Source of the DNA: an uncultured Desulfobacterales bacterium
Lineage (GTDB): Bacteria; Desulfobacterota; Desulfobacteria; Desulfobacterales; JAHEIW01
DNA: 64,000 nt
Direction of reading: 5' to 3'
Assembly (NCBI GenBank): GCA_947259495.1
Contig: CAMYLV010000031.1
Location: 1-64,000, forward strand
The notes beneath the pieces were generated by a model. The model did not search any database, was not told the DNA's origin, and saw only the letters and a program-made list of their open reading frames with translations. Below, piece by piece: positions 1 to 64,000 of the stretch. Numbering within the stretch: position 1 is the stretch's first letter; each line of letters begins with the position of its first letter. The position numbers and the translations under genes are program-made.

Positions 1-112
1 CCCGCCTAAAGAAAAAATATAGAAACTACCCCGCCCTTATTGAAAAAGTATCCCTCCCATATTAGAAGGTTGGTTTCACAGGCCTAACCTTAAAAACAGA
101 AGGGATACCCAA

Positions 113-787
113 ATGCCGCCTACAGCGACACTTGAAGACATTAAAGCACATCAGAGGAAAGTCGAAAAGGATAAATTGACACCTGACAACTTGCCCGCGT
201 GTCCACGTTGCTGTGTTGAATCGGAGTTTTTCAAGATTCACGCATACCGTGAACGCCGGTTTTTAATTATTATCGAGATGTTAATCAAAGCGGCTTACTG
301 CAGTCTGGTTCGGTTCAAATGTCCTGGTTGCAACAAGACTTTCACTGATTACCCGGATTTTGCAATTCCCCACAAACACTATACGCGACCAAGCATCACG
401 GGGTTTTCTGCCAGTTACCTCCAATCCGATGACATGACATACCAGCAGGCTGTGATGGTCGATAACAGTGCTCCGGGATATCCGCAAAGCGATTCGTCAG
501 AAGCCCCCACCTTGGCCCCAACAACGATACATCGATGGATCACAACCCTGGGCCGTTTTACCCAAACTTGCCGTACAGCCCTCATCCTGCTGCTGCAGGA
601 AAACCCGGTCTCAAGCATTTGCCGAGACCTTGCCCGGCTGGTTATTGCGCACCGCAAATACAGAACCAATCACCGGAAAAAACAGCTTATCGGCTGCCGG
701 CAATTGGTGATCATCGAAGCTTTTTTTCAAGCCACTTTCAAAACCTCAATTTTCACCAAGTTGGCAACGCGCTGTGCCTTTAATTGA
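113..787 (+). CDS. Zinc-ribbon transposon accessory protein (DUF6431-like)
   Basis: This 224-residue protein has two CxxC pairs, CPRC near residue 30 and CPGC near residue 71, which would form an N-terminal zinc ribbon. The C-terminal half is basic and may contain a helix-turn-helix (TTIHRWITTLGRF). It reads in the same direction as the transposase 38 bp downstream, so it probably belongs to the same mobile element and may bind DNA. The resemblance to the DUF6431 family found beside DDE transposases is from memory and not tested. The ATG follows an AGAAGGG ribosome site. No catalytic motif is visible. Confidence 0.6.
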   Translation: MPPTATLEDIKAHQRKVEKDKLTPDNLPACPRCCVESEFFKIHAYRERRFLIIIEMLIKAAYCSLVRFKCPGCNKTFTDYPDFAIPHKHYTRPSITGFSASYLQSDDMTYQQAVMVDNSAPGYPQSDSSEAPTLAPTTIHRWITTLGRFTQTCRTALILLLQENPVSSICRDLARLVIAHRKYRTNHRKKQLIGCRQLVIIEAFFQATFKTSIFTKLATRCAFN

Positions 788-825
788 GGTAAGTTTGCCT
801 CCAGAGATGAAAAGGAGGCAAGCGC

Positions 826-2394
826 TTGGACAAAAAACAGGAAAAATGGGCTATTTTCTGGTGTGATCTGCTAAGTCCGGTCATTTACGAAGAGATCGAA
901 CCGGAGCTGACCAACCGGTTTCTTAAATCAAAGGCCGATGAACAAATACAGTTCCCCGACGGACGTGTCGGCAAACCCTCGATAAAAACGCTGAGACGCA
1001 AACTAAATCGCTACCGGCAGGGGGGATTTGACGCTCTTGCACGTAAGGGCCGATCCGATCGTGGCAAACCTCGCAACATTGCCGGTGAGATCATCGAAAA
1101 AGCCATTGAACTGAAAAAAGAACAGCCCTTTCGCAGTCCGAACACCATCAACCGATTCCTTGAAGAATTGTATGGACAAACCGTACCTCGATCCACTTTG
1201 TACCGGCATCTTAAACAGGCCAACGCTACCCGTATCAAACTGGGTGTGCTTCGCAAGAAGGTCCGCAAACGATGGTCCAGGAATCACACCCACGACCTAT
1301 GGGTCGGTGACTTTGAAGACGGACCGTATGTGATCAACAACACCGATGTGGTCCCAACCTATCTATCGGCTTTCATCGATTGCCACAGCCGCTTTGTTGT
1401 CGAAGCACGATATTACTTCAGGGAAAATCTGGATGTCTTGATCGATTCTCTGATCCGGGCTTTTTCCACTCATGGCGCTCCCAAGCAGCTTTATGTGGAT
1501 AACGCCAAGATCTACCACGCAAACGGATTGAAAGCGGCTTGCTACCGACTGGATATCAAGCTACTGCATCGACCGCCGAATGATCCGCCGCCCGGTGGCC
1601 TTATTGAACGATTTTTCCAGACCGCTCAGCAACAATTTGAAGCCGAAGTGCGTGCCGGTGATCTGTTGACCCTGGCCGAACTTAATCGGCTTATGTCCGC
1701 CTGGCTGGCGGTTAGTTATCACAAAGACAAACACTCACAGACCGGGCAACCACCTGAACAACGATATCAAAAAGGGGTAACGGTCATCCGTCAAGTCGAC
1801 ATGCGACGGGCGATTGAATCTTTCATGCAGTCAATACTGCGTACCGTCAACAGAACATTTTCCGATGTTCAGCTCAGCAGACGATTTTACCGCGTCGATC
1901 CCAAACTGCGCGGCGACCGGGTGCAGGTCAAATTCGATCCGTTCTCAACCTTCGATACCGTACACATCTACTCGATCGCCGGTGAATATCTGGGATCCGG
2001 CATCCTTCATGACCGTTCCAGCGTTATCCCGCAAGGCCCCGAGCCAAAACGGGCAAAACCCAAACACAGCTATACCGACCTTTTGCTCCGCCAGCACAAA
2101 AAGATGCTCGCCGAGCAGACCGGTGGCATCGATTACCGCAAAGTCGTTGCAAAAAGATCCTGGCCCTTTCATGAGTTCGCCAAAACCGTGGCACAGATGA
2201 TGGGTAGAAAGGCCGGCCTGGCGGATCTTACCGCCGGCGAACTGGAATCTCTCAAAAAAGTCTATAACCAAAGCCTCGCCATTAATCGGCATTTGGTCAA
2301 AACTGCTTTTGAAAAAGCCCCATATCCTACGGTTCCTTACGTCGTTCGGGAACTTAAATATCTAATCCAAAAGGAGAAAAATCATGTTTCTTAA
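826..2394 (+). CDS. Mu/TniA-type DDE transposase
   Basis: This is a 522-residue integrase-core transposase. It begins with a helix-turn-helix region (residues 1-110), followed by the RNase H-like core. The DDE triad can be read as D in WVGDFEDG (about residue 163), D in YVDNAK (about 225) and E in GLIERFF (about 262). A beta-barrel segment typical of Mu transposase C-terminal domains follows. The start codon is TTG, supported by an AAAGGAGG ribosome site 8 bases upstream. It overlaps the downstream AAA ATPase gene by 11 bp, the layout of TniA/TniB-type two-component transposition systems. The reading frame is intact. Confidence 0.88.
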   Translation: MDKKQEKWAIFWCDLLSPVIYEEIEPELTNRFLKSKADEQIQFPDGRVGKPSIKTLRRKLNRYRQGGFDALARKGRSDRGKPRNIAGEIIEKAIELKKEQPFRSPNTINRFLEELYGQTVPRSTLYRHLKQANATRIKLGVLRKKVRKRWSRNHTHDLWVGDFEDGPYVINNTDVVPTYLSAFIDCHSRFVVEARYYFRENLDVLIDSLIRAFSTHGAPKQLYVDNAKIYHANGLKAACYRLDIKLLHRPPNDPPPGGLIERFFQTAQQQFEAEVRAGDLLTLAELNRLMSAWLAVSYHKDKHSQTGQPPEQRYQKGVTVIRQVDMRRAIESFMQSILRTVNRTFSDVQLSRRFYRVDPKLRGDRVQVKFDPFSTFDTVHIYSIAGEYLGSGILHDRSSVIPQGPEPKRAKPKHSYTDLLLRQHKKMLAEQTGGIDYRKVVAKRSWPFHEFAKTVAQMMGRKAGLADLTAGELESLKKVYNQSLAINRHLVKTAFEKAPYPTVPYVVRELKYLIQKEKNHVS

Positions 2395-3172
2395 CCATTT
2401 TGACCTGACAGCCCACCCCTTTGCCGAAAAACCGCCCATCGATTGGCTGCTGCGCGATGAACGCACCGATCAGGCACTGGCCAGACTCAAATTCTTTGAG
2501 CAACAGGGCGCCATTGCATTGATCATCGGGCAAACCGGCCTGGGCAAATCCTCGCTTCTCAGACTCTTTATCGACCAGCTGCCCCACAATCGCTACCACC
2601 CGGTCTATCTGCACCTCACACCCCTGAATGCCAACGCCTTCTTGCGGCTGATCGTCACCAAACTCGGGGAAAAGCCCCTGATGGGTAAAGACCGGATGCT
2701 CATGCAGATCCTCGATCGCATCAATATCAACGATAAATGCACCCTGTTTATCATCGACGAGGCCCATTTGATCGATCCTAAAATCCTTACCGACTTGAGA
2801 TTGTTGATCTCTTCCATTGACCAGCAAGTGTCGTTGAAAATCCTTTTGTGCGGACAGGAAAGCCTCAACCAGATACTCAAACGTTCTTCATATGCCGACC
2901 TGGTCCAGCGCATCACCTTGCAGTTTGTCATGCAACCCCTGTCACAGGAAAAAACGGATGCTTATATCGATTATCGCATCACAAAATCCGGCGGCGTTAC
3001 CAAAATCTTCGAGGCCGAAGCCAAAAGCCTTATTCATGATTATACCGGCGGAGTGCCCAGGCAGATCAACAATGTGGCCACCGCTTGCCTTATCAATGCC
3101 GCGGCACGCAACATCAAAAAAATCACCGAACCGCTGGTGAACGAAACAATGGCAGAATTTTCTCTGCCATAG
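2384..3172 (+). CDS. ExeA/TniB-type AAA ATPase of the transposon
   Basis: This 262-residue AAA ATPase has Walker A GQTGLGKSS near residue 49 and Walker B LFIIDEAH near residue 125. The C-terminal lid contains the GVPRQINN sequence typical of ExeA-like transposition regulators. Proteins of this type (TniB, TnsC, MuB, IstB-like) load on target DNA and activate the partner transposase. The gene starts inside the 3' end of the transposase behind an AAGGAG site, so the two are probably translationally coupled. No defect is visible. Confidence 0.87.
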   Translation: MFLNHFDLTAHPFAEKPPIDWLLRDERTDQALARLKFFEQQGAIALIIGQTGLGKSSLLRLFIDQLPHNRYHPVYLHLTPLNANAFLRLIVTKLGEKPLMGKDRMLMQILDRININDKCTLFIIDEAHLIDPKILTDLRLLISSIDQQVSLKILLCGQESLNQILKRSSYADLVQRITLQFVMQPLSQEKTDAYIDYRITKSGGVTKIFEAEAKSLIHDYTGGVPRQINNVATACLINAAARNIKKITEPLVNETMAEFSLP

Positions 3173-3183
3173 GAGGACTCAAT

Positions 3184-3471
3184 ATGTCACAATATTACCC
3201 TGCTGATTTTCTCCGGATGCTGCGCAATGATATCCCCATTGATGAAGTCATTGTCGATCTGTTGAACCTTGAGGTGCAAAAGGACCGCAAAACAATCAGG
3301 TTCCGTTGCCCCCTGTGTTACAATTTCCATACGGCTACCAATCACAAAACAAATTTGGCCAGATGCTTCGACTGCCAGAAAAACTTCAATCCGATCGATA
3401 TGGTTATCACCGTGGGTAATTGCGGCTTTGTAGATGCAGTGAAAATCCTTAAAGACAGATTCAATAGATAA
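3184..3471 (+). CDS. Small CHC2-like zinc-finger protein of the transposon
   Basis: This is a 95-residue protein with CPLC at about residues 40-43 and CFDC at about residues 60-63, followed by NPIDMV and a DAVKIL helix. The arrangement closely resembles the CHC2 zinc ribbon at the start of DnaG-type primases, but no polymerase domain follows. An AGGAGG site 7 bases before ATG fixes the start; a longer in-frame upstream extension overlaps the ATPase and lacks a ribosome site. It is the last gene of the transposition operon. It may help choose targets at replication forks or bind element ends; this is inference. Confidence 0.72.
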   Translation: MSQYYPADFLRMLRNDIPIDEVIVDLLNLEVQKDRKTIRFRCPLCYNFHTATNHKTNLARCFDCQKNFNPIDMVITVGNCGFVDAVKILKDRFNR

Positions 3472-3487
3472 CACCGATTACGCCGCC

Positions 3488-3522
3488 AATTGCAAACCCT
3501 GCTTCTGGCGGCATTTTTCTTT
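3488..3522 (+). terminator. Possible terminator after the transposon genes
   Basis: A GCCGCC arm and a GGCGGC arm enclose a short loop and are followed by ATTTTTCTTT. It lies 17 bp after the stop of the last transposon gene and fits a rho-independent terminator. Confidence 0.6.
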
Positions 3523-3541
3523 GCCGGTTATTGTGAGACTT

Positions 3542-3582
3542 CCAGGGCCTATTAAATTGAGGCCAGGGACAACCAAATTGAG
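3542..3582. repeat. Two tandem ~20-bp repeats, likely transposase-binding sites
   Basis: CCAGGGcCtAttAAATTGAG at 3542-3561 is followed one base later by CCAGGGACAACCAAATTGAG at 3563-3582. They share CCAGGG and AAATTGAG at the same spacing. Tandem repeats just inside an element end are typical transposase-binding sites of TniA/TnsB systems, so the right end of the element probably lies near 3590. The left end is not identified and may be outside the window. Confidence 0.5.
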
Positions 3583-3690
3583 ACGTAGCAGTCTATAATA
3601 AAAGCCGTTTTTAGAGCAAGCGATGCACCGCGGAAAAAATGGTTCCTGTTGTCCTCGCTCTTAATGTTTTTATAAGTTTATAAATTTCAT

Positions 3691-4107
3691 TTAAAAAAGC
3701 TTATTTGGCTCAATTCCTATCCAATGGAGAAAATTAAAAAATAGCAACATAATGGATGCCGGAATCACGATTGACAACAAAAAAGAAACCACACCGATTA
3801 TCACCCGAGTATATGAAACTTCATATTCATTTACGCTTTTTGACCTCTTTTTACCGGTCAAGGCCCTATAACATCCAGTTGTCATTAAACCAAAAGCAAC
3901 AAAGGTTATGCATATATAAATAATCCCCAAGTTATTGTTGAATGATATTCTTTCCACTACAGGAATGGTCAAACACAAAACTACCATAATAATAAAGCCA
4001 ATTAACCATGCGCCCAATCCATATAATCTAATTTGTAGGGCAGTAGCACTATCGGGTGGGTTAAATGTAGTTTTAAGTGACAATTGCACTCTATTTAGGT
4101 AGTCCAT
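3691..4107 (-). CDS. Cassette-borne membrane protein, unknown
   Basis: This 138-residue protein has about three predicted transmembrane helices: one in the GLGAWLIGFIIMVVLCLTI stretch, one in IIYICITFVAFGLMTTG and one near the C-terminus (GVVSFLLSIVIPASIMLLFF). I do not recognise the family. It is the last cassette of the minus-strand array, next to the transposon end. A partial, frameshifted second copy of its 3' end lies at 9998-10145, which shows that this cassette has been duplicated within the array. Confidence 0.6.
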   Translation of the reverse strand: MDYLNRVQLSLKTTFNPPDSATALQIRLYGLGAWLIGFIIMVVLCLTIPVVERISFNNNLGIIYICITFVAFGLMTTGCYRALTGKKRSKSVNEYEVSYTRVIIGVVSFLLSIVIPASIMLLFFNFLHWIGIEPNKLF

Positions 4108-4212
4108 TACGGGTATATGAGTTGTGTCATATCAGTTATGAAAGCGAAGAATAGAGTCTTCAGCGTCGGGGCATCTACACCCTTAGGATTAGATACCTTA
4201 ACAGCCTATAAA

Positions 4213-4893
4213 TTATTCAATTATTTGGTACTTCTTTCGGGCTAGTTCCTTAGGCATACCATTAAAATGCCACCACTCATGACTCAAAGGTAAAAAGCCA
4301 GCACTAATCATTGTTTCCGACAATAGCTTTCGATTGCCAATTTGCTTATCATTTAAATCAAACCTCAATTTCATTTTTACAAATTGCCAATATATTTCAA
4401 ATGTGCTTTTCCTAAACGGTGAAAACCCCATGTCCAATTCTTCACCATTTTCATCGACAATCGTTATATCAACAGCTACTCCATAGTTATGCATTGAGCC
4501 ATTGTTTGGATTTGCGACATATTTCTCGAATTTGGTTCCTTTCATTTTCTCATACATCAATCTGGACACGCTTCTTGGTCGCGCGGCATCTAAAATGAGC
4601 AAGGAATAACCTGGATGTCTGGTTTTTAACATTTTATGCGCTTTGGAAAGCTTAAGGGCGATCTCTTTTCTCAAATATGCTTTGCTTAACCCGTTGTAGT
4701 AATTTTCTCGAAAATAATTCTTTTTTGGATCTGAATTTACAAGGTCGACCTTAATTGAATTATCAATACTGCTGACATCGACCAATCCCGCATTAATGAA
4801 TTTCTTTTCAATATCATTTGCGCGGGCGAAATCACCAGTGAAAATAAAAACTGTGATGAAAACGAATAGGTATACTAAATTAAAGCATTTCAT
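4213..4893 (-). CDS. VanX-like D-alanyl-D-alanine dipeptidase (peptidase M15D), exported
   Basis: The protein has about 226 residues. It begins with a signal peptide (MKCFNLVYLFVFITVFIF, cleavage near FARA). The zinc site of the M15 family is present: SMHNYGVAVDI (SxHxxGxAxD) and HEWWHFNG (ExWH). DAARPRS, which carries the conserved arginine, precedes it. VanX/DdpX enzymes hydrolyse D-Ala-D-Ala, but here the enzyme is exported, so wall turnover or dipeptide scavenging is more likely than vancomycin resistance. A longer TTG start (4920) runs into the attC-like region, so the ATG at 4893 is preferred. Confidence 0.82.
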   Translation of the reverse strand: MKCFNLVYLFVFITVFIFTGDFARANDIEKKFINAGLVDVSSIDNSIKVDLVNSDPKKNYFRENYYNGLSKAYLRKEIALKLSKAHKMLKTRHPGYSLLILDAARPRSVSRLMYEKMKGTKFEKYVANPNNGSMHNYGVAVDITIVDENGEELDMGFSPFRKSTFEIYWQFVKMKLRFDLNDKQIGNRKLLSETMISAGFLPLSHEWWHFNGMPKELARKKYQIIE

Positions 4894-4906
4894 TTGATTT
4901 ATAACT

Positions 4907-4990
4907 CTTCGGCTAAGCAATGGGGGCCGAACGAAAGAGAGGTCCTATCCCATCTGTAAGATCGACGGTTTCGACACGCTTGTTATGTTT
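4907..4990 (-). repeat. attC-like recombination site
   Basis: Two imperfectly complementary arms, TAAGCAATGGGGGCCGAAC on the left and the reverse complement of GGTTTCGACACGCTTGTTA on the right, lie between two minus-strand cassettes. The GTTATG core lies just beyond the stop codon of the 4989-5354 gene, as at other sites in this array. Confidence 0.55.
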
Positions 4991-5354
4991 ATCCCGTAAC
5001 ATAGTAACTATAAATTCCTTCACCTAATAGCACATAACTAGGATCTGAATGTGCACCGGGTTCAATCGTGGTTCCTGGCGAAGGAATGAAAAGACCGCTT
5101 TCTTCCACAAAGAACGAGTCAAGTTTTATATAAATTCCTTTTTCGCTCTTCATTATGGCTTCTGGTTTTAAATCTTTAATTTCTGCTGGCCACCATTGAT
5201 TTTCAATACGGTTACCGTTTTCCGGGGCGTTAAACAATTGTTCAGCCGCCTCTTTCAATTTCACAAGATCAAACTCGGCAGCGTCATGATGCCCGGTACA
5301 AGCACTTAGAATGAATAGCATGAATAGCAGAACTACGATTGCAAACAGTCTCAT
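4989..5354 (-). CDS. Cassette-borne lipoprotein, unknown
   Basis: This 121-residue protein starts with a lipoprotein signal (MRLFAIVVLLFMLFI, then LSAC lipobox near residue 18). The mature part is small, acidic and without a motif I recognise. It stands alone as one cassette in the minus-strand array. Function unknown. Confidence 0.65.
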   Translation of the reverse strand: MRLFAIVVLLFMLFILSACTGHHDAAEFDLVKLKEAAEQLFNAPENGNRIENQWWPAEIKDLKPEAIMKSEKGIYIKLDSFFVEESGLFIPSPGTTIEPGAHSDPSYVLLGEGIYSYYVTG

Positions 5355-5364
5355 TTCACATAAA

Positions 5365-5441
5365 CATAACGTTTGAGTTAATTGGCTCTAAAAACAGCGA
5401 AGCTGTTTAGCGTATAGGGACTTGAACGATTTGTCAGGTTG
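5365..5441 (-). repeat. attC site (classic 59-base-element form)
   Basis: This is the clearest recombination site of the array. Its outer arms, ATAACGTTTGAGTTAA and GACTTGAACGATTTGTCAGG, correspond closely in form and order to the arms of the well-known aadA-type attC. A central hairpin, ACAGC-GAA-GCTGT, sits between them. Read on the minus strand it follows the stop codon of the 5446-5796 gene and precedes the next cassette, the arrangement expected of an integron cassette. Confidence 0.78.
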
Positions 5442-5445
5442 AAAT

Positions 5446-5796
5446 TTACCTTGTCTCTTTCCATATTCCGTGAATCAATTTACCTACACAGATTCCAGTC
5501 GCTATTGGAACAATACTCATTCTGATAATCTTTATCTCAGGACCCACTGTAATAAAGACGAAAACTAATACTAAAAAGCCAATGGAAAACACTATTGCAT
5601 CGACGATACTTTCGCCCAAGATAAAAAATCCTAAAAAGCTGCTTACCGCACCCGCTAATAACGCTATCCAGGCAGGAGATATATTAAGCATATATGTAGC
5701 AAGTACGAATGCTATTGCTGAACCTGAAATAATCGTCACAAAAACGGCAAATATACCTGGTTTTCTTACTTCATATTCGATGTCTCCGTTCGTCAT
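5446..5796 (-). CDS. Cassette-borne membrane protein, unknown
   Basis: About 116 residues if started at the ATG at 5796, which has an AGGG site about 9 bases upstream; an upstream GTG (5817) is also in frame. Three or four hydrophobic helices cover most of the chain, including IFAVFVTIISGSAIAFVLA and IVDAIVFSIGFLVLVFVFITV. No family is recognised. Single-gene cassette in the array. Confidence 0.6.
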   Translation of the reverse strand: MTNGDIEYEVRKPGIFAVFVTIISGSAIAFVLATYMLNISPAWIALLAGAVSSFLGFFILGESIVDAIVFSIGFLVLVFVFITVGPEIKIIRMSIVPIATGICVGKLIHGIWKETR

Positions 5797-5937
5797 ATTG
5801 AAAACCCTGCGGATCACTTGCAGGCAGTACAGCCTTCCGAAAGCTCAACAGCCTCACTATAAACCCGGTATGTTTTTCCTGTCAGGTGCATGCGTTTTGT
5901 TATGCATTTCTGTTTATGGCCTTCTAAAGAAAGCAAG

Positions 5938-6204
5938 TTACATTCTCGCATGTGATGCTATATAGAGGTCTATAGCAATAGACTCCACAAAAAAGAAAAC
6001 GGCAATAAACGGCATTAATAAGTTTGCAACTCTAACCTGATGCCTTGATAATTTAACAAATCGTATGATTTCAGTGATAATCCAGACCAAATTAAGAGGC
6101 GGAACCAATAAAAACAGAAAAAGGAGAAGGGTGAATCCTGAATCCATACGATTAAATCCGAAAATAAAATCAAATTTGCCGCCTAAAAAAAGGATTATCG
6201 GCAA
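5938..6204 (-). CDS. Small cassette-borne membrane protein, start uncertain
   Basis: About 88 residues with at least two transmembrane segments (FTLLLFLFLLVPPLNLVWII and LLMPFIAVFFFVESIAIDLYI). The start is uncertain: the TTG at 6204 is a guess, and the open frame continues about 15 codons upstream to a TAG, with a TTAGGA ribosome-like site there. No family is recognised. Confidence 0.5.
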   Translation of the reverse strand: MPIILFLGGKFDFIFGFNRMDSGFTLLLFLFLLVPPLNLVWIITEIIRFVKLSRHQVRVANLLMPFIAVFFFVESIAIDLYIASHARM

Positions 6205-6319
6205 TTGGGTTAAGAAAATCGCTATAAACCTAAAAATATTCAGTTTCAGTTCCTAAGAGAATAATTTGATGGCCCGAACTTTTGCCCTATATCATCTTCT
6301 GTGCCGCAGACCGTTTGAG

Positions 6320-6377
6320 GCCACGGGCGACTTCAGCGCGACGAAGTCGCGGTGGGGCGTCCCAGTGGGCTGACTTT
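6320..6377 (-). repeat. attC-like hairpin
   Basis: GCGACTTC and GAAGTCGC form an 8-bp stem, with further complementary bases outside (CACGGGC against GTGGGGC, with mismatches). It lies just past the stop of the 6378-6854 gene on the minus strand, the expected place for that cassette's attC. Confidence 0.5.
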
Positions 6378-6854
6378 TTAGGCCTTGATTTGTGCTTGAG
6401 CAGAAGTTGCCTGAACAGCAATTACAGCACCAGACATAAAATCAATCGCTGTCATCCAAGTTGGGTCTGGACTCTGACCAGGTTCGGTAATAACGACGCC
6501 CTCCGCCCAATCTTCATCCACCAAATACCCAAAAGAATTAATACAATCGTCCTCAGTGAAAGGTAGCTTCTCATTCCTCGGAATAAAACGAAACTCTCTG
6601 ACTTCACGAAACTCTACAGTTACAGACTCCGGCGTACCCGGGGCAACCCACTCACCATCGGAACGTCGCCAACTCAACGAAAGCGTTCGGTTCTCAACCG
6701 AATAGTTCAACTCTAAAAAATTGAAATCATTGTGTAGGTCGAGTTCATGCGACGACTGTACAAGATAAATACCATCTACTATTTCAAAATCACGTTTCAT
6801 AGAGGCATAAAGACAGGCATAAGGCGCAACCTGTGGCTGTCGCTCTAATGCCAT
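6378..6854 (-). CDS. Cassette-borne soluble protein, unknown
   Basis: This 158-residue protein has no signal peptide or membrane helix. It is rich in charged residues and short beta-type stretches (RTLSLSWRRSDGEW, VTVEFREVREFRFIPR), typical of small cassette-encoded proteins, and ends in a hydrophobic MSGAVIAVQATSAQAQIKA. No family is recognised. Its start abuts the attC-like site at 6855-6905. Confidence 0.55.
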   Translation of the reverse strand: MALERQPQVAPYACLYASMKRDFEIVDGIYLVQSSHELDLHNDFNFLELNYSVENRTLSLSWRRSDGEWVAPGTPESVTVEFREVREFRFIPRNEKLPFTEDDCINSFGYLVDEDWAEGVVITEPGQSPDPTWMTAIDFMSGAVIAVQATSAQAQIKA

Positions 6855-6905
6855 TGTTAAGCATTGTCATTTATGTTCATACGCTATAAATGTGTTAATG
6901 CTAAT
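6855..6905 (-). repeat. attC-like recombination site
   Basis: The arms AGCATTGTCATTTAT and AGCATTAACACATTTAT (the second on the opposite strand) are nearly complementary and are bounded by GTTAAGC and GTTAATGC cores. It overlaps the end of the 6901-7383 gene and lies directly before the start of the 6378-6854 gene. Confidence 0.65.
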
Positions 6906-7383
6906 AGCATGTAGGCTTTATCAATGTTTTCCATGTACCATCAATAATACCAACTGCGCCTGAATATACATTTGCGCCTGGACTAACATTGAAAAGTATA
7001 AGATCTTCTTTTGTATCCCCTGATAAGTCATATGCTTCAATGCCTGAAACCGTAAAAACTTGTTTTTCTGGGTTTAGGTAGTGTGGGCTTGTTATAAAAT
7101 GATTCAAGAGTTTCTTTGAAATATTTGATAATTCGACATTTAACTTGATAGGTGTTTTGTCTGTATTTTTTGCTGATATTAAAAAGGAATAATCCCCAAA
7201 TTTAATTAGTGTATCATAATTTTTATTGATATTATCCGCTTCAGATTCATCCCACAATTTTGTAACTTTGAATCCAAATAAATTTCCATCATGCTGTTCA
7301 AATGTCAAATCAGGAGCGGAGCAATCAGCGATTGCATGATTACTTGAAAGTAATAGAACTAAGAATATTAATGTCTTCTTCAT
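6901..7383 (-). CDS. Cassette-borne secreted protein, unknown
   Basis: About 160 residues from the ATG that begins MKKTLIFLVLLLSS; the signal peptide is cleaved near AIADCS. The mature protein keeps cysteines near both ends (CSAPDL and PTCY), which could form a disulfide in the periplasm. The segment SGDTKEDLILFNVSPGANVYSG resembles FG-GAP/VCBS-like loops but is too short to assign. Longer in-frame starts run into an attC-like palindrome. Confidence 0.6.
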   Translation of the reverse strand: MKKTLIFLVLLLSSNHAIADCSAPDLTFEQHDGNLFGFKVTKLWDESEADNINKNYDTLIKFGDYSFLISAKNTDKTPIKLNVELSNISKKLLNHFITSPHYLNPEKQVFTVSGIEAYDLSGDTKEDLILFNVSPGANVYSGAVGIIDGTWKTLIKPTCY

Positions 7384-7416
7384 GTTAAAATTCTTCATGT
7401 TGCATAAAGTCGCCCA

Positions 7417-7479
7417 TGAGCGGCCGAGCAAGCGGGCGAAGACCCTTTGCGAAGGTCCGTTTCGATGGGCTAGTTATAT
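7417..7479 (-). repeat. attC-like recombination site
   Basis: A GACCCTTTGCGAAGGTC hairpin lies inside outer arms GAGCAAGCGGGCGAA and TTTCGATGGGCTAGTTA. The GTTAT core lies on the side of the upstream cassette. It falls between the 6901-7383 and 7533-7943 genes. Confidence 0.6.
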
Positions 7480-7532
7480 CGCAAGCGCGTCAAGCAGTCT
7501 GCTCCATACCAGCATGGGTGCACTATATAGCT

Positions 7533-7943
7533 TCACTCAACGACATAAAGATAGGCTGCCTTACCGACCTTCCTTAAATCTTTCTGCGTAATTTTTGGCG
7601 TTACGAGGAACGGATCCTTAGAGTCACCGCAGTAAACATAAAACTGAACCCAGGGAACCCGGCCACTTTCTATGGAACCCGCCAATATACCTGCTGAGAC
7701 TCGATCCGGAGACGTGGATAACGAGCCTCCTTGTGTTTCGACGGTTAAACGAACTCTCTCCTCGTACAGTAGTTCCTTTCTGTTATCGGGATGCGTTACC
7801 GCAAAAAGCACCTCATACGTTGTCTCCCTCCCGTCTTCACACAGATCCGGTTGTCCGTTCGGGTACTCTATGTAAATAGTTTCTGCTGGATCACAACCCG
7901 ACAGAACAATACTCAGGAGGACTAAAGATGCGTAAAGCCTCAT
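7533..7943 (-). CDS. Cassette-borne lipoprotein, unknown
   Basis: This 136-residue protein has a clear lipobox (LVLLSIVLSGC, cysteine near residue 17). A GGAGG ribosome site precedes the ATG. The mature domain is beta-rich without a recognised motif. The gene is a single cassette between attC-like palindromes. Confidence 0.65.
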   Translation of the reverse strand: MRLYASLVLLSIVLSGCDPAETIYIEYPNGQPDLCEDGRETTYEVLFAVTHPDNRKELLYEERVRLTVETQGGSLSTSPDRVSAGILAGSIESGRVPWVQFYVYCGDSKDPFLVTPKITQKDLRKVGKAAYLYVVE

Positions 7944-7991
7944 TCAACGCCTCCGCGCTTCTTCTGGTCAACTTGCCCAGATAGTTATGCA

Positions 7992-8384
7992 TTACTCATC
8001 CCCGATGACAAAATAACATTCTATAAAATACGTATTTTCAGGTTCTGTTTCTAAATTTTCGGCGATATATAAATGGTACTTACCTTTACCCTTAATAATT
8101 GGCTGAACCGTAACCTTGCCATTTACCCAAACAGTACCTTTAGATTCAGATGATATTACCAAAATTTTAAGTTCACTAAAGTTTAAAACTTGCTTGTGGA
8201 TATATTCAGATGATGTTTGAAGCCATACAGTCTCGCCATTAGGGCGATATACTAGTGCATGATTTGGATGGGGAATTTCCATAGTTACAATAACAGTGCT
8301 TTCATCAGTTACTTTACAGTCAATTGGAGAAGCGTAGCTAATGTTTGCTAAAAAAAGTGTGAATATTGTAATTAGTGTTTTCAT
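7992..8384 (-). CDS. Cassette-borne secreted protein, unknown
   Basis: 130 residues with a signal peptide (MKTLITIFTLFLANISYA). Two cysteines (DCKVT and ECYFV) could form a disulfide linking the ends of a small beta domain. No family is recognised. Confidence 0.62.
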   Translation of the reverse strand: MKTLITIFTLFLANISYASPIDCKVTDESTVIVTMEIPHPNHALVYRPNGETVWLQTSSEYIHKQVLNFSELKILVISSESKGTVWVNGKVTVQPIIKGKGKYHLYIAENLETEPENTYFIECYFVIGDE

Positions 8385-8495
8385 ATTCTTGATGCATAAT
8401 TTACGTTTCGGCTAAACTGCGGGTTATATGAATTCAAATCTAACACGGTCTTTTAGGTGAAAATTCCGTAATATTATCCCGTTAGCTTCAGCCTG

Positions 8496-8948
8496 TTAGG
8501 AGCAATAGTCTTTCCACGTCTTCCAACCATCGTAAAACTCCTGCCTGCTGCTTGGCAGAGCGTATTCTAAGGCACAGTAACCAGTGTCCGTTGCAACAAA
8601 CTTCTTCATACGATTTAAGTAATCTTTGGCAACGCCCTCATGGGCATCGATCGTTGGTGATAGCCCCAGAATCAGGGAACCATCCTTACAGAATACAGCC
8701 ATAGCATGATACGGTTCTGTATCATCCATGTTTCTCCAGTAAAATGCGTACTCCCGGTCCACGTTTTTCTCCAGAAAATCGAGAATCGCTTCCAGTGACA
8801 ATTCAAGCGGCAGCCCCAATACTTCTGCAGGATCATGTCTGTGAAAGGATGCCGTATGATTTGAAACAAAATGATTCAAGAATGAAGTGACGGCACTCGA
8901 CGTTCTGCTTGGGGAAATCACATAACAATCAATCAAGGGGCCGGGCAT
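8496..8948 (-). CDS. Cassette-borne soluble protein, unknown
   Basis: 150 residues without signal or membrane segments. A TAGGAG ribosome site stands 9 bases before the ATG. The WRNMDDTEPYHAMAVFCKDGSLILGLS stretch suggests a compact alpha/beta domain of the kind common in cassette and immunity-type proteins, but I cannot assign a family. Confidence 0.6.
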   Translation of the reverse strand: MPGPLIDCYVISPSRTSSAVTSFLNHFVSNHTASFHRHDPAEVLGLPLELSLEAILDFLEKNVDREYAFYWRNMDDTEPYHAMAVFCKDGSLILGLSPTIDAHEGVAKDYLNRMKKFVATDTGYCALEYALPSSRQEFYDGWKTWKDYCS

Positions 8949-8962
8949 GACTTTTCTTTGCT

Positions 8963-9028
8963 CCTAACCCTTCACCGGCGGGAAGCGTGCGCATTGTAAT
9001 TCCCGTCCGTGTGCATGGTATTGTTATC
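8963..9028 (-). repeat. attC-like recombination site
   Basis: GGCGGGAA and TTCCCGTCC form the inner stem; CTAACCC and TGTTATCG form the outer cores. It lies between the 8496-8948 and 9024-9413 genes and overlaps the stop of the latter. Confidence 0.6.
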
Positions 9029-9413
9029 GTTTCTCTTCAATTTCCGTGAATTTACCATCCCGTGTTTTCCAGGTAAGGAATACTGTCTCCTCGTCATCTT
9101 CCAAGTCAAAAATCCCTTCAATGTAATCCGTAAACTCACCATCCACTTCATAAATGTTATTGGTGAGTGTAATTATTTGATCGCGTATATAATCTAGTTG
9201 TTGGATTCGGATATCAGCACCATAGAACATGTAGTAGGTCCAGTTAATATGGCCATCTGGGATCTGCCAGCCTTTGTTGTACATTTCCGCTCCATCTTTT
9301 GTAAGACCGTAAGCCTCTGCCTTTTCAACAAATGACGCAATTATCCCCTTCACTTTTTGAATCTGACTTTCGGGGGATTCAAGCCATCCTCTATTACTTA
9401 TGTAATGACCCAT
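9024..9413 (-). CDS. Cassette-borne soluble protein, unknown
   Basis: 129 residues, acidic, no signal peptide. The middle contains a charged helical region (YIRDQIITLTNNIYEVDGEFTDYI broken here for brevity by the reader at 9100-9190) and the C-terminus ends in a TWKTRDGKFTEIEEK strand. No recognised family. One cassette of the array. Confidence 0.55.
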   Translation of the reverse strand: MGHYISNRGWLESPESQIQKVKGIIASFVEKAEAYGLTKDGAEMYNKGWQIPDGHINWTYYMFYGADIRIQQLDYIRDQIITLTNNIYEVDGEFTDYIEGIFDLEDDEETVFLTWKTRDGKFTEIEEKR

Positions 9414-9487
9414 TTTTTTTCAACGATAACGCTATAGCTCACCTTCATTTTGGAGCGAAGCGGAAAAATGTCAGATGGAATGATTTG

Positions 9488-9997
9488 TTATGTTCTATTA
9501 TACTCGAATTGGTAATTGCCAACTCCCAGTCTTAAACAGTCTTCAAACTCTTCGGGTTTATCACCAGTGTATATTGACTGAACAATCATTGTCTTATTCG
9601 GCATTTTCTCGAAACACAATTCGATTCCATGACCATTCCATGCTTCCCCTATTTGATGCGCCTGAATAATCTTTTTTCCAACAAAACATTCAAATGTTTC
9701 ATATGGACAAATCCTATAACCCTTATCATCCGTTTGCTCCGGCATTGACTCTAATTTTCGAACACCTAAATACTCGGATCCCATCTCTCCATGTAAAGAG
9801 AAGACACCTTTATCCGTTTTAAGAAATACGGCATTAAATTCTGGATCAACAATATTCACTAATATCTCAGATACCATCGCTCCTTCCAATTCTGGAAGTA
9901 ACTTACATGATTCCTTTATGCATTTTTTATATTCATATTCCATATGATGACTATCCATAAGTGACGGATGATCAGAGGGCATTTTCTGCCGCCACAT
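9488..9997 (-). CDS. Cassette-borne soluble protein, unknown
   Basis: Up to 169 residues, with several candidate ATG starts in the first 20 codons (9997, 9982, 9958). Beta-rich and without a signal peptide. The segment FNAVFLKTDKGVFSLHGEMG is reminiscent of small immunity-type domains, but no family can be assigned. Its 5' end abuts the decayed second copy of the 3691-4107 cassette. Confidence 0.55.
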   Translation of the reverse strand: MWRQKMPSDHPSLMDSHHMEYEYKKCIKESCKLLPELEGAMVSEILVNIVDPEFNAVFLKTDKGVFSLHGEMGSEYLGVRKLESMPEQTDDKGYRICPYETFECFVGKKIIQAHQIGEAWNGHGIELCFEKMPNKTMIVQSIYTGDKPEEFEDCLRLGVGNYQFEYNRT

Positions 9998-10145
9998 TGA
10001 ATGTTTTTACAAGTTTATAAAATTCTTCTAAAAAAAAGCTTATTTGGCTCAATTCCCATCCAATCGAGAAAATGAAAAAAATGACAACATCATGAATGCC
10101 GGAATCACGATTGACAACAAAAAAGACAACTCACCGATTATTAGA
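9998..10145 (-). pseudogene. Truncated, frameshifted second copy of the 3691-4107 membrane-protein cassette
   Basis: About 130 bases here match the 3' end and downstream flank of the 3691-4107 cassette: shared blocks include AAAAAAGCTTATTTGGCTC and GCCGGAATCACGATTGACAA. The copy has one extra A in an A-run (near 10078), which shifts the frame. The similarity ends near 10140, so only the C-terminal helix was retained. It shows duplication and decay inside the array. Confidence 0.75.
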
Positions 10146-10200
10146 TGTGAGCCAAGAAAGATAACAAGAAAGAGCCACTTTTTGCTGGTCGGCATGCAAA

Positions 10201-10674
10201 CTATTTATGAGCTCCCATCTGTTTTATTAGGACTCTGCCACCATTTTCCAGAAGTGCCTTGCGGAAAGTCTGAGTCCCTGGTTCAGGACATGCCATCACT
10301 GCATCCTGAAACTCTTGTGGTGGAAAGTAGCCGTGAGCGTCTATGTAATGAGTAATTGATTCTGGAGAGACAAATAAATAGCCGTTGCCCGGTACGAAGA
10401 CATTGAGTTGACTCACTCCTTTTACAAAAAAACCATCATATTCTTGAGCTGTTAATGCCTGAGTAAATTTGCAAAACGGGCATGCATGAAAACCTGCTGT
10501 TATAAAGACCGGCAGTGGCTTTGAAGCAAGGCGACACATTTTTGTGAAAAATGCGTTGGACACATTTCCCTTTTCAAAATTTTGCTCTTCATCCAGCCAA
10601 CCAACGGACCGAAAGACTTTTGAATGTTTTTTGCCGAAATAATTACATGGGCTCAGATCTGCATACCATGTCAT
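10201..10674 (-). CDS. Cassette-borne protein, possibly DUF7919-like
   Basis: 157 residues beginning MTWYADLSPCNYF, with VGWLDEEQNFEKG shortly after; this opening resembles the DUF7919-type proteins I recall from gene cassettes (assignment from memory). CPFC at about residue 68 lies beside HACPFCKFTQALTAQEYDG and could bind a metal or form a disulfide. It has no signal peptide. Function unknown. Confidence 0.6.
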   Translation of the reverse strand: MTWYADLSPCNYFGKKHSKVFRSVGWLDEEQNFEKGNVSNAFFTKMCRLASKPLPVFITAGFHACPFCKFTQALTAQEYDGFFVKGVSQLNVFVPGNGYLFVSPESITHYIDAHGYFPPQEFQDAVMACPEPGTQTFRKALLENGGRVLIKQMGAHK

Positions 10675-10736
10675 ATTTTTGATCTTTCAGAATTATCCAT
10701 AAAGCTTTCTAAATCAAACAGTGTTGTCATTTTATT

Positions 10737-10893
10737 TCAGAACAAAGTGAATTGAATTCATCTGGGTCCGTATTTGCCCAGCCTTTAATGACTTTTGAGC
10801 CTCCCGCTGGGTTTGGGTCAAATTTAAGGCCAAAAATGTGAAAGCCAGTCAAACTGCGTGCAAAGTAAATCCAACCGTCTTCTGCCCCTAGTT
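10737..10893 (-). pseudogene. 3' remnant of a cassette gene
   Basis: An open segment of about 50 codons (…GWIYFARSLTGFHIFGLKF…, ending CSEIK and stop at 10737-10739) has no start codon and is cut upstream by a TAA immediately beside an attC-type core (ATAACTAGG). It looks like the tail of a gene fused to a recombination site. Product unknown. Confidence 0.45.
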
Positions 10894-10902
10894 ATATTGT
10901 GG

Positions 10903-11337
10903 CTAAAACTCTATCTGATATTCACCTGGTATTTGAGGTCTGAGTATAACTTTGCGAATCTTTTCTCTACCACTTCGTAACGTGAAATCGATGGTAAAGG
11001 CCTCATCATGGTGTTTGACGTCAATGACATTTCTCCAATCGCCGGAATTAAATTCAGTAATTGGTATAGTTTTGAATTCTTTTAAATCTTTATTATTGTC
11101 ATCAATTTTTAGCCACTGAAGATACAAAAAGCTTCTCGTATGTTCCCATCCAACATTTCTAACGATTAGACGCCACGTTCCGTAATTCATTCCGACCTTC
11201 CAAAAACCTCCAGTAGATATGTCATTTATCGTAGTATCGATTCCGCCTTCAAATTCTGGATTAGATTGATCTGCTAAAGCCGATACATTAATGAGAATCC
11301 ACCCAAGTAATAGAAAGATTGGTAATTTAATATTCAT
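10903..11337 (-). CDS. Cassette-borne secreted protein, unknown
   Basis: 144 residues with a signal peptide (MNIKLPIFLLLGWILINVSA, cleavage near ALA-DQ). The mature part is beta-rich (TWRLIVRNVGWEHTRSFLYLQ) and has no cysteines. No family is recognised. Confidence 0.6.
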   Translation of the reverse strand: MNIKLPIFLLLGWILINVSALADQSNPEFEGGIDTTINDISTGGFWKVGMNYGTWRLIVRNVGWEHTRSFLYLQWLKIDDNNKDLKEFKTIPITEFNSGDWRNVIDVKHHDEAFTIDFTLRSGREKIRKVILRPQIPGEYQIEF

Positions 11338-11505
11338 TATCCGATATCGATCCCGAGGACTGCGGTATAAAACTAAAATGAAGTTTGAGGTTCACTGCAT
11401 AACCATATCAGGCATTACCTGCTCAACCTGTAGCTTGCGGTCATCATTTAAATCATTAGCTTTTCGGCGAGCCCAAGAGGTCGTTTGCCTTGTAAGTTAA
11501 TAAAT

Positions 11506-11817
11506 TCAATTGAGCCAACAAATATCGCCCACGATTGTCTCTTCAGCTAACGTTATAGCTTCCTGAAGTGATAAACAGGTTCTGGACTGTGGATGATATC
11601 TCCCTTGCTTATTTGGCTCATCGTAAACTAGATAATAGGCATCTCCCGCTTCGTTTAATTCAGGCAGGTCCGTATCGTAACCTTCATCATAATAGTAATC
11701 CCAGTTTTGTTTGATAATTAGAACGAATTTCTCAACCTGGCCATCGTACAACCACCTTCCAGACTTAACAACTTTTTGCCGATGTTTCATACTGACTTCG
11801 TCCCACTTGTTGATCAT
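11506..11817 (-). CDS. Small cassette-borne protein, unknown
   Basis: 103 residues, soluble. It contains an aromatic-rich stretch (WDYYYDEGYDTDLPELNEAG) and ends with a helix carrying ETIVGDICW. An alternative start (MKHRQKV) lies 9 codons downstream. No family is recognised. Confidence 0.55.
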   Translation of the reverse strand: MINKWDEVSMKHRQKVVKSGRWLYDGQVEKFVLIIKQNWDYYYDEGYDTDLPELNEAGDAYYLVYDEPNKQGRYHPQSRTCLSLQEAITLAEETIVGDICWLN

Positions 11818-11899
11818 ACCGAAAAACTTATTTTACAATCTATCAGAAAGTAGGGTTCATGTTTAAAAACGTAGATAAAACATGTGATTACGGATAGGC

Positions 11900-12382
11900 T
11901 TAGCCACGATCAGGGCGCAGACCCCTTGAGGCAGTTGTAATTACACTTTTTAGGTAACCATTTTCTAGTATTTCTTGGTTTCCTGATATGTCACGAAACC
12001 TGCAAAAATACGAATCCTTTCCGGAACTCACCCTTCCTAAACAGTTAAAGTTATGATCGATAATAGTAACACCACGCCGAGAGCGTGGATCTCGTGCGAC
12101 ATCAAATTCCACTTCCAAGACAGCTTCATCAACTGTTTTCAGAGCTATATTATTTGATTGCAAGTCATTTAGTAGCCAAATGTTGAGAGCTGTGCCTATG
12201 CTCAACGGCTCCGTTGGTCCCTGATTGAAGAAACATTTATTGTTCAATATGTTTATGGAGAGCTTTCCCCTGTGCCATTTCGCCAATCTCTGGTAATCTG
12301 GATATAACTGCCAACCACAAAACATATGGCAGAAAATATAAGCCTGATGTTTAAATCTTTTCCGCTGCATTTCATTTGCCAC
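11900..12382 (-). CDS. Cassette-borne protein, unknown
   Basis: About 160 residues from a GTG start at 12382, or 156 from the ATG at 12370. It has no signal peptide and several cysteines (FCHMFCGW near the start). It is the first cassette of the array in the direction of transcription, nearest to where attI would be. No family is recognised. Confidence 0.55.
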   Translation of the reverse strand: MANEMQRKRFKHQAYIFCHMFCGWQLYPDYQRLAKWHRGKLSINILNNKCFFNQGPTEPLSIGTALNIWLLNDLQSNNIALKTVDEAVLEVEFDVARDPRSRRGVTIIDHNFNCLGRVSSGKDSYFCRFRDISGNQEILENGYLKSVITTASRGLRPDRG

Positions 12383-12433
12383 TACAGATTCGACGGGAAA
12401 CTTTTTGCGTATCGAACGCCTTCATAACCGACG

Positions 12434-12483
12434 TGATTAACGCACGCTTGATGCCTCTATATGTCTTTGGCCTTGCGTTATGG
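12434..12483 (-). repeat. attC- or attI-like site at the promoter-proximal end of the array
   Basis: GATTAACGCACGC and GCCTTGCGTTATGG are arms facing each other around about 24 bases, with GTTAT and TTAAC cores. It lies 52 bp upstream of the first array gene. Beyond it there is no further cassette, only about 135 bp of AT-rich sequence and an insertion sequence. Confidence 0.5.
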
Positions 12484-12619
12484 AATCATGTAATAAATCT
12501 AATATATTATACATTACATACGCCAATATAACAAATTTCAGCTTAACTAAAATTGTGGACTACGTGCCTGATGGTGAAATCTGGAAGGGTTGAAAATTTG
12601 TTAGATGTGCTCACGCACT

Positions 12620-13946
12620 ACTGTCCCATTAAAAATTAAAGAAGCTTTATAACTATCTATTTATTTTTAATATATTGACGAAAATGAGTGTAATCGATTT
12701 GAATTTGGTTTGCCTGACTGGTAATCCTTTAGCGCGAAATTATTTCAAGCGGAAGGATATCTTACATGAATCAAGGCAAATCAATCTTCTCACAGATTAT
12801 GGACTTTTTGCCCAAACACAAATTTCGTCAATGTGTCAATCGATATGGCGGTAATTACCGCGTTCGCTCTTTTACATGCTTTGATCAGTTCATGTGCATG
12901 GCTTTTGCTCAGCTGACTTACCGTGAATCTCTTCGCGATATTGAATGCTGCTTGCGCGCTATGCGAGAAAAACTTTACCACATGGGCATTCGGGGTAAAG
13001 TATCGCGCAGCACAATAGCTTACGCCAATGAAAATAGAGATTGGCGTATCTATTGTGATTTTGCTCAAATCCTGATTCATCAAGCCAGACAGCTATATGC
13101 GAAAGACGATTTTGGTCTTCAGCTTGACGAAACTGTGTACGCCTTGGATGCTACGATCATTGACTTGTGTCTGTCGGTTTTTCCCTGGGCGCGTTACAGC
13201 AAGAGAACAGGCGCCATTAAGTTACATACGCTATTAGACCTGAGGGGAAATATCCCTTCTTTCATCGCCATAACCCAGGGAAGAGTTCATGAAGTAAACA
13301 TCCTCGACGAACTGATCCCGGAAGCCGGTGCGATTTATATTTTGGATCGTGGTTACCTAGACTTTCAACGACTTTATACATTACACCAATGTGCTTGTTT
13401 CTTTGTGGTACGTGCAAGAGCCAATACGAGTTTGCGAAGACTGTATTCGATGCCTGTGGATAAATCTTGCGGATTAAGATGCGACCAGATCGTTGTGCCA
13501 ACGGGTTTTTATCTGCGAAAGAATTATCCTGAAAAACTTCGTCGTGTCGTATTCGTCCAAGAAGATAAAGACATTCGATTAAATCTGATGACGAATCAAA
13601 TGACGCTGCCGGCATTAACAATCGCACAACTGTACCGATACCGATGGCAAGTTGAATTATTTTTCAAGTGGATCAAACAGCATCTTCGTATTAAGGCTTT
13701 TTATGGAACCTCTGAAAATGCAGTGAAGACTCAAATCTGGATTGCAATATCTGTGTATGTTCTGGTAGCCATAATAAAGAAACGGTTAAAATTAGATCTG
13801 AGTCTCTACACAATTTTACAGATTTTTAGTATTACTCTTTTTGAAAAAATGCCCATTTTACAGGCGCTCACAGAAACTGATTACAAAAACAAAATTACTA
13901 GTGGCCATATCCAGTTGAATTTATTCGAATCTTAATTGGACACTAC
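12620..13946. mobile_element. IS4-family insertion sequence
   Basis: A single transposase gene is bracketed by short imperfect inverted repeats: TACTGTCCCATTAAAA at the left and, on the opposite strand, TAGTGTCCAATTAAGA at the right (13 of 16 identical). The boundaries are accurate to a few bases. No convincing target duplication was found. It stands at the end of the cassette array where an integrase gene would be expected. Confidence 0.75.
12766..13935 (+). CDS. IS4-family transposase
   Basis: A 389-residue intact transposase. The YREK signature of the family, Y-(2)-R-(3)-E-(6)-K, is met exactly in YRYRWQVELFFKWIK near residue 294. The first catalytic aspartates are in ALDATIIDL (about residue 128) and YILDRGYLD (about residue 195). 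The N-terminal SFTCFDQFMCMAFAQLTYRESLRDI fits the DUF4372-type domain of the ISPepr1-like subgroup. An AAGGATAT site precedes the ATG. Confidence 0.9.
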   Translation: MNQGKSIFSQIMDFLPKHKFRQCVNRYGGNYRVRSFTCFDQFMCMAFAQLTYRESLRDIECCLRAMREKLYHMGIRGKVSRSTIAYANENRDWRIYCDFAQILIHQARQLYAKDDFGLQLDETVYALDATIIDLCLSVFPWARYSKRTGAIKLHTLLDLRGNIPSFIAITQGRVHEVNILDELIPEAGAIYILDRGYLDFQRLYTLHQCACFFVVRARANTSLRRLYSMPVDKSCGLRCDQIVVPTGFYLRKNYPEKLRRVVFVQEDKDIRLNLMTNQMTLPALTIAQLYRYRWQVELFFKWIKQHLRIKAFYGTSENAVKTQIWIAISVYVLVAIIKKRLKLDLSLYTILQIFSITLFEKMPILQALTETDYKNKITSGHIQLNLFES

Positions 13947-14298
13947 TGGTGCTAATGCAATATGAAATTTTGGGGTTTTGTAGATTAGGTTTAAATCAGA
14001 GGAAATTTTACTGAACCAAAACTTGGGATATCCCGCCAGAAAACCAAATATCAGCTAAGTACCGATATACTGAGAATAACAAAGGTTTGTCAATTTTACA
14101 GATACTAAACGCGTATCACAAGAATTTTAAAGCCTTGAAAGTTGTGTGTTGTGGAGGTATCGGCAGTTTTTTGGTGTGAAAATATTTTAGTTTTCCAGAA
14201 GATATCTGCAATTATTTGCGATTGTCCCTTCATAGCCGAAGGATAAAATTAGGTAGGGTTCAGATTTGTTATGAATTCGTTACGTCAATCCGATAATA
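13947..14298. other. Intergenic, nothing recognised
   Basis: About 350 AT-rich bases between the insertion sequence and the diguanylate cyclase gene. I see no gene, RNA or clear repeat in it. Confidence 0.5.
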
Positions 14299-15336
14299 TT
14301 ATGCAATATTGTAAACATTTAGCTTTTGTGCCTTTTTCTTTTCGTAAAGCGCTTCGTCAGCCCTTTTGAGCAACGTGTCAGGGTTACAGATAGTTTCATC
14401 TTCGGTGGAGGCAATACCAAAGCTAACAGAAAAAGGCACAATATTTGACTCCATCACAAATGGGTGGTCATCTATATAGTTTCGCATACGGCTCAACATC
14501 ATTTCAGCACTGGATGCAGATGTTTCTGGAAGAATAAGCACAAACTCATCGCCGGCAAAACGCGTTGCCACATCCGAATCTCTGCTCATTTCCAATAGCA
14601 GTGAGGATAGATATTTGAGCAACGCGTCACCCGCATCATGTCCAAAGGTGTCATTCACCTGTTTGAAATCGTTTACATCAATAAAAATTAGAGAAAGCGG
14701 AGTCTTATATCGTTTGACACGATTAAATTCCCGCCTGAGAATAGATTTCATCACTCTGCGGTTTAGCAAGCCGGTTAATGGATCATGGTAAGCCATAAAC
14801 TGCAGCTTCTCATGGGCAATCACATTTGAAATGCATAAAGAAACCTTGATTGAGAGCTGTTCAAGCAAACTGGTATCTATTCCGGGTTGAAAGCGCCCTT
14901 TTGAATAATCCGCCTGATTTAAACTACCAATGATCTTGCCATGAAATGAAATTGGCGCAATAGCCATTGATCTTATTGGATAACTGTAATCAGCTGGAAT
15001 TAGCTGAAAATAGTGTTGAAGGTTTTCATTTATCAGAATTGGTTGTCGGCGGTTTCCGACAAGATCCATAAATTTTTTGCGATTGATGAAACGCATTCGT
15101 TGTTTTAAGATTGCAGAGTCTGCTACAGCTTGGACCAGGTTTGATATCTCGCTTTTTTCAATCAATGAAATCCATGCATATGGTACGCCGAATTGTTCTT
15201 GAATTTCTGTTAAAAGAACCTCAAATAGATTCTTGAAGTTTAAAATCGAAAGGATTTTGATTTCGATTTCGTGAAATTTTTTAGCTATTTTTTCATTTCG
15301 CTGTAAGCGGTCAAAGAGCTCGCTGCAATTTATCAT
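14299..15336 (-). CDS. GAF-GGDEF diguanylate cyclase
   Basis: 345 residues from the ATG at 15336. Residues 20-175 form a GAF-type sensor domain (FGVPYAWISLIEKSE, MAIAPISFHGKIIGSLN). The C-terminal GGDEF domain starts at HDPLTGLLNRR and has FIDVNDFKQVNDTFGHDAGD and RFAGDEF. The signature is AGDEF, a tolerated variant of GGDEF, and the RxxD inhibitory site (RDSD) lies five residues upstream, so feedback control by c-di-GMP is likely. It probably makes c-di-GMP in response to a small ligand or redox signal. No membrane segment is present. A TTG start three codons upstream is less likely. Confidence 0.9.
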   Translation of the reverse strand: MINCSELFDRLQRNEKIAKKFHEIEIKILSILNFKNLFEVLLTEIQEQFGVPYAWISLIEKSEISNLVQAVADSAILKQRMRFINRKKFMDLVGNRRQPILINENLQHYFQLIPADYSYPIRSMAIAPISFHGKIIGSLNQADYSKGRFQPGIDTSLLEQLSIKVSLCISNVIAHEKLQFMAYHDPLTGLLNRRVMKSILRREFNRVKRYKTPLSLIFIDVNDFKQVNDTFGHDAGDALLKYLSSLLLEMSRDSDVATRFAGDEFVLILPETSASSAEMMLSRMRNYIDDHPFVMESNIVPFSVSFGIASTEDETICNPDTLLKRADEALYEKKKAQKLNVYNIA

Positions 15337-15473
15337 AATTATCAATGCTCTTTCTAAGATTAAAAAAATATTTTGAATTTTTCTTATGTATAATTATACC
15401 TCAAATGGATTGTTCAGGCAAAATTTTCAGGTTTTATATTGATTATTGTAAAGTCATCTTTGTCCAACGCTAA

Positions 15474-15586
15474 TTTATACCGCTTGTCATAATAATGTTC
15501 CGAAAAAAAGGATGGCGGCATAAGTGTTGTAGCAAAAAAACGTCCCGCAATCGGAACGTTTTTTTGACATGACAACCACTATAAAT
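15474..15586 (+). repeat. Copy 1 of a ~107-bp dispersed palindromic repeat
   Basis: The copy starts TTTATACCG and ends CACTATAAAT. It contains ATAATAATGTTCCG and a long hairpin with GTTGTAGCAAAAAAACG on the left and CGTTTTTTTGACATGACAAC on the right. It lies upstream of the GGDEF gene's start and beyond the MBL gene's stop. Related copies are listed separately. Confidence 0.75.
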
Positions 15587-15637
15587 CCCAAATTGATGGT
15601 CCTCTGTCCTCTGTTTTCTGTCTGCTGACCTCTGGAT

Positions 15638-16303
15638 CTAAATATACCCGAACCAATATTCCTCGATGCGGTCAAAATTTGACTTTACCTCCCGGGCACC
15701 GGAAATGATTTCGCCGTGTCCCGACAACAACAACTCAACATCCAGCCGGGCCATCCGCTGAATGCTTTCTTTGATTTTGGCACCGTCGCCTCCAGGTAAA
15801 TCGGTACGCCCGAGACCGTCCTTAAAAACCAGGTCACCGGTAAACAGCGCCTTTTGTGCCGACCAGTAAAGACAGACAGAACCGGGAGAATGACCGGGCG
15901 TGAGATAAATTTGCATTTCAAGTCCGTCCAGAGAAAGCGTGCCCTCCTGCAGGAAAAAGTCAGGAGCGATGGCCTCAATATCGACCCCATAGGCAGCGCT
16001 CATGTCTTTGCCGATGGTTGCGGCCCACTGCCATTCGATCTCGCCAAGGGTAAACAGGGTTGATTTTTTCCTAAACAGCTGAACGCTTTCCAGGTGGTCC
16101 GGATGCGCATGGGTGCAGACGACCAGATCGATATCGTCTGTTTTCAAGCCCAACTCCTTTAATCCCAGATCAACATGGTCGAACAGGGCCCTGTGCCCCG
16201 GGTCGATCAACACCCGGCTTGGCCCATCAATGAAATAGGCATTGCAATTGTTGGCGGTCGGCGACCGCCACACGAATGCGTGAAGATTATTGACAATCTG
16301 CAT
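15638..16303 (-). CDS. MBL-fold metallo-hydrolase (glyoxalase II-like)
   Basis: 221 residues. The metal site is CTHAHPDHLES (HxHxDH, near residue 65), followed by TPGHSPGSVCLYW and FTGDLVF, and a late histidine in LLSGHGEII. This is the compact one-domain form that hydrolyses thioesters or similar substrates, so glyoxalase II-type activity is possible but not shown. AAGGAA precedes the ATG. It appears to be a single-gene unit. Confidence 0.85.
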   Translation of the reverse strand: MQIVNNLHAFVWRSPTANNCNAYFIDGPSRVLIDPGHRALFDHVDLGLKELGLKTDDIDLVVCTHAHPDHLESVQLFRKKSTLFTLGEIEWQWAATIGKDMSAAYGVDIEAIAPDFFLQEGTLSLDGLEMQIYLTPGHSPGSVCLYWSAQKALFTGDLVFKDGLGRTDLPGGDGAKIKESIQRMARLDVELLLSGHGEIISGAREVKSNFDRIEEYWFGYI

Positions 16304-16601
16304 TGATTTTTCCTTATGACGTTGGCGTTGAATTTGAAAAACCGATCTGACGTTTTGAGCTTGCAGGGATAAAATTCTGCCGCTTAACCAGCATGTTTTA
16401 TAACAAATGGTTCAAATAAAAGTTTTTTGTTGTTAATGGTATTGAATCGTAAAATTGACACTCAAACCCCCATAATTTGTCATTTTGCATACCCTTTACA
16501 AATTTGTTTACGGCAATTTGTTCTATAACCCGTTGAATAATTTATAAATAGTTTGGCTTACAGTTTTTAGCATAAAATTTGCATAACATAGTCAGGATAA
16601 A
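16304..16601. other. AT-rich intergenic region
   Basis: About 300 bases upstream of the BON-domain lipoprotein gene. Several TTTACA and TATAAT-like words are present, so a promoter is likely somewhere here, but I cannot place one. No gene is seen. Confidence 0.4.
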
Positions 16602-16645
16602 TTTTTACCGCTTTTCATCATAACATTTTTGACAACCACTATAAC
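16602..16645 (+). repeat. Deletion derivative of the dispersed palindromic repeat
   Basis: The left end (TTTTACCGCTTTTCATCATAA) is joined directly to the right end (TTTTTGACAACCACTATAA), with the central hairpin missing. It lies 20 bp upstream of the BON-domain gene. Confidence 0.65.
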
Positions 16646-16664
16646 CGCTCAAGGAGCAGGGATC

Positions 16665-17198
16665 ATGAAAAAAGTTTTGCTATTATCGGTCGTTGCGCTG
16701 TTTGCCATCTCCGGCTGCGCCGGCACACATGAGTCCGGTAAAAACCCGGTCGAAAGCATGCTGGATGATTCCACGATCACCACCCGGGTCAACCATGAAA
16801 TGCTGAAAGACCAGACCGTCAAAGCCCGCCAGATCGATGTGGATACCATCGGCGGCAACGTTACACTCACAGGGGTTGTTGCCACCCAAAATGAAGCCTC
16901 GCGCGCCACGCAAATTGCTCAACGCGTTCCGGGCGTAAAGTCGGTCTCCAATAATATTCAGATCGGTCAAAGAAGTTTTGGCGATGTCTGGGATGACAAT
17001 GTGGTCAGCAATAAAATCAAAGCCAAGCTGATTGCCGAACCGGAAGTCCGTTCTCTGAATATTGATGTCGACGTCTATCTGGGGGTGGTGACGCTCACCG
17101 GGGTCGTCAGCAGCAAATATCAGAGGGATCGTGCCCTTGAAATCTCCCGCAGCACCGGTGGTATCGTCAAGGTTATTGATAATATCAAAGTTCAATAG
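16665..17198 (+). CDS. BON-domain lipoprotein (OsmY/DolP-like)
   Basis: 177 residues. A lipobox (LLSVVALFAISGC, cysteine near residue 18) sends it to the periplasm or outer membrane. Two BON domains follow (about residues 45-105 and 120-177), each ending in a GVVTLTGVV-type strand and IDNIKV-type end. The ATG at 16665 has an AAGGAGCAGG site; a longer upstream reading has none. BON proteins bind phospholipid and stabilise the envelope. Confidence 0.9.
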   Translation: MKKVLLLSVVALFAISGCAGTHESGKNPVESMLDDSTITTRVNHEMLKDQTVKARQIDVDTIGGNVTLTGVVATQNEASRATQIAQRVPGVKSVSNNIQIGQRSFGDVWDDNVVSNKIKAKLIAEPEVRSLNIDVDVYLGVVTLTGVVSSKYQRDRALEISRSTGGIVKVIDNIKVQ

Positions 17199-17202
17199 TT
17201 CT

Positions 17203-17958
17203 TCATGTGCTGTTTTCTACTTCTCTGACGATCTGCTGCAGCACCTCACCAGCTTTTTCCCGAATCAGCACATCGCACATATTATCGCAGGGGGTTTCGG
17301 ACAGGTTGACAATCGCCAGAAAAGCATTGTTTTGTCTGGCATAAACCGGCATATGGGCTGCCGGCTGTACCAGCAGGGTGGAACCCACCACCATGAAAAA
17401 ATCACAGGTCTGAGAAAGCGCAGCGGCTTTTTCAACTTCGACAACGGGCATGGCCTGACCGAATGAAATCGTGTCGGGTTTTAAATAACCGCCGCACTCG
17501 CATTCCGGAGCGGCATCGCCGGATTGCAAACGCTTTTGCGTTTCTGCAGAGGACGTTATGTTGCGACAGCTCATACAGCGGATGCGTCGGGTGTTGCCGT
17601 GCAGCTCGATTATTTTTTCATCCGCAAGGCCCGATTCCTGGTGAAGCCCATCCACATTCTGGGTAATGACCGCCTCCAGCAGTCCCGTTTGATAAAGTCT
17701 GGCGATGGAGGTGTGCCCGGCATTCGGTTGCGCCTGCCGGATACCCCGGTACAGTTCTTGCCATCGTCGCCAGTATTCTTCCCGGGCTTTGCGGGAGCTC
17801 ATAAATTCGTCGAAATAGACCGGGCGGAATTTGTCCCAGATACCGCCCTGGCTGCGATAGTCTGGTATTCCGCTTTCAGTGGAAATACCGGCGCCGGTGA
17901 AGACGATATTTTTGTCGCCCTGTTTTATTTTATCCGCAATTTTCTTTATTGCGTCCAT
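17203..17958 (-). CDS. cobB: NAD-dependent protein deacylase (sirtuin)
   Basis: 251 residues. NAD-binding residues lie in FTGAGISTESGIPDYRS near residue 22; ITQNVDGLHQESG carries the catalytic histidine region; and a CMSC...CEC zinc ribbon lies near residues 137-165. GSTLLVQPAA closes the Rossmann fold. It removes acyl groups from lysines. The ATG at 17958 (MDAIKK) is chosen because the longer reading overlaps pntB. It lies just after the transhydrogenase genes on the same strand. Confidence 0.92.
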   Translation of the reverse strand: MDAIKKIADKIKQGDKNIVFTGAGISTESGIPDYRSQGGIWDKFRPVYFDEFMSSRKAREEYWRRWQELYRGIRQAQPNAGHTSIARLYQTGLLEAVITQNVDGLHQESGLADEKIIELHGNTRRIRCMSCRNITSSAETQKRLQSGDAAPECECGGYLKPDTISFGQAMPVVEVEKAAALSQTCDFFMVVGSTLLVQPAAHMPVYARQNNAFLAIVNLSETPCDNMCDVLIREKAGEVLQQIVREVENST

Positions 17959-17986
17959 CTGACCTCTGGCCTCTGCCGTATGGCTG

Positions 17987-19375
17987 TCAGCTTTCCTTGA
18001 ATTCCGATACCAATTGCTGTAATGACGCTTTGGCATCGCCAAAGAGCATGCGTGTATTTGGTTTGACAAAAAGCGGGTTGTCCACACCGGCGAATCCGGC
18101 CGCCATGGAGCGTTTCAGAACGATGACGGTTTTGGCCTGATCGGCATTGATGACCGGCATGCCGTAGATCGGGCTCGATTCGATTTCTCTGGCGGCCGGG
18201 TTGACAACATCGTTAGCCCCGATAACTACGCAAACGTCAACACTATCCATAATCGGGTTGACATCATCCATCTCGGCCAGTTGCTCGTAAGGGACATTGG
18301 CTTCGGCCAGCAGCACATTCATGTGCCCCGGCATGCGGCCGGCGACGGGGTGAATGGCGTAGCGAACCTCGGCGCCGTTTTCCTCCAGAATGTCGCCAAT
18401 CTCTTTGACCGCGTGCTGTGCCTGGGCCACCGCCATTCCGTAGCCCGGGACAAACACGACCGAGCGCGCGGCCTCAAGTACAAAATACGCATCCGCCGGG
18501 GAAATCGGAGACGGTTCCCCCTGCACCTGGTCGGTGCCGGCTTTACTGACTGCCGTTTGTAATCCGCCAAAAAGGACATTGGCCAGGGAGCGATTCATGG
18601 CTTTGCACATAATGCCGGTTAAAATCAAACCGCTGGCGCCCACCAGCGCGCCGGCGACGATGAGCACGTTGTTTAAAATGATAAAGCCGGCGGCACTGGC
18701 TGCCAGTCCGGAATAGCTGTTGAGCAGGGCGATGACCACCGGCATGTCGGCGCCGCCGATGGGGATGACACCCAGTACACCCAAAAACAACGAGAGGCCG
18801 ATGATGATAATTAAAAGCGGGTAGGCGTAAGTTGCCGTCGGGCTCCATGCAAACAAAACGCCACAGATTAAGATGGCGGCGATGATCGCGGCGTTGACGA
18901 CCTTCTGACCTTTGAAAAAAATAGGCCGGCCCGAGATCCGCTCAGCCAGTTTGCCGTATGCCACCACACTCCCCGAAAAAGCAACACCGCCAATCAGCAC
19001 TGCCAGAACGATGGCGAAGATAACAAAGCTGTTACCGTCGGGTGAACTATGATAGTTTTCCCAGCCAACCAGCAGACTGGCCAGCCCGCCAAAACCGTTC
19101 AGGATGGCCACCATCTGCGGCATGGATGTCATTTTTATGGTGCGCGCGGCAATCACGCCGATAAGCGCGCCGACGACCATCCCGCCGATGACGAGCGAAA
19201 ACGACAGACAGCACTCAAGCAGCGCCACAACAACTGCGATGAGCATACCCAGAGCGGAGACCATGTTGCCGCGCCGGGCGCGCTCGGGTCTGCCGAGCAT
19301 CTTGATGCCAATAATGAAGAGCATAGATGCCAGAATGTAGCCGAAATCAATCAAAACCGCAGTGTAGTCCGTCAT
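17987..19375 (-). CDS. pntB: NAD(P) transhydrogenase subunit beta
   Basis: 462 residues. About nine membrane helices occupy residues 1-265 (domain II), followed by the NADP-binding domain III with VPGYGMAVAQAQ (near 310), AIHPVAGRMPGHMNVLL and VVIGANDVVNP. This chain completes the proton-driven hydride transfer from NADH to NADP+. Its ATG overlaps the stop of pntAB by 4 bp, which indicates translational coupling. The chain has the normal family length. Confidence 0.95.
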   Translation of the reverse strand: MTDYTAVLIDFGYILASMLFIIGIKMLGRPERARRGNMVSALGMLIAVVVALLECCLSFSLVIGGMVVGALIGVIAARTIKMTSMPQMVAILNGFGGLASLLVGWENYHSSPDGNSFVIFAIVLAVLIGGVAFSGSVVAYGKLAERISGRPIFFKGQKVVNAAIIAAILICGVLFAWSPTATYAYPLLIIIIGLSLFLGVLGVIPIGGADMPVVIALLNSYSGLAASAAGFIILNNVLIVAGALVGASGLILTGIMCKAMNRSLANVLFGGLQTAVSKAGTDQVQGEPSPISPADAYFVLEAARSVVFVPGYGMAVAQAQHAVKEIGDILEENGAEVRYAIHPVAGRMPGHMNVLLAEANVPYEQLAEMDDVNPIMDSVDVCVVIGANDVVNPAAREIESSPIYGMPVINADQAKTVIVLKRSMAAGFAGVDNPLFVKPNTRMLFGDAKASLQQLVSEFKES

Positions 19376-19662
19376 TTCTGCTCCTGATCTTTGCTTTTGA
19401 ACATGGCGAGCATGCGATTGGTCACCAGGTACCCGCCGACTACATTGATGGTGGCCAGAACGAGTGCGATGGTTCCCACGATGGCGGCAAAGGTATCCGC
19501 ACCGGTTCCGGCTGCCGTCAGCGCGCCCACAATCGTGACGCCCGAAATGGCATTGGTTCCGGACATCAACGGCGTATGCAATTGTGACGGCACTTTGCTA
19601 ATCAGTTCCACTCCGAGAAAAATGGCCAGAATAAACACAAAGATTAAAAGACCGATGGACAT
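19372..19662 (-). CDS. pntAB: NAD(P) transhydrogenase subunit alpha, membrane part
   Basis: 96 residues with three or four helices (IGLLIFVFILAIFLGVELI; TIVGALTAAGTGADTFAAIVG; ALVLATINVVGGYLVT). This is the detached domain II segment of the alpha subunit, separate from the soluble part as in the three-gene form. AAGGAG precedes the ATG. It overlaps pntB by 4 bp. Confidence 0.92.
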   Translation of the reverse strand: MSIGLLIFVFILAIFLGVELISKVPSQLHTPLMSGTNAISGVTIVGALTAAGTGADTFAAIVGTIALVLATINVVGGYLVTNRMLAMFKSKDQEQK

Positions 19663-19782
19663 GATATTATTCTCCTTGGAAGTTTACGCAAATTCGAAAA
19701 ATTTTTGATAATTTGAATTTCGAATTTCGAATTTATGTCGGATTTTGTGTTCCGGATTTCGGGTTTTGCCGGCGTGAAGATA

Positions 19783-20934
19783 TTAACCGGACTGACTCAC
19801 TTGAGCATAATGATCCGCAATCATCTGATTTACCACTTCACCTTTGTGTGTGATAACACATCCTTGAATAATTTCGTCTTCAAAGTTCAGCACAAAGCGC
19901 TTTTCATCTGGATTCCAAAATTCATCCACCAGCGCGTGCATGTTGGCTGAAAACATCTGACTGGCGTTGACCGCCACTTTGCCCGGCAGATTGGTCATTC
20001 CGATGATTCGCACGCCATTGACGTCAACTTCTTGATCCGGCTGTGAGCCGGCAATATTGCCACCATTTTCAACGGCCAAGTCAACCAGCACCGATCCTTT
20101 GGCCATGCCCTGAATCATGTCTGCGGTAATGATGAGCGGCGCTTTTCGGCCGAATAACTGGGCGGTGGTAATCACCACGTCGGAAGCCGCACAGACTTTA
20201 GCCATCCCCTCCCGTTGTTTTTGTAACTGCTCTTCGGTCAGCGCTTTGGCGTAGCCGTCTTTTGTCTGGCCGGTTTCACCCAGATTTATCTTCACAAAAC
20301 GGGCTCCCAGTGATTTTACCTGCTCTTCGACCACCGGCCGGGTGTCGAATGCATCAACCCGGGCACCCAGTCTTTTGGCGGTTGCAATGGCCTGCAGGCC
20401 GGCCACGCCGACGCCGACCACAAAAACTCTGGCCGGCGAAATGGTTCCGGCCGGCGTCATCATCATCGGAAATATTTTAGCGATGCGCTCGGCGGCGATG
20501 ATCACCGCCGCGTAACCGGCCAGATTGGATTGTGAGCTCAGGACGTCCATTTTCTGCGCTCTGGTGATTCGCGGGATCATCTCCATGCTGATGGCCGTCA
20601 CGCCCTTTTGCCTGAAAGCTTCGATCAATTCCCGTTCGTTGAACGGATCCATCAAGCTCACATAAATGCATTCTTCTTTTAACAGCGCAACATCTTCTAT
20701 GGCCGGTTTGCGGATCTGAAGAACCATGTCTGCGCTCTGATACAATTGACTTCGATCCGCTTCCAGAGATGCGCCGGCATTTTGGTAATCTTCATCGGAG
20801 ATGTTTAAGGTCTTTCCGATTCCGGTTTCGACTGAAATATGCGCTCCTTTTTCGACCAGCCGGGCAATATGCTCGGCGATCAGGGCCACCCGGTTCTCAG
20901 CGGGATGAATTTCGCTGGGCACGACAATATTCAT
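19783..20934 (-). CDS. pntAA: NAD(P) transhydrogenase subunit alpha, NAD-binding part
   Basis: 383 residues from the ATG at 20934 (MNIVVPSEIHPAENRVAL). It has the alanine dehydrogenase/PNT N-terminal domain and the NAD-binding Rossmann motif VVGVGVAGLQAIATAKRLGA near residue 170, with ITTAQLFGRKAPLI thereafter. An upstream 27-codon extension lacks a ribosome site and is not used. About 120 bp with an AT-rich spacer separates it from pntAB. Confidence 0.93.
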   Translation of the reverse strand: MNIVVPSEIHPAENRVALIAEHIARLVEKGAHISVETGIGKTLNISDEDYQNAGASLEADRSQLYQSADMVLQIRKPAIEDVALLKEECIYVSLMDPFNERELIEAFRQKGVTAISMEMIPRITRAQKMDVLSSQSNLAGYAAVIIAAERIAKIFPMMMTPAGTISPARVFVVGVGVAGLQAIATAKRLGARVDAFDTRPVVEEQVKSLGARFVKINLGETGQTKDGYAKALTEEQLQKQREGMAKVCAASDVVITTAQLFGRKAPLIITADMIQGMAKGSVLVDLAVENGGNIAGSQPDQEVDVNGVRIIGMTNLPGKVAVNASQMFSANMHALVDEFWNPDEKRFVLNFEDEIIQGCVITHKGEVVNQMIADHYAQVSQSG

Positions 20935-21238
20935 AGTCTGATTATATCCTTTCCAAATATAACCTATATTTTGCATTAAAATTAATGAGAATATGAAACT
21001 CTCCAGCGCGTGCAAAATTTAGGGGAATTTGCTTCCAGATCGGCAGTAAAATATGAGAAAACCTAAGACTTCTTTTCTTCCGCGTCAATAACACTTTGCC
21101 GCTGCACGGAAGAACTGAGCACCTGGTTTAGCTGTGTTGTACCGGGTAGCGGTTATCTGTGCCCTGCTGAGGGTGGTCGGAATATCTGTTGTTTGACAGA
21201 CGCAGCGACGCGGTCTGAAAAACGGCGGGCTGGATCCA
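20935..21238. other. Intergenic, mostly featureless
   Basis: About 300 bp between pntAA and coaE. An 11-bp inverted repeat (GTCTGAAAAAC / GTTTTTCAGAC, 21213-21261) overlaps the coaE stop and may act as a hairpin at its 3' end. A short open stretch ending KKS (stop near 21067, minus strand) has no start and is probably chance. No gene is seen. Confidence 0.4.
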
Positions 21239-21844
21239 TCAGGCGGAGCTGTTTTTCAGACGCTTAAATATTTCAAGGGTTTGCTTGCAGGTATTTTCGA
21301 TGGTGCCGGAATTATCGATTATGATGGTGGCCTGTTTTTTCTTTTCCTCTATCGGCATCTGAGAGCGAACGCGTGCAAGGGCACTGGCTTCTGAAATGTG
21401 ATCTCTTTGCATCAAGCGACTCACCTGAAGATGCTGCGGCGCATAGACGACCATGACAACACCTAAACCTTTGTGCATGTCAGCTTCAATCAGCAGCGGT
21501 ATGTCCAGAATAGTGATCGAATTCGGATGTGTTTTTTCGATCTGTTTCAGGAGCCGCTTTATTTCGCGGCTGACCTGCGGGTGCACAATGCTGTTGAGCA
21601 GCTGTTTTTTTGGGGGATCATTAAAAATAATATCACCCAGCACATTGCGGTCGATCTCACCATCCGGCAACAGGACCGCAGTACCAAATTGAGCGACGAT
21701 TTCCCGATAAGCCGGCAGCCCCTTTTTGACCGCTGCCCGGGCAATGGTGTCGGCGTCGATAATAACGGCGCCGGCTTTCTTGAGCATAGCGGATACCGTT
21801 GATTTTCCCGTTGCGATTCCGCCTGTGAGCCCGATAACCAGCAC
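21239..21844 (-). CDS. coaE: Dephospho-CoA kinase
   Basis: 201 residues. The P-loop GLTGGIATGKST lies at residues 6-17, followed by DADTIAR near residue 34 and RLMQRD near 137, all family hallmarks. It phosphorylates dephospho-CoA in the last step of CoA synthesis. The start codon is GTG, preceded by an AGGGGGAC site. Full family length; a stand-alone gene. Confidence 0.95.
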   Translation of the reverse strand: MLVIGLTGGIATGKSTVSAMLKKAGAVIIDADTIARAAVKKGLPAYREIVAQFGTAVLLPDGEIDRNVLGDIIFNDPPKKQLLNSIVHPQVSREIKRLLKQIEKTHPNSITILDIPLLIEADMHKGLGVVMVVYAPQHLQVSRLMQRDHISEASALARVRSQMPIEEKKKQATIIIDNSGTIENTCKQTLEIFKRLKNSSA

Positions 21845-22077
21845 CTTTGTCCCCCTGCTCCTCGTTGAGATGCTAAAATTGATCCCGCCATTGCCATAAT
21901 AAACTGCCGGGCGTTATTGTCAATATTGAACTGTTAAGCGGCCCTATGGGCCGACCGGCTGCCTGGTGCTTGCTTTTGACCGGTTGTGCATTACCATAAT
22001 TTAGCATGCAGGACATTGTGTTCTGCATCTTAATCGAATCAATTCGTCACTGCGGTAAATCAAGGGAGGTGATGGCA

Positions 22078-22380
22078 ATGGCAGAAGATAAATTTAAGAT
22101 GGCCGCAGAGGTGTGCTCATATGTGGACGATGACCGCCAGAATTTAAATCTGGAAATTTGTCTTCCAGGGGTCGAAAAAAAAGATATCAATCTTAAAATG
22201 CTTGAAGACAGTTTCAGCCTAAGAGCCCCCCGGAAAGACTTTGATTATGTCACCACGGCCGCGTTCTGTTGTCCGGTGAATGCTAAAGACGCCAGCGCAA
22301 AATTTGAAAATGGAGTCTTAAAAGTTACGGTACCCTTCAAAGACCCGATGCAGGGGGCGCACGAAATAGTTATTCACTAA
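22078..22380 (+). CDS. Hsp20/alpha-crystallin-like protein
   Basis: 100 residues forming one alpha-crystallin-type beta sandwich: [19 protein letters not shown], then [15 protein letters not shown], ending EIVIH. The short N- and C-terminal arms and lack of an IxI tail make it smaller than a typical small heat-shock protein. The ATG at 22078 is chosen because AGGGAGG lies 8 bases upstream; an ATG at 22072 is too close. A strong terminator follows. Confidence 0.82.
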
Positions 22381-22430
22381 CATCGACCGGAGTTGCGTTT
22401 TGCTGTATCTTTCATATATTAAACATTGGA

Positions 22431-22468
22431 AAAAAGGCAGGGGTAGTTATAACCCTGCCTTTTTTTTA
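22431..22468 (+). terminator. Rho-independent terminator after the Hsp20-like gene
   Basis: AAGGCAGGG and CCCTGCCTT form a 9-bp stem with a 10-base loop, followed by eight T. It lies 50 bp past the stop codon. Confidence 0.9.
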
Positions 22469-22733
22469 GATAATAGGTTTCAGGTGTCGGTGATCAGTCA
22501 ACAGATAACGAAAAACAGAGGTCAGATTGCCGACAAAGTGATTCATTCCCCGGTTTATACCATCTGTCTTCAGTGTTCTGTTCTCTGACCGCGGACCTCT
22601 GTGATCTGACACCCTGTTTGCCCTGTTTTTCCTTCTACTACAACGTGATATTAACTGATGCCACATCGTCGTAATTTTTGATAACCCATTAAAAATATTA
22701 AAGATAAAAATTGATAATATTTAAAAAAAATAT

Positions 22734-22762
22734 TTGACAATTGGCACTTTCTTGACTATGAA
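22734..22762 (+). promoter_or_regulatory. Likely sigma-70 promoter of the Rrf2 gene / hmc region
   Basis: TTGACA at 22734-22739 and TATGAA at 22757-22762 are separated by exactly 17 bases. The -10 lies inside the first of three tandem repeats, so a protein bound there would block initiation. Confidence 0.65.
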
Positions 22763-22822
22763 AGTCGACAAACTTCCTGACTATGAAAGTCGACAAATTT
22801 CTTGATTATAAAAGTCGAGAAA
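22748..22822 (+). promoter_or_regulatory. Three tandem 25-bp operator-like repeats
   Basis: Three uninterrupted 25-bp units at 22748-22772, 22773-22797 and 22798-22822 share the core TGACTATGAAAGTCGACAAA (the third with three changes). Each has a GACT...AGTC dyad. They run from the -10 region to 8 bases before the Rrf2 start and replace a normal leader. Autoregulation by the Rrf2 protein is the simplest reading. Confidence 0.8.
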
Positions 22823-22830
22823 GTAGCGCG

Positions 22831-23262
22831 ATGCTTATCACGAAAAAAAATCAATATGCCCTTCGGGCCATATTTGAACTTGCCAAGCATAATGGTAAGG
22901 GGCCCCGCAAAATATCTGAAATTGCCAAAGCACAGGCCATTCCCGCAAAATTTCTGGAAGTTATTCTAAACCAGCTCAAAGGCAGCGGAATGGTGAATTC
23001 CAAGCGCGGCTTTTACGGTGGATACTACCTTATTCAGCCCCCTGAAAAAATTACGGTGGGTCACATTATGCGCTTTTTGGAGCGCGATGTCGATCAAACT
23101 GATTGTGCGGCACTGGTACCGGAGACGCAATGTCCGTTTAAAGGACAATGCACGTTTTTTCCCATGTGGAACAAGGTCAAGGCTGCGATATTTAATATCT
23201 ACGATGAAACGACTATAAAGGATCTCATCGATAACGAGAAGGCAAATGTAAATTGCAAATGA
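22831..23262 (+). CDS. Rrf2-family transcriptional regulator
   Basis: 143 residues with a winged helix-turn-helix (YALRAIFELAK, ISEIAKAQAIPAKFLEVILNQL, SKRGFYGGYYL). Cysteines C92, C101 and C107 (DC-x8-C-x5-C) suggest an Fe-S cluster as in IscR/NsrR. The ATG at 22831 matches the family start; an upstream reading (22783) is translated from the operator repeats and is rejected. In Desulfovibrio, rrf2 lies at the end of the hmc operon; here it lies directly upstream of hmcA and probably controls it. Confidence 0.92.
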   Translation: MLITKKNQYALRAIFELAKHNGKGPRKISEIAKAQAIPAKFLEVILNQLKGSGMVNSKRGFYGGYYLIQPPEKITVGHIMRFLERDVDQTDCAALVPETQCPFKGQCTFFPMWNKVKAAIFNIYDETTIKDLIDNEKANVNCK

Positions 23263-23319
23263 GAAGGTTTTGATACCCGCATTTTAGTGGCAAACACAAG
23301 GAATACAAGGAAGCAAGAT

Positions 23320-24915
23320 ATGAAGAAAGTAAAAGCACGGTTGAGCGTGACAGGCAGCGTACTTGTTATTTTGATCGTTTCCATTTGTCTGACGTGTTCC
23401 GGAAACTACGGTGCCAAAGGCCCAGCTGAATCCGAAATGCAACAGCGGGCCGACATTATCCGCATCGCTGCGATGCAAAAATTCGGCAAATTGGAGCGGC
23501 CGGCCGTGACATTTTTGCACCAGAAGCACAGCGAGGCGGTGGCAAAGAAAAATAAAGATTGCACCGCCTGCCATTTAACCCGAAAAGATCGCCAGGTATT
23601 CAAATATATGCGGCTTGAGGATTCTACCCAACAGGCGGTGATGGATGTTTACCACACCAATTGTGTTGCCTGCCATCAACAGACGGCGGCCGCCAATGAA
23701 AAAAGCGGGCCGGTGGTCTGTGGCGAGTGCCACCAGGAGCGGACAGACCTTGTGTCTGTCTGGCAGCCGATCGGCATGGACAAGTCTTTGCACTACCGGC
23801 ATTCCAAAGCGCAAAACGAAAAATGTGAACGCTGCCATCACCAATATGATGAAGTGACCAAAAAGCTATTTTACGCCAAGGGCCAGGAGGGCACCTGCCG
23901 GTATTGCCATCAGGACCTCACCGAAGAAAACCGAATCTCACTGCAGCAAGCCTCACATCTGGAATGTATCAATTGCCATCGCCAAACCCTGGCCAAATTC
24001 GACGATGCCGGTCCGATAACCTGCGGCGGTTGTCATGATCCCGCCCAGCAAAAACTGATTGAAAGACTCAAGGTTGTCCCCCGCATGCAGCGCAATCAGC
24101 CGGATACGGTTTTTGTGCGCACCAGCAAATCCGGAATCAAGGATCTCAAACAGGCCACGCGCATGAAGATGGTGCCATTTAATCACCAATCCCATGAAGA
24201 ATACAGCGACACCTGCCGGGTTTGCCATCACGCCAATTTAAACGCCTGTGTCCAGTGCCACACTTTACAGGGCACCAAAGAAGGCAAATATGTGACCCTT
24301 GAGGCCTCCATGCACCGTCTCAATGTCAATATGAGCTGCTCGGGCTGTCATGAAATAAACCAGCGCGCCCCGGAATGCGCCGGCTGTCATGTCAGCATTG
24401 CCAAAACCCGGCAGCAAGATCCTTCTGCCTGTCAGGCCTGTCACATGGCAGATGCGGTACAGGTCGCCGAAAGCCTGCAGCAGACCGATGAAAAAGAATT
24501 GGCCGCCATGTATCTCGCCGCGCGCGAGCCTATGACCGACATGTATGCGGCCTCGGATATACCGGAAAATGTTGAAATTAAAGCGTTGAAGAACCAATAT
24601 GAGCCGGTGAAGCTGCCGCATCGAAAAATTATCAAAACACTTTCCAACAATATTAATAACAGCAAGCTGGTGGCGTATTTCCACGCCGACAAAAACACGC
24701 TCTGTCAGGCATGTCACCATCATAGCCCGGCGGGCCAAAAGCCGCCTAACTGTGCCAGCTGTCACGGCCGGCCATTTGATGAACGGGATCCGTCCAAGCC
24801 GGGTCTCATGGCGGCGTACCATCGTCAGTGTATGGATTGTCACGATGCGATGGGCCTTGAAAAACCGGTGGCAACCAATTGTGTCGCCTGCCACCCGAAA
24901 AAAAGCATATTGTAA
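23320..24915 (+). CDS. hmcA: High-molecular-weight 16-haem cytochrome c
   Basis: 531 residues from MKKVKARLSV, with a signal anchor or signal peptide (SVTGSVLVILIVSICLT). I count exactly 16 CxxCH haem motifs, the number known for HmcA. The protein takes electrons in the periplasm and passes them to the HmcB-F membrane complex. An AAGGAA site precedes this ATG; an earlier in-frame ATG at 23287 has none. It starts 58 bp after the Rrf2 stop and is followed by hmcB. Confidence 0.92.
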   Translation: MKKVKARLSVTGSVLVILIVSICLTCSGNYGAKGPAESEMQQRADIIRIAAMQKFGKLERPAVTFLHQKHSEAVAKKNKDCTACHLTRKDRQVFKYMRLEDSTQQAVMDVYHTNCVACHQQTAAANEKSGPVVCGECHQERTDLVSVWQPIGMDKSLHYRHSKAQNEKCERCHHQYDEVTKKLFYAKGQEGTCRYCHQDLTEENRISLQQASHLECINCHRQTLAKFDDAGPITCGGCHDPAQQKLIERLKVVPRMQRNQPDTVFVRTSKSGIKDLKQATRMKMVPFNHQSHEEYSDTCRVCHHANLNACVQCHTLQGTKEGKYVTLEASMHRLNVNMSCSGCHEINQRAPECAGCHVSIAKTRQQDPSACQACHMADAVQVAESLQQTDEKELAAMYLAAREPMTDMYAASDIPENVEIKALKNQYEPVKLPHRKIIKTLSNNINNSKLVAYFHADKNTLCQACHHHSPAGQKPPNCASCHGRPFDERDPSKPGLMAAYHRQCMDCHDAMGLEKPVATNCVACHPKKSIL

Positions 24916-24954
24916 CACGGAACTGCAAACGAACAGGAAGCGGAAGAGGAAATT

Positions 24955-26064
24955 ATGTCGATCACACGCAGAAAGTTTTTAAGCTGGTTGGGTGCTGCAA
25001 CTGCCGGCACGACGCTGGGGAATACCGCCAACGCGGCCTCAAACAAGCATTTTAGCGGCTATCCAAACAGCATGGGCGTATTGTTTGACAATACCCGCTG
25101 CATCGGATGCCGCAAATGCGAAGAGGGTTGCAACACGGTCAATGAACTGCCTGCGCCGGAGCGGCCGTTTGATGATCTGTCGGTGCTGAATACCCGGCGC
25201 CGCACCGATGCCAAGACCTACACCATCGTTAATCGCTATGATGCTGTCAGCAATGTCAAAATCAAAGGGCCGCTGTACCGGAAGGTCCAGTGCAACCATT
25301 GCCTTGAGCCGGCCTGTGCATCGGCCTGCTTCGTGCGGGCGTTTAGCAAGACGAAAAAGGGAGCCGTGATTTACGATGCTTCGGTTTGTGTGGGCTGCCG
25401 CTATTGTATGATTGCCTGCCCTTTTGAGATACCGACTTACGAATACGACAGCGCCTTTGAGCCGCGGGTGATGAAATGCACCATGTGTTCTCCGCGAATC
25501 GAGAAGGGCCTGCTTCCCGGCTGTGTGGAAGTCTGCCCCACAGAAGCATTAACTTACGGCAAGCGCACCAACCTGCTGCAAGTCGCCCGGGCGCGAATCT
25601 CCAAATTCCCGGATCGCTATGTGAATCATATCTACGGCGAAAATGAAATGGGCGGCACCAGCTGGTTGTATCTGTCGGCAGTGCCTTACAAAGAGGTCGG
25701 CATGCGTGAAGATCTGGGTGTCACCCCGGCGCCGAAACTGACCGCCGGCGCGCTCAGCGGCGTGCCGATTGTCGTCGGGATCTGGCCGGTGCTGCTGACC
25801 GGCATTTATGCCATGTCAAAGCGCAAAGAGAAAATTGCGAATACGGAAACGAAACTGGCGGTTGCAGCGGCTGTTGAGCAAGCCAACACCGAGGCCAAAG
25901 CGAACCTGAAGTCAGAAATCGAAGCCGTCAATAAAATGAAACAAAAAGAGATTGATAATGCGGTCAAAAAGGCGCTTGAAGAAGCTGCCAAGCCCAAAGA
26001 AGAAGAAGATTCCGATGCGCAGCCTGAAAAAGCGGAGAAGAAGCCAAGTGAGGAGGGTTCCTGA
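24955..26064 (+). CDS. hmcB: Hmc complex iron-sulfur protein with membrane anchor
   Basis: 369 residues. A twin-arginine signal ([15 protein letters not shown]) exports it in folded form. Four cysteine clusters follow: [35 protein letters not shown] and CTMC...CVEVC, enough for four [4Fe-4S] clusters. A transmembrane helix ([19 protein letters not shown]) lies near residue 270, followed by a long charged coiled coil (residues 285-369). It carries electrons from HmcA to HmcC. It overlaps hmcC by one base. Confidence 0.93.
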
Positions 26065-27233
26065 TGTCTGATGAAGCCGCAACAACCGGCAAACCGTTGC
26101 TCACGCCTTTTAACGTGATTGCCGGAATTATTGTTGTCCTGGGATTAATTGTCACCGTCTTGCGCTTTACAGTCGGTTTGGACGCGGTCACCAATCTGTC
26201 CGATTATAATCCCTGGGGGATATGGATCGGTTTTGACCTGCTGGTGGGTGTAGCCCTGGCAGCCGGAGGCTATGTTACCTCGGCGGCGGTTTACCTATTC
26301 GGCATGAAGAAATACCATTCGGCCGTCCGGCCCGCAATTTTGACGGGTTTTCTGGGATATACCCTGGTCGTGATTGCGCTCCACTACGATGTGGGCCGAC
26401 CCTGGCGGTTGCCTTACCCGTTTATCATGCAGCGGGGAACCACCTCGCTGCTGTTTGAAGTGGCGGCCTGTGTGGCGCTTTACCTCACGGTGCTGTTTAT
26501 TGAATTTTCACCGGCAGCCATGGAATGGCTGGGCCTAAAACGGGCACGCAAATTGGTTGTCAGACTGACGATTCTTTTGACCATTTTTGGCGTTGTTCTG
26601 TCGACCCTGCACCAATCATCGCTGGGCGCTCTGTTTTTGATCGCACCGGCCAAACTGCATCCGCTATGGTATTCACCTTATTTACCGGTGTATTTCTTTG
26701 TATCGAGTATCATTGCCGGACTGTCGATGGTGATTTTTGAAAGTACGCTGTCGCACCGCTATTTTGCCGATAAGATGGACGCGGCCCATCTAAAGGAAAA
26801 GGATACCGTTGCGCTGGGTTTCGGTAAAGCCGCCTCACTGGTGCTGGCCGGCTATTTTATCATTAAGGTCATCGGTGTATCGGAAGGCAACAACTGGCAC
26901 TTGCTATCAACCAATTACGGGCTCTGGTTTCTGGTCGAATTGCTGGGCTTTGTGGCGCTACCCTGTTTTCTGTATGCGGTCGGCGTGCGTGACAAAAATA
27001 TAAAGCTGATAAAATGGACGGCGGCCTGGACCGTTCTGGGTCTTGTGGTCAACCGCTTGAATATCTCTCTGGTGGCCTTTAACTGGCATCTGCCGGCCAG
27101 TGAACGCTATTTCCCGCACTGGATGGAAATTGTTATTACGGTTTTTCTGGTGACCCTGGGCGTGCTTGCTTTTCGCTTTATTGTTACCCGTATGCCGATA
27201 TTGTATTCGCATCCGGACTATGAGGACCATTAA
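26064..27233 (+). CDS. hmcC: Hmc complex NrfD-like membrane subunit
   Basis: 389 residues with about ten helices, of the NrfD/PsrC quinol-interacting family. YNPWGIWIGFDLLVGVALAAGGY and LHYDVGRPWR are typical of the family. HmcC connects HmcB to the quinone pool or passes electrons across the membrane. The start overlaps the hmcB stop (TGATG). Confidence 0.93.
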   Translation: MSDEAATTGKPLLTPFNVIAGIIVVLGLIVTVLRFTVGLDAVTNLSDYNPWGIWIGFDLLVGVALAAGGYVTSAAVYLFGMKKYHSAVRPAILTGFLGYTLVVIALHYDVGRPWRLPYPFIMQRGTTSLLFEVAACVALYLTVLFIEFSPAAMEWLGLKRARKLVVRLTILLTIFGVVLSTLHQSSLGALFLIAPAKLHPLWYSPYLPVYFFVSSIIAGLSMVIFESTLSHRYFADKMDAAHLKEKDTVALGFGKAASLVLAGYFIIKVIGVSEGNNWHLLSTNYGLWFLVELLGFVALPCFLYAVGVRDKNIKLIKWTAAWTVLGLVVNRLNISLVAFNWHLPASERYFPHWMEIVITVFLVTLGVLAFRFIVTRMPILYSHPDYEDH

Positions 27234-27311
27234 AAGTTATCTTAAAGAAGGGTATTATTAATTTGTTGTTGGCGTAAATGGATAGCAGAACAAAGTTGAG
27301 GAATAAATAAG

Positions 27312-27449
27312 ATGGAAGAGAGTATTCACACATTGCAGGAATACATGTTTCACACCGAAAGCATCACCTACATCTTAATCATAGGTGCGTTGCTGGGCAT
27401 CACCTTTTTCTGGCTGTTTCTTAGCCAGCGGGACGATGATGAAGAATAA
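27312..27449 (+). CDS. hmcD: Small Hmc membrane subunit
   Basis: 45 residues: MEESIHTLQEYMFHTES, then one transmembrane helix (ITYILIIGALLGITFFWLF), then an acidic tail SQRDDDEE. Position between hmcC and hmcE, size and topology match HmcD, the tiny subunit of the Desulfovibrio complex. GAGG precedes the ATG by about 10 bases. Its small size means automatic gene calling may miss it. Confidence 0.85.
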   Translation: MEESIHTLQEYMFHTESITYILIIGALLGITFFWLFLSQRDDDEE

Positions 27450-27558
27450 AACCTATCTCAAAAACGTGTCTAAATTTTTCAAACAGGTTTTTAAGAGCTT
27501 GTATTAGTTTAAAAGTTTTCAAAAATATTCGGTAATTTAGCGAATAAAGGAGTCTCGC

Positions 27559-28236
27559 ATGTATGAGTTTTTAACCGGCCCGATGGTATGGATATCATTC
27601 GGAATTTTTATTATCGGTCTGATAGTCCGGGGCGTGCGCTACGTCAGAGGCCTTGATTGGAAGCTTGACCGGGTCACCTACGGTGAGAATATATCCTATG
27701 GCGTCAGAGGGGCGATACGGTCAATTTTATTCTGGATTTTTCCATATGGGACCCGAAGCTGGCGCAAGAATCCCTGGTTTACCTTATGGGTTTTTGTGAT
27801 GCATTTTGGCCTGCTGATTACGCCGATCTTTTTGCTGGGGCATAATATCCTGTTGAAGGAAAAATGGGGCATCAGCCTGTGGGCATTGCCCGAAGCCGTG
27901 GCGGACACCATGACGGTCATCGTAATCGTTTCGGTTGTCTTTTTGATCCTGCGCCGCATCGCGCTTCCCGAGGTTCGCATTATCACCAACTGGTATGATT
28001 ATCTGTTGTTGCTGATTGCGGTTTCACCCTTTTTGACCGGCTTTTTGGCCTACCACCGTGCGCCGGATTATTATTTTTGGTTGATGGCTCATATTATCAG
28101 CGGTCATATCCTGTTGATTGCCGTTCCGCTGACCAAACTATCGCATTTCCTGCTTTTCTTCATGACCCGGGCGCAGCTCGGTATGGATTACGGTATTAAA
28201 CGCGGCGGCATGAAAGGCAAGGGCATGGCGTGGTAA
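27559..28236 (+). CDS. hmcE: Hmc complex cytochrome b-like subunit
   Basis: 225 residues with about five helices and conserved histidines (VMHFGLLITP, FLAYHRAPD, AHIISGHILLI) expected to bind haem b, as in the NarI/DsrM superfamily. It carries electrons across the membrane between periplasmic HmcA-C and cytoplasmic HmcF. AAAGGAG precedes the ATG. Confidence 0.9.
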   Translation: MYEFLTGPMVWISFGIFIIGLIVRGVRYVRGLDWKLDRVTYGENISYGVRGAIRSILFWIFPYGTRSWRKNPWFTLWVFVMHFGLLITPIFLLGHNILLKEKWGISLWALPEAVADTMTVIVIVSVVFLILRRIALPEVRIITNWYDYLLLLIAVSPFLTGFLAYHRAPDYYFWLMAHIISGHILLIAVPLTKLSHFLLFFMTRAQLGMDYGIKRGGMKGKGMAW

Positions 28237-28488
28237 AGGCCAAACTGTAAATTATGATGATGAATCAATATTTAAAAGACATTTAAGCACTATTACAATA
28301 TTTAGGCTAGGAATACTGGAATGCTGGAATATTGGGCAAACAAAAGAAATATTCCTAAAAATAGCATTATTCCATTATTCCATTTTTCCACTATTCCTGC
28401 TATAAATTGCCTTGAAGCCAGTTAAAACCATAATTACCGGTCAAAGGAATGCTGATTAAAACAAAAGACACTATAAGGATTTAGAACG

Positions 28489-29874
28489 ATGCCGGAAGGA
28501 ACACTTTGCAATAAACAGCCCGTCAATACCAAAGAGCAACTGCAGGCCCTGCTGGCCGATAAAAGCGGCAAACAATACTATGAAGAGATGAATGATTTGG
28601 ATGTGGACCGCAAGGCGCTGTGGGGGACCATTCAAAAATCCTTGAAATCACGAACCAAAACTTGGCTGGATATTTGCTCGCACTGCGGCCTGTGTGCCGA
28701 AAGCTGCTTTTACTATCTGGCCAACAAGCGGGACCCCAAGCAGGTGCCCTCCTACAAAATTCAAAAAACATTGGGCGAGTTGATCGCCCGCAAAGGAGAC
28801 GTCGACAATGCCTTTATGCAACAATGCATGGACTGGGCCTATTCCAAATGCACCTGCTGCACCCGCTGTGGGGTTTACTGCCCCTTCGGGATTGACACCG
28901 GCATTATGTTCAGTTATCTGCGCGGTCTGCTTTACGGGCAGGGGTTTGTGCCCTGGGAAATGAAAATCGGTTCCGGCATGCACCGCATCTTCCGGGCCCA
29001 GATGGATATTACCACCGAAGACTGGGTCGATACCTGTGAGTGGATGGCGGAAGAATACGAGGAGGATTGGCCGGGGCTGGAAATTCCGGTGGATAAAGAA
29101 AGTGCGGATATCATTTATACGGTCAATGCCCGGGAACCCAAACATTATCCGGAAGACATCGCTGAAGCGGCCATTCTGTTTCACGTGGCCGGTGAAAACT
29201 GGACGGTGCCCAGCGAGGGCTGGGAGGAAACCAGCCTGGCCATGTTTGCCGGCGACTGGGAAGCCGCCAAACTGCAGGTCGAATCGGTATATGATGCCAT
29301 GGCGCGATTAAAGCCCGAGCGCATGGTGGTCACCGAATGCGGACATGCGTATCGAGCGACCGTGATTGAAGGGCCCTACTGGGCTGGGCTGAAGTCCGGC
29401 AAGACGCCGATTGAAAGTCTGCATTACGTTGAGTGGGTGGCCGAGGCGCTGCGCACCGGAAAACTGAAAATAGACCCGACCAAAAAAATCAAGGAACCGG
29501 TGACCTACCAGGATTCCTGCAATTACATTCGCAACGGCGGCCTGGCCGATGTGGCCCGCGAAATCATGAGCTATATGGCCGATGATTTCCGCGAAATGAC
29601 GCCCAACCGGGAGCACAATTTTTGCTGCGGTGGCGGCGGTGGGTTAAACGGTATCGGTCGTTACCGCGAACAACGCAACATCGGCATGAAGGTCAAACGG
29701 GATCAGGTACTTGCAACCGGCGCCAAACTGGTCATCGCGCCCTGCCACAACTGCTGGGATGCCATCCGGGATATGGAAGAAATTTATAAAATCGGTATCC
29801 GCTGGTCGTTTTTAAAGCCCCTTTTGATTAACATGCTGGAGGTTCCCGAACATCTCAAGCCCAAAGAAGAATAG
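28489..29874 (+). CDS. hmcF: Hmc complex HdrD-like iron-sulfur subunit
   Basis: 461 residues. Two cysteine motifs, [11 protein letters not shown] (about residue 63) and [14 protein letters not shown] (about residue 123), bind two [4Fe-4S] clusters. A C-terminal CCG domain includes FCCGGGGG (about 380) and APCHNCWD (about 420), as in HdrD/DsrK, suggesting a noncubane cluster that reacts with thiol-disulfide pairs. It is the cytoplasmic end of the Hmc complex. It starts 252 bp after hmcE; the gap contains short TTCCA repeats. Confidence 0.92.
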
Positions 29875-29973
29875 GTTTTTGGTGTTTGGTAAATAAATCC
29901 TTTTAATCGAAATATTCACCGCTCTCCATAATGATGTTTCAAAATCCCGGAAATTTGACAGGAGCAAGCACGA

Positions 29974-31584
29974 ATGGTTGATTTTGCCTACCAGGAAATG
30001 TTTCCCCGGGGAGTTGATTACACCGAATATCGCCTTTTGACAACGGATCATGTATCTCTGATGGATGTTGATGGGAAGCGGCTTTTACAGGTGGCACCGG
30101 AAGGGTTAACGCTGCTGGCCGAGCGGGCCTTTCACGATGTGTCGCATTTTTTGCGCGCTGCACACCTGCAGCAATTGGCCGCCATATTCGATGATTCGCA
30201 AAGTTCTGCCAATGATAAGCGGGTGGCGCTGGAGCTTTTACAGAATGCAGTCATTGCGGCCGAGGGCGAGTTTCCCATGTGCCAGGATACCGGCACGGCC
30301 ATCGTCATCGGCAAAAAAGGCCAGGGCGTTTGGACCGGTTACGCGGATGAAGAAGCTCTGTCAAAAGGAATCTTCAACGCTTATACCCGGGACAACCTGC
30401 GGTACTCCCAGAATGCACCCCTGAGCATGTATGACGAAAAAAACACCGGCTGTAATTTGCCGGCGCAGTTTGAAATTTATGCGGTGCAGGGCGATGAATA
30501 TCATTTTTTATTTTTGGCCAAAGGCGGCGGATCGGCCAATAAAACCTATCTTTTTCAGGAGACCAAAGCCGTCCTGACGCCCGCTGGGCTTTTAGAGTTC
30601 ATGACAGACAAGATGAAATCACTGGGCACGGCAGCCTGTCCGCCTTACCATTTAGCGTTCGTTATCGGCGGGACCTCTGCCGAACTGAATCTCAAAACGG
30701 TAAAGCTGGCCACCGCCCGATACCTGGACGGCCTGCCGACCGAAGGCAGCCCGGCAGGGCATGCGTTTCGGGATCTGGAACTGGAAGCGCGCCTGCTGGA
30801 GATATCCCGGGAACTGGGCATCGGCGCCCAGTTTGGGGGAAAATATTTTTGCCTGGATACCCGGGTGATCCGGTTGCCGCGTCACGGCGCCTCCTGCCCC
30901 ATCGGGCTGGGCGTCAGCTGCAGCGCCGATCGCAATATCAAAGCCAAGATCACAACAAAGGGTATTTTTATAGAACAGCTGGAAACAAATCCGACCCGGT
31001 ACCTGCCCCGGGTCGAGGTTGCGGATGCCGATGCGGTGCGTGTTGATTTAGACCAACCCATGGATCAGATCCTGGCACAGCTGAATCAATACCCGGTTGC
31101 CACGCCATTGCTGCTGACCGGAAAAATTGTGGTTGCCCGGGATATCGCCCATGCCAGACTAAAAGAACGCCTGGACCGCGGTGAAGCGTTGCCCGACTAT
31201 TTTAAAAACCACATTATTTATTACGCCGGGCCGGCCAAGACACCGCCCGGTTACGCGTCCGGCGCTTTCGGACCGACCACCGCCGGTCGCATGGACCCGT
31301 ATGTGCCTGTTTTTCAGGCTCAGGGCGGTTCGATGATCATGCTGGCCAAAGGCAACCGCTCGAGGGGCGTTACCGAGTCCTGTAAAAAATACGGTGGGTT
31401 TTACCTGGGTTCCATCGGGGGTCCGGCAGCCCGGCTTGGCAAAGAATGCATCACCGGTGTTGAAACCGTTGAATATGAAGAACTTGGCATGGAAGCCATT
31501 TTTATGATAACCGTAAAGGATTTTCCGGCCTTCATCATGGTCGATGACAAAGGCAACGATTTCTTTGCAAACCTTTTAAGCTAA
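29974..31584 (+). CDS. fumA: Class I (iron-sulfur) fumarate hydratase
   Basis: 536 residues, a fused alpha-beta class I fumarase. [10 protein letters not shown] near residue 103 and [10 protein letters not shown] near residue 305 supply cysteines for the oxygen-sensitive [4Fe-4S] cluster. The C-terminal half contains [11 protein letters not shown] and GNRSRGV, which bind substrate. It interconverts fumarate and malate. An AGGAG site precedes the ATG. It lies about 100 bp after hmcF. Confidence 0.94.
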
Positions 31585-31593
31585 CTGTGATAG

Positions 31594-35241
<3,648 letters not shown>

Positions 35242-35256
35242 TTGTTTGAATTAATT

Positions 35257-35402
35257 CACCACGAAGCGCACGAAGATTTCATAAAAATGTGTTAATCGAG
35301 GAGTCGGGGCGTTTTTTCATTCCGCTTCTTGTAAGGGTTTGAAGGTAAAACGCCCCGACCCCTCGATAATTTTACGCTTCGAGTTCTTCGTGCGCTGCGT
35401 GG
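35257..35402. repeat. Long inverted repeat after PFOR
   Basis: CACCACGAAGCGCACGAAG at the left pairs with a near-perfect opposite copy at 35384-35402; an inner pair, ATCGAGGAGTCGGGGCGTTTT-type (35295-35315) and its complement (35347-35367), also has one mismatch. About 146 bp in all. It could terminate PFOR transcription or be a palindromic mobile repeat. Confidence 0.7.
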
Positions 35403-35420
35403 TAAACCCAAAATGTGTCC

Positions 35421-35607
35421 AGAAGCCATTTCAAAACCCCGTTTCAGCCGATTTGCGGCTTTTGCAAAGCGCTAAGCTTGTTGCGCTAAATCTTGAAAAC
35501 TCGGGCTAAAGCCCTCAAACAATTCAAGATTTTACGCTCCACTGCGCTAAGCGCTTTTTAACAAAAGTCCGCAAAATTAGCTCCAAAGAAGTTTTGAAAT
35601 GGCTTCT
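35421..35607. repeat. Second long palindromic element
   Basis: Perfect 17-bp terminal inverted repeats (AGAAGCCATTTCAAAAC and its complement) enclose about 150 bp that itself contains GCGCTAAG-type repeats. It has no coding capacity and looks like a non-autonomous miniature element. Confidence 0.65.
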
Positions 35608-35631
35608 AACAATTTATGTTTTTGAAACCAA

Positions 35632-35661
35632 GAGGCCGTTTGATTGCTCAAACGGCCTTTA
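35632..35661 (+). terminator. Hairpin terminator
   Basis: GGCCGTTTGA and TCAAACGGCC form a 10-bp stem with a 4-base loop followed by TTTAAT. It lies 390 bp past PFOR; it could serve transcripts in either direction. Confidence 0.65.
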
Positions 35662-35886
35662 ATATTCAGCAAAAAAATAGCGTCTCTCAAGACAAATGCT
35701 TCTATTTTTTGACATTTTTTTGCTTATCGGTTTTTCCTTCTAAGTGTTTACAAAACCCCTCAGGGGTACCATTATTATCGTAATTATTTGTCGGATATAT
35801 GCAATAGGATATCCTCATCGGAATTTTACAGTTACCGCAGAAAGTCATAAGGCAACCGCGTTGCTCGGATTACAAAGGACACGCCC

Positions 35887-36492
35887 ATGCGCATCTTGTT
35901 TATCCTGTGTTTTGTTGTTCTGACAGTAAGCCCTGTGTCGGCTTACGGAGATGAGCCGATCGAAGCACTGCAAAAAGGCGTCCAGGAGGGCCTGCGAATT
36001 TTGCAGGGTCCCAGAGTCAACGATAAAGCGTTAAAAGAAGCCCAGCGGCAAAAACTGCGCCTGATTTTAGAGCAGCTCTTTGATTTCCATGAATTTTCCA
36101 GAAGGGTACTGGCCTCAAACTGGAAAACGTTCACGCCTTCCCAAAGAGAAACGTTCGTTAGGGTATTTACCGAATTTTTAGGTAAATTTTATATGGGCAA
36201 ATTACAGGAAAAATACAGAGACGAAAAGCTTATTTATGTGAGCCAGGAAATAAAATCCCCCAGACGGGCCCTTGTCAATATCAATGTCGTCTGGAAGGGT
36301 CAAAAAATTCCAATTGATCTTTTGATGATCAAGCGCCAGGGGTTGTGGAAGGTTTACGATATCCAGTTTCTGGGAATCAGCGCGGTGCGAAACTACCGGG
36401 CCCAATTCAAGTCGCTGCTCGGCAAAGAAACACCGGCTGAAGTGATCGAGCGCATGCAAGAGAGAATTAGACAAATAGAGTCGAAGGAATAA
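35887..36492 (+). CDS. MlaC/Ttg2D-like periplasmic lipid-binding protein
   Basis: 201 residues with a signal peptide (MRILFILCFVVLTVSPVSA). The core FDFHEFSRRVLASNWKTFTPSQRETFVRVFTEFL is the family hallmark, and WKVYDIQFLGISAVRNYRAQF follows. It is a second paralogue of the MlaC encoded at 61748. Such proteins ferry phospholipid between membranes. This copy stands apart from transport genes and beside a potassium channel; its role there is not clear. Confidence 0.9.
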   Translation: MRILFILCFVVLTVSPVSAYGDEPIEALQKGVQEGLRILQGPRVNDKALKEAQRQKLRLILEQLFDFHEFSRRVLASNWKTFTPSQRETFVRVFTEFLGKFYMGKLQEKYRDEKLIYVSQEIKSPRRALVNINVVWKGQKIPIDLLMIKRQGLWKVYDIQFLGISAVRNYRAQFKSLLGKETPAEVIERMQERIRQIESKE

Positions 36493-36656
36493 ACCAGCGT
36501 TGTGCCCGGAAACCACAAAAGGTTGACTTGCAACGTGCGAACTGAATATGATCATCTTTGAAAGCCGTATTAGTGGCAAATTTCCGGCCTGTTGGGGCAG
36601 AAACCAGGCAAATTTTTGCGACCTTCAATTATACTGTATTTAATAGAGCAGCCATC

Positions 36657-37328
36657 ATGGTCGAAAAGGACAACGGTTTGAAGCGGTACCTGTTTGAACG
36701 TCGATTTCTTATTTTGCTGATTTTGTGTTTTACCACACTGCTTGTGGGACCTTTTATCGGTGACTACCACCGATTACGCTATCTGTTCGATCTGGTCGTA
36801 TCCGTTATTTTTTTATCCGTCATGTTCGCCATCATTGAAAAAATGCGCCAGCTGCTCATCTCTGTGTGCCTGGCAGTGCCGATGCTCGTGGCCATGTGGG
36901 CCAAGTATTTGTTTGAATCGAGAGCGCTTGCAGTTAGCGGTGAAATTTGCGGGATCCTGTTTTTTGCCTATGCGATTTTTCATATTGTCAGGCATACATT
37001 AAAACAGGAAGAAGTTACCAAAGAAACGATCTTTGCTGCCCTGGTCATCTATATGCTGGCGGCATTTATGTGGGCCAGAATTTATTCACTCCTGGAAATG
37101 CTTCAACCCGGCTCATTCTCGATGCCGGCAGGGCATTTTTTTGGCGATCGGCTTGTTTTTTTGTATTACAGCTTTGTAACCATAACGACATTAGGTTTCG
37201 GTGATATAACACCCTTAACCGATAAGGCCAGTGCCCTTTCCATTATCGAAGCCATTAGCGGTCAGATCTATCTGGTGGTTCTGGTGGCCTGGCTGGTGGG
37301 CATGCACGTGTCAAGGCGGTCAAAATGA
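36657..37328 (+). CDS. Two-helix-pore potassium channel
   Basis: 223 residues from the ATG at 36657. About six helices; the last two flank a pore loop with selectivity filter TTLGFGDITP (a TVGYGD variant, about residue 180). Residues 60-130 hold additional helices. No RCK or cyclic-nucleotide domain follows. It probably conducts K+. The reading frame extends 33 codons upstream to 36558, but that segment lacks a ribosome site and hydrophobic start. Confidence 0.85.
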   Translation: MVEKDNGLKRYLFERRFLILLILCFTTLLVGPFIGDYHRLRYLFDLVVSVIFLSVMFAIIEKMRQLLISVCLAVPMLVAMWAKYLFESRALAVSGEICGILFFAYAIFHIVRHTLKQEEVTKETIFAALVIYMLAAFMWARIYSLLEMLQPGSFSMPAGHFFGDRLVFLYYSFVTITTLGFGDITPLTDKASALSIIEAISGQIYLVVLVAWLVGMHVSRRSK

Positions 37329-37400
37329 GGCCGAATTATCATGTATCAAACGATCAATTGCCGAAATTCAAATTCCGACACTATAAAAGGAATGTATAAA

Positions 37401-37985
37401 ATGAGAACGCATATGGTCATCGTGCTGTTTATCAGCTTTTTGAGTGCGCCCGTTGTGCTGGCCGATGAATGTATTGAAGGCGATTGCGTCAACGGGTATG
37501 GAACGATGGTTACCACCACCGGTCAGAAATTTATCGGTCATTTCAAAGACGGTCTGCGCCATGGGAAAGGCGTTTTCATTCTGCCCGGCGGCCGAAAACT
37601 CGAAGGCACCTGGCAGGATAATGAAATCATTGAAGGTACCTACACCATGCCGGATGGAACCCGGTATGTCGGCCAGTGGAAGTATCGCGAAAAAAACGGC
37701 CGGGGCGAGTTAACGTTTCCGGACGGCCGCCACTATATTGGTGAGTTTAAAAGCGGGCAGCGTCATGGAAAAGGCACCCTGTTTTACCCGGATGGCCGTA
37801 AGTATGAGGGTGACTTTAATTTCGGCGAACGCACCGGACAGGGAACCATGAACTACCCCGACGGCCGAAAATACACCGGTGAATTTCAAGACGGCGAACG
37901 CACCGGGCAGGGAACGCTCGTCTATCCGGACGGCAAAACACAAACCGGCGAATTTAGAGACGGAGAGTTTGTGGGCGCTCAATGA
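37401..37985 (+). CDS. Exported MORN-repeat protein
   Basis: 194 residues with a signal peptide (THMVIVLFISFLSAPVVLA). About six or seven MORN repeats follow (YPDGRKYEGDFNFGERTGQG-type), nearly identical in the C-terminal part, which suggests recent tandem duplication. MORN repeats form beta hairpins and often bind lipid or proteins. AAGGA lies 9 bases before this ATG; earlier in-frame ATGs are less well placed. Confidence 0.87.
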   Translation: MRTHMVIVLFISFLSAPVVLADECIEGDCVNGYGTMVTTTGQKFIGHFKDGLRHGKGVFILPGGRKLEGTWQDNEIIEGTYTMPDGTRYVGQWKYREKNGRGELTFPDGRHYIGEFKSGQRHGKGTLFYPDGRKYEGDFNFGERTGQGTMNYPDGRKYTGEFQDGERTGQGTLVYPDGKTQTGEFRDGEFVGAQ

Positions 37986-38168
37986 TGTCGCGTTGCGCGT
38001 TGCGGGTTGCGTGTTACGTGTTGCGAGTGACGCATTAACATACGGTTTGGCAAAACAAAGCGGGATGATTTTACCCGGGAGCTGATTCGGGCAGATCATC
38101 CCACTTTTTTAACACGATTAAGGTATAACAAATAACCATTACCATCCGGCATTTTATAAAATGCCGGA

Positions 38169-39002
38169 TCAAGGCAGACGCTGCAACCAGTCTGCATTCA
38201 GTAACCATCTCCTTCTGAGTTCTTCCAACAAACCGGTACCCTCGGCAATTCCCAAAAAGTTTTCAACCCAGTTGACCAGCAAGGGATCATCGGCCGGCAC
38301 TCCGACACCGATCGGTTCATAGGTCAACGTCGTTACCACAGATAACAATCCCTGGGCTGGGTAGCGGAAAACAGACACCACGCAAATCGGATAATCCGCC
38401 ACCATGGCATGCACTTTATCCTCGAGCACCATTTTCACGGCCGCATCGTAGTCTCTGGCGGTAATCAGTGTGGCATCCGGAATGGCAGTTTCGACAAATG
38501 CCTGGCTGGTGGAGCCTTTCAGCGCGACCAGTTTGGTGTTTTTGGCGTCGATATCGGCCGCTTCCTCTGCCAGTGCGATGGTTTTGCGCTTGGTCAGAAA
38601 TGCCTTGCCTGATGTAAAGTAGGGTCCCACAAAAGCCACTTTCATATTGCGTCCGGGGGTAATGGTCATGTTTGACACAATCAGGTCGATTTTGCCTGTC
38701 TGCAAAGCCGGCAGCAGTTCAGCAAAGGGCATAACCGCCAGTTTGGCTTTAACCCCCATGGCCTTTGCCATGGCTCGGGCCAGATCGACCTCATACCCGA
38801 TCAATTCGCCCGCTTTGGAGGTCATATTCAAGGGCGGCATATTGCCCGTCATGCCCACCACCAGCGTACCGCGCTGCTGAATGCGATCGATGACCGGAGC
38901 AGTCGACGATGAAGCAATGGCTGTGTTGCTATTGGTCTGAGCACAGCCGATTAAAAACAACAGCAGAAAAACAAACACAATCATCGATTTTTTTATCTTC
39001 AT
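38169..39002 (-). CDS. Amino-acid-type ABC transporter substrate-binding lipoprotein
   Basis: 277 residues. The lipobox is FLLLFLIGC (cysteine near residue 20). The SBP_bac_3 fold follows: GTLVVGMTGNMPPLNM, GYEVDLARAMAKAMGV, DLIVSNMTITPGRNM and VVTTLTYEPIGVGVP. It should bind a polar amino acid or related ligand. No permease or ATPase gene is adjacent, so it may serve a distant transporter or a sensor. Confidence 0.88.
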   Translation of the reverse strand: MKIKKSMIVFVFLLLFLIGCAQTNSNTAIASSSTAPVIDRIQQRGTLVVGMTGNMPPLNMTSKAGELIGYEVDLARAMAKAMGVKAKLAVMPFAELLPALQTGKIDLIVSNMTITPGRNMKVAFVGPYFTSGKAFLTKRKTIALAEEAADIDAKNTKLVALKGSTSQAFVETAIPDATLITARDYDAAVKMVLEDKVHAMVADYPICVVSVFRYPAQGLLSVVTTLTYEPIGVGVPADDPLLVNWVENFLGIAEGTGLLEELRRRWLLNADWLQRLP

Positions 39003-39086
39003 TTTCGTAATCCTCCTCGTTTTTCCTTAGATTTTTATAGTTGAAGTGTTTATTGTTTCGTTCTCAAAGGGAGTTTCTCAGAAAAA

Positions 39087-41141
39087 TTAATGGGATTTAG
39101 GTTCGATATTTACCGGGACCACTTTTAACGCCGGCATCCTGGCCTGCGGGTCCAGTGGGACCGCACTCATTAATGAATTTAAATTGGGTTTGTTAAAATG
39201 AATGGGTGCAAAAAGGTAGCCGGCTGGAACCGCTTTGCTGATCTTTAGCTTGAGTATTACCGTTCCGTAGGGACTGGTGACTCGAACGATGTCATCTTCG
39301 GAAAGGTCTGTCTTTTTTGCATCTGTGGCGTTGATTTCAATGTAGGATTCGTTACATACGCGCATTAATTTTTTTGAGCGCCGCGTCATTTCACCGGTAT
39401 TGAAATGTTCCAGCAAACGCCCGGTTATCAGAACATATGGGTAATCGGAAGTCGGTTCCATTAGATTTTCTGGGGACGGTGCGGGCATAAAGCGCGCGCG
39501 CCGGTCGCGAAAGGTAAAACCGTCTTCGTACAGACGCGGTGTTCCGGGATGATGTTCATCATAGCAGGGCCAGAAGATGCCGGCTGCATTTTTTAAGCGG
39601 CCGTATGTAATACCGTTGAAAATTGGAGCGGCCTGCCGAATTTCCTCCCAGATGTCCTCCGATGAGCTGTAATTCCAATCGTGGCCCATTGATTTTGCCA
39701 GCGCCTGCAGGATCTGCCAGTCCGCTTTTACTTTACCAGGAGGTTTGAGACCGCTGGCGGTATACTGAACGCGCCTGGCGGCGTTGGTAAACGTGCCTTC
39801 TTTTTCTCCAACCACCGCCGCCGGTAAGAATATGTCAGCGTATTGAGAGGTCTCGGTCGGGAAAATATCCTGTATGATCAATAAATCAAGGCGTTGCATC
39901 ATCCAGGAGACGAAGGTGGATTGGGGCTCGGACATCACCGGGTTTTCGCCGATGACATACAGGGCCTTAATTTTTCCGGTGGCAACCTCATGAATCATCT
40001 CCGGTGCCGCCAGACCGGGTTCGGTTGGGATGACAGCATCCCAGATCGCCCCGGTATGCAGGCGGGCAGCCGCATCGTCGACCATCATATGTCCGGGCAG
40101 CAGATTCGGCAGCGCCCCCATGTCGCAGGCGCCCTGGACATTATTCTGGCCCCTCAGAGGCGAAACACCGCAACCCGGTTTGCCGATATTGCCTGTCAGC
40201 AAAACCATATTCACCAGGGCCGCAACGTTATCGGTGCCGTGCGCATGCTGGGTCAGACCCATGCCCCAGATGAAGGTGGTTTTTTTGGCGTGAATCAGTT
40301 CGGCGGCTTTTTCAAGATCCTGACGCGCGACACCGGAGCGGGCGCAGCAATGGTCTATGTCGACACTCTCCAGCGATTTTATGTAGGCCTCGAAGCCGAT
40401 GGTGTGATGCCGACAAAAGTTTTCATCATGCCATCCGCGGGTATAAATTATTTTGGACAGGGCATTGATCCAGCAAATATCCGTGCCCGGCCGGGGGCTG
40501 AGGTGAATGTCGGTGTACTTGATTAAATCCGTCTCCCGGGGGTCTGCCAGAATGAAGTTGATTCCCCGTTTTTTCACGTTTTTGCGCAGGCGCATCCAGA
40601 TGACGGGGTGCGTAGCTGTCGTATGGGCGCCGACGAGGACAACGGTTTCGGTAACATCATAATCCGCTAAAAATGTGCTGACAGCGCCAAAACCGAGCTG
40701 CTTTCTGAGCGCAGCCTCGGTGGGTCCGTGACACAGCCGGGCACAGTTGTCGACATTATTATTGCCGATAACGTCCCGCTGGAATTTTTGGCTCAGATAG
40801 GCTTCTTCATTGAGAATTTTCCCGCTGCACAGCAGACCCACACTGTGCCGGCCGTATTTATTAATAACCTGCTGCAATTTTACGGCAGCTGCACCGATAG
40901 CCTCCTCCCACGAGCATTTTTTCAGCTTTCCCTTTTTGCGGATCAGCGGGTATAGTGTTCGCTCCTTGCTGGTGACAAGCTCATGTACAGAAAGCCCTTT
41001 AATGCAAAGGTATTTACCGTTGAGCTCTTGATTGCGTCCGGCAGAACTGCTCTTTGTCGGAATCCCGTTTTCATCCAGGGTCAGCTCCAGGTTACAGCCC
41101 ACCCCACAATAAGGGCATACAATTGGTATGGGTTCAGGCAT
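39087..41141 (-). CDS. Formate dehydrogenase-type molybdopterin oxidoreductase, cysteine form
   Basis: 684 residues. C9, C12, C16 and C46 bind an N-terminal [4Fe-4S] cluster. The active-site segment NCARLCHGP places cysteine at residue 137 where other FDHs have selenocysteine, followed by the conserved histidine. Other signatures: WGMGLTQHAHGTDNV, GNIGKPGCGVSPLRGQNNVQG, GENPVMSEP. It oxidises formate or reduces CO2 with Mo/W-bis-MGD. No beta or gamma subunit gene is adjacent and there is no Tat signal, so it is cytoplasmic. AAAGGA precedes the ATG. Confidence 0.9.
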   Translation of the reverse strand: MPEPIPIVCPYCGVGCNLELTLDENGIPTKSSSAGRNQELNGKYLCIKGLSVHELVTSKERTLYPLIRKKGKLKKCSWEEAIGAAAVKLQQVINKYGRHSVGLLCSGKILNEEAYLSQKFQRDVIGNNNVDNCARLCHGPTEAALRKQLGFGAVSTFLADYDVTETVVLVGAHTTATHPVIWMRLRKNVKKRGINFILADPRETDLIKYTDIHLSPRPGTDICWINALSKIIYTRGWHDENFCRHHTIGFEAYIKSLESVDIDHCCARSGVARQDLEKAAELIHAKKTTFIWGMGLTQHAHGTDNVAALVNMVLLTGNIGKPGCGVSPLRGQNNVQGACDMGALPNLLPGHMMVDDAAARLHTGAIWDAVIPTEPGLAAPEMIHEVATGKIKALYVIGENPVMSEPQSTFVSWMMQRLDLLIIQDIFPTETSQYADIFLPAAVVGEKEGTFTNAARRVQYTASGLKPPGKVKADWQILQALAKSMGHDWNYSSSEDIWEEIRQAAPIFNGITYGRLKNAAGIFWPCYDEHHPGTPRLYEDGFTFRDRRARFMPAPSPENLMEPTSDYPYVLITGRLLEHFNTGEMTRRSKKLMRVCNESYIEINATDAKKTDLSEDDIVRVTSPYGTVILKLKISKAVPAGYLFAPIHFNKPNLNSLMSAVPLDPQARMPALKVVPVNIEPKSH

Positions 41142-41232
41142 TTTTTTCCTTTTTCTAAATTAAGATGTGCGAATAATAGAGAAGCTCTATAATTTGTAGT
41201 CAATCATCTATACGGGTTTGCCTGTTGAGCCG

Positions 41233-41338
41233 ATTATACCGTTTTCCATAATAATGTTCCGGAATAAGGAAGTGTGGCATAAGGGGTTGTAGAAAAATAC
41301 GTTTGAATACCGGAACGCTTTTTTGACAACCCCTATAA
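41233..41338 (+). repeat. Copy of the ~107-bp dispersed palindromic repeat
   Basis: ATTATACCG at the left end and CCCTATAAG at the right; the central stem pairs AAGGGGTTGTAGAAAAA with TTTTTTGACAACCCCT. It lies between the starts and stops of fdh and pgi and takes up much of that 315-bp gap. Confidence 0.82.
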
Positions 41339-41455
41339 GCCAGCCGAAGGTCCCCGTAAAACGGGATTAAGCCCCTTGAAAGAGGAAAACTATCGGACAT
41401 TGTTTTTACCGGCAAACGGGCCAACGGGTAACGGGCTCAACCTATGAGATAGGTT

Positions 41456-43108
41456 CTAGTGTCTCATCTTCTTGTAGGCGTTAATCAGCCCGTTTGTGGA
41501 ACTATCATGGGTATCCACCGGTTTATCGTCTCTTAGCTCGGGTAATATTTTTTGGGCCAGCTGTTTACCGAGCTCAACGCCCCATTGATCGAAACTGAAG
41601 ATGTTCCAGATTACCCCCTGGACGAAAATTTTATGCTCGTACATGGCAATTAGACTTCCCAGGACCCTGGGGGTGAGTTTCCTGAAAAGAATGGAGTTAG
41701 TCGGACGATTGCCCTCAAAAATTTTATGGGGCAGCAATTTTTGAATGTCTTCATCGCTCCTTCCGTTTTTTTCCAACTCCGCGATCACCTCTGTTTCAGT
41801 TCTTCCATTCAGAAGTGCTTCGGTCTGGGCGAAGAAATTCGACAATAAAATCTGATGATGTTCACCAATAGGGTTTTGGCTGATGGCCGGTGCCAGAAAA
41901 TCGGCTGGGATTAATCTGGTGCCCTGATGAATGAGCTGGTAAAAGGCATGCTGGCCGTTGGTTCCCGGTTCACCCCAGATTATCGGTCCGGTCTGGTAAT
42001 CGGCTTTTTTACCCTTGCGATCAATCGATTTGCCGTTGCTTTCCATGTTGCCCTGCTGGAAATAGGCCGGAAATCGATGCATGTATTGATCATAGGGCAG
42101 GATGGCTTCGGTTTGGGCCCCGAAAAAATTATTATACCAGATGCCGATCAAGGCCAGTATCACCGGGATGTTTTTGTCAAAAGGCGCTGACCTAAAATGC
42201 TGATCCATTTCAAAAGCGCCCTGCAGAAGTGCAACGAAGTTTTTGTATCCGATGGTGCATGCGATCGACAAACCGATGGCCGACCACAGGGAATAGCGTC
42301 CACCCACCCAATCCCAGAAAACAAACATGTTTTCTTTGTCGATGCCGAATTTTTCGACCGCATCAGCGTTGGTTGAAATCGCCACAAAGTGGCGGGCGAC
42401 GTGCTGCTGATCCCGGGCCGTATCTAAAAACCAGCGTCTGGCGGAAAATGCATTGGTCATGGTCTCCTGGGTGGTAAAAGTTTTGGAGGCAATCATAAAC
42501 AGGGTGGTTTGCGGATTCAAGCCTCTCAGCGTCTCCGTTATGTGGGTTCCATCCACATTTGAAACAAAACGAACGCATATGTTTTCTTTGGCGTAAGGTC
42601 GCAATGCCTCGTTGACCATAAGCGGTCCCAGGTCAGAGCCACCAATGCCGATATTGACGATATCGGTGATCTTTTTGCCGGTATATCCCTGCCAATCTCC
42701 TGAAATCACCCGGGTGGAAAAACCTTCTATTTGATCTAAAACCTTGTTGACTTGAGGCATCACATCCTGGCCATTGACCTGAATCGGGGTGTTTTCCCTG
42801 TTGCGTAAGGCAATATGCAGGACAGCACGATTTTCGGTTTCATTAATCCGTTCTCCGTCAAACATATTGTCAATCGCTTCTTTTACACGGCATTCTTCAG
42901 CTAAGGCGATTAAGTGCTTGAGGGTTTCTGCTGTAATCCTGTTTTTGGAATAATCGACAATCATATCTTTGATGCGGATGGAAAATTGATCAAACCTCCG
43001 GGGGTCTTCGGCAAAGAGATCTCGCATGTGAAGGGTTTTCGATTTTTCGTAATGGCGGCGGAGGTTTTGCCAGCTTTTAGTTGTCGTCGGGTTCATTTTG
43101 GTAAGCAT
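41456..43108 (-). CDS. pgi: Glucose-6-phosphate isomerase
   Basis: 550 residues. [44 protein letters not shown] and [18 protein letters not shown] are family signatures; the catalytic glutamate and histidine lie in the last two. It interconverts glucose 6-phosphate and fructose 6-phosphate. AGGGAG stands 8 bases before the ATG. A dispersed palindromic repeat lies on each side of the gene. Confidence 0.97.
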
Positions 43109-43182
43109 GTCGACATCTCCCTGGGGCGCGTAATTGGCTTATCATAATACTTCTTTTTGCTTTAACAAGTCGGCCCAGTCTC

Positions 43183-43290
43183 TTTATACCGCTTTTCATA
43201 ATAATGTTCCGGATTGCGGAATTGGGGTATAAGTGGTTGTAGAAAAAAACGTTGGCATAACGAAGCGTTTTTTTGACAACCACTATAAAT
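43183..43290 (+). repeat. Copy of the ~107-bp dispersed palindromic repeat
   Basis: TTTATACCGCTTTTCAT at the left end and CACTATAAAT at the right; the stem pairs AGTGGTTGTAGAAAAAAACG with CGTTTTTTTGACAACCACT. The G-to-T change in the left arm is matched by C-to-A in the right arm relative to other copies. It lies in the divergent promoter region between pgi and pgl. Confidence 0.83.
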
Positions 43291-43381
43291 TGCAAAGCGA
43301 CAATTAAAGTCTTACTTTTAACTGGTGCGAAACTTTAGCGGTCATGCCCACCTATGAAACCGGGTCATAACTCGTCTGGTG

Positions 43382-44164
43382 ATGATGAATTCAAAAAATC
43401 AAAAAATTAAAATTGTCGCCGATGCCGAAGCCATGGGCAGAGCGGCGGCTGAAACACTTGTTAAACACATATCGGAATCATTACAAACACGCGATGTTTA
43501 TAGCATCGCTTTGTCCGGCGGTTCCACACCGCGCAGGCTGTACAGGTTGCTGGCCGGTGATAGCGAGCTGCGCGGAAAGATTCCCTGGAAGCGGGTCCAT
43601 TTTTTCTGGGGCGATGAGCGCCACGTTCCACCGGACCATCCGGACAGCAACTATCATATGGCCTTTGAAGCCATGTTATCCCGGATTCCCGTTCCGCCGG
43701 CCAACATTCACCGCATCCACGCTGAAGACCCCGATGCCGACCAAGCGGCAGGGGATTATGTCCGGGACATCCGCCGGTTCTTTGACATCGCAAGCGGCGA
43801 GATACCGCGCTTTAATTGTGTTTTGCTGGGCATGGGGTCGGATGGTCACACCGCGTCACTATTTCCCGGATCCCCGGCCCTCGGTGAACAAAAACGCCTG
43901 GTGGTGGCCAACTGGGTTGAAAAATTTCAATCGTATCGGATCACCCTGACCGTTTCGGTCTTTAACAACGCAGATCTGATTCTGTTTTTGGTCAGCGGCA
44001 AACAGAAAGCGGATGCGCTCCAGGCGGTGCTGGAGGGTGATTGGGCACCCGACCGCTATCCCGCGCAGCGGATTCAACCGAAGCATGGAAGCATGCTGTG
44101 GTTTTTAGACCGACCGGCGACAAAGCGCCTGGATGTCAATCGACGTGGGCCGCAATTAGATTGA
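43382..44164 (+). CDS. pgl: 6-phosphogluconolactonase
   Basis: 260 residues. SIALSGGSTPRRLYRLL, WKRVHFFWGDERHVPPDHPDSNY and GMGSDGHTASLFPGSPAL are signatures of the DevB/Pgl family. It hydrolyses 6-phosphogluconolactone in the oxidative pentose phosphate or Entner-Doudoroff route. The start is uncertain between GTG 43379, ATG 43382 and ATG 43385. The gene is the only plus-strand member of this sugar block and stands opposite pgi. Confidence 0.92.
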   Translation: MMNSKNQKIKIVADAEAMGRAAAETLVKHISESLQTRDVYSIALSGGSTPRRLYRLLAGDSELRGKIPWKRVHFFWGDERHVPPDHPDSNYHMAFEAMLSRIPVPPANIHRIHAEDPDADQAAGDYVRDIRRFFDIASGEIPRFNCVLLGMGSDGHTASLFPGSPALGEQKRLVVANWVEKFQSYRITLTVSVFNNADLILFLVSGKQKADALQAVLEGDWAPDRYPAQRIQPKHGSMLWFLDRPATKRLDVNRRGPQLD

Positions 44165-44174
44165 ATGTCTACTT

Positions 44175-45512
44175 TCAGCTGCCGATCAGCAGTATATACA
44201 TATCCATCACATTTGTGCGGGTGGGCCCCGTTATGACCAGGTCTTCCAGCTCCTGAAAAAAGCGATAGGAATCATTGCGCCGAAGAAAATCTTTAGAATC
44301 CAGGTCTTTTGCCCGCGCCCGCGCCACCGTATTGCCGTCGGCAATCGCCCCGGCGGCATCCGTCGGGCCGTCGGTTCCGTCTGTGCCGCCGCTCAACACG
44401 ACGATTTTGTCCAATTCCGATATCGCCAGGGCAGATGCCAGGGCAAATTCCTGATTGCGGCCGCCGCGTCCATCGCCTTTGAGGGTCACCGTGGTTTCAC
44501 CGCCGGCAAGTACACATAACGGCGGTGCCAACGGGTTCTGCGAGTCCCGGACTTCCCTGGCAATGGCCGCGTAAAATTTGGCCACTTCGCGGGCTTCACC
44601 CTCGACTTTAGACGAAAGAATCAAGGGGCGATATCCGAGTTTTTGCGCTTCCCGGCCGGCGGCCAGCAATGCCTGCAGGTTGTTTCCCACCAAAACTTGA
44701 GAGCATTTGCCAAAGATCGTGTCACCCGGTTTCGGTGTATCTGCTGTTTGACCGGCTGCTCCTTTTTCAATATGCTTGCGAACAGATGGTGCCAGCTGGT
44801 CCCAGATGCCGTGACCTTTTAGGATCCTCTCGGCGTCCTGAAACGTGCTGGAATCGGGCACCGTCGGACCCGATGCAATCACATCCAGATCATCGCCCAC
44901 GACATCAGAAAGAATCAGACTGGTAACGGTCGCCGGGCCGGCCTTTTGGGCCAGTCGGCCGCCTTTGGCGCGCGAGAGGTGTTTGCGGACGGTATTAAAT
45001 TCGTGGATAGTAGCACCACAGGCCAACAAAAGTTTGGTGGCATTCTGTTTGTCGGCAAGTGATATTCCCTGAACCGGTGCAATTAAAAGCGCGGAGCCCC
45101 CGCCGGAGATCAGACAGATGACCAGGTCGCGCTCGGCCGCTTTTTCAACCAGCGCAAGGATTTCCTCCGTACCCGCAACACCGCGCTCATCGGGAACCGG
45201 ATGGCTGGCCTCACAGACCTTGATTTTTTTGAGCGGCAGACCGTGCTCATCTTTGACAACGATAACACCGTCGGAAATACGGTTTCCTAAAAGATCTTCC
45301 ATCGCTTTTGCCATGGGCGCAACGGCTTTTCCGGCGCCGACGATCAGAATACGATCATAATCTTTAAGATTGAACTGCCGGTCACCGATAAAAAGAAGAT
45401 CTTCTTCTATTCTGGTGTGACGTTTAATAGCTTCCACCGGATCTACAGCCTGCAACCCGGCTTTAAAAATCTGCATGGCGTGCTCTCGTATCTTTCCGAT
45501 ATTTGAACTCAT
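44175..45512 (-). CDS. Glycerate 2-kinase (MOFRL family)
   Basis: 445 residues from the ATG at 45512. N-terminal DUF4147 domain (ILIVGAGKAVAPMAKAMEDLL; CLISGGGSALLIAPV) and C-terminal MOFRL domain (GGETTVTLKGDGRGGRNQEFALA; GTDGTDGPTDAAGAI). It makes 2-phosphoglycerate from glycerate. The stop is 10 bp from the pgl stop (convergent). It follows pyk on the same strand. An upstream 15-codon extension is not supported by a ribosome site. Confidence 0.92.
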   Translation of the reverse strand: MSSNIGKIREHAMQIFKAGLQAVDPVEAIKRHTRIEEDLLFIGDRQFNLKDYDRILIVGAGKAVAPMAKAMEDLLGNRISDGVIVVKDEHGLPLKKIKVCEASHPVPDERGVAGTEEILALVEKAAERDLVICLISGGGSALLIAPVQGISLADKQNATKLLLACGATIHEFNTVRKHLSRAKGGRLAQKAGPATVTSLILSDVVGDDLDVIASGPTVPDSSTFQDAERILKGHGIWDQLAPSVRKHIEKGAAGQTADTPKPGDTIFGKCSQVLVGNNLQALLAAGREAQKLGYRPLILSSKVEGEAREVAKFYAAIAREVRDSQNPLAPPLCVLAGGETTVTLKGDGRGGRNQEFALASALAISELDKIVVLSGGTDGTDGPTDAAGAIADGNTVARARAKDLDSKDFLRRNDSYRFFQELEDLVITGPTRTNVMDMYILLIGS

Positions 45513-45588
45513 AGCCTTCTCCGGTTCTAACCAATAAAACCAATTTAACAAATTCAACCAATTAACGAAAAGCGCCAGAGGCGCTTTA

Positions 45589-47019
45589 TTATGTCCGGCT
45601 CAGATCCAGTATCTCCATGCGGTTATTGCGATAAGGATGCTTTCCTGAAGGCCCTTCGGTCAACACGACCAGGTTGCCTACTTCCCCGATGATTTGCAGC
45701 CATTGGCGAGCCCACTGTTTCCAGTCATCCGGATGCTCCGGCTCGCAGAGCGGCAGTACTCCGTAAGAAAACAGCAAATCCTGACATGTTTTTTCGTGGC
45801 GGCTGACCGCCGTAATCCAGACCGGAATTCTGAAGCGCGTGATGCTTCTGGCCATTGCTCCGCTGCGGGTGGGCACGATGACCGTTGGAGGCGTGATACG
45901 TTCGAGCGTCGTTTCAACACATAATGCAATCAAATCTGCCAGATGGACATCATCGTTTCGCCGGCGCGATACCAGTTTTCCTTTTATGGGATTGACGGTG
46001 CGATACGGTTCGGTAGCTGCTGCAATTCCAGCCAGCATGCTAGTTGCATGCACCGGATATTCGCCCACAGCCGATTCGCCGGACAGCATGACGCAATCGG
46101 TGCCGTCCAGGATGGCATTGGCCACATCAGTGGCCTCGGCCCGGGTGGGCCGCCGGCTGTGGGTCATGGACTCCAGCATCTGGGTGGCCGTAATCACCGG
46201 TTTGCCGGCCAGATTGGCTTTGAGCATAATATTCTTTTGCACAATGGCCATCTTCTCGATGGGAATTTCGACCCCCAGATCGCCCCGGGCAATCATGATA
46301 CCGTCGGCTGCATCCAGGATGTCATCGATATGGTTGCGCGCCCCGATGCGCTCGATCTTAGCGATTATGAAAGGATCGTGGCCCAGGTCTTTGGCGGCTT
46401 TGCGAACAGTTATGATGTCTTCGGCTGTCTCCACAAACGACTGGCTGACGGCATCCACGCCATTTTGCACGGCAAATTTCAGGCATTCATGATCTCGATC
46501 CGTAAATGCATTGATACCGAGGTCGATATCCGGTAAATTCAATCCCTTGCGGGAGCGCAGGATACCACCTACGATCACCTTGCACCGGACCTCCCGGCCC
46601 GTCACTTCTATGACTTCAAGCTCGACCAGGCCATCATTTAAAAACAATTTGTCTTTCGGTTTGACGGCTTCGGGCAGCCGTGAAAAGCTAACCGATACGC
46701 GCGTCTGATTGCCGACAATGTCTTCGGTGGTCAAGTTGAAGGGGTCATCAGATTCTAATTCAATGGGCTCCGCTTCAAACTCGCCGATGCGTATTTTGGG
46801 GCCGGGCAGATCGGCCATGATGGTCACGCGCCTTTCGACTACTTTGGATGCGGCGCGAATTTTTTGAATGGTCTCCCCGTGGCTTGCAAAATCACCGTGA
46901 GAAAAATTAAGCCGGGCAACATTCATGCCGGCACGGATCATTTTTTCCAAAACTTCCTGGGAATCCGAGGCCGGCCCGATGGTGCAGACTATTTTGGTTT
47001 TATTGGCAGGGAAGGGCAT
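45589..47019 (-). CDS. pyk: Pyruvate kinase
   Basis: 476 residues. Active-site motifs: RLNFSHGDFASH, FIIAKIERIGARNHID, MIARGDLGVEIP and ITATQMLESMTHSRRPTRAE. The C-terminal regulatory domain is complete, with PTRSGAMARSITRFRIP. It converts PEP and ADP to pyruvate and ATP. Normal family length. It lies between the mutase and glycerate kinase genes. Confidence 0.97.
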   Translation of the reverse strand: MPFPANKTKIVCTIGPASDSQEVLEKMIRAGMNVARLNFSHGDFASHGETIQKIRAASKVVERRVTIMADLPGPKIRIGEFEAEPIELESDDPFNLTTEDIVGNQTRVSVSFSRLPEAVKPKDKLFLNDGLVELEVIEVTGREVRCKVIVGGILRSRKGLNLPDIDLGINAFTDRDHECLKFAVQNGVDAVSQSFVETAEDIITVRKAAKDLGHDPFIIAKIERIGARNHIDDILDAADGIMIARGDLGVEIPIEKMAIVQKNIMLKANLAGKPVITATQMLESMTHSRRPTRAEATDVANAILDGTDCVMLSGESAVGEYPVHATSMLAGIAAATEPYRTVNPIKGKLVSRRRNDDVHLADLIALCVETTLERITPPTVIVPTRSGAMARSITRFRIPVWITAVSRHEKTCQDLLFSYGVLPLCEPEHPDDWKQWARQWLQIIGEVGNLVVLTEGPSGKHPYRNNRMEILDLSRT

Positions 47020-47144
47020 AGATTTGTCTTCTCATGCACCAAGTGTTCATGAGGCTTAAGTGGATTTACAGTCTCTCACTCCTGTTTTCTGACCCCTGAC
47101 CTCTGTCATCTGTGGAAATAATGGTTTGACTCGATAAAATGTTA

Positions 47145-49268
47145 TTATTCTGTCAGACCCAAGTATTCCAATATCCCGATTTTATGTTTATCATGGAACG
47201 CCCTGTCTATCTTCTGGATGGGGTTGGCGCCCAGGAAATCCAGTAGATTCAACAATTTTTCTTTGCGTTCGTTTTCATCGGAAATGCGCTTCAGACCGGA
47301 GATTTCTTCTTCGATCTCAAAATATTTCATTTTATCATCGAGCGGCAGCTGCCAGAACAGTAAAAAACCCCTATCCGGAAAATCGACCTCCAGCAGTTTA
47401 TAGCAATACTGCATCACATTTTTTTCCAAGCTTTCACGGAGTTTAATAATTTTTTCCTTTTCCGGATCAATATTCTCCAGGTTAAAAGGTTTGCCGAACA
47501 CCTCGAAGTACATCTTAATTTTGGGTTCTGTTCCGGACGGCCGCACCGTCACCCGCATGCTGGTCGTATCCGGGGTATTGTCCATATGGAAGATCAGCAT
47601 ATTGCGAGCCGATGTGTCGGTGCGCGACAGGTGCGGCTGCGGCTCACCGTCCCTGCGGTCAATTTTTTGCTGGACGCTGAATTCTCCAAAGGCATCTATC
47701 CGGGTATCCCGCAGGTGATTCATGATCATCAATATTTGCTCCATACCCTTGGCGCCCAGTAATCTGATTTCGGTTAAGTAATTGTGGCAGTAGCCGTAGC
47801 GGGAATAAATTTCGGCCAGGTCATCCAAAAGCGATTTATTTTTGTTTTTCAGCTCGGCCGCATGTTCGCCGATCCACACTGCAGCACAGGCGGCATCTTT
47901 ATCCCGGGCGTAATTGCCCATCAGATATCCGTGGCTTTCTTCGGTACCCAAAATAAAATGATCGATTTGATTTTCTGCTTCAATTTTATTCATGAGGTTA
48001 CCGATATATTTGAATCCGACGAGCAAATCGCCGATACAGCGGATGCCATTTTCAGCAGCTATTTTTTGAATCAATGAAGTGGTGACATCGGTTTTGATGA
48101 TGACATTGTCCGGGTTGAGCCGACCCTGCGCTTTAAATTTTGAAATGGCATATTGCGCTAGAATGATGCCAATTTCATTGCCGCTTAAAAACTGCCAGGA
48201 GCCTTTGTGTCTGAGCATCACACCGATGCGATCCGCATCTGGATCGGTGCTGATCAAAATGTCGGCGTCCATTTTTTTGGCAAACGGCAGCGAGTGGTCA
48301 AAGGATTCAACGACTTCCGGATTGGGGATGTTGAAGGTGACATTTTCAAAAGCACCACTTAAATTGGAAGTTGTTGGATCAAGGGTGACGTCGAAACCGA
48401 GCTTTTTAAGGATCGGATAAACCGATGTTAAGCCCGTTCCATGCAGGGGGGAATAGACAATTTTTAAATTGCGTTCCTTGGAAAGCGATACCGGGCACAC
48501 CGCAGCATAGTAGGCCTCATCGACCGCATCTCCCACAATTTCGATGAGTCCCTGTGCTTTGGCTGTGTCGAACGGCAGGGTTTTGATTTCTTTGACATTC
48601 CGGGTGACCTCATCAACCAGGTTCTGATCATCCGGCGGTATCAGCTGACCGCCGTACTGATCATAGACCTTTTTGCCGTTGTCAGTCGGCAGATTGTGAC
48701 TGGCACTGAACATATCGCCGGAAATGGCCTTCAAATAGCGGATGCTAAAAGACAGCTGGGGCGTGCTGCGCGTCGCATCGTACATATGCACTTTGATTTG
48801 ATTGGCAACATAAACCTCGGCGGCGGCGATGGCAAGCTTGCGGCCGTCTAAATCTAGGACGGGATTGGGGGCCGAATCATCATAGACGCCCTTTTGAACA
48901 TATTTCCTGACATCGTATGTGAGCACAACGCCTCTTTTTTTGGCTTCATCGCCGAACATCTTGATCAGGTACTGGGAATGGCCCTGAGCGGAGGCCTGTA
49001 TGGTCCAGGTATTGATGCGGTTGGGACCGATACCCACCAGACCCCGGCGGCCGCCGGTACCAAAGGGGATGACCTGATAAAAAGCATCCAGCAAAAAATT
49101 CCAGCGGCTGTTTTCAATTAAATATTGAATCTGGTGAACATAATCGCTGAACATTTGATCCCTTAACCAGACCTCCAGCCATTTCAGGGCGGCGTCGACA
49201 TACTTTTCAGAAACATCCAGGGTATTGAAACCGTCTTTTGCTTTTGCGATCCATGTGTTGATATTCAT
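47145..49268 (-). CDS. Alpha-D-phosphohexomutase (phosphoglucomutase/phosphomannomutase family)
   Basis: 707 residues, about 100 more than usual because of an extra C-terminal region. The phosphoserine loop is in FSASHNLPTDNGKKVY (near residue 195); the metal loop is STDPDADRIGV (near 335); the sugar loop is LGTEESHGYLMGNYARDKDA (near 445); and the phosphate loop VRPSGTEPKIKMYFEV is near 595. It probably interconverts glucose 1-phosphate and glucose 6-phosphate. The extension is of unknown role. Confidence 0.92.
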   Translation of the reverse strand: MNINTWIAKAKDGFNTLDVSEKYVDAALKWLEVWLRDQMFSDYVHQIQYLIENSRWNFLLDAFYQVIPFGTGGRRGLVGIGPNRINTWTIQASAQGHSQYLIKMFGDEAKKRGVVLTYDVRKYVQKGVYDDSAPNPVLDLDGRKLAIAAAEVYVANQIKVHMYDATRSTPQLSFSIRYLKAISGDMFSASHNLPTDNGKKVYDQYGGQLIPPDDQNLVDEVTRNVKEIKTLPFDTAKAQGLIEIVGDAVDEAYYAAVCPVSLSKERNLKIVYSPLHGTGLTSVYPILKKLGFDVTLDPTTSNLSGAFENVTFNIPNPEVVESFDHSLPFAKKMDADILISTDPDADRIGVMLRHKGSWQFLSGNEIGIILAQYAISKFKAQGRLNPDNVIIKTDVTTSLIQKIAAENGIRCIGDLLVGFKYIGNLMNKIEAENQIDHFILGTEESHGYLMGNYARDKDAACAAVWIGEHAAELKNKNKSLLDDLAEIYSRYGYCHNYLTEIRLLGAKGMEQILMIMNHLRDTRIDAFGEFSVQQKIDRRDGEPQPHLSRTDTSARNMLIFHMDNTPDTTSMRVTVRPSGTEPKIKMYFEVFGKPFNLENIDPEKEKIIKLRESLEKNVMQYCYKLLEVDFPDRGFLLFWQLPLDDKMKYFEIEEEISGLKRISDENERKEKLLNLLDFLGANPIQKIDRAFHDKHKIGILEYLGLTE

Positions 49269-49428
49269 TTATCATCTTCCTTTAACCAATTTGTACAGTT
49301 CAGAAAAAGTCAGTGCACCAAACCCATCCGCAGTATTGGAGTGATGGAGTACTGGAGTATTCAAAAATACGCAACACCAAATGCAAATTTTTCTATTATA
49401 CTGCTTCATTATTTATCGGCTGAGTCTT

Positions 49429-51123
49429 TCAGCCTGATTCTTCAAGCCACACATACTGATAGGGATTTAGCTGAATTGTCCCGGAGCCCACATTCTCGCC
49501 GGTTATTAAATCAACCATTGGACCGCTTGTTGCGGATGCCGCCATCGAAGCGGAAACGGATTTAGACGAAATATTGGTGAGGGCAATAATCGTCTGGTCC
49601 TTGCCGTATCGTTTGATCCCGAAGATTCTCGGATCGATATCCAGAATTTTGAAATTGGCATTGGGATGAAATGCCGATTGCTGTTTGCGGGTTTTGATTA
49701 AATGCAGATACGGAAAAAAGACCCGGGCTCGAAACGATTCAGGGTTATTTAATTCTGCAATGAGTTTTTCAACCTGAAGTTTTTCGCGGTTGACGGTCCG
49801 GGCTCTGCCGGTTTGCTCGACCCCCTGCACCCAGTTGCGGGATCCCAGCAGGCTGTGGATATAGGTGGCCGGTACGCCAGGCAGGGCGTACTGAATGGAC
49901 TGGGAGGCCAAAAATTTTTCGGCCCGGGTCGAGGATTTGTCACCCAGAATGGCATCCACATAGGTAATGTTTAATTCATAGGGGCTATCAGAGCCATCGG
50001 GATTTCTCCTATAGGAGACCTGGCCATCATTGGATTTTACGATTTCGATGAGTTTTTCAATTTCGCCGGGTTCCAGTATGCCTTCCAGCGGGCGCACGCC
50101 GATACCGTCATGGGATGCGGTAAAATTAAAAAAGGTGGCGCTTTCGGATGCCAGATGCAGGCTTTTGGCCCAATCGGAAAGGATGGTGGCATCTTCGGCT
50201 ACAAATGTATAAAACAGCAACGGCGGCAGGGTAAAATTATAGACCATCTGGGCTTCATCGCGGCCGTCGCCAAAATAGCTGATGTTTTCATCATGCGGCA
50301 CATTGGTTTCCGTTAAAATGATCACGTCCGGAGCCACCAGGTCCAGTACCGCGCGAAACAACTTGACCATATCATGGGTTTGGGGCAGGTGAATGCAGCT
50401 GGTGCCGATTTCCTTCCACAAATAGGCGATGGCATCCAGCCTTAAAATAGACGCGCCCTGATCAGCATAAAACAGCAGCACAGCGATCATTTTTTCAAGC
50501 ACACCCAAGCTTTTAAAATTAAAATCGATTTGATCGGCACTGAATGTGGTCCATAGATGTACCGTTTGCCCGTCAGTCTTCTCGTACGCTGATAAAAGCG
50601 GCAAGGACCTGGGCCGGGTAACGAGGGAAAGATCGGTTGCGGGATCGACTTCAATGGCAAATTCTTCAAACCCTTTTTGGCCTTCCAGGTAGTTCTGAAA
50701 CCACTGCCCTTTTGATGAGAAGTGGTTGACCAAATAGTCAAACATCAGTTCGAAATCCTGGCCGATCGCTGCAACCTCCTGCCATGTGCCCAGAGCCGGG
50801 TCGATCCTAAAAAAATCAATGACCGAAAAACCGTCATCCGAAGAGTAGGGGAAAAAGGGCAAAAAGTGAACGTTGGAAACGGCGCCTTTGAGGTGCTGGT
50901 TGGCGAAATTGTGCAACGTCGTCAGGGGAGCTTCACCTTCTTTCTTCAAGGAGTCGCCGTAGGTGATCAGAACCACATCTTCCTGGGAAAAATAAGATCT
51001 TTTTTCTCGTTTCCTGGGCGTATGTTTTTCAATCAGGGGAGCGATGCGTTCGTGTGCGAGCACGGCGGTTTTTGCCCCATATATTCTATTCAACAAGTTT
51101 TTAACTTTTTCCGTGCGGGCCAT
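49429..51123 (-). CDS. GH13_18 sugar phosphorylase, probably glucosylglycerate phosphorylase
   Basis: 564 residues. The family nucleophile lies in ASILRLDAIAYLWKEIGT (about 235) and the acid/base in IILTETNVPHDENISYFG (about 275). FLPFFPYSSDDGFSVIDF and TASHDGIGVRPLEG are typical of this subfamily. Length and sequence fit glucosylglycerate phosphorylase (YcjM-like) better than the ~500-residue sucrose phosphorylases. Products would be glucose 1-phosphate and glycerate, and genes for both follow-up steps (mutase, glycerate kinase) are adjacent. Substrate is inferred, not shown. Confidence 0.82.
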   Translation of the reverse strand: MARTEKVKNLLNRIYGAKTAVLAHERIAPLIEKHTPRKREKRSYFSQEDVVLITYGDSLKKEGEAPLTTLHNFANQHLKGAVSNVHFLPFFPYSSDDGFSVIDFFRIDPALGTWQEVAAIGQDFELMFDYLVNHFSSKGQWFQNYLEGQKGFEEFAIEVDPATDLSLVTRPRSLPLLSAYEKTDGQTVHLWTTFSADQIDFNFKSLGVLEKMIAVLLFYADQGASILRLDAIAYLWKEIGTSCIHLPQTHDMVKLFRAVLDLVAPDVIILTETNVPHDENISYFGDGRDEAQMVYNFTLPPLLFYTFVAEDATILSDWAKSLHLASESATFFNFTASHDGIGVRPLEGILEPGEIEKLIEIVKSNDGQVSYRRNPDGSDSPYELNITYVDAILGDKSSTRAEKFLASQSIQYALPGVPATYIHSLLGSRNWVQGVEQTGRARTVNREKLQVEKLIAELNNPESFRARVFFPYLHLIKTRKQQSAFHPNANFKILDIDPRIFGIKRYGKDQTIIALTNISSKSVSASMAASATSGPMVDLITGENVGSGTIQLNPYQYVWLEESG

Positions 51124-51178
51124 TTTTTTATGCTCTATAGCTTTCCCAAATACCTTTTTTTAATCTTTGCAGCTCAGA

Positions 51179-52375
51179 TCACCTGTCAGTTAGCGCCGCC
51201 ACGCCCGGCAGCACCTTACCCTCCATAAACTCCAGTGAGGCGCCGCCGCCGGTGGATACATGGGACACTTTGTCAGCCACCCCGGCCTGTTCTACTGCCG
51301 AAGCCGAATCACCGCCGCCGATAACCGTGGTGGCGCCGTTTGCGGTTGCCTCTGCCAGGGCGTGTGCAATGGCAAATGTTCCTTCGGCGGTATCTTCAAT
51401 TTCAAAAACCCCCATGGGGCCGTTCCAAACGATGGTTTTGGCAGTGTTGATGATCGATCTAAACGTATCGATCGATTTTGGCCCGATGTCCAGGCAAAAT
51501 TCATCTGCCGGAATCGCATCTGCCGAAACCGTCTTGAGTGCACCGACTTGACGGGCATCGAAATCAAACGTATCTGAAACCCTGCAGTCAACCGGGAGAA
51601 TTATTTTTGCGCCGCCCTGTACGAGCAGTTCTTTGGCCAGTTCGATTTTGTCTGCTTCAAGCAGTGATTTCCCAATTTCCTTGCCCTGGGCCTTAAAAAA
51701 CGTATATGTCATTCCGCCGCCGATGATGATGTTGTCGACCCGCGGCAGCAAGTTGGCAATAATGTCAATTTTGCCGGAGATCTTGGCTCCGCCCAAAATG
51801 GCGGCAAAGGGCTTGGCCGGATTTGTCAGGATGCCGCCCAGATAGTCCAGTTCTTTCATCATTAGATAACCGGCCGCGCATTGATTCATAAAATGGGTGA
51901 CGCCCTCAGTAGATGCATGCGCCCTGTGCGCGGTGCCGAAGGCATCATTGACATAAACATCGCCGAGTTTGGCCAGCCGGGCGGCAAACTCCGGATCATT
52001 ATCCGTCTCCTGATTGGTGTAGCGAAGATTTTCCAGCAATAGAATATCGCCTTCGTCGAGGGATTCAACGGCGCTTTCGACGGCGGGCCCAATACAGTCT
52101 TCGGCAAATTTCGTTTTTTTGCCAAGCAGGGCGTTGAGAACCGTCACACAGGGCCGTAACGACATTTCCGGCACGCGCTTGCCTTTGGGCCTTCCCAGGT
52201 GGGACATCAAGATGAGTTTGCCGCCGTTGTTGGTGATATAATTGATGGTCGGCAGGGCGGCCCTGATACGCCTATCATTGGCCACCCGTTCGCCTTCCAA
52301 AGGCACATTGAAATCAACCCGCATCAAAACGCGTTTGCCTTTTAGATCTAAATCCTCAACAGTCAGTTTGTCCAT
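51179..52375 (-). CDS. pgk: Phosphoglycerate kinase
   Basis: 398 residues. KRVLMRVDFNVPLEG at the N-terminus, LMSHLGRPKG, NDAFGTAHRAHASTEG and GGGMTYTFFKAQGKEIG are family signatures; TVIGGGDSASAVEQ binds nucleotide near residue 355. It makes ATP from 1,3-bisphosphoglycerate. GGGAGAA precedes the ATG. Confidence 0.97.
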   Translation of the reverse strand: MDKLTVEDLDLKGKRVLMRVDFNVPLEGERVANDRRIRAALPTINYITNNGGKLILMSHLGRPKGKRVPEMSLRPCVTVLNALLGKKTKFAEDCIGPAVESAVESLDEGDILLLENLRYTNQETDNDPEFAARLAKLGDVYVNDAFGTAHRAHASTEGVTHFMNQCAAGYLMMKELDYLGGILTNPAKPFAAILGGAKISGKIDIIANLLPRVDNIIIGGGMTYTFFKAQGKEIGKSLLEADKIELAKELLVQGGAKIILPVDCRVSDTFDFDARQVGALKTVSADAIPADEFCLDIGPKSIDTFRSIINTAKTIVWNGPMGVFEIEDTAEGTFAIAHALAEATANGATTVIGGGDSASAVEQAGVADKVSHVSTGGGASLEFMEGKVLPGVAALTDR

Positions 52376-52546
52376 GCTGTTCTCCCGAAAGATTATTTTT
52401 TGTTAATAGCAACAGACCCACACAGACCTACACAGACAAGCCTTTTCCTCGGGCGACGCTGCCTGAGTAAAAACTGTATGCCCTGCGGGCAACAGTACAT
52501 ACCATCTTAAGATATGTTTTCAGGCAACTGAATTTGATCTATCCTC

Positions 52547-53551
52547 TTATGAAAACGCTGCCAGCATTCCAATCAGATCCACAACTCTATTCGAGTAGCC
52601 CCACTCATTGTCATACCAGGAGACGATGCGGGCATAGCCGTCATCCTGAGAGCTGGTCGACAGGGCATCGAAGATGCTCGAATGGGTGTTGCCGATGATA
52701 TCGCTGGATACCAGCGGGGCCTCGCTGTATTCGACTACACGCTGCATGGACCCTGCGGCAGCTTCTTGCACCGCTGCATTGATATCGCTGCGAGACGCTT
52801 TTTTGCCCAGCCGGCAGGCGAGATCAACGATCGAGCCGTCCGGCACCGGAACCCGCATGGCCAATCCATCCAGTTTGCCCTGCAGCTGGGGCAGCACTTT
52901 ACCGACAGCCTTGGCGGCCCCGGTGGTCGTCGGAATGATATTCTCACCGGCCGCCCGGCTGCGGCGAAAATCCTTATGCGGCACGTCTGCCAGACGTTGA
53001 TCATTGGTATAGGCGTGCACCGTGGTGATGAACCCCTCTTCGATGCCAAACGCATCGTCCAGGATTTTAGCAATGGGAGCCAGGCAGTTGGTGGTGCAGG
53101 ATGCATTTGAAACAATGCGGTGTTCCTGCTTGAGTTCTGCGTCGTTGACCCCGATCACGATGGTGGCGTCGATTTCTTCTTTTGCCGGCACCGTCAGGAT
53201 CACTTTTTCAGCACCCGCTGCCATATGTTTTTCCAGCGGTTCTCGAGTGCGGAACACACCGGTGGATTCAATCACAAACCGAGCACCTAAATCCTTCCAG
53301 GGAATCTGCGCCGGATCGCGATGCTCGGTCATCACCACCCGTTGATTGTCCACGGTCATGGCGTCTGTTTGTGCGGTTACCTTCTTGTCAAAAATGCCCA
53401 TGACGGTATCATATTTGAGGAGGTAAGCCAGCTGCTCATTGTCAAACAGGTCATTGATCGCAACAACTTCCATGTCATCACGATCACTGATAATCCGAAA
53501 TACACTGCGGCCGATGCGGCCGAAGCCATTTATACCAACTTGAATCGCCAT
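52547..53551 (-). CDS. gap: Glyceraldehyde-3-phosphate dehydrogenase
   Basis: 334 residues. NAD site GINGFGRIGR and INDLFD; catalytic SNASCTTNCLAP with C152; histidine 179 in TTVHAYTND; phosphate-site residues T210-G211 in PTTTGAA and R233 in LAMRVPVPDG are all present, so this is the regular enzyme. It overlaps the stop of the second gap by one base (TAATG). Confidence 0.97.
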   Translation of the reverse strand: MAIQVGINGFGRIGRSVFRIISDRDDMEVVAINDLFDNEQLAYLLKYDTVMGIFDKKVTAQTDAMTVDNQRVVMTEHRDPAQIPWKDLGARFVIESTGVFRTREPLEKHMAAGAEKVILTVPAKEEIDATIVIGVNDAELKQEHRIVSNASCTTNCLAPIAKILDDAFGIEEGFITTVHAYTNDQRLADVPHKDFRRSRAAGENIIPTTTGAAKAVGKVLPQLQGKLDGLAMRVPVPDGSIVDLACRLGKKASRSDINAAVQEAAAGSMQRVVEYSEAPLVSSDIIGNTHSSIFDALSTSSQDDGYARIVSWYDNEWGYSNRVVDLIGMLAAFS

Positions 53552-54570
53552 TATGCGGCCTCCTTGTCTATTTCCATGAACTTTTTGATTAAATCAACCA
53601 CCCGATGGGCATACCCCCAGCCGTTGTCATACCAGGCCAGAGTTTTGGAAACGTTTTCTTTCTGGACCATGGTCGCCATGGAATCGAAAGTGCTCGAGTA
53701 GGTACTGCGAATAATGTCGCTGGAAACAATGGGATCATCCTCATAGTTCAAAATTCCGCGCCATTGGCCCGATGCGGCTGCCGTGCGGATGACCTCGTTG
53801 ATTGCTAAAGCTGTTACCGGCTTCTCGTGCCAGCAGACCAGGTCCACTACCGACCCGTTGGGGACCGGAACGTTCATGGAGGCACCACTCAGCCGCCCGG
53901 CCAGATCCGGAATCAGTTCGGTGACCACCTGGGCGGCATTGGTTTCCTGGGGAATGATATTTTCGGCGGCGGCGCGCCCGCGCCGTTTATCTTCGGAGGG
54001 CACATCCGCCAGCCGCTGCTGGTTGGTATACGCGTGCACGGTGCTTAAAAATGCTCTTCGGATACCAAAGGCCCTGTGCAGGATCTTGACCACCGGCGCG
54101 GCACAATGGGCCGTACAGGACCCATTAGAAACAATTTTGTGCTCTGCTTTGAGCTGATCATCGTTGACCCCCATCACCACGGTAATGTCCGGTGGCGTTT
54201 TCTGGGGCACGCAGAGAATTACCCGTTTGGCGCCCTGCTTGAGGTGCTTTTCAAAGTCCTCCCGGGTCCGATTCTGGGCGGTGGCCTCGATGACCACGTC
54301 CACGCCCAGATCTCCCCAGGGCACATCGCCGGGCTCCTTTTCAGAAAGCATGGGAATCTGGCGGCCGACCACATATAGGTTGCCTTCCCGGATACTGACC
54401 TCATCGGGGAAAGGCCCCAGAATCGTATCAAAACGCAGCAGGTATTCAAGCGCTCTGTGGTCGGCAATATCGCTGATGGCGGCCAGTTTAATGTCTTCGC
54501 TCTGGTAAAGAATCCGAAAAAGATTTCTTCCGATTCTGCCAAAGCCCATTAAGCCGATTGTTGTTGCCAT
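53551..54570 (-). CDS. Divergent GAPDH paralogue
   Basis: 339 residues aligning end to end with the downstream gap. The nucleotide site (GLMGFGRIGR, ISDIAD) and C152/H179 are kept. Several substrate-phosphate residues are not: T154 and N155 in SCTTNC become AH; G211 becomes N (PQETNAA); R233 becomes N (ASMNVPVP); and ESTGVF becomes EATAQN. It may act on another aldehyde or be regulatory. AGGAGGTGAC precedes the ATG. It is coupled to gap by overlap. Confidence 0.9.
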   Translation of the reverse strand: MATTIGLMGFGRIGRNLFRILYQSEDIKLAAISDIADHRALEYLLRFDTILGPFPDEVSIREGNLYVVGRQIPMLSEKEPGDVPWGDLGVDVVIEATAQNRTREDFEKHLKQGAKRVILCVPQKTPPDITVVMGVNDDQLKAEHKIVSNGSCTAHCAAPVVKILHRAFGIRRAFLSTVHAYTNQQRLADVPSEDKRRGRAAAENIIPQETNAAQVVTELIPDLAGRLSGASMNVPVPNGSVVDLVCWHEKPVTALAINEVIRTAAASGQWRGILNYEDDPIVSSDIIRSTYSSTFDSMATMVQKENVSKTLAWYDNGWGYAHRVVDLIKKFMEIDKEAA

Positions 54571-54742
54571 ATGTCACCTCCTTGGCAGGGTTAAACATTT
54601 TCAGGTTAATTCAGTTGATGTGGACCATTATTTTCTTTATCTAAAAATCCAATGTTCCATTATTCCAACATTCCAAGTGGAACAAAATCCCCTCATTTCA
54701 ATGATTGGCCACAACCAACTAACTTTAGCGCTATTGAAAGTA

Positions 54743-56413
54743 TTACGCAGAGATCTCCACAATGCTCGGTGTATAGTCTTCCGGCGGTTCAAAACCCAGA
54801 AGTGTCAGACAGGTTGCCGCCAGACTGCTGATACTCAGATCTTTATGGTTCGAAAGTTTCATTTTAATGCTGCCGCCGGGCGCATACACATAGGCAAACA
54901 CCGGATTGAGTGAATGGGCCGTGCGCGACTTGGGTTTTCCGGTTTTTTCATCATAGACGACTTCGCCCGTTTTATAATTGCACTCGTACATGTCATCCGC
55001 ATTGCCGTGATCCGCCGAGACGACCAGAATGCCCTTGGCCTTTTTAACCGCCCTGACCAGCCGGGCCAGACACAAATCGACGGTCTCAACCGCAATCTCA
55101 ACAGCCTGGGTTATGCCCGTATGCCCCACCATATCGCCGTTGGCATAATTGAGCCGGATAAAACGATATTCTCCGCCTGAGATGGCCTCTACGACTTTGT
55201 CGGTGATCTCGGCCGCTTTCATCCAGGGCCGTTGTTCAAAGGGGACCATGTCGGACGGCACCTCGACATAATCCTCTAAAGACGCGTCAAACTTACCTGA
55301 ACGGTTACCGTTAAAAAAATAAGTCACATGGCCGAATTTCTGGGTTTCACTGATGGCCAGCTGTCTGACACCGGCTTTGACCAGATACTCGCCGACGGTG
55401 CGGTCAATGCCGGGCGGATTGACCAGATACTTTTGGGGTATGAGCGCATCACCGTCGTATTGCATCATGCCGGCATATTTTACATTAAGTTTGGGCCCCC
55501 GGGAAAATTTGTCAAACTTTGCTTGTTCAAAGGCCATGCTGATCTCGATGGCGCGGTCGCCACGGAAATTGAAAAAAATGATACTGTCATTTTCTTCGAT
55601 GGGTCCCAGGGGGGCGTTATCCGCCTTGTCCTGGGCAATGACGAACGGCGGCAGATCCTGATCGATGACATCCGGGTTTTCCCGGCGCAAGGTTTCAATC
55701 GCCTTTCGGGCAGAGCTGAATGTGCGGCCCTCGCCCAGGACATGGGTTTTCCAGCCCCGTTCAACCATGCCCCAGTTGGCCTGATAGCGGTCCATGGTGA
55801 TTTGCATGCGTCCGCCGCCGGATGCGATGGCAAAATCAATGTCGCTGCCCGCTTTAAGTGCAGACAAAAAATTTTCGAGCCGATCGACATATTCCAGGGC
55901 CGAAGTTGGCGGCACGTCGCGCCCATCCAGCAGAATATGAACGCAGGCTTTTTTAACGCCTTGGTTTTTCGCCTCTGCCAGCATGTCCTCCAGATGGTCG
56001 ATATGACTGTGAACGTTGCCGTCTGAGAAAAGGCCGATAAAATGCAGCCTGGAATCATGCTGTCCCACGTTTTCGATTAATTCTTTCCAGACGTCGCCTT
56101 CAAAAAGTGCGCGGCTTTCAATGGATTCATTCACTAGGCGGGCGCCCTGGGCAAAAACGCGGCCGCAGCCGATGGCGTTGTGACCGATCTCACTGTTGCC
56201 CATATCTGCATCCGAGGGCATACCCACTGCTGTTCCATGGGCCTTGAGCTTTGCGGCCAGAGCATTTTGAGCCAGCCAATCCAGTGTCGGGGTGTTGGCC
56301 CGGCTGACCACATCGCCTTCCGCACAGGTGCCGATACCGACACCATCTAAAATCACCAGAACAACCGGCCCCTGTGGGCCTTTGAATTTTTTCGCCTTTT
56401 TTAACGGTTCCAT
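54743..56413 (-). CDS. gpmI: Phosphoglycerate mutase, cofactor-independent
   Basis: 556 residues. The first metal site is in VILDGVGIG near residue 22. The phosphoserine loop is DADMGNSEIGHNAIG near residue 70. The later metal ligands are in NYANGDMVGHTG and SADHGNADDMYE. It interconverts 3- and 2-phosphoglycerate. The ATG at 56413 is preferred to a TTG two codons upstream. Confidence 0.96.
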   Translation of the reverse strand: MEPLKKAKKFKGPQGPVVLVILDGVGIGTCAEGDVVSRANTPTLDWLAQNALAAKLKAHGTAVGMPSDADMGNSEIGHNAIGCGRVFAQGARLVNESIESRALFEGDVWKELIENVGQHDSRLHFIGLFSDGNVHSHIDHLEDMLAEAKNQGVKKACVHILLDGRDVPPTSALEYVDRLENFLSALKAGSDIDFAIASGGGRMQITMDRYQANWGMVERGWKTHVLGEGRTFSSARKAIETLRRENPDVIDQDLPPFVIAQDKADNAPLGPIEENDSIIFFNFRGDRAIEISMAFEQAKFDKFSRGPKLNVKYAGMMQYDGDALIPQKYLVNPPGIDRTVGEYLVKAGVRQLAISETQKFGHVTYFFNGNRSGKFDASLEDYVEVPSDMVPFEQRPWMKAAEITDKVVEAISGGEYRFIRLNYANGDMVGHTGITQAVEIAVETVDLCLARLVRAVKKAKGILVVSADHGNADDMYECNYKTGEVVYDEKTGKPKSRTAHSLNPVFAYVYAPGGSIKMKLSNHKDLSISSLAATCLTLLGFEPPEDYTPSIVEISA

Positions 56414-56657
56414 GTTCAATTTCCGGGGTCCCTTAAATTTTGTTGTTATTAGATGTGAATCTATAATTTCTTTTAGACAGGATTTACAGGATTTACAGGA
56501 TTTTTATTCATTCGTCACTTTCCAGAAGAAAGTGACGTAACTCAATCTCGCCGATGGCGGGAAAATTAAAATTGCTGAGACAGAATCGATTCTTACTGAA
56601 AGGCTCCTGTTGGACACGGTTTTTCAGCATCGCCATCTGCTTCATTGGAGTTCTTTC

Positions 56658-57590
<933 letters not shown>

Positions 57591-57671
57591 TCAAATAGGC
57601 CGACGGTAGGCTTATCTGACTGTGAAACAGAATTTTATAAACGAATTTAGAGGTTTAGCACTTAGTCTGCA

Positions 57672-57778
57672 TTTATACCGTTTTCCATAATAATGTTGCG
57701 GAATACGGAAGTACGGCATAAGGGGTTGTAGAAAAAAACGTTGGAATAACGGAACGTTTTTTTGACGACCCCTATAAA
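57672..57778 (+). repeat. Copy of the ~107-bp dispersed palindromic repeat
   Basis: TTTATACCGTTTTCC at the left end, CCTATAAAT at the right. The stem pairs AGGGGTTGTAGAAAAAAACG with CGTTTTTTTGACGACCCCT, including one position that would be G-U in RNA. Confidence 0.83.
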
Positions 57779-57869
57779 TAGATAGAGGTAAAATAAGCCC
57801 CGCTCACCGATCGTCAAGTCCGCGACTAACGGTCTAAAATCTGATGTTTGAACCACAAAACGTTGGCTG

Positions 57870-57927
57870 ATACCGTTTTCCGTAATAATGTTCCAGAATA
57901 CGGAAGTGCGGCATAAGGGGTTGTAGA
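57870..57927 (+). repeat. Truncated copy of the dispersed palindromic repeat
   Basis: ATACCGTTTTCCGTAATAATG, then the TTCCAGAATACGGAAGTGCGG region and GGGGTTGTAGAA; the right half is missing. It lies about 90 bp from a full copy in the same orientation. Confidence 0.7.
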
Positions 57928-58004
57928 ATCAAGTTCTCTTTCTCTTAATGGAGTAAAAAGAGAAATCATTTCGGTCAGAGTTGAGGGCGGAGGATTTGTT
58001 TGCA

Positions 58005-58457
58005 TTAATTTGCTTCTGGGCCGTCTACACAGGCTTCGGCCTGATTTTTAATGGCGGCCATCAATTGCTGCGTTAGTCGATGAAGGCGTTTGGGAATGAA
58101 AATGAGTTTGCTGAGCCACAACAGGGGACCACGGAAGGTTTCACTGCTGGTCAGTCTCACCGCGTCTTTTTTTTCTTCGAAAATAAATGTGTGCACCGCC
58201 TTAACGCCAAAACGGCTTCCCTCCCAGATGACTTCTTTGCCCGGGTCACATTTGGTTATGGTCGGCATGACCTTAATCGGCAGGTAGTATGGCCGCATTT
58301 GAAAGGTAAAACAGGTATCTTCTGCCATGCTGTCGCCGGAGATGATACAGCAATTTTCGCACACCGTATTCCAGCTCTGCCAGTCTTCCATGGTGGAAAA
58401 GACGCGCCAGACCAGCGGCAATGGTGCATGGATATCAATACTTTCCTCAATGATCAT
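58005..58457 (-). CDS. SRPBCC (START-like) family protein
   Basis: 150 residues from ATG 58457 (MIIEESIDIHAPLPLVW). The SRPBCC fold shows in VWRVFSTMEDWQSWN, VIWEGSRFGVKAVHTFIFEE and VRLTSSETFRGPLL. Such proteins bind a hydrophobic ligand in a helix-grip pocket; the ligand is unknown. AGGGAG overlaps the stop of the decayed acetate-kinase reading upstream, so this gene was probably once translated together with it. Confidence 0.83.
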   Translation of the reverse strand: MIIEESIDIHAPLPLVWRVFSTMEDWQSWNTVCENCCIISGDSMAEDTCFTFQMRPYYLPIKVMPTITKCDPGKEVIWEGSRFGVKAVHTFIFEEKKDAVRLTSSETFRGPLLWLSKLIFIPKRLHRLTQQLMAAIKNQAEACVDGPEAN

Positions 58458-58468
58458 TGTGTTCTCCC

Positions 58469-58624
58469 TTAGGGTACCGGTTCGGATTTCGACATGTTTT
58501 GGAGACACCCGACCGTCTGCTCGGCAATTTCAAATTCCTCGTTGGTGGGGATGACCGGGACCCCGGCGGTGCTGTTTTCCGATTGAATCTCAAATTGAAT
58601 GCGATTTGAGGTCTGAAAACCACC
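58469..58624 (-). pseudogene. Remnant of the acetate kinase C-terminus
   Basis: About 50 codons ending at 58469 read ...ENSTAGVPVIPTNEEFEIAEQTV..., matching the C-terminal VIPTNEE-IA signature of acetate kinases. A TAA at the upstream end and no start codon show that the rest is lost. Identification rests on one motif. Confidence 0.5.
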
Positions 58625-58643
58625 TTACCTGGAAAGTCTGTCA

Positions 58644-58754
58644 TTGGCGCAAAAGCCCACGCAATTTTTCGAAAAGTTTATCATGCGCGTCCTCAAAGTC
58701 AACATCATGGCTTAGATCAACGATCTTGCGCAGGCGTTTATACCCCAATTCTAT
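58644..58754 (-). pseudogene. Unassigned gene remnant
   Basis: An open minus-strand stretch reads ...GYKRLRKIVDLSHDVDF... and ends KLRGLLRQ with a stop overlapping an ATG. No start is visible. It looks like a C-terminal tail of a lost gene upstream of the acetate-kinase remnant; family not recognised. Confidence 0.35.
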
Positions 58755-58850
58755 AATTGGGTGTTTTTAACCGCACCGATTAAGGCACTACCGTGCCTTT
58801 GGTTTTTCCGCTGATGGCGGAAAAATTCAAGCCACCCGCTGTGCGGGTGG
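58744..58850. repeat. Row of four short hairpins
   Basis: CCCAATTCTATAATTGGG (58744-58761), AAGGCACTACCGTGCCTT (58782-58799), TTTTTCCGCTGATGGCGGAA (58803-58822) and CCACCCGCTGTGCGGGTGG (58832-58850) form consecutive hairpins. The last resembles the hairpin at ends of IS200/IS605-type elements (recollection). Possibly an element end or a structured RNA. Confidence 0.5.
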
Positions 58851-58860
58851 TCGGTGACTC

Positions 58861-58888
58861 GGAACATTATTATGAAAAGCGGTATAAT
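58861..58888 (-). repeat. Left-end fragment of the dispersed palindromic repeat, reversed
   Basis: On the minus strand GCATTATACCGCTTTTCAT and ATAATAATGTTCC are present, matching the left end of the family. The rest is absent. Confidence 0.65.
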
Positions 58889-59151
58889 GCCACATTTCTA
58901 AAACCTGTTTTCGATTAGATACCCCCCATTTTTACCTCTTTTTGGGGGTTTGCGGCTTTATAGGAGGGATTTATGTTATATGTTAAGACATAATCGAGTG
59001 TTTTTCCTATTTTTTGCTTGCGCTGGCTCGAGTTTATGATAAAAGATCCAAATCGTTATAGATACTCGACTAAACGATAAACACCGTATAATTAAAATAG
59101 TATTCCAGCTATAGGTTCAGACCATTCGGATTAAGAGGGGGAACCAACAAC

Positions 59152-59918
59152 ATGGCCGCAGAAAATTCGAGCGAACAAACTCCGTCCGACGCAATCGCAG
59201 CGGAGAAACCCGGAAATCCGTTTACCTGGCTTTTCCATCCGTTTGGTGCCCGCGCCATGCGGATCAACGGCAACCTGGGTGCCCTGGCGATCTTTTTTTT
59301 CCGCGCCTTTATCCAGATTTTTCATCCCAAGCAGTTTTCGGCCATCGTCCAGCAGATTTACTTTATCGGGGCCAGATCAGCCCAGATCGTTATGCTGGTG
59401 GGCTTTTTTACCGGCATGGTCCTGGGCCTGCAGCTGTACCATGTGCTGGTCAAATTTGGCTCGGTGGGGGTGCTGGGCACCGCCGTCGGGCTTTCGTTGA
59501 TCAGAGAGATGGGGCCGGTTCCCTGTCCACCATGCGCATAGACCCGGTGGGGTTTTTAATCAGCCCGCGGATAGCGGCTGCGATCATCAGCTTTCCGATC
59601 TTGACCACCCTGTTTGATCTGATCGGGATTCTGGGCGGCTGGGTCAGCGGTTGTCTGTTGCTGGGGGTTAATTCCGGGGCCTATTTTTACCGCGTGGTGT
59701 CTGCCACCCAGATGGAAGATATCACCGGGGGTCTGGTCAAGTCTTTAGTCTTTGGCATTCTGGTGGTGACTATCTGCTGTTTTCAGGGTTTTTTCACCCA
59801 TATGCGCACCGACAGTTACGGCGCCCGCAGTGTCAGCCTGTCGACCACCTCGGCGGTAGTGATCTCGTGCGTGATGATTTTGATCTCAGATTATGTCGTA
59901 ACATCTTTCATTTTGTAG
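59152..59918 (+). pseudogene. mlaE: MlaE permease with an internal deletion and frameshift
   Basis: Two overlapping frames together form MlaE. The first (59152-59541) ends ...LIREMGPV then runs into PCPPCA and a stop. The second (59532-59918) starts with MRIDPVGFLISPR. In intact MlaE, about 30 residues between these points include the conserved GRAGSA-TAEIG loop; they are missing here and the frame shifts. The remaining helices are normal. Downstream mla genes are intact. A true break or a sequencing/assembly error are both possible. Confidence 0.8.
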
Positions 59919-59927
59919 GGGCAGATT

Positions 59928-61181
59928 ATGGAAAAACAACCGATCATCGAATTTAAAGGTGTGACCAAACGATTTGATGTGCGCACCATTCTGGATAAGG
60001 TCGACTTTCAAATTTATGAGGGCGAGGTGACCACTTTGATCGGATTGAGCGGCACGGGCAAGAGCGTGACCCTCAAGCACATAATCGGGCTGCTCAAACC
60101 CGATGAGGGCCAGATTCTGTATCGCGGACAGCCCATCGATCAAATGAGCAAAAAAGAATGGAACGCATACATCGGTCAGATCAGCTATATGTTTCAAAAC
60201 AACGCGCTTTTTGATTCGTTGACTGTCTTTGAAAATGTGGCCTTGCCGCTGCGTCAGACCACCCATCTGGGTAAAAAGGAAATTGCCGAAAAAGCCATGG
60301 CCAGCATCGAGCAGACCGAGCTGACCGAGGTATTTGATAAATACCCATCCGAATTGTCGGGCGGTATGCAAAAGCGGGCCGCGCTGGCCCGGGCGCTGGT
60401 CACCGATCCGTCGCTGGTGCTCTTTGATGAGCCCACCACCGGTCAGGACCCCATCCGTAAAAATGCCATTTTGGGCATGGTGGCCGAGTATCAAAGGCGG
60501 TTTGGCTTTACCGCCCTTTTGATCAGCCACGAAATTCCGGATGTGTATTTTATCTCCAATCGCATTCTGGCCCTCTATGGCCGCAAAATCGTTTTCCAGG
60601 GCACCCCGGATGAATTTGAAGAGTTTGAGCACCCGTTCCGCGAAGAGATCCTGACCAGCCTTGAAAACTTGCAGGCCGACATCAGTGGCTTATATTCCAA
60701 GCGTCACTTTAAGGTTCGTTATCAAACCGATTTGAGCAAGCGGCATCCGGATGCCATGTACGCGGTGGCCGCCTTTGCCGTCGATGATCTGGACACCATT
60801 ATCGAGCATATGGGGCATGATGCCGCCCAGGAGATCATCCGGGCTCTGGGTTCATTCATCAATAAACATTTTGGTGCTGTCGGGGGATTTTCCTCACGGC
60901 AGACGATTAATGAATATGCCACCGTTCTGCCTTATTCGAACCTTGAGGAGGCCGAGCGGATCATGACGGATTTCAAAAAAGATTTTCGGGAACATGGTTT
61001 GCCCGACATCAAGACGTTGCAGGAAGGCGAAAAACCGGGTGAGGATTCGTTTGAGTTCAACATCCTGGCCGGTCTGGCCCAGGGCAAACCTCAGATTGAA
61101 ATTGAATCGGTAATGGAATTTGCCCGTTTTAATCAAACACCCATCGCACGCTTTCAGTGTGAACGCGGAGGTAAGGCGTAA
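59928..61181 (+). CDS. mlaF: MlaF ATPase fused to a degenerate GGDEF-like domain
   Basis: 417 residues. Residues 1-245 are a standard MlaF: Walker A GLSGTGKS (39-46), signature LSGGMQKR, Walker B LVLFDEPTTGQDP, LLISHEI switch histidine. The unusual part is the C-terminal ~165 residues. VDDLDTIIEHMGHDAAQEII (about 285-304) lines up with the ID-FK-IND-FGH--GD segment of GGDEF domains, and TINEYATVLP (about 326-335) replaces GGDEF-xxxLP. The catalytic GG is lost, so no cyclase activity is expected. Length is 150 residues more than a normal MlaF. It overlaps mlaD by one base. Confidence 0.87.
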   Translation: MEKQPIIEFKGVTKRFDVRTILDKVDFQIYEGEVTTLIGLSGTGKSVTLKHIIGLLKPDEGQILYRGQPIDQMSKKEWNAYIGQISYMFQNNALFDSLTVFENVALPLRQTTHLGKKEIAEKAMASIEQTELTEVFDKYPSELSGGMQKRAALARALVTDPSLVLFDEPTTGQDPIRKNAILGMVAEYQRRFGFTALLISHEIPDVYFISNRILALYGRKIVFQGTPDEFEEFEHPFREEILTSLENLQADISGLYSKRHFKVRYQTDLSKRHPDAMYAVAAFAVDDLDTIIEHMGHDAAQEIIRALGSFINKHFGAVGGFSSRQTINEYATVLPYSNLEEAERIMTDFKKDFREHGLPDIKTLQEGEKPGEDSFEFNILAGLAQGKPQIEIESVMEFARFNQTPIARFQCERGGKA

Positions 61182-61645
61182 TGAAAAAGTATACCCAGGA
61201 AACAGTAGTTGGAATTTTTGTAGTCGTCGGTCTTTTTGCCATCGCATACATGACCGTTAAACTCGGCAATGTCGGCTTTTTCGGCGAACAATCCTATTCT
61301 CTGTATGCCAAGTTTAGTTCCGTGAGCGGTCTGCGGGTCGGCAATCCGGTCAATATGCTCGGTTTGGAGATCGGACGGGTGGAGTCTTTTAAAATGGACC
61401 AGGAAAACCAGGTGGCCGTCGTCGAGTTCAAAATCAATAACGGTATTCAAATTTTCGATGATGCCATTGCCTCCATCAAAACCGAGGGCTTGATCGGTGA
61501 CAAATATATCAGCATCGATGCCGGCGGCGGCGGCGATCTGCTGGCAGACGGTGACCTGATTACCGACACCGAATCGCCCACCGATATCATGGACCTGGTC
61601 AGCAAATATGCATTCGGCGATGTCGGCAGCGGAGAAAAAGAGTAA
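61181..61645 (+). CDS. mlaD: MlaD, MCE-domain lipid transport protein
   Basis: 154 residues. One N-terminal helix (TVVGIFVVVGLFAIAYMTV) anchors it; the MCE domain follows with SVSGLRVGNPVNMLGLEIGRV and IKTEGLIGDKYISIDAGGG. MlaD forms a hexameric ring that links the MlaFE transporter to the periplasm. Its start overlaps the mlaF stop (TAATG). Confidence 0.94.
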   Translation: MKKYTQETVVGIFVVVGLFAIAYMTVKLGNVGFFGEQSYSLYAKFSSVSGLRVGNPVNMLGLEIGRVESFKMDQENQVAVVEFKINNGIQIFDDAIASIKTEGLIGDKYISIDAGGGGDLLADGDLITDTESPTDIMDLVSKYAFGDVGSGEKE

Positions 61646-61747
61646 GGCCGGGTTGTCAACGAATCTATTGTTTGCGCCGTCAAGGGGTTACAATTATAAA
61701 AGTTAATTTTTCGGATTTTTGATTATACCAACTAGGGAGAAAAACAG

Positions 61748-62359
61748 ATGAAAAGAAATTATATCAGACCGGGTGTCATCCTGCTGGCAATTTTGTTGCT
61801 CCTGCCGTTTCAGGTTTATGCTGCCGGTGCTAAAGCGACCGTCGAAACTCAGATCAACAAGATCCTGACCACCATGAAACAGCCGGGTTTCAAGGACCAA
61901 TCTCAGGATGCCCAGATTGACGAAATTCGCAAAATCATTAACGAAGTTTTTGATTATCAGGAACTTTCCAAACGCACCCTGGGCCGGGACTGGAGAAAAT
62001 TTACACCGGAACAACAGACCGAGTTTATCGATCTTTTCAGCCAGGTGCTGGAAAATGTTTACGCGGACCGCATTTTAGCCTACACCCATGAGCAAATCGA
62101 CTTTGGCAAAGAAACCGAACTGAAAAAGGGCCGGGTGGAGGTTGAAAGCTACATCATCACGCTGGACAATAAAAAGGTACCGCTGTTTTACCGGATGACC
62201 CAAAAGGGTGATCAATGGCGGGTTTACGATGTGGTGATCGAAGGGGTGAGTATGATAAAAAACTACCGCGGCGAATTTAGAGATATGCTTTCTAAAAAGA
62301 AGCCTGAAGATCTGCTGCAAACGCTGCGGGAGAAAACCAAGCAAAAACCGGCCAGCTAG
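61748..62359 (+). CDS. mlaC: MlaC periplasmic phospholipid carrier
   Basis: 203 residues with signal peptide (GVILLAILLLLPFQVYA). FDYQELSKRTLGRDWRKFTPEQQTEFIDLF and WRVYDVVIEGVSMIKNYRGEF are the family marks. It carries phospholipid between MlaD and MlaA. AGGGAGAAA precedes the ATG. Confidence 0.94.
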   Translation: MKRNYIRPGVILLAILLLLPFQVYAAGAKATVETQINKILTTMKQPGFKDQSQDAQIDEIRKIINEVFDYQELSKRTLGRDWRKFTPEQQTEFIDLFSQVLENVYADRILAYTHEQIDFGKETELKKGRVEVESYIITLDNKKVPLFYRMTQKGDQWRVYDVVIEGVSMIKNYRGEFRDMLSKKKPEDLLQTLREKTKQKPAS

Positions 62360-62443
62360 ACCCGCCGGCGCAGCAGTTGCTGCTAAAATTTAAAAAGAAA
62401 ACGCGGTAAATACAACCGGCAACAGATGAAAGGAGCAAAACCC

Positions 62444-63262
62444 GTGAAAAAATTATGGGCTGCAACAGTCATATCGGCTTTTTTTCTGATTGTTGGTGTT
62501 TTTAATCCTTCCTTTGCAATGGATCGTGAGCTGGGGGTTTATCTGCTGGCCCAGCAGAGCCAGGAAAAATCTGCTGAAGCCGATAAGGACGTTGACGAAG
62601 ATGACGAATATGATGACGAGTACGACGATGAGGTTGTGAAAATTAACGACCCGCTCATTCGGCTGAACCGTGATTTTTATTTGTTAAATGACGGCCTGTA
62701 CGTTGTTTTTTTTAAGCCGGCGGCCAAAGTCTACAACAAGATCATACCGGACGAAATCCGCCTGTCGGTCAAAAATTTCTTTTACAACCTGCGCTTTCCC
62801 ATCCGTTTCGTCAACTGCCTGCTGCAGGCCAAGGGCACCAAGGCCATGGAGGAGTTTGCCACTTTTTTTCTCAACACCACCGTGGGTTTTGTCGGCATTC
62901 AGACACCGGCCGCCTATTATGAGAGTCTGCCGCCCAGTCCCGAAGACCTGGGGCAGACGCTGGCGGTTTGGGGGCTGGGCAACGGCTTTTTCATCATGTA
63001 CCCTATTTTAGGGCCCTCCACCTTGCGCGACAGTGCTGATTTTATCGACTCGTATTTTTTGGATCCGGTCAACTGGTTGCGCTACCAGCGCTTCGGTGGG
63101 TACAGCTGGCGGACGACGGTGGCCATCACGGCCTATGACAAGTTTAACAAATTATCTTTTCAGATCGGTGATATCGATGCGCTTAAAGAGGCCGCGTTTG
63201 ATCCCTATATCGCGGTGCGGGATGCTTACATCGAACATCGCAACAAATTGATTGCCGAGTAG
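62444..63262 (+). CDS. mlaA: MlaA/VacJ outer-membrane lipoprotein homologue
   Basis: 272 residues from the GTG at 62444, chosen because AAAGGAG stands 9 bases before it; an ATG at 62426 overlaps that site. Signal peptide (AATVISAFFLIVGVFNPSFA) lacks a clear lipobox. An acidic stretch (DEDDEYDDEYDDE) precedes the MlaA domain, which has NDPLIRLNRDFYLLND, FLNTTVGFVGIQTPA and EDLGQTLAVWGLGNGFFIMYPILGPSTLRD. It completes the mla operon. Confidence 0.93.
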   Translation: MKKLWAATVISAFFLIVGVFNPSFAMDRELGVYLLAQQSQEKSAEADKDVDEDDEYDDEYDDEVVKINDPLIRLNRDFYLLNDGLYVVFFKPAAKVYNKIIPDEIRLSVKNFFYNLRFPIRFVNCLLQAKGTKAMEEFATFFLNTTVGFVGIQTPAAYYESLPPSPEDLGQTLAVWGLGNGFFIMYPILGPSTLRDSADFIDSYFLDPVNWLRYQRFGGYSWRTTVAITAYDKFNKLSFQIGDIDALKEAAFDPYIAVRDAYIEHRNKLIAE

Positions 63263-63568
63263 TTTGTGCACTGAGAATCCGTTTTTCGATGGTTTTGGGT
63301 TGAGTGTTTATCTTAAAAAGGTTGCGGCCTGAACCAAGAGGGGCAGCCGGCCTGGTTTTTGAATTCCGTTTCGATTCCATTTTTGCATTGTCACGGGGCT
63401 TCTGTTATGCAGAAGCCCCGCTGTAGTTTGCGGTAAGGTATTCTGTGCCGGCAACCTTGACAAATTGTTTCTGAATACAGAAATTTAAGGTTTAAGATGA
63501 TTCTTTCAGGGGTCCCTATATTTTTGCTATTGGGAAAATCGTTAATTCAGGCAAGAGGGATAACACCG
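63263..63568. other. Intergenic with a strong hairpin
   Basis: GGGGCTTCTG and CAGAAGCCCC (63397-63421) form a 10-bp stem without a T-run; it may end the mla transcript or mark a processing site. I see no gene in the rest. Confidence 0.5.
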
Positions 63569-64000
63569 ATGTTTCAATCTGAAAATGATGGTATTGACCT
63601 CGAGCGTTCGGTGGAATTTGCCGAAGGTGTCTACTGGGTCGGCTATTACGATGAGCAGGCGGGTTTGCACTGCAACCCATATCTGATCGTTGATAACGAT
63701 GAAGCCCTGGTGATTGACGGCGGCAGCCGCCCGGATTTTGCCACGGTGATGATGAAAATTTTACAAACCGGCATTGCGCCCAATCAGATCAATGGCCTTC
63801 TCTACCAGCACTACGATCCGGATCTTTGCGGCAGTATTCCCAATTTTGAAGATATCATCAAAAGAGATGACTTAAGAATCATTTCCGATTCGGCCAATTT
63901 GATGTTTATCCGCCATTACTCTGTATCTAACCGGCTGCTGCCTATCAGCCAGATTAATCACCAGTATAAATTTTCTTCCGGGCGAACCCTGCAATTTATC
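63569..64000 (+). CDS. Flavodiiron-type MBL-fold protein, partial
   Basis: 144 codons to the window edge. VYWVGYYDEQAGLHCNPYLIVDNDEALVIDGG and QHYDPDLCGSIPNFEDI follow the oxygen-binding di-iron (ODP) MBL fold; the HxExDH metal site is altered to HYDPDLCG. Such domains occur in flavodiiron proteins and in sensor fusions. The C-terminus is outside the window, so the full architecture is unknown. Confidence 0.8.
   Translation, partial: MFQSENDGIDLERSVEFAEGVYWVGYYDEQAGLHCNPYLIVDNDEALVIDGGSRPDFATVMMKILQTGIAPNQINGLLYQHYDPDLCGSIPNFEDIIKRDDLRIISDSANLMFIRHYSVSNRLLPISQINHQYKFSSGRTLQFI

Follow-up and report, generated by a model that had tools for sequence, protein, structure and literature searches.

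The window, a stretch of 64,000 nucleotides from a contig of an uncultured Desulfobacterales bacterium, contains at 59928–61181 (+) an open reading frame that encodes, as read from the window sequence, a 417-residue MlaF-type ABC ATPase. Pfam matches on its neighbours give the operon order mlaE-F-D-C-A, with mlaE in two frames (Table 1). The ATPase part resembles the solved chains 7d06_B (E 3.1e-51) and 6xbd_I (MlaF, E 1.7e-44), and the best NCBIfam model for the 417-residue protein is MlaF PRK11831 (E 5.7e-53); the equivalog cut-off of the NCBIfam E. coli-type MlaF is missed (179.9 bits versus 441). One study (PMC7367683) describes the methionine of its signature motif as a residue that Mla- and TGD-like systems conserve well. 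Compared with a same-genus relative (L281), the window mlaE has ∼ 85 bases absent at 59490–59560 and the frame changed. The cause may be misassembly or a genuine disruption of the gene, and in the second case the operon may have lost its activity. Runs of ∼ 100 N (gaps or masked) are seen in three other loci (L022, L024 and L025), where they fall within mlaE or at the beginning of mlaF.

Table 1. Genes of the mla operon in the window and features of the MlaF-type protein.
Feature	Position	Strand	Basis
mlaE part 1 (permease), without STAS, interrupted	59152..59541	+	PF02405 profile 1-59, E 3e-14
mlaE part 2, different frame	59532..59918	+	PF02405 profile 92-211, E 9.3e-35
MlaF ABC ATPase domain, residues 1-234	59928..60629	+	PF00005 E 1e-35; nearest solved chains MlaF-type
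Walker A, GLSGTGKS	60042..60065	+	sequence reading
ABC signature LSGGM, methionine form	60354..60368	+	sequence reading
Walker B, VLFDE	60417..60431	+	sequence reading
C-terminal GGDEF-derived domain, residues 235-417	60630..61178	+	PF00990 above cut-off, fold searches, tree
SGLYSKRHF, counterpart of GGDEF entry motif LTGLYNRR	60684..60710	+	alignments
Ala284, aligned with the metal-binding Asp	60777..60779	+	column 84 of alignment
Gln301, aligned with the substrate Asp	60828..60830	+	column 101 of alignment
AVGG in place of the I-site RxxD	60876..60887	+	columns 117 and 120
TINEY in place of GG(D/E)EF	60903..60917	+	alignments
mlaD, short form, 154 aa	61181..61645	+	PF02470 E 1.5e-20
mlaC	61748..62359	+	PF05494 E 3.3e-49
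mlaA	62426..63262	+	PF04333 E 1.1e-56

The C-terminal ∼ 180 residues of the protein are a true GGDEF-family domain. On their own (60663–61178) they match PF00990 (GGDEF) with E 5.1e-7 and 30.0 bits, the curated cut-off being 23.8; as a control, the reversed C-terminal residues gave no Pfam match at E ≤ 1. All 18 members of alignment A1 match PF00990 at E ≤ 0.01 (best 1.5e-18). The NCBIfam GGDEF model is matched weakly (17.7 bits, cut-off 37.4), and the NCBIfam DgcR model scores 25.5 bits (cut-off 500). The single domain sequence is collinear with the solved cyclase DgcR (6zxb, E 1.7e-4), as is a profile of 18 relatives with 6zxm (E 2.9e-17). This profile finds 34 PDB sequences at E ≤ 1e-6, of which those named are mostly GGDEF proteins, and its matches include ammonium transporter entries (8qj3/8qpf), in their C-terminal part. 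An AlphaFold2 model of the domain, built from five close sequences (pLDDT 70.8, pTM 0.65), has helices and strands in GGDEF order, with pLDDT < 50 at the entry motif (model 22–34, residues 248–260) and at the I-site/hairpin (model 92–100, residues 318–326). Foldseek with this model returned 67 PDB matches at E ≤ 0.001. Among the matches listed (50), most bear titles that identify them as GGDEF domains or cyclases, and the few others, such as PA3702 and SadC, are proteins of this kind too. VIA-align gave its top Z to 6hbz (Z 12.8, 156 aligned, rmsd 5.7), and 4wxw superposed with rmsd 2.8 over 140 residues (Z 11.9). The full-length A3 model is of low confidence (mean pLDDT 46.5, pTM 0.38), and for this reason we infer the position of the domain relative to the ATPase.

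An earlier note, made from the sequence, had proposed an MlaF ATPase with a C-terminal GGDEF-like domain. The PF00990 score, the fold searches and the domain tree described below agree with it, and structure prediction with fold search recovered the GGDEF fold rather than an unrelated one or a known unrelated MlaF C-terminal domain. The domain lies where the note had put it but starts slightly upstream, at the HPF junction (60630). Its motifs VDDLD, MGHD and TINEYATVLP (for GGDEFxxxLP) are present, whereas the proposed six-residue spacer between the first two is in fact five residues long (TIIEH). The counterpart of the entry motif, SGLYSKRHF, is not mentioned in the note.

Residue counts were made for 83 distinct fused domains and, for comparison, for 24 ordinary GGDEFs from the phylum. 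Of the fused domains, 50 belong to group A, which includes the window protein, and 33 to its sister, group B. The two groups are separated by motif pattern, and two sequences assigned to B in this way, L111 and L113, nevertheless sit with A on the trees. The column of Ala284 we take to be that of PleD D327 (metal Asp), and the column of Gln301 presumably that of PleD D344 (substrate Asp). The metal Asp occurs in one of 50 group A domains, in no group B domain (0/33) and in all 24 ordinary GGDEFs; the substrate Asp occurs in 0/50 (Gln in 41), 0/33 (Gln in 28) and 23/24 respectively. Within the GGDEF hairpin the second Gly is absent from both groups (0/50 and 0/33), Asp/Glu at the third position is found in 6/50 of A (Asn in 33) and 5/33 of B (Asn in 23), and Glu at the fourth in 36/50 and 1/33. 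All three positions are kept in 24/24 ordinary GGDEFs, which were picked by a pattern demanding R-x-GG(D/E)EF-like letters (20 of them chosen as high scorers), so that their conservation at these columns is by selection. Both groups have a shorter region than ordinary GGDEFs around the position of the phosphate-binding Lys/Arg. A single change, such as AGDEF, may leave activity, as the accessible part of PMC3974145 warns; in the fused domains, unlike this case, several catalytic positions are lost together. Judged by these residues, the cyclase centre is dead, as the note had recognized: those of a diguanylate cyclase are all but absent from the family and are lost in the window protein, where Ala, Gln and TINEY replace the metal Asp, the substrate Asp and GG(D/E)EF. 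In group A another hairpin, itself strongly conserved, has on the alignments taken the place of the former nucleotide sites, and an HFGxVGGFSxR stretch is near-invariant throughout the 50 members. Another MlaF-GGDEF protein, L079 (G642:C9), still has RFGADEF at the active-site hairpin.

The fusion is an old, widespread architecture of the phylum and no single oddity. A survey of homologues, which the earlier note had suggested, found 127 profile-A1 matches of at least 88 bits, the limit used for MlaF-type matches, in 100/291 genomes of the order sample, and 53 in 50/395 genomes of the phylum sample, 42 of these genomes being outside the order; the matches were counted by hand from listings, 15 genomes are common to both samples, and the limit omits at least one true member (L110 in G571, 64.3 bits) and three likely members in the order sample (G100, G111 and G052, 79–84 bits) and includes some fragments in which the ABC part is unseen (e.g. 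G066, G160:C45 and G631). Those relatives that carry a name are MAGs assigned to Desulfobacterales, which the NCBI scheme places in Thermodesulfobacteriota. ABC and C-terminal domain share one frame in 56 of 58 fetched loci (55 by motif, L073 by HMM), and in L042 and L082 the ABC domain is only partly in the frame of the C-terminal domain. In a separate search, a single-domain query retrieved 14 of 58 relatives at E ≤ 1e-6, some being ordinary GGDEF proteins. A scan of genome contigs with short exact peptide patterns gave 10 loci, with the full fusion in four (L022–L025), a match over the first 119 residues only in L026, and other ABC proteins in five.

On a tree of 45 hand-picked fused domains (from the 83) and the 24 ordinary GGDEFs, all 45 fall on one side of the ordinary ones with support 100/98, and the group A branch has support 98/97. 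In a quick ATPase tree of 119 rows, which took in 18 selected STAS-partner loci, a single clade (SH-aLRT 100) unites the Mla-type MlaFs, whether or not they carry the domain, separate from the ATPases beside STAS-MlaE (100). The simplest reading of these trees would be one old fusion to MlaF, followed by the A/B split and some losses. The genome of the window also has an orphan MlaF-GGDEF gene (L002; L107:4611-5912, G000:C21), 50% identical in the domain and with no adjoining mlaE, close copies of which are present in G001, G003 and G004. On one contig (L108, G421:C15) a group A and a group B MlaF-GGDEF gene lie ∼ 4 kb apart.

We see about an even chance that the dead GGDEF domain holds or tunes the MlaF ATPase dimer on MlaE, through pairing with its twin or the adjacent ATPase, and this is the likeliest of the mechanisms considered. 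The domain would sit just past the ABC core, at the place taken in E. coli MlaF by the handshake tail; in relatives, short MlaFs stop anywhere from a few to ∼ 30 residues past the N-P-x-x-x-x-F-I segment, out of which the domain continues. The accessible part of the E. coli study (PMC7367683) reports that the ∼ 25-residue MlaF tail wraps round the partner and MlaB, that its removal abolishes function, and that fusing on a GCN4 dimerization domain brings most of the function back. It also describes the C-terminal domains of other ABC ATPases as regulatory and as self-associating beneath the ATPases. From these tail data, and because the domain begins where the E. coli tail begins, we infer a dimerizing or regulatory role. 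No MlaB gene was found here, so the most likely partners, below the transporter, would be the twin domain or the ATPase beside it. So paired, it would hold the ATPase dimer on MlaE, and it may adjust ATPase activity as is thought for MetN-type or TOBE C-terminal domains. The constraint on the domain and the pattern of partners, both described below, also favour such a role. Against it, 11 Mla-type loci have a short MlaF without the domain or a detected STAS gene, the orphan copy (L002) has no adjoining mlaE, the window mlaE is broken, the partner pattern tracks deep ATPase clades, and dN/dS is in most pairs higher in the domain than in the ABC part.

It is doubtful that the domain is instead a second-messenger receptor, with c-di-GMP or another nucleotide gating lipid transport through the I-site in group B and through some new site in group A. 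In group B, whose cyclase centre is likewise lost, RxxD is retained in 20/33 members (I-site Arg 20/33, I-site Asp 31/33) and the guanine-site Asn is retained in 18/33, the ordinary GGDEFs having 24/24, 22/24 and 24/24 at the three positions. The 13 GGDEF and 32 PilZ matches in the genome show that it possesses c-di-GMP signalling, and degenerate GGDEF receptors with RxxD, PopA and PelD, are known from the accessible parts of PMC12564702 and PMC3974145. However, neither the I-site Arg nor the I-site Asp is found in any of the 50 group A domains, and the guanine-site Asn is found in only one; the window protein belongs to this group. RxxD is present anyway in roughly 44–57% of GGDEF proteins according to PMC3974145 (accessible part), so its retention in group B may be plain inheritance, and the placing of L111 and L113 with A on the trees also weighs against a receptor. 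Because active site and RxxD are both lost in the window protein, its binding or sensing of c-di-GMP appears unlikely; in group B, to go by the retained residues, sensing is possible, and the binding of GTP or c-di-GMP that the note had suggested would fit that group better. We likewise consider it unlikely that in the phylum a cyclic dinucleotide, or another nucleotide, bound to the MlaF GGDEF domain directly gates phospholipid traffic between the membranes; this putative ligand would bind at the I-site in B and at the rebuilt hairpin in A. If this were true, the Mla pump would be a direct output of second-messenger signalling.

Could the domain directly replace MlaB, docking on the MlaB-binding face of MlaF and stabilizing it? 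We surveyed the partners of 123 MlaE frames from 59 genomes, leaving out the broken mlaE of the window. STAS-fused MlaE accounts for 48 frames, 42 with an MlaF at hand (one of them, L165, cut by a contig end), and none of the 42 MlaFs has the domain. MlaE without STAS accounts for 47 frames, 44 with an MlaF; here the domain is present in 25 and absent in 19, the latter comprising eight with a long MlaD and 11 of Mla type. The exclusion between domain and STAS-fused MlaE has a Fisher p of 5e-10, a value that does not come from independent events, since the STAS/GGDEF split tracks deep ATPase clades. A third, low-scoring MlaE class makes up 28 frames, 27 of them (L106 and 26 more loci) without a detected adjoining MlaF; the neighbouring ATPase-like gene of L106 looks degenerate. 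Among 20 wider loci with the domain, 13 read E-F-D-C-A, one E-F-D-C and five E-F-D only (some at contig ends), and one has the D and C labels in a single frame. At L282 (G018:C48) a single frame of 242 residues carries both the MlaD and the MlaC label and may be a fusion. The 11 loci with a short Mla-type MlaF read E-F-D-C-A (nine) or E-F-D-C (two).

No MlaB/STAS gene was detected within ∼ 7 kb at 40 operon loci (less where contigs end) by a home-made STAS HMM, which could miss a divergent MlaB. The STAS_2 matches of this genome lie away from the operon, the nearest ∼ 8 kb on in another MCE locus; two of its other MCE loci have STAS-MlaE and a short MlaF, and in a third the MlaE has no STAS and the ATPase looks degenerate. 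The lack of a detected MlaB near domain-bearing operons and the absence of the GGDEF domain from every MlaF next to STAS-fused MlaE speak for replacement of MlaB, as does the need of E. coli MlaF for MlaB (PMC7367683, accessible part). Yet the 11 Mla-type loci with a short MlaF likewise have no detected STAS gene, so Mla apparently can dispense with both, which weakens a simple exchange of MlaB for GGDEF. Given also that a divergent MlaB could escape the HMM, we judge direct replacement improbable.

That the domain is a functionless relic being lost is more improbable still. On the quick ATPase tree the domain-bearing MlaFs are interspersed with the 11 short Mla-type ones, which takes 11 changes on the best tree, only two of them forced by well-supported branches, and the MlaF of L259 (G046) ends inside an apparent cut GGDEF domain, its 40-residue tail being unrecognized by Pfam; both are as expected of a relic. 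Against this, the domain is under purifying selection: dN/dS is low in all 11 pairs (0.039–0.182, against 0.028–0.140 for the ABC part; higher in the C-terminal domain in nine of the 11 pairs, with dS > 1 in several). The near-invariance of the HFGxVGGFSxR stretch in group A and the occurrence of the domain in 42 genomes beyond the order also argue against decay. Finally, a convergent resemblance to GGDEF, for which one might cite the loss of every catalytic motif in the window protein and the middling confidence of the domain model, poorest at the entry motif and hairpin, is hardly credible when the Pfam, fold-search, profile and tree results all place the domain with GGDEF and the family member L079 retains RFGADEF and a PF00990 match of 1.2e-7.

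ABC ATPases that bear an accessory domain at the C terminus are a known kind, and what would be new here is the GGDEF origin of the domain. The MlaF proteins of the E. coli and A. baumannii MlaFEDB complexes share with the window protein the ABC core, LSGGM and the operon partners mlaE and mlaD, but their solved chains have 269–276 residues as compared with 417, the GGDEF-derived domain being added in the latter. The E. coli protein ends in the handshake tail and binds MlaB (PMC7367683, accessible part), whereas no mlaB was found in the window operon. PopA and PelD resemble the window domain in combining a GGDEF fold with a dead cyclase centre, and group B relatives also share their RxxD. The window protein differs from them in having lost RxxD and in the partner, which is an ABC ATPase rather than a response regulator or a Pel protein. 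As in the window protein, a regulatory domain follows the ABC core in MetN (ferredoxin-like) and in MalK/ModC (TOBE). OpuCA carries a C-terminal CBS domain, with c-di-AMP as its nucleotide. None of these domains is GGDEF-derived, unlike that of the window protein.

Transporter and GGDEF-type stretch are also joined in one chain in an ammonium transporter (PDB 8qj3, 8qj4 and 8qpf; residues 467–581, E 3.9e-9). This is a channel-type protein and not an ABC ATPase, and its cyclase is presumably intact; our search of the PMC literature found no paper on this fusion. The STAS-MlaE fusions in other MCE loci of the same genome belong to the same transporter superfamily and likewise have an extra domain on the cytoplasmic side, but there the domain is STAS, on the permease, and the ATPases are short, whereas in the window it is GGDEF-derived and on the ATPase. 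The earlier note knew of no described case of a GGDEF domain on MlaF, and we found none in the PMC literature, subscription papers and preprints lying outside its scope.

E. coli MlaF relies on its tail and on the small partner MlaB; a phylum-wide MlaF lineage carries in their stead a conserved domain from the c-di-GMP machinery. This lineage provides a system for asking whether a nucleotide signal controls lipid transport, and it shows a route to asking how a dead cyclase domain may serve as a dimerizing or regulatory part of a pump.
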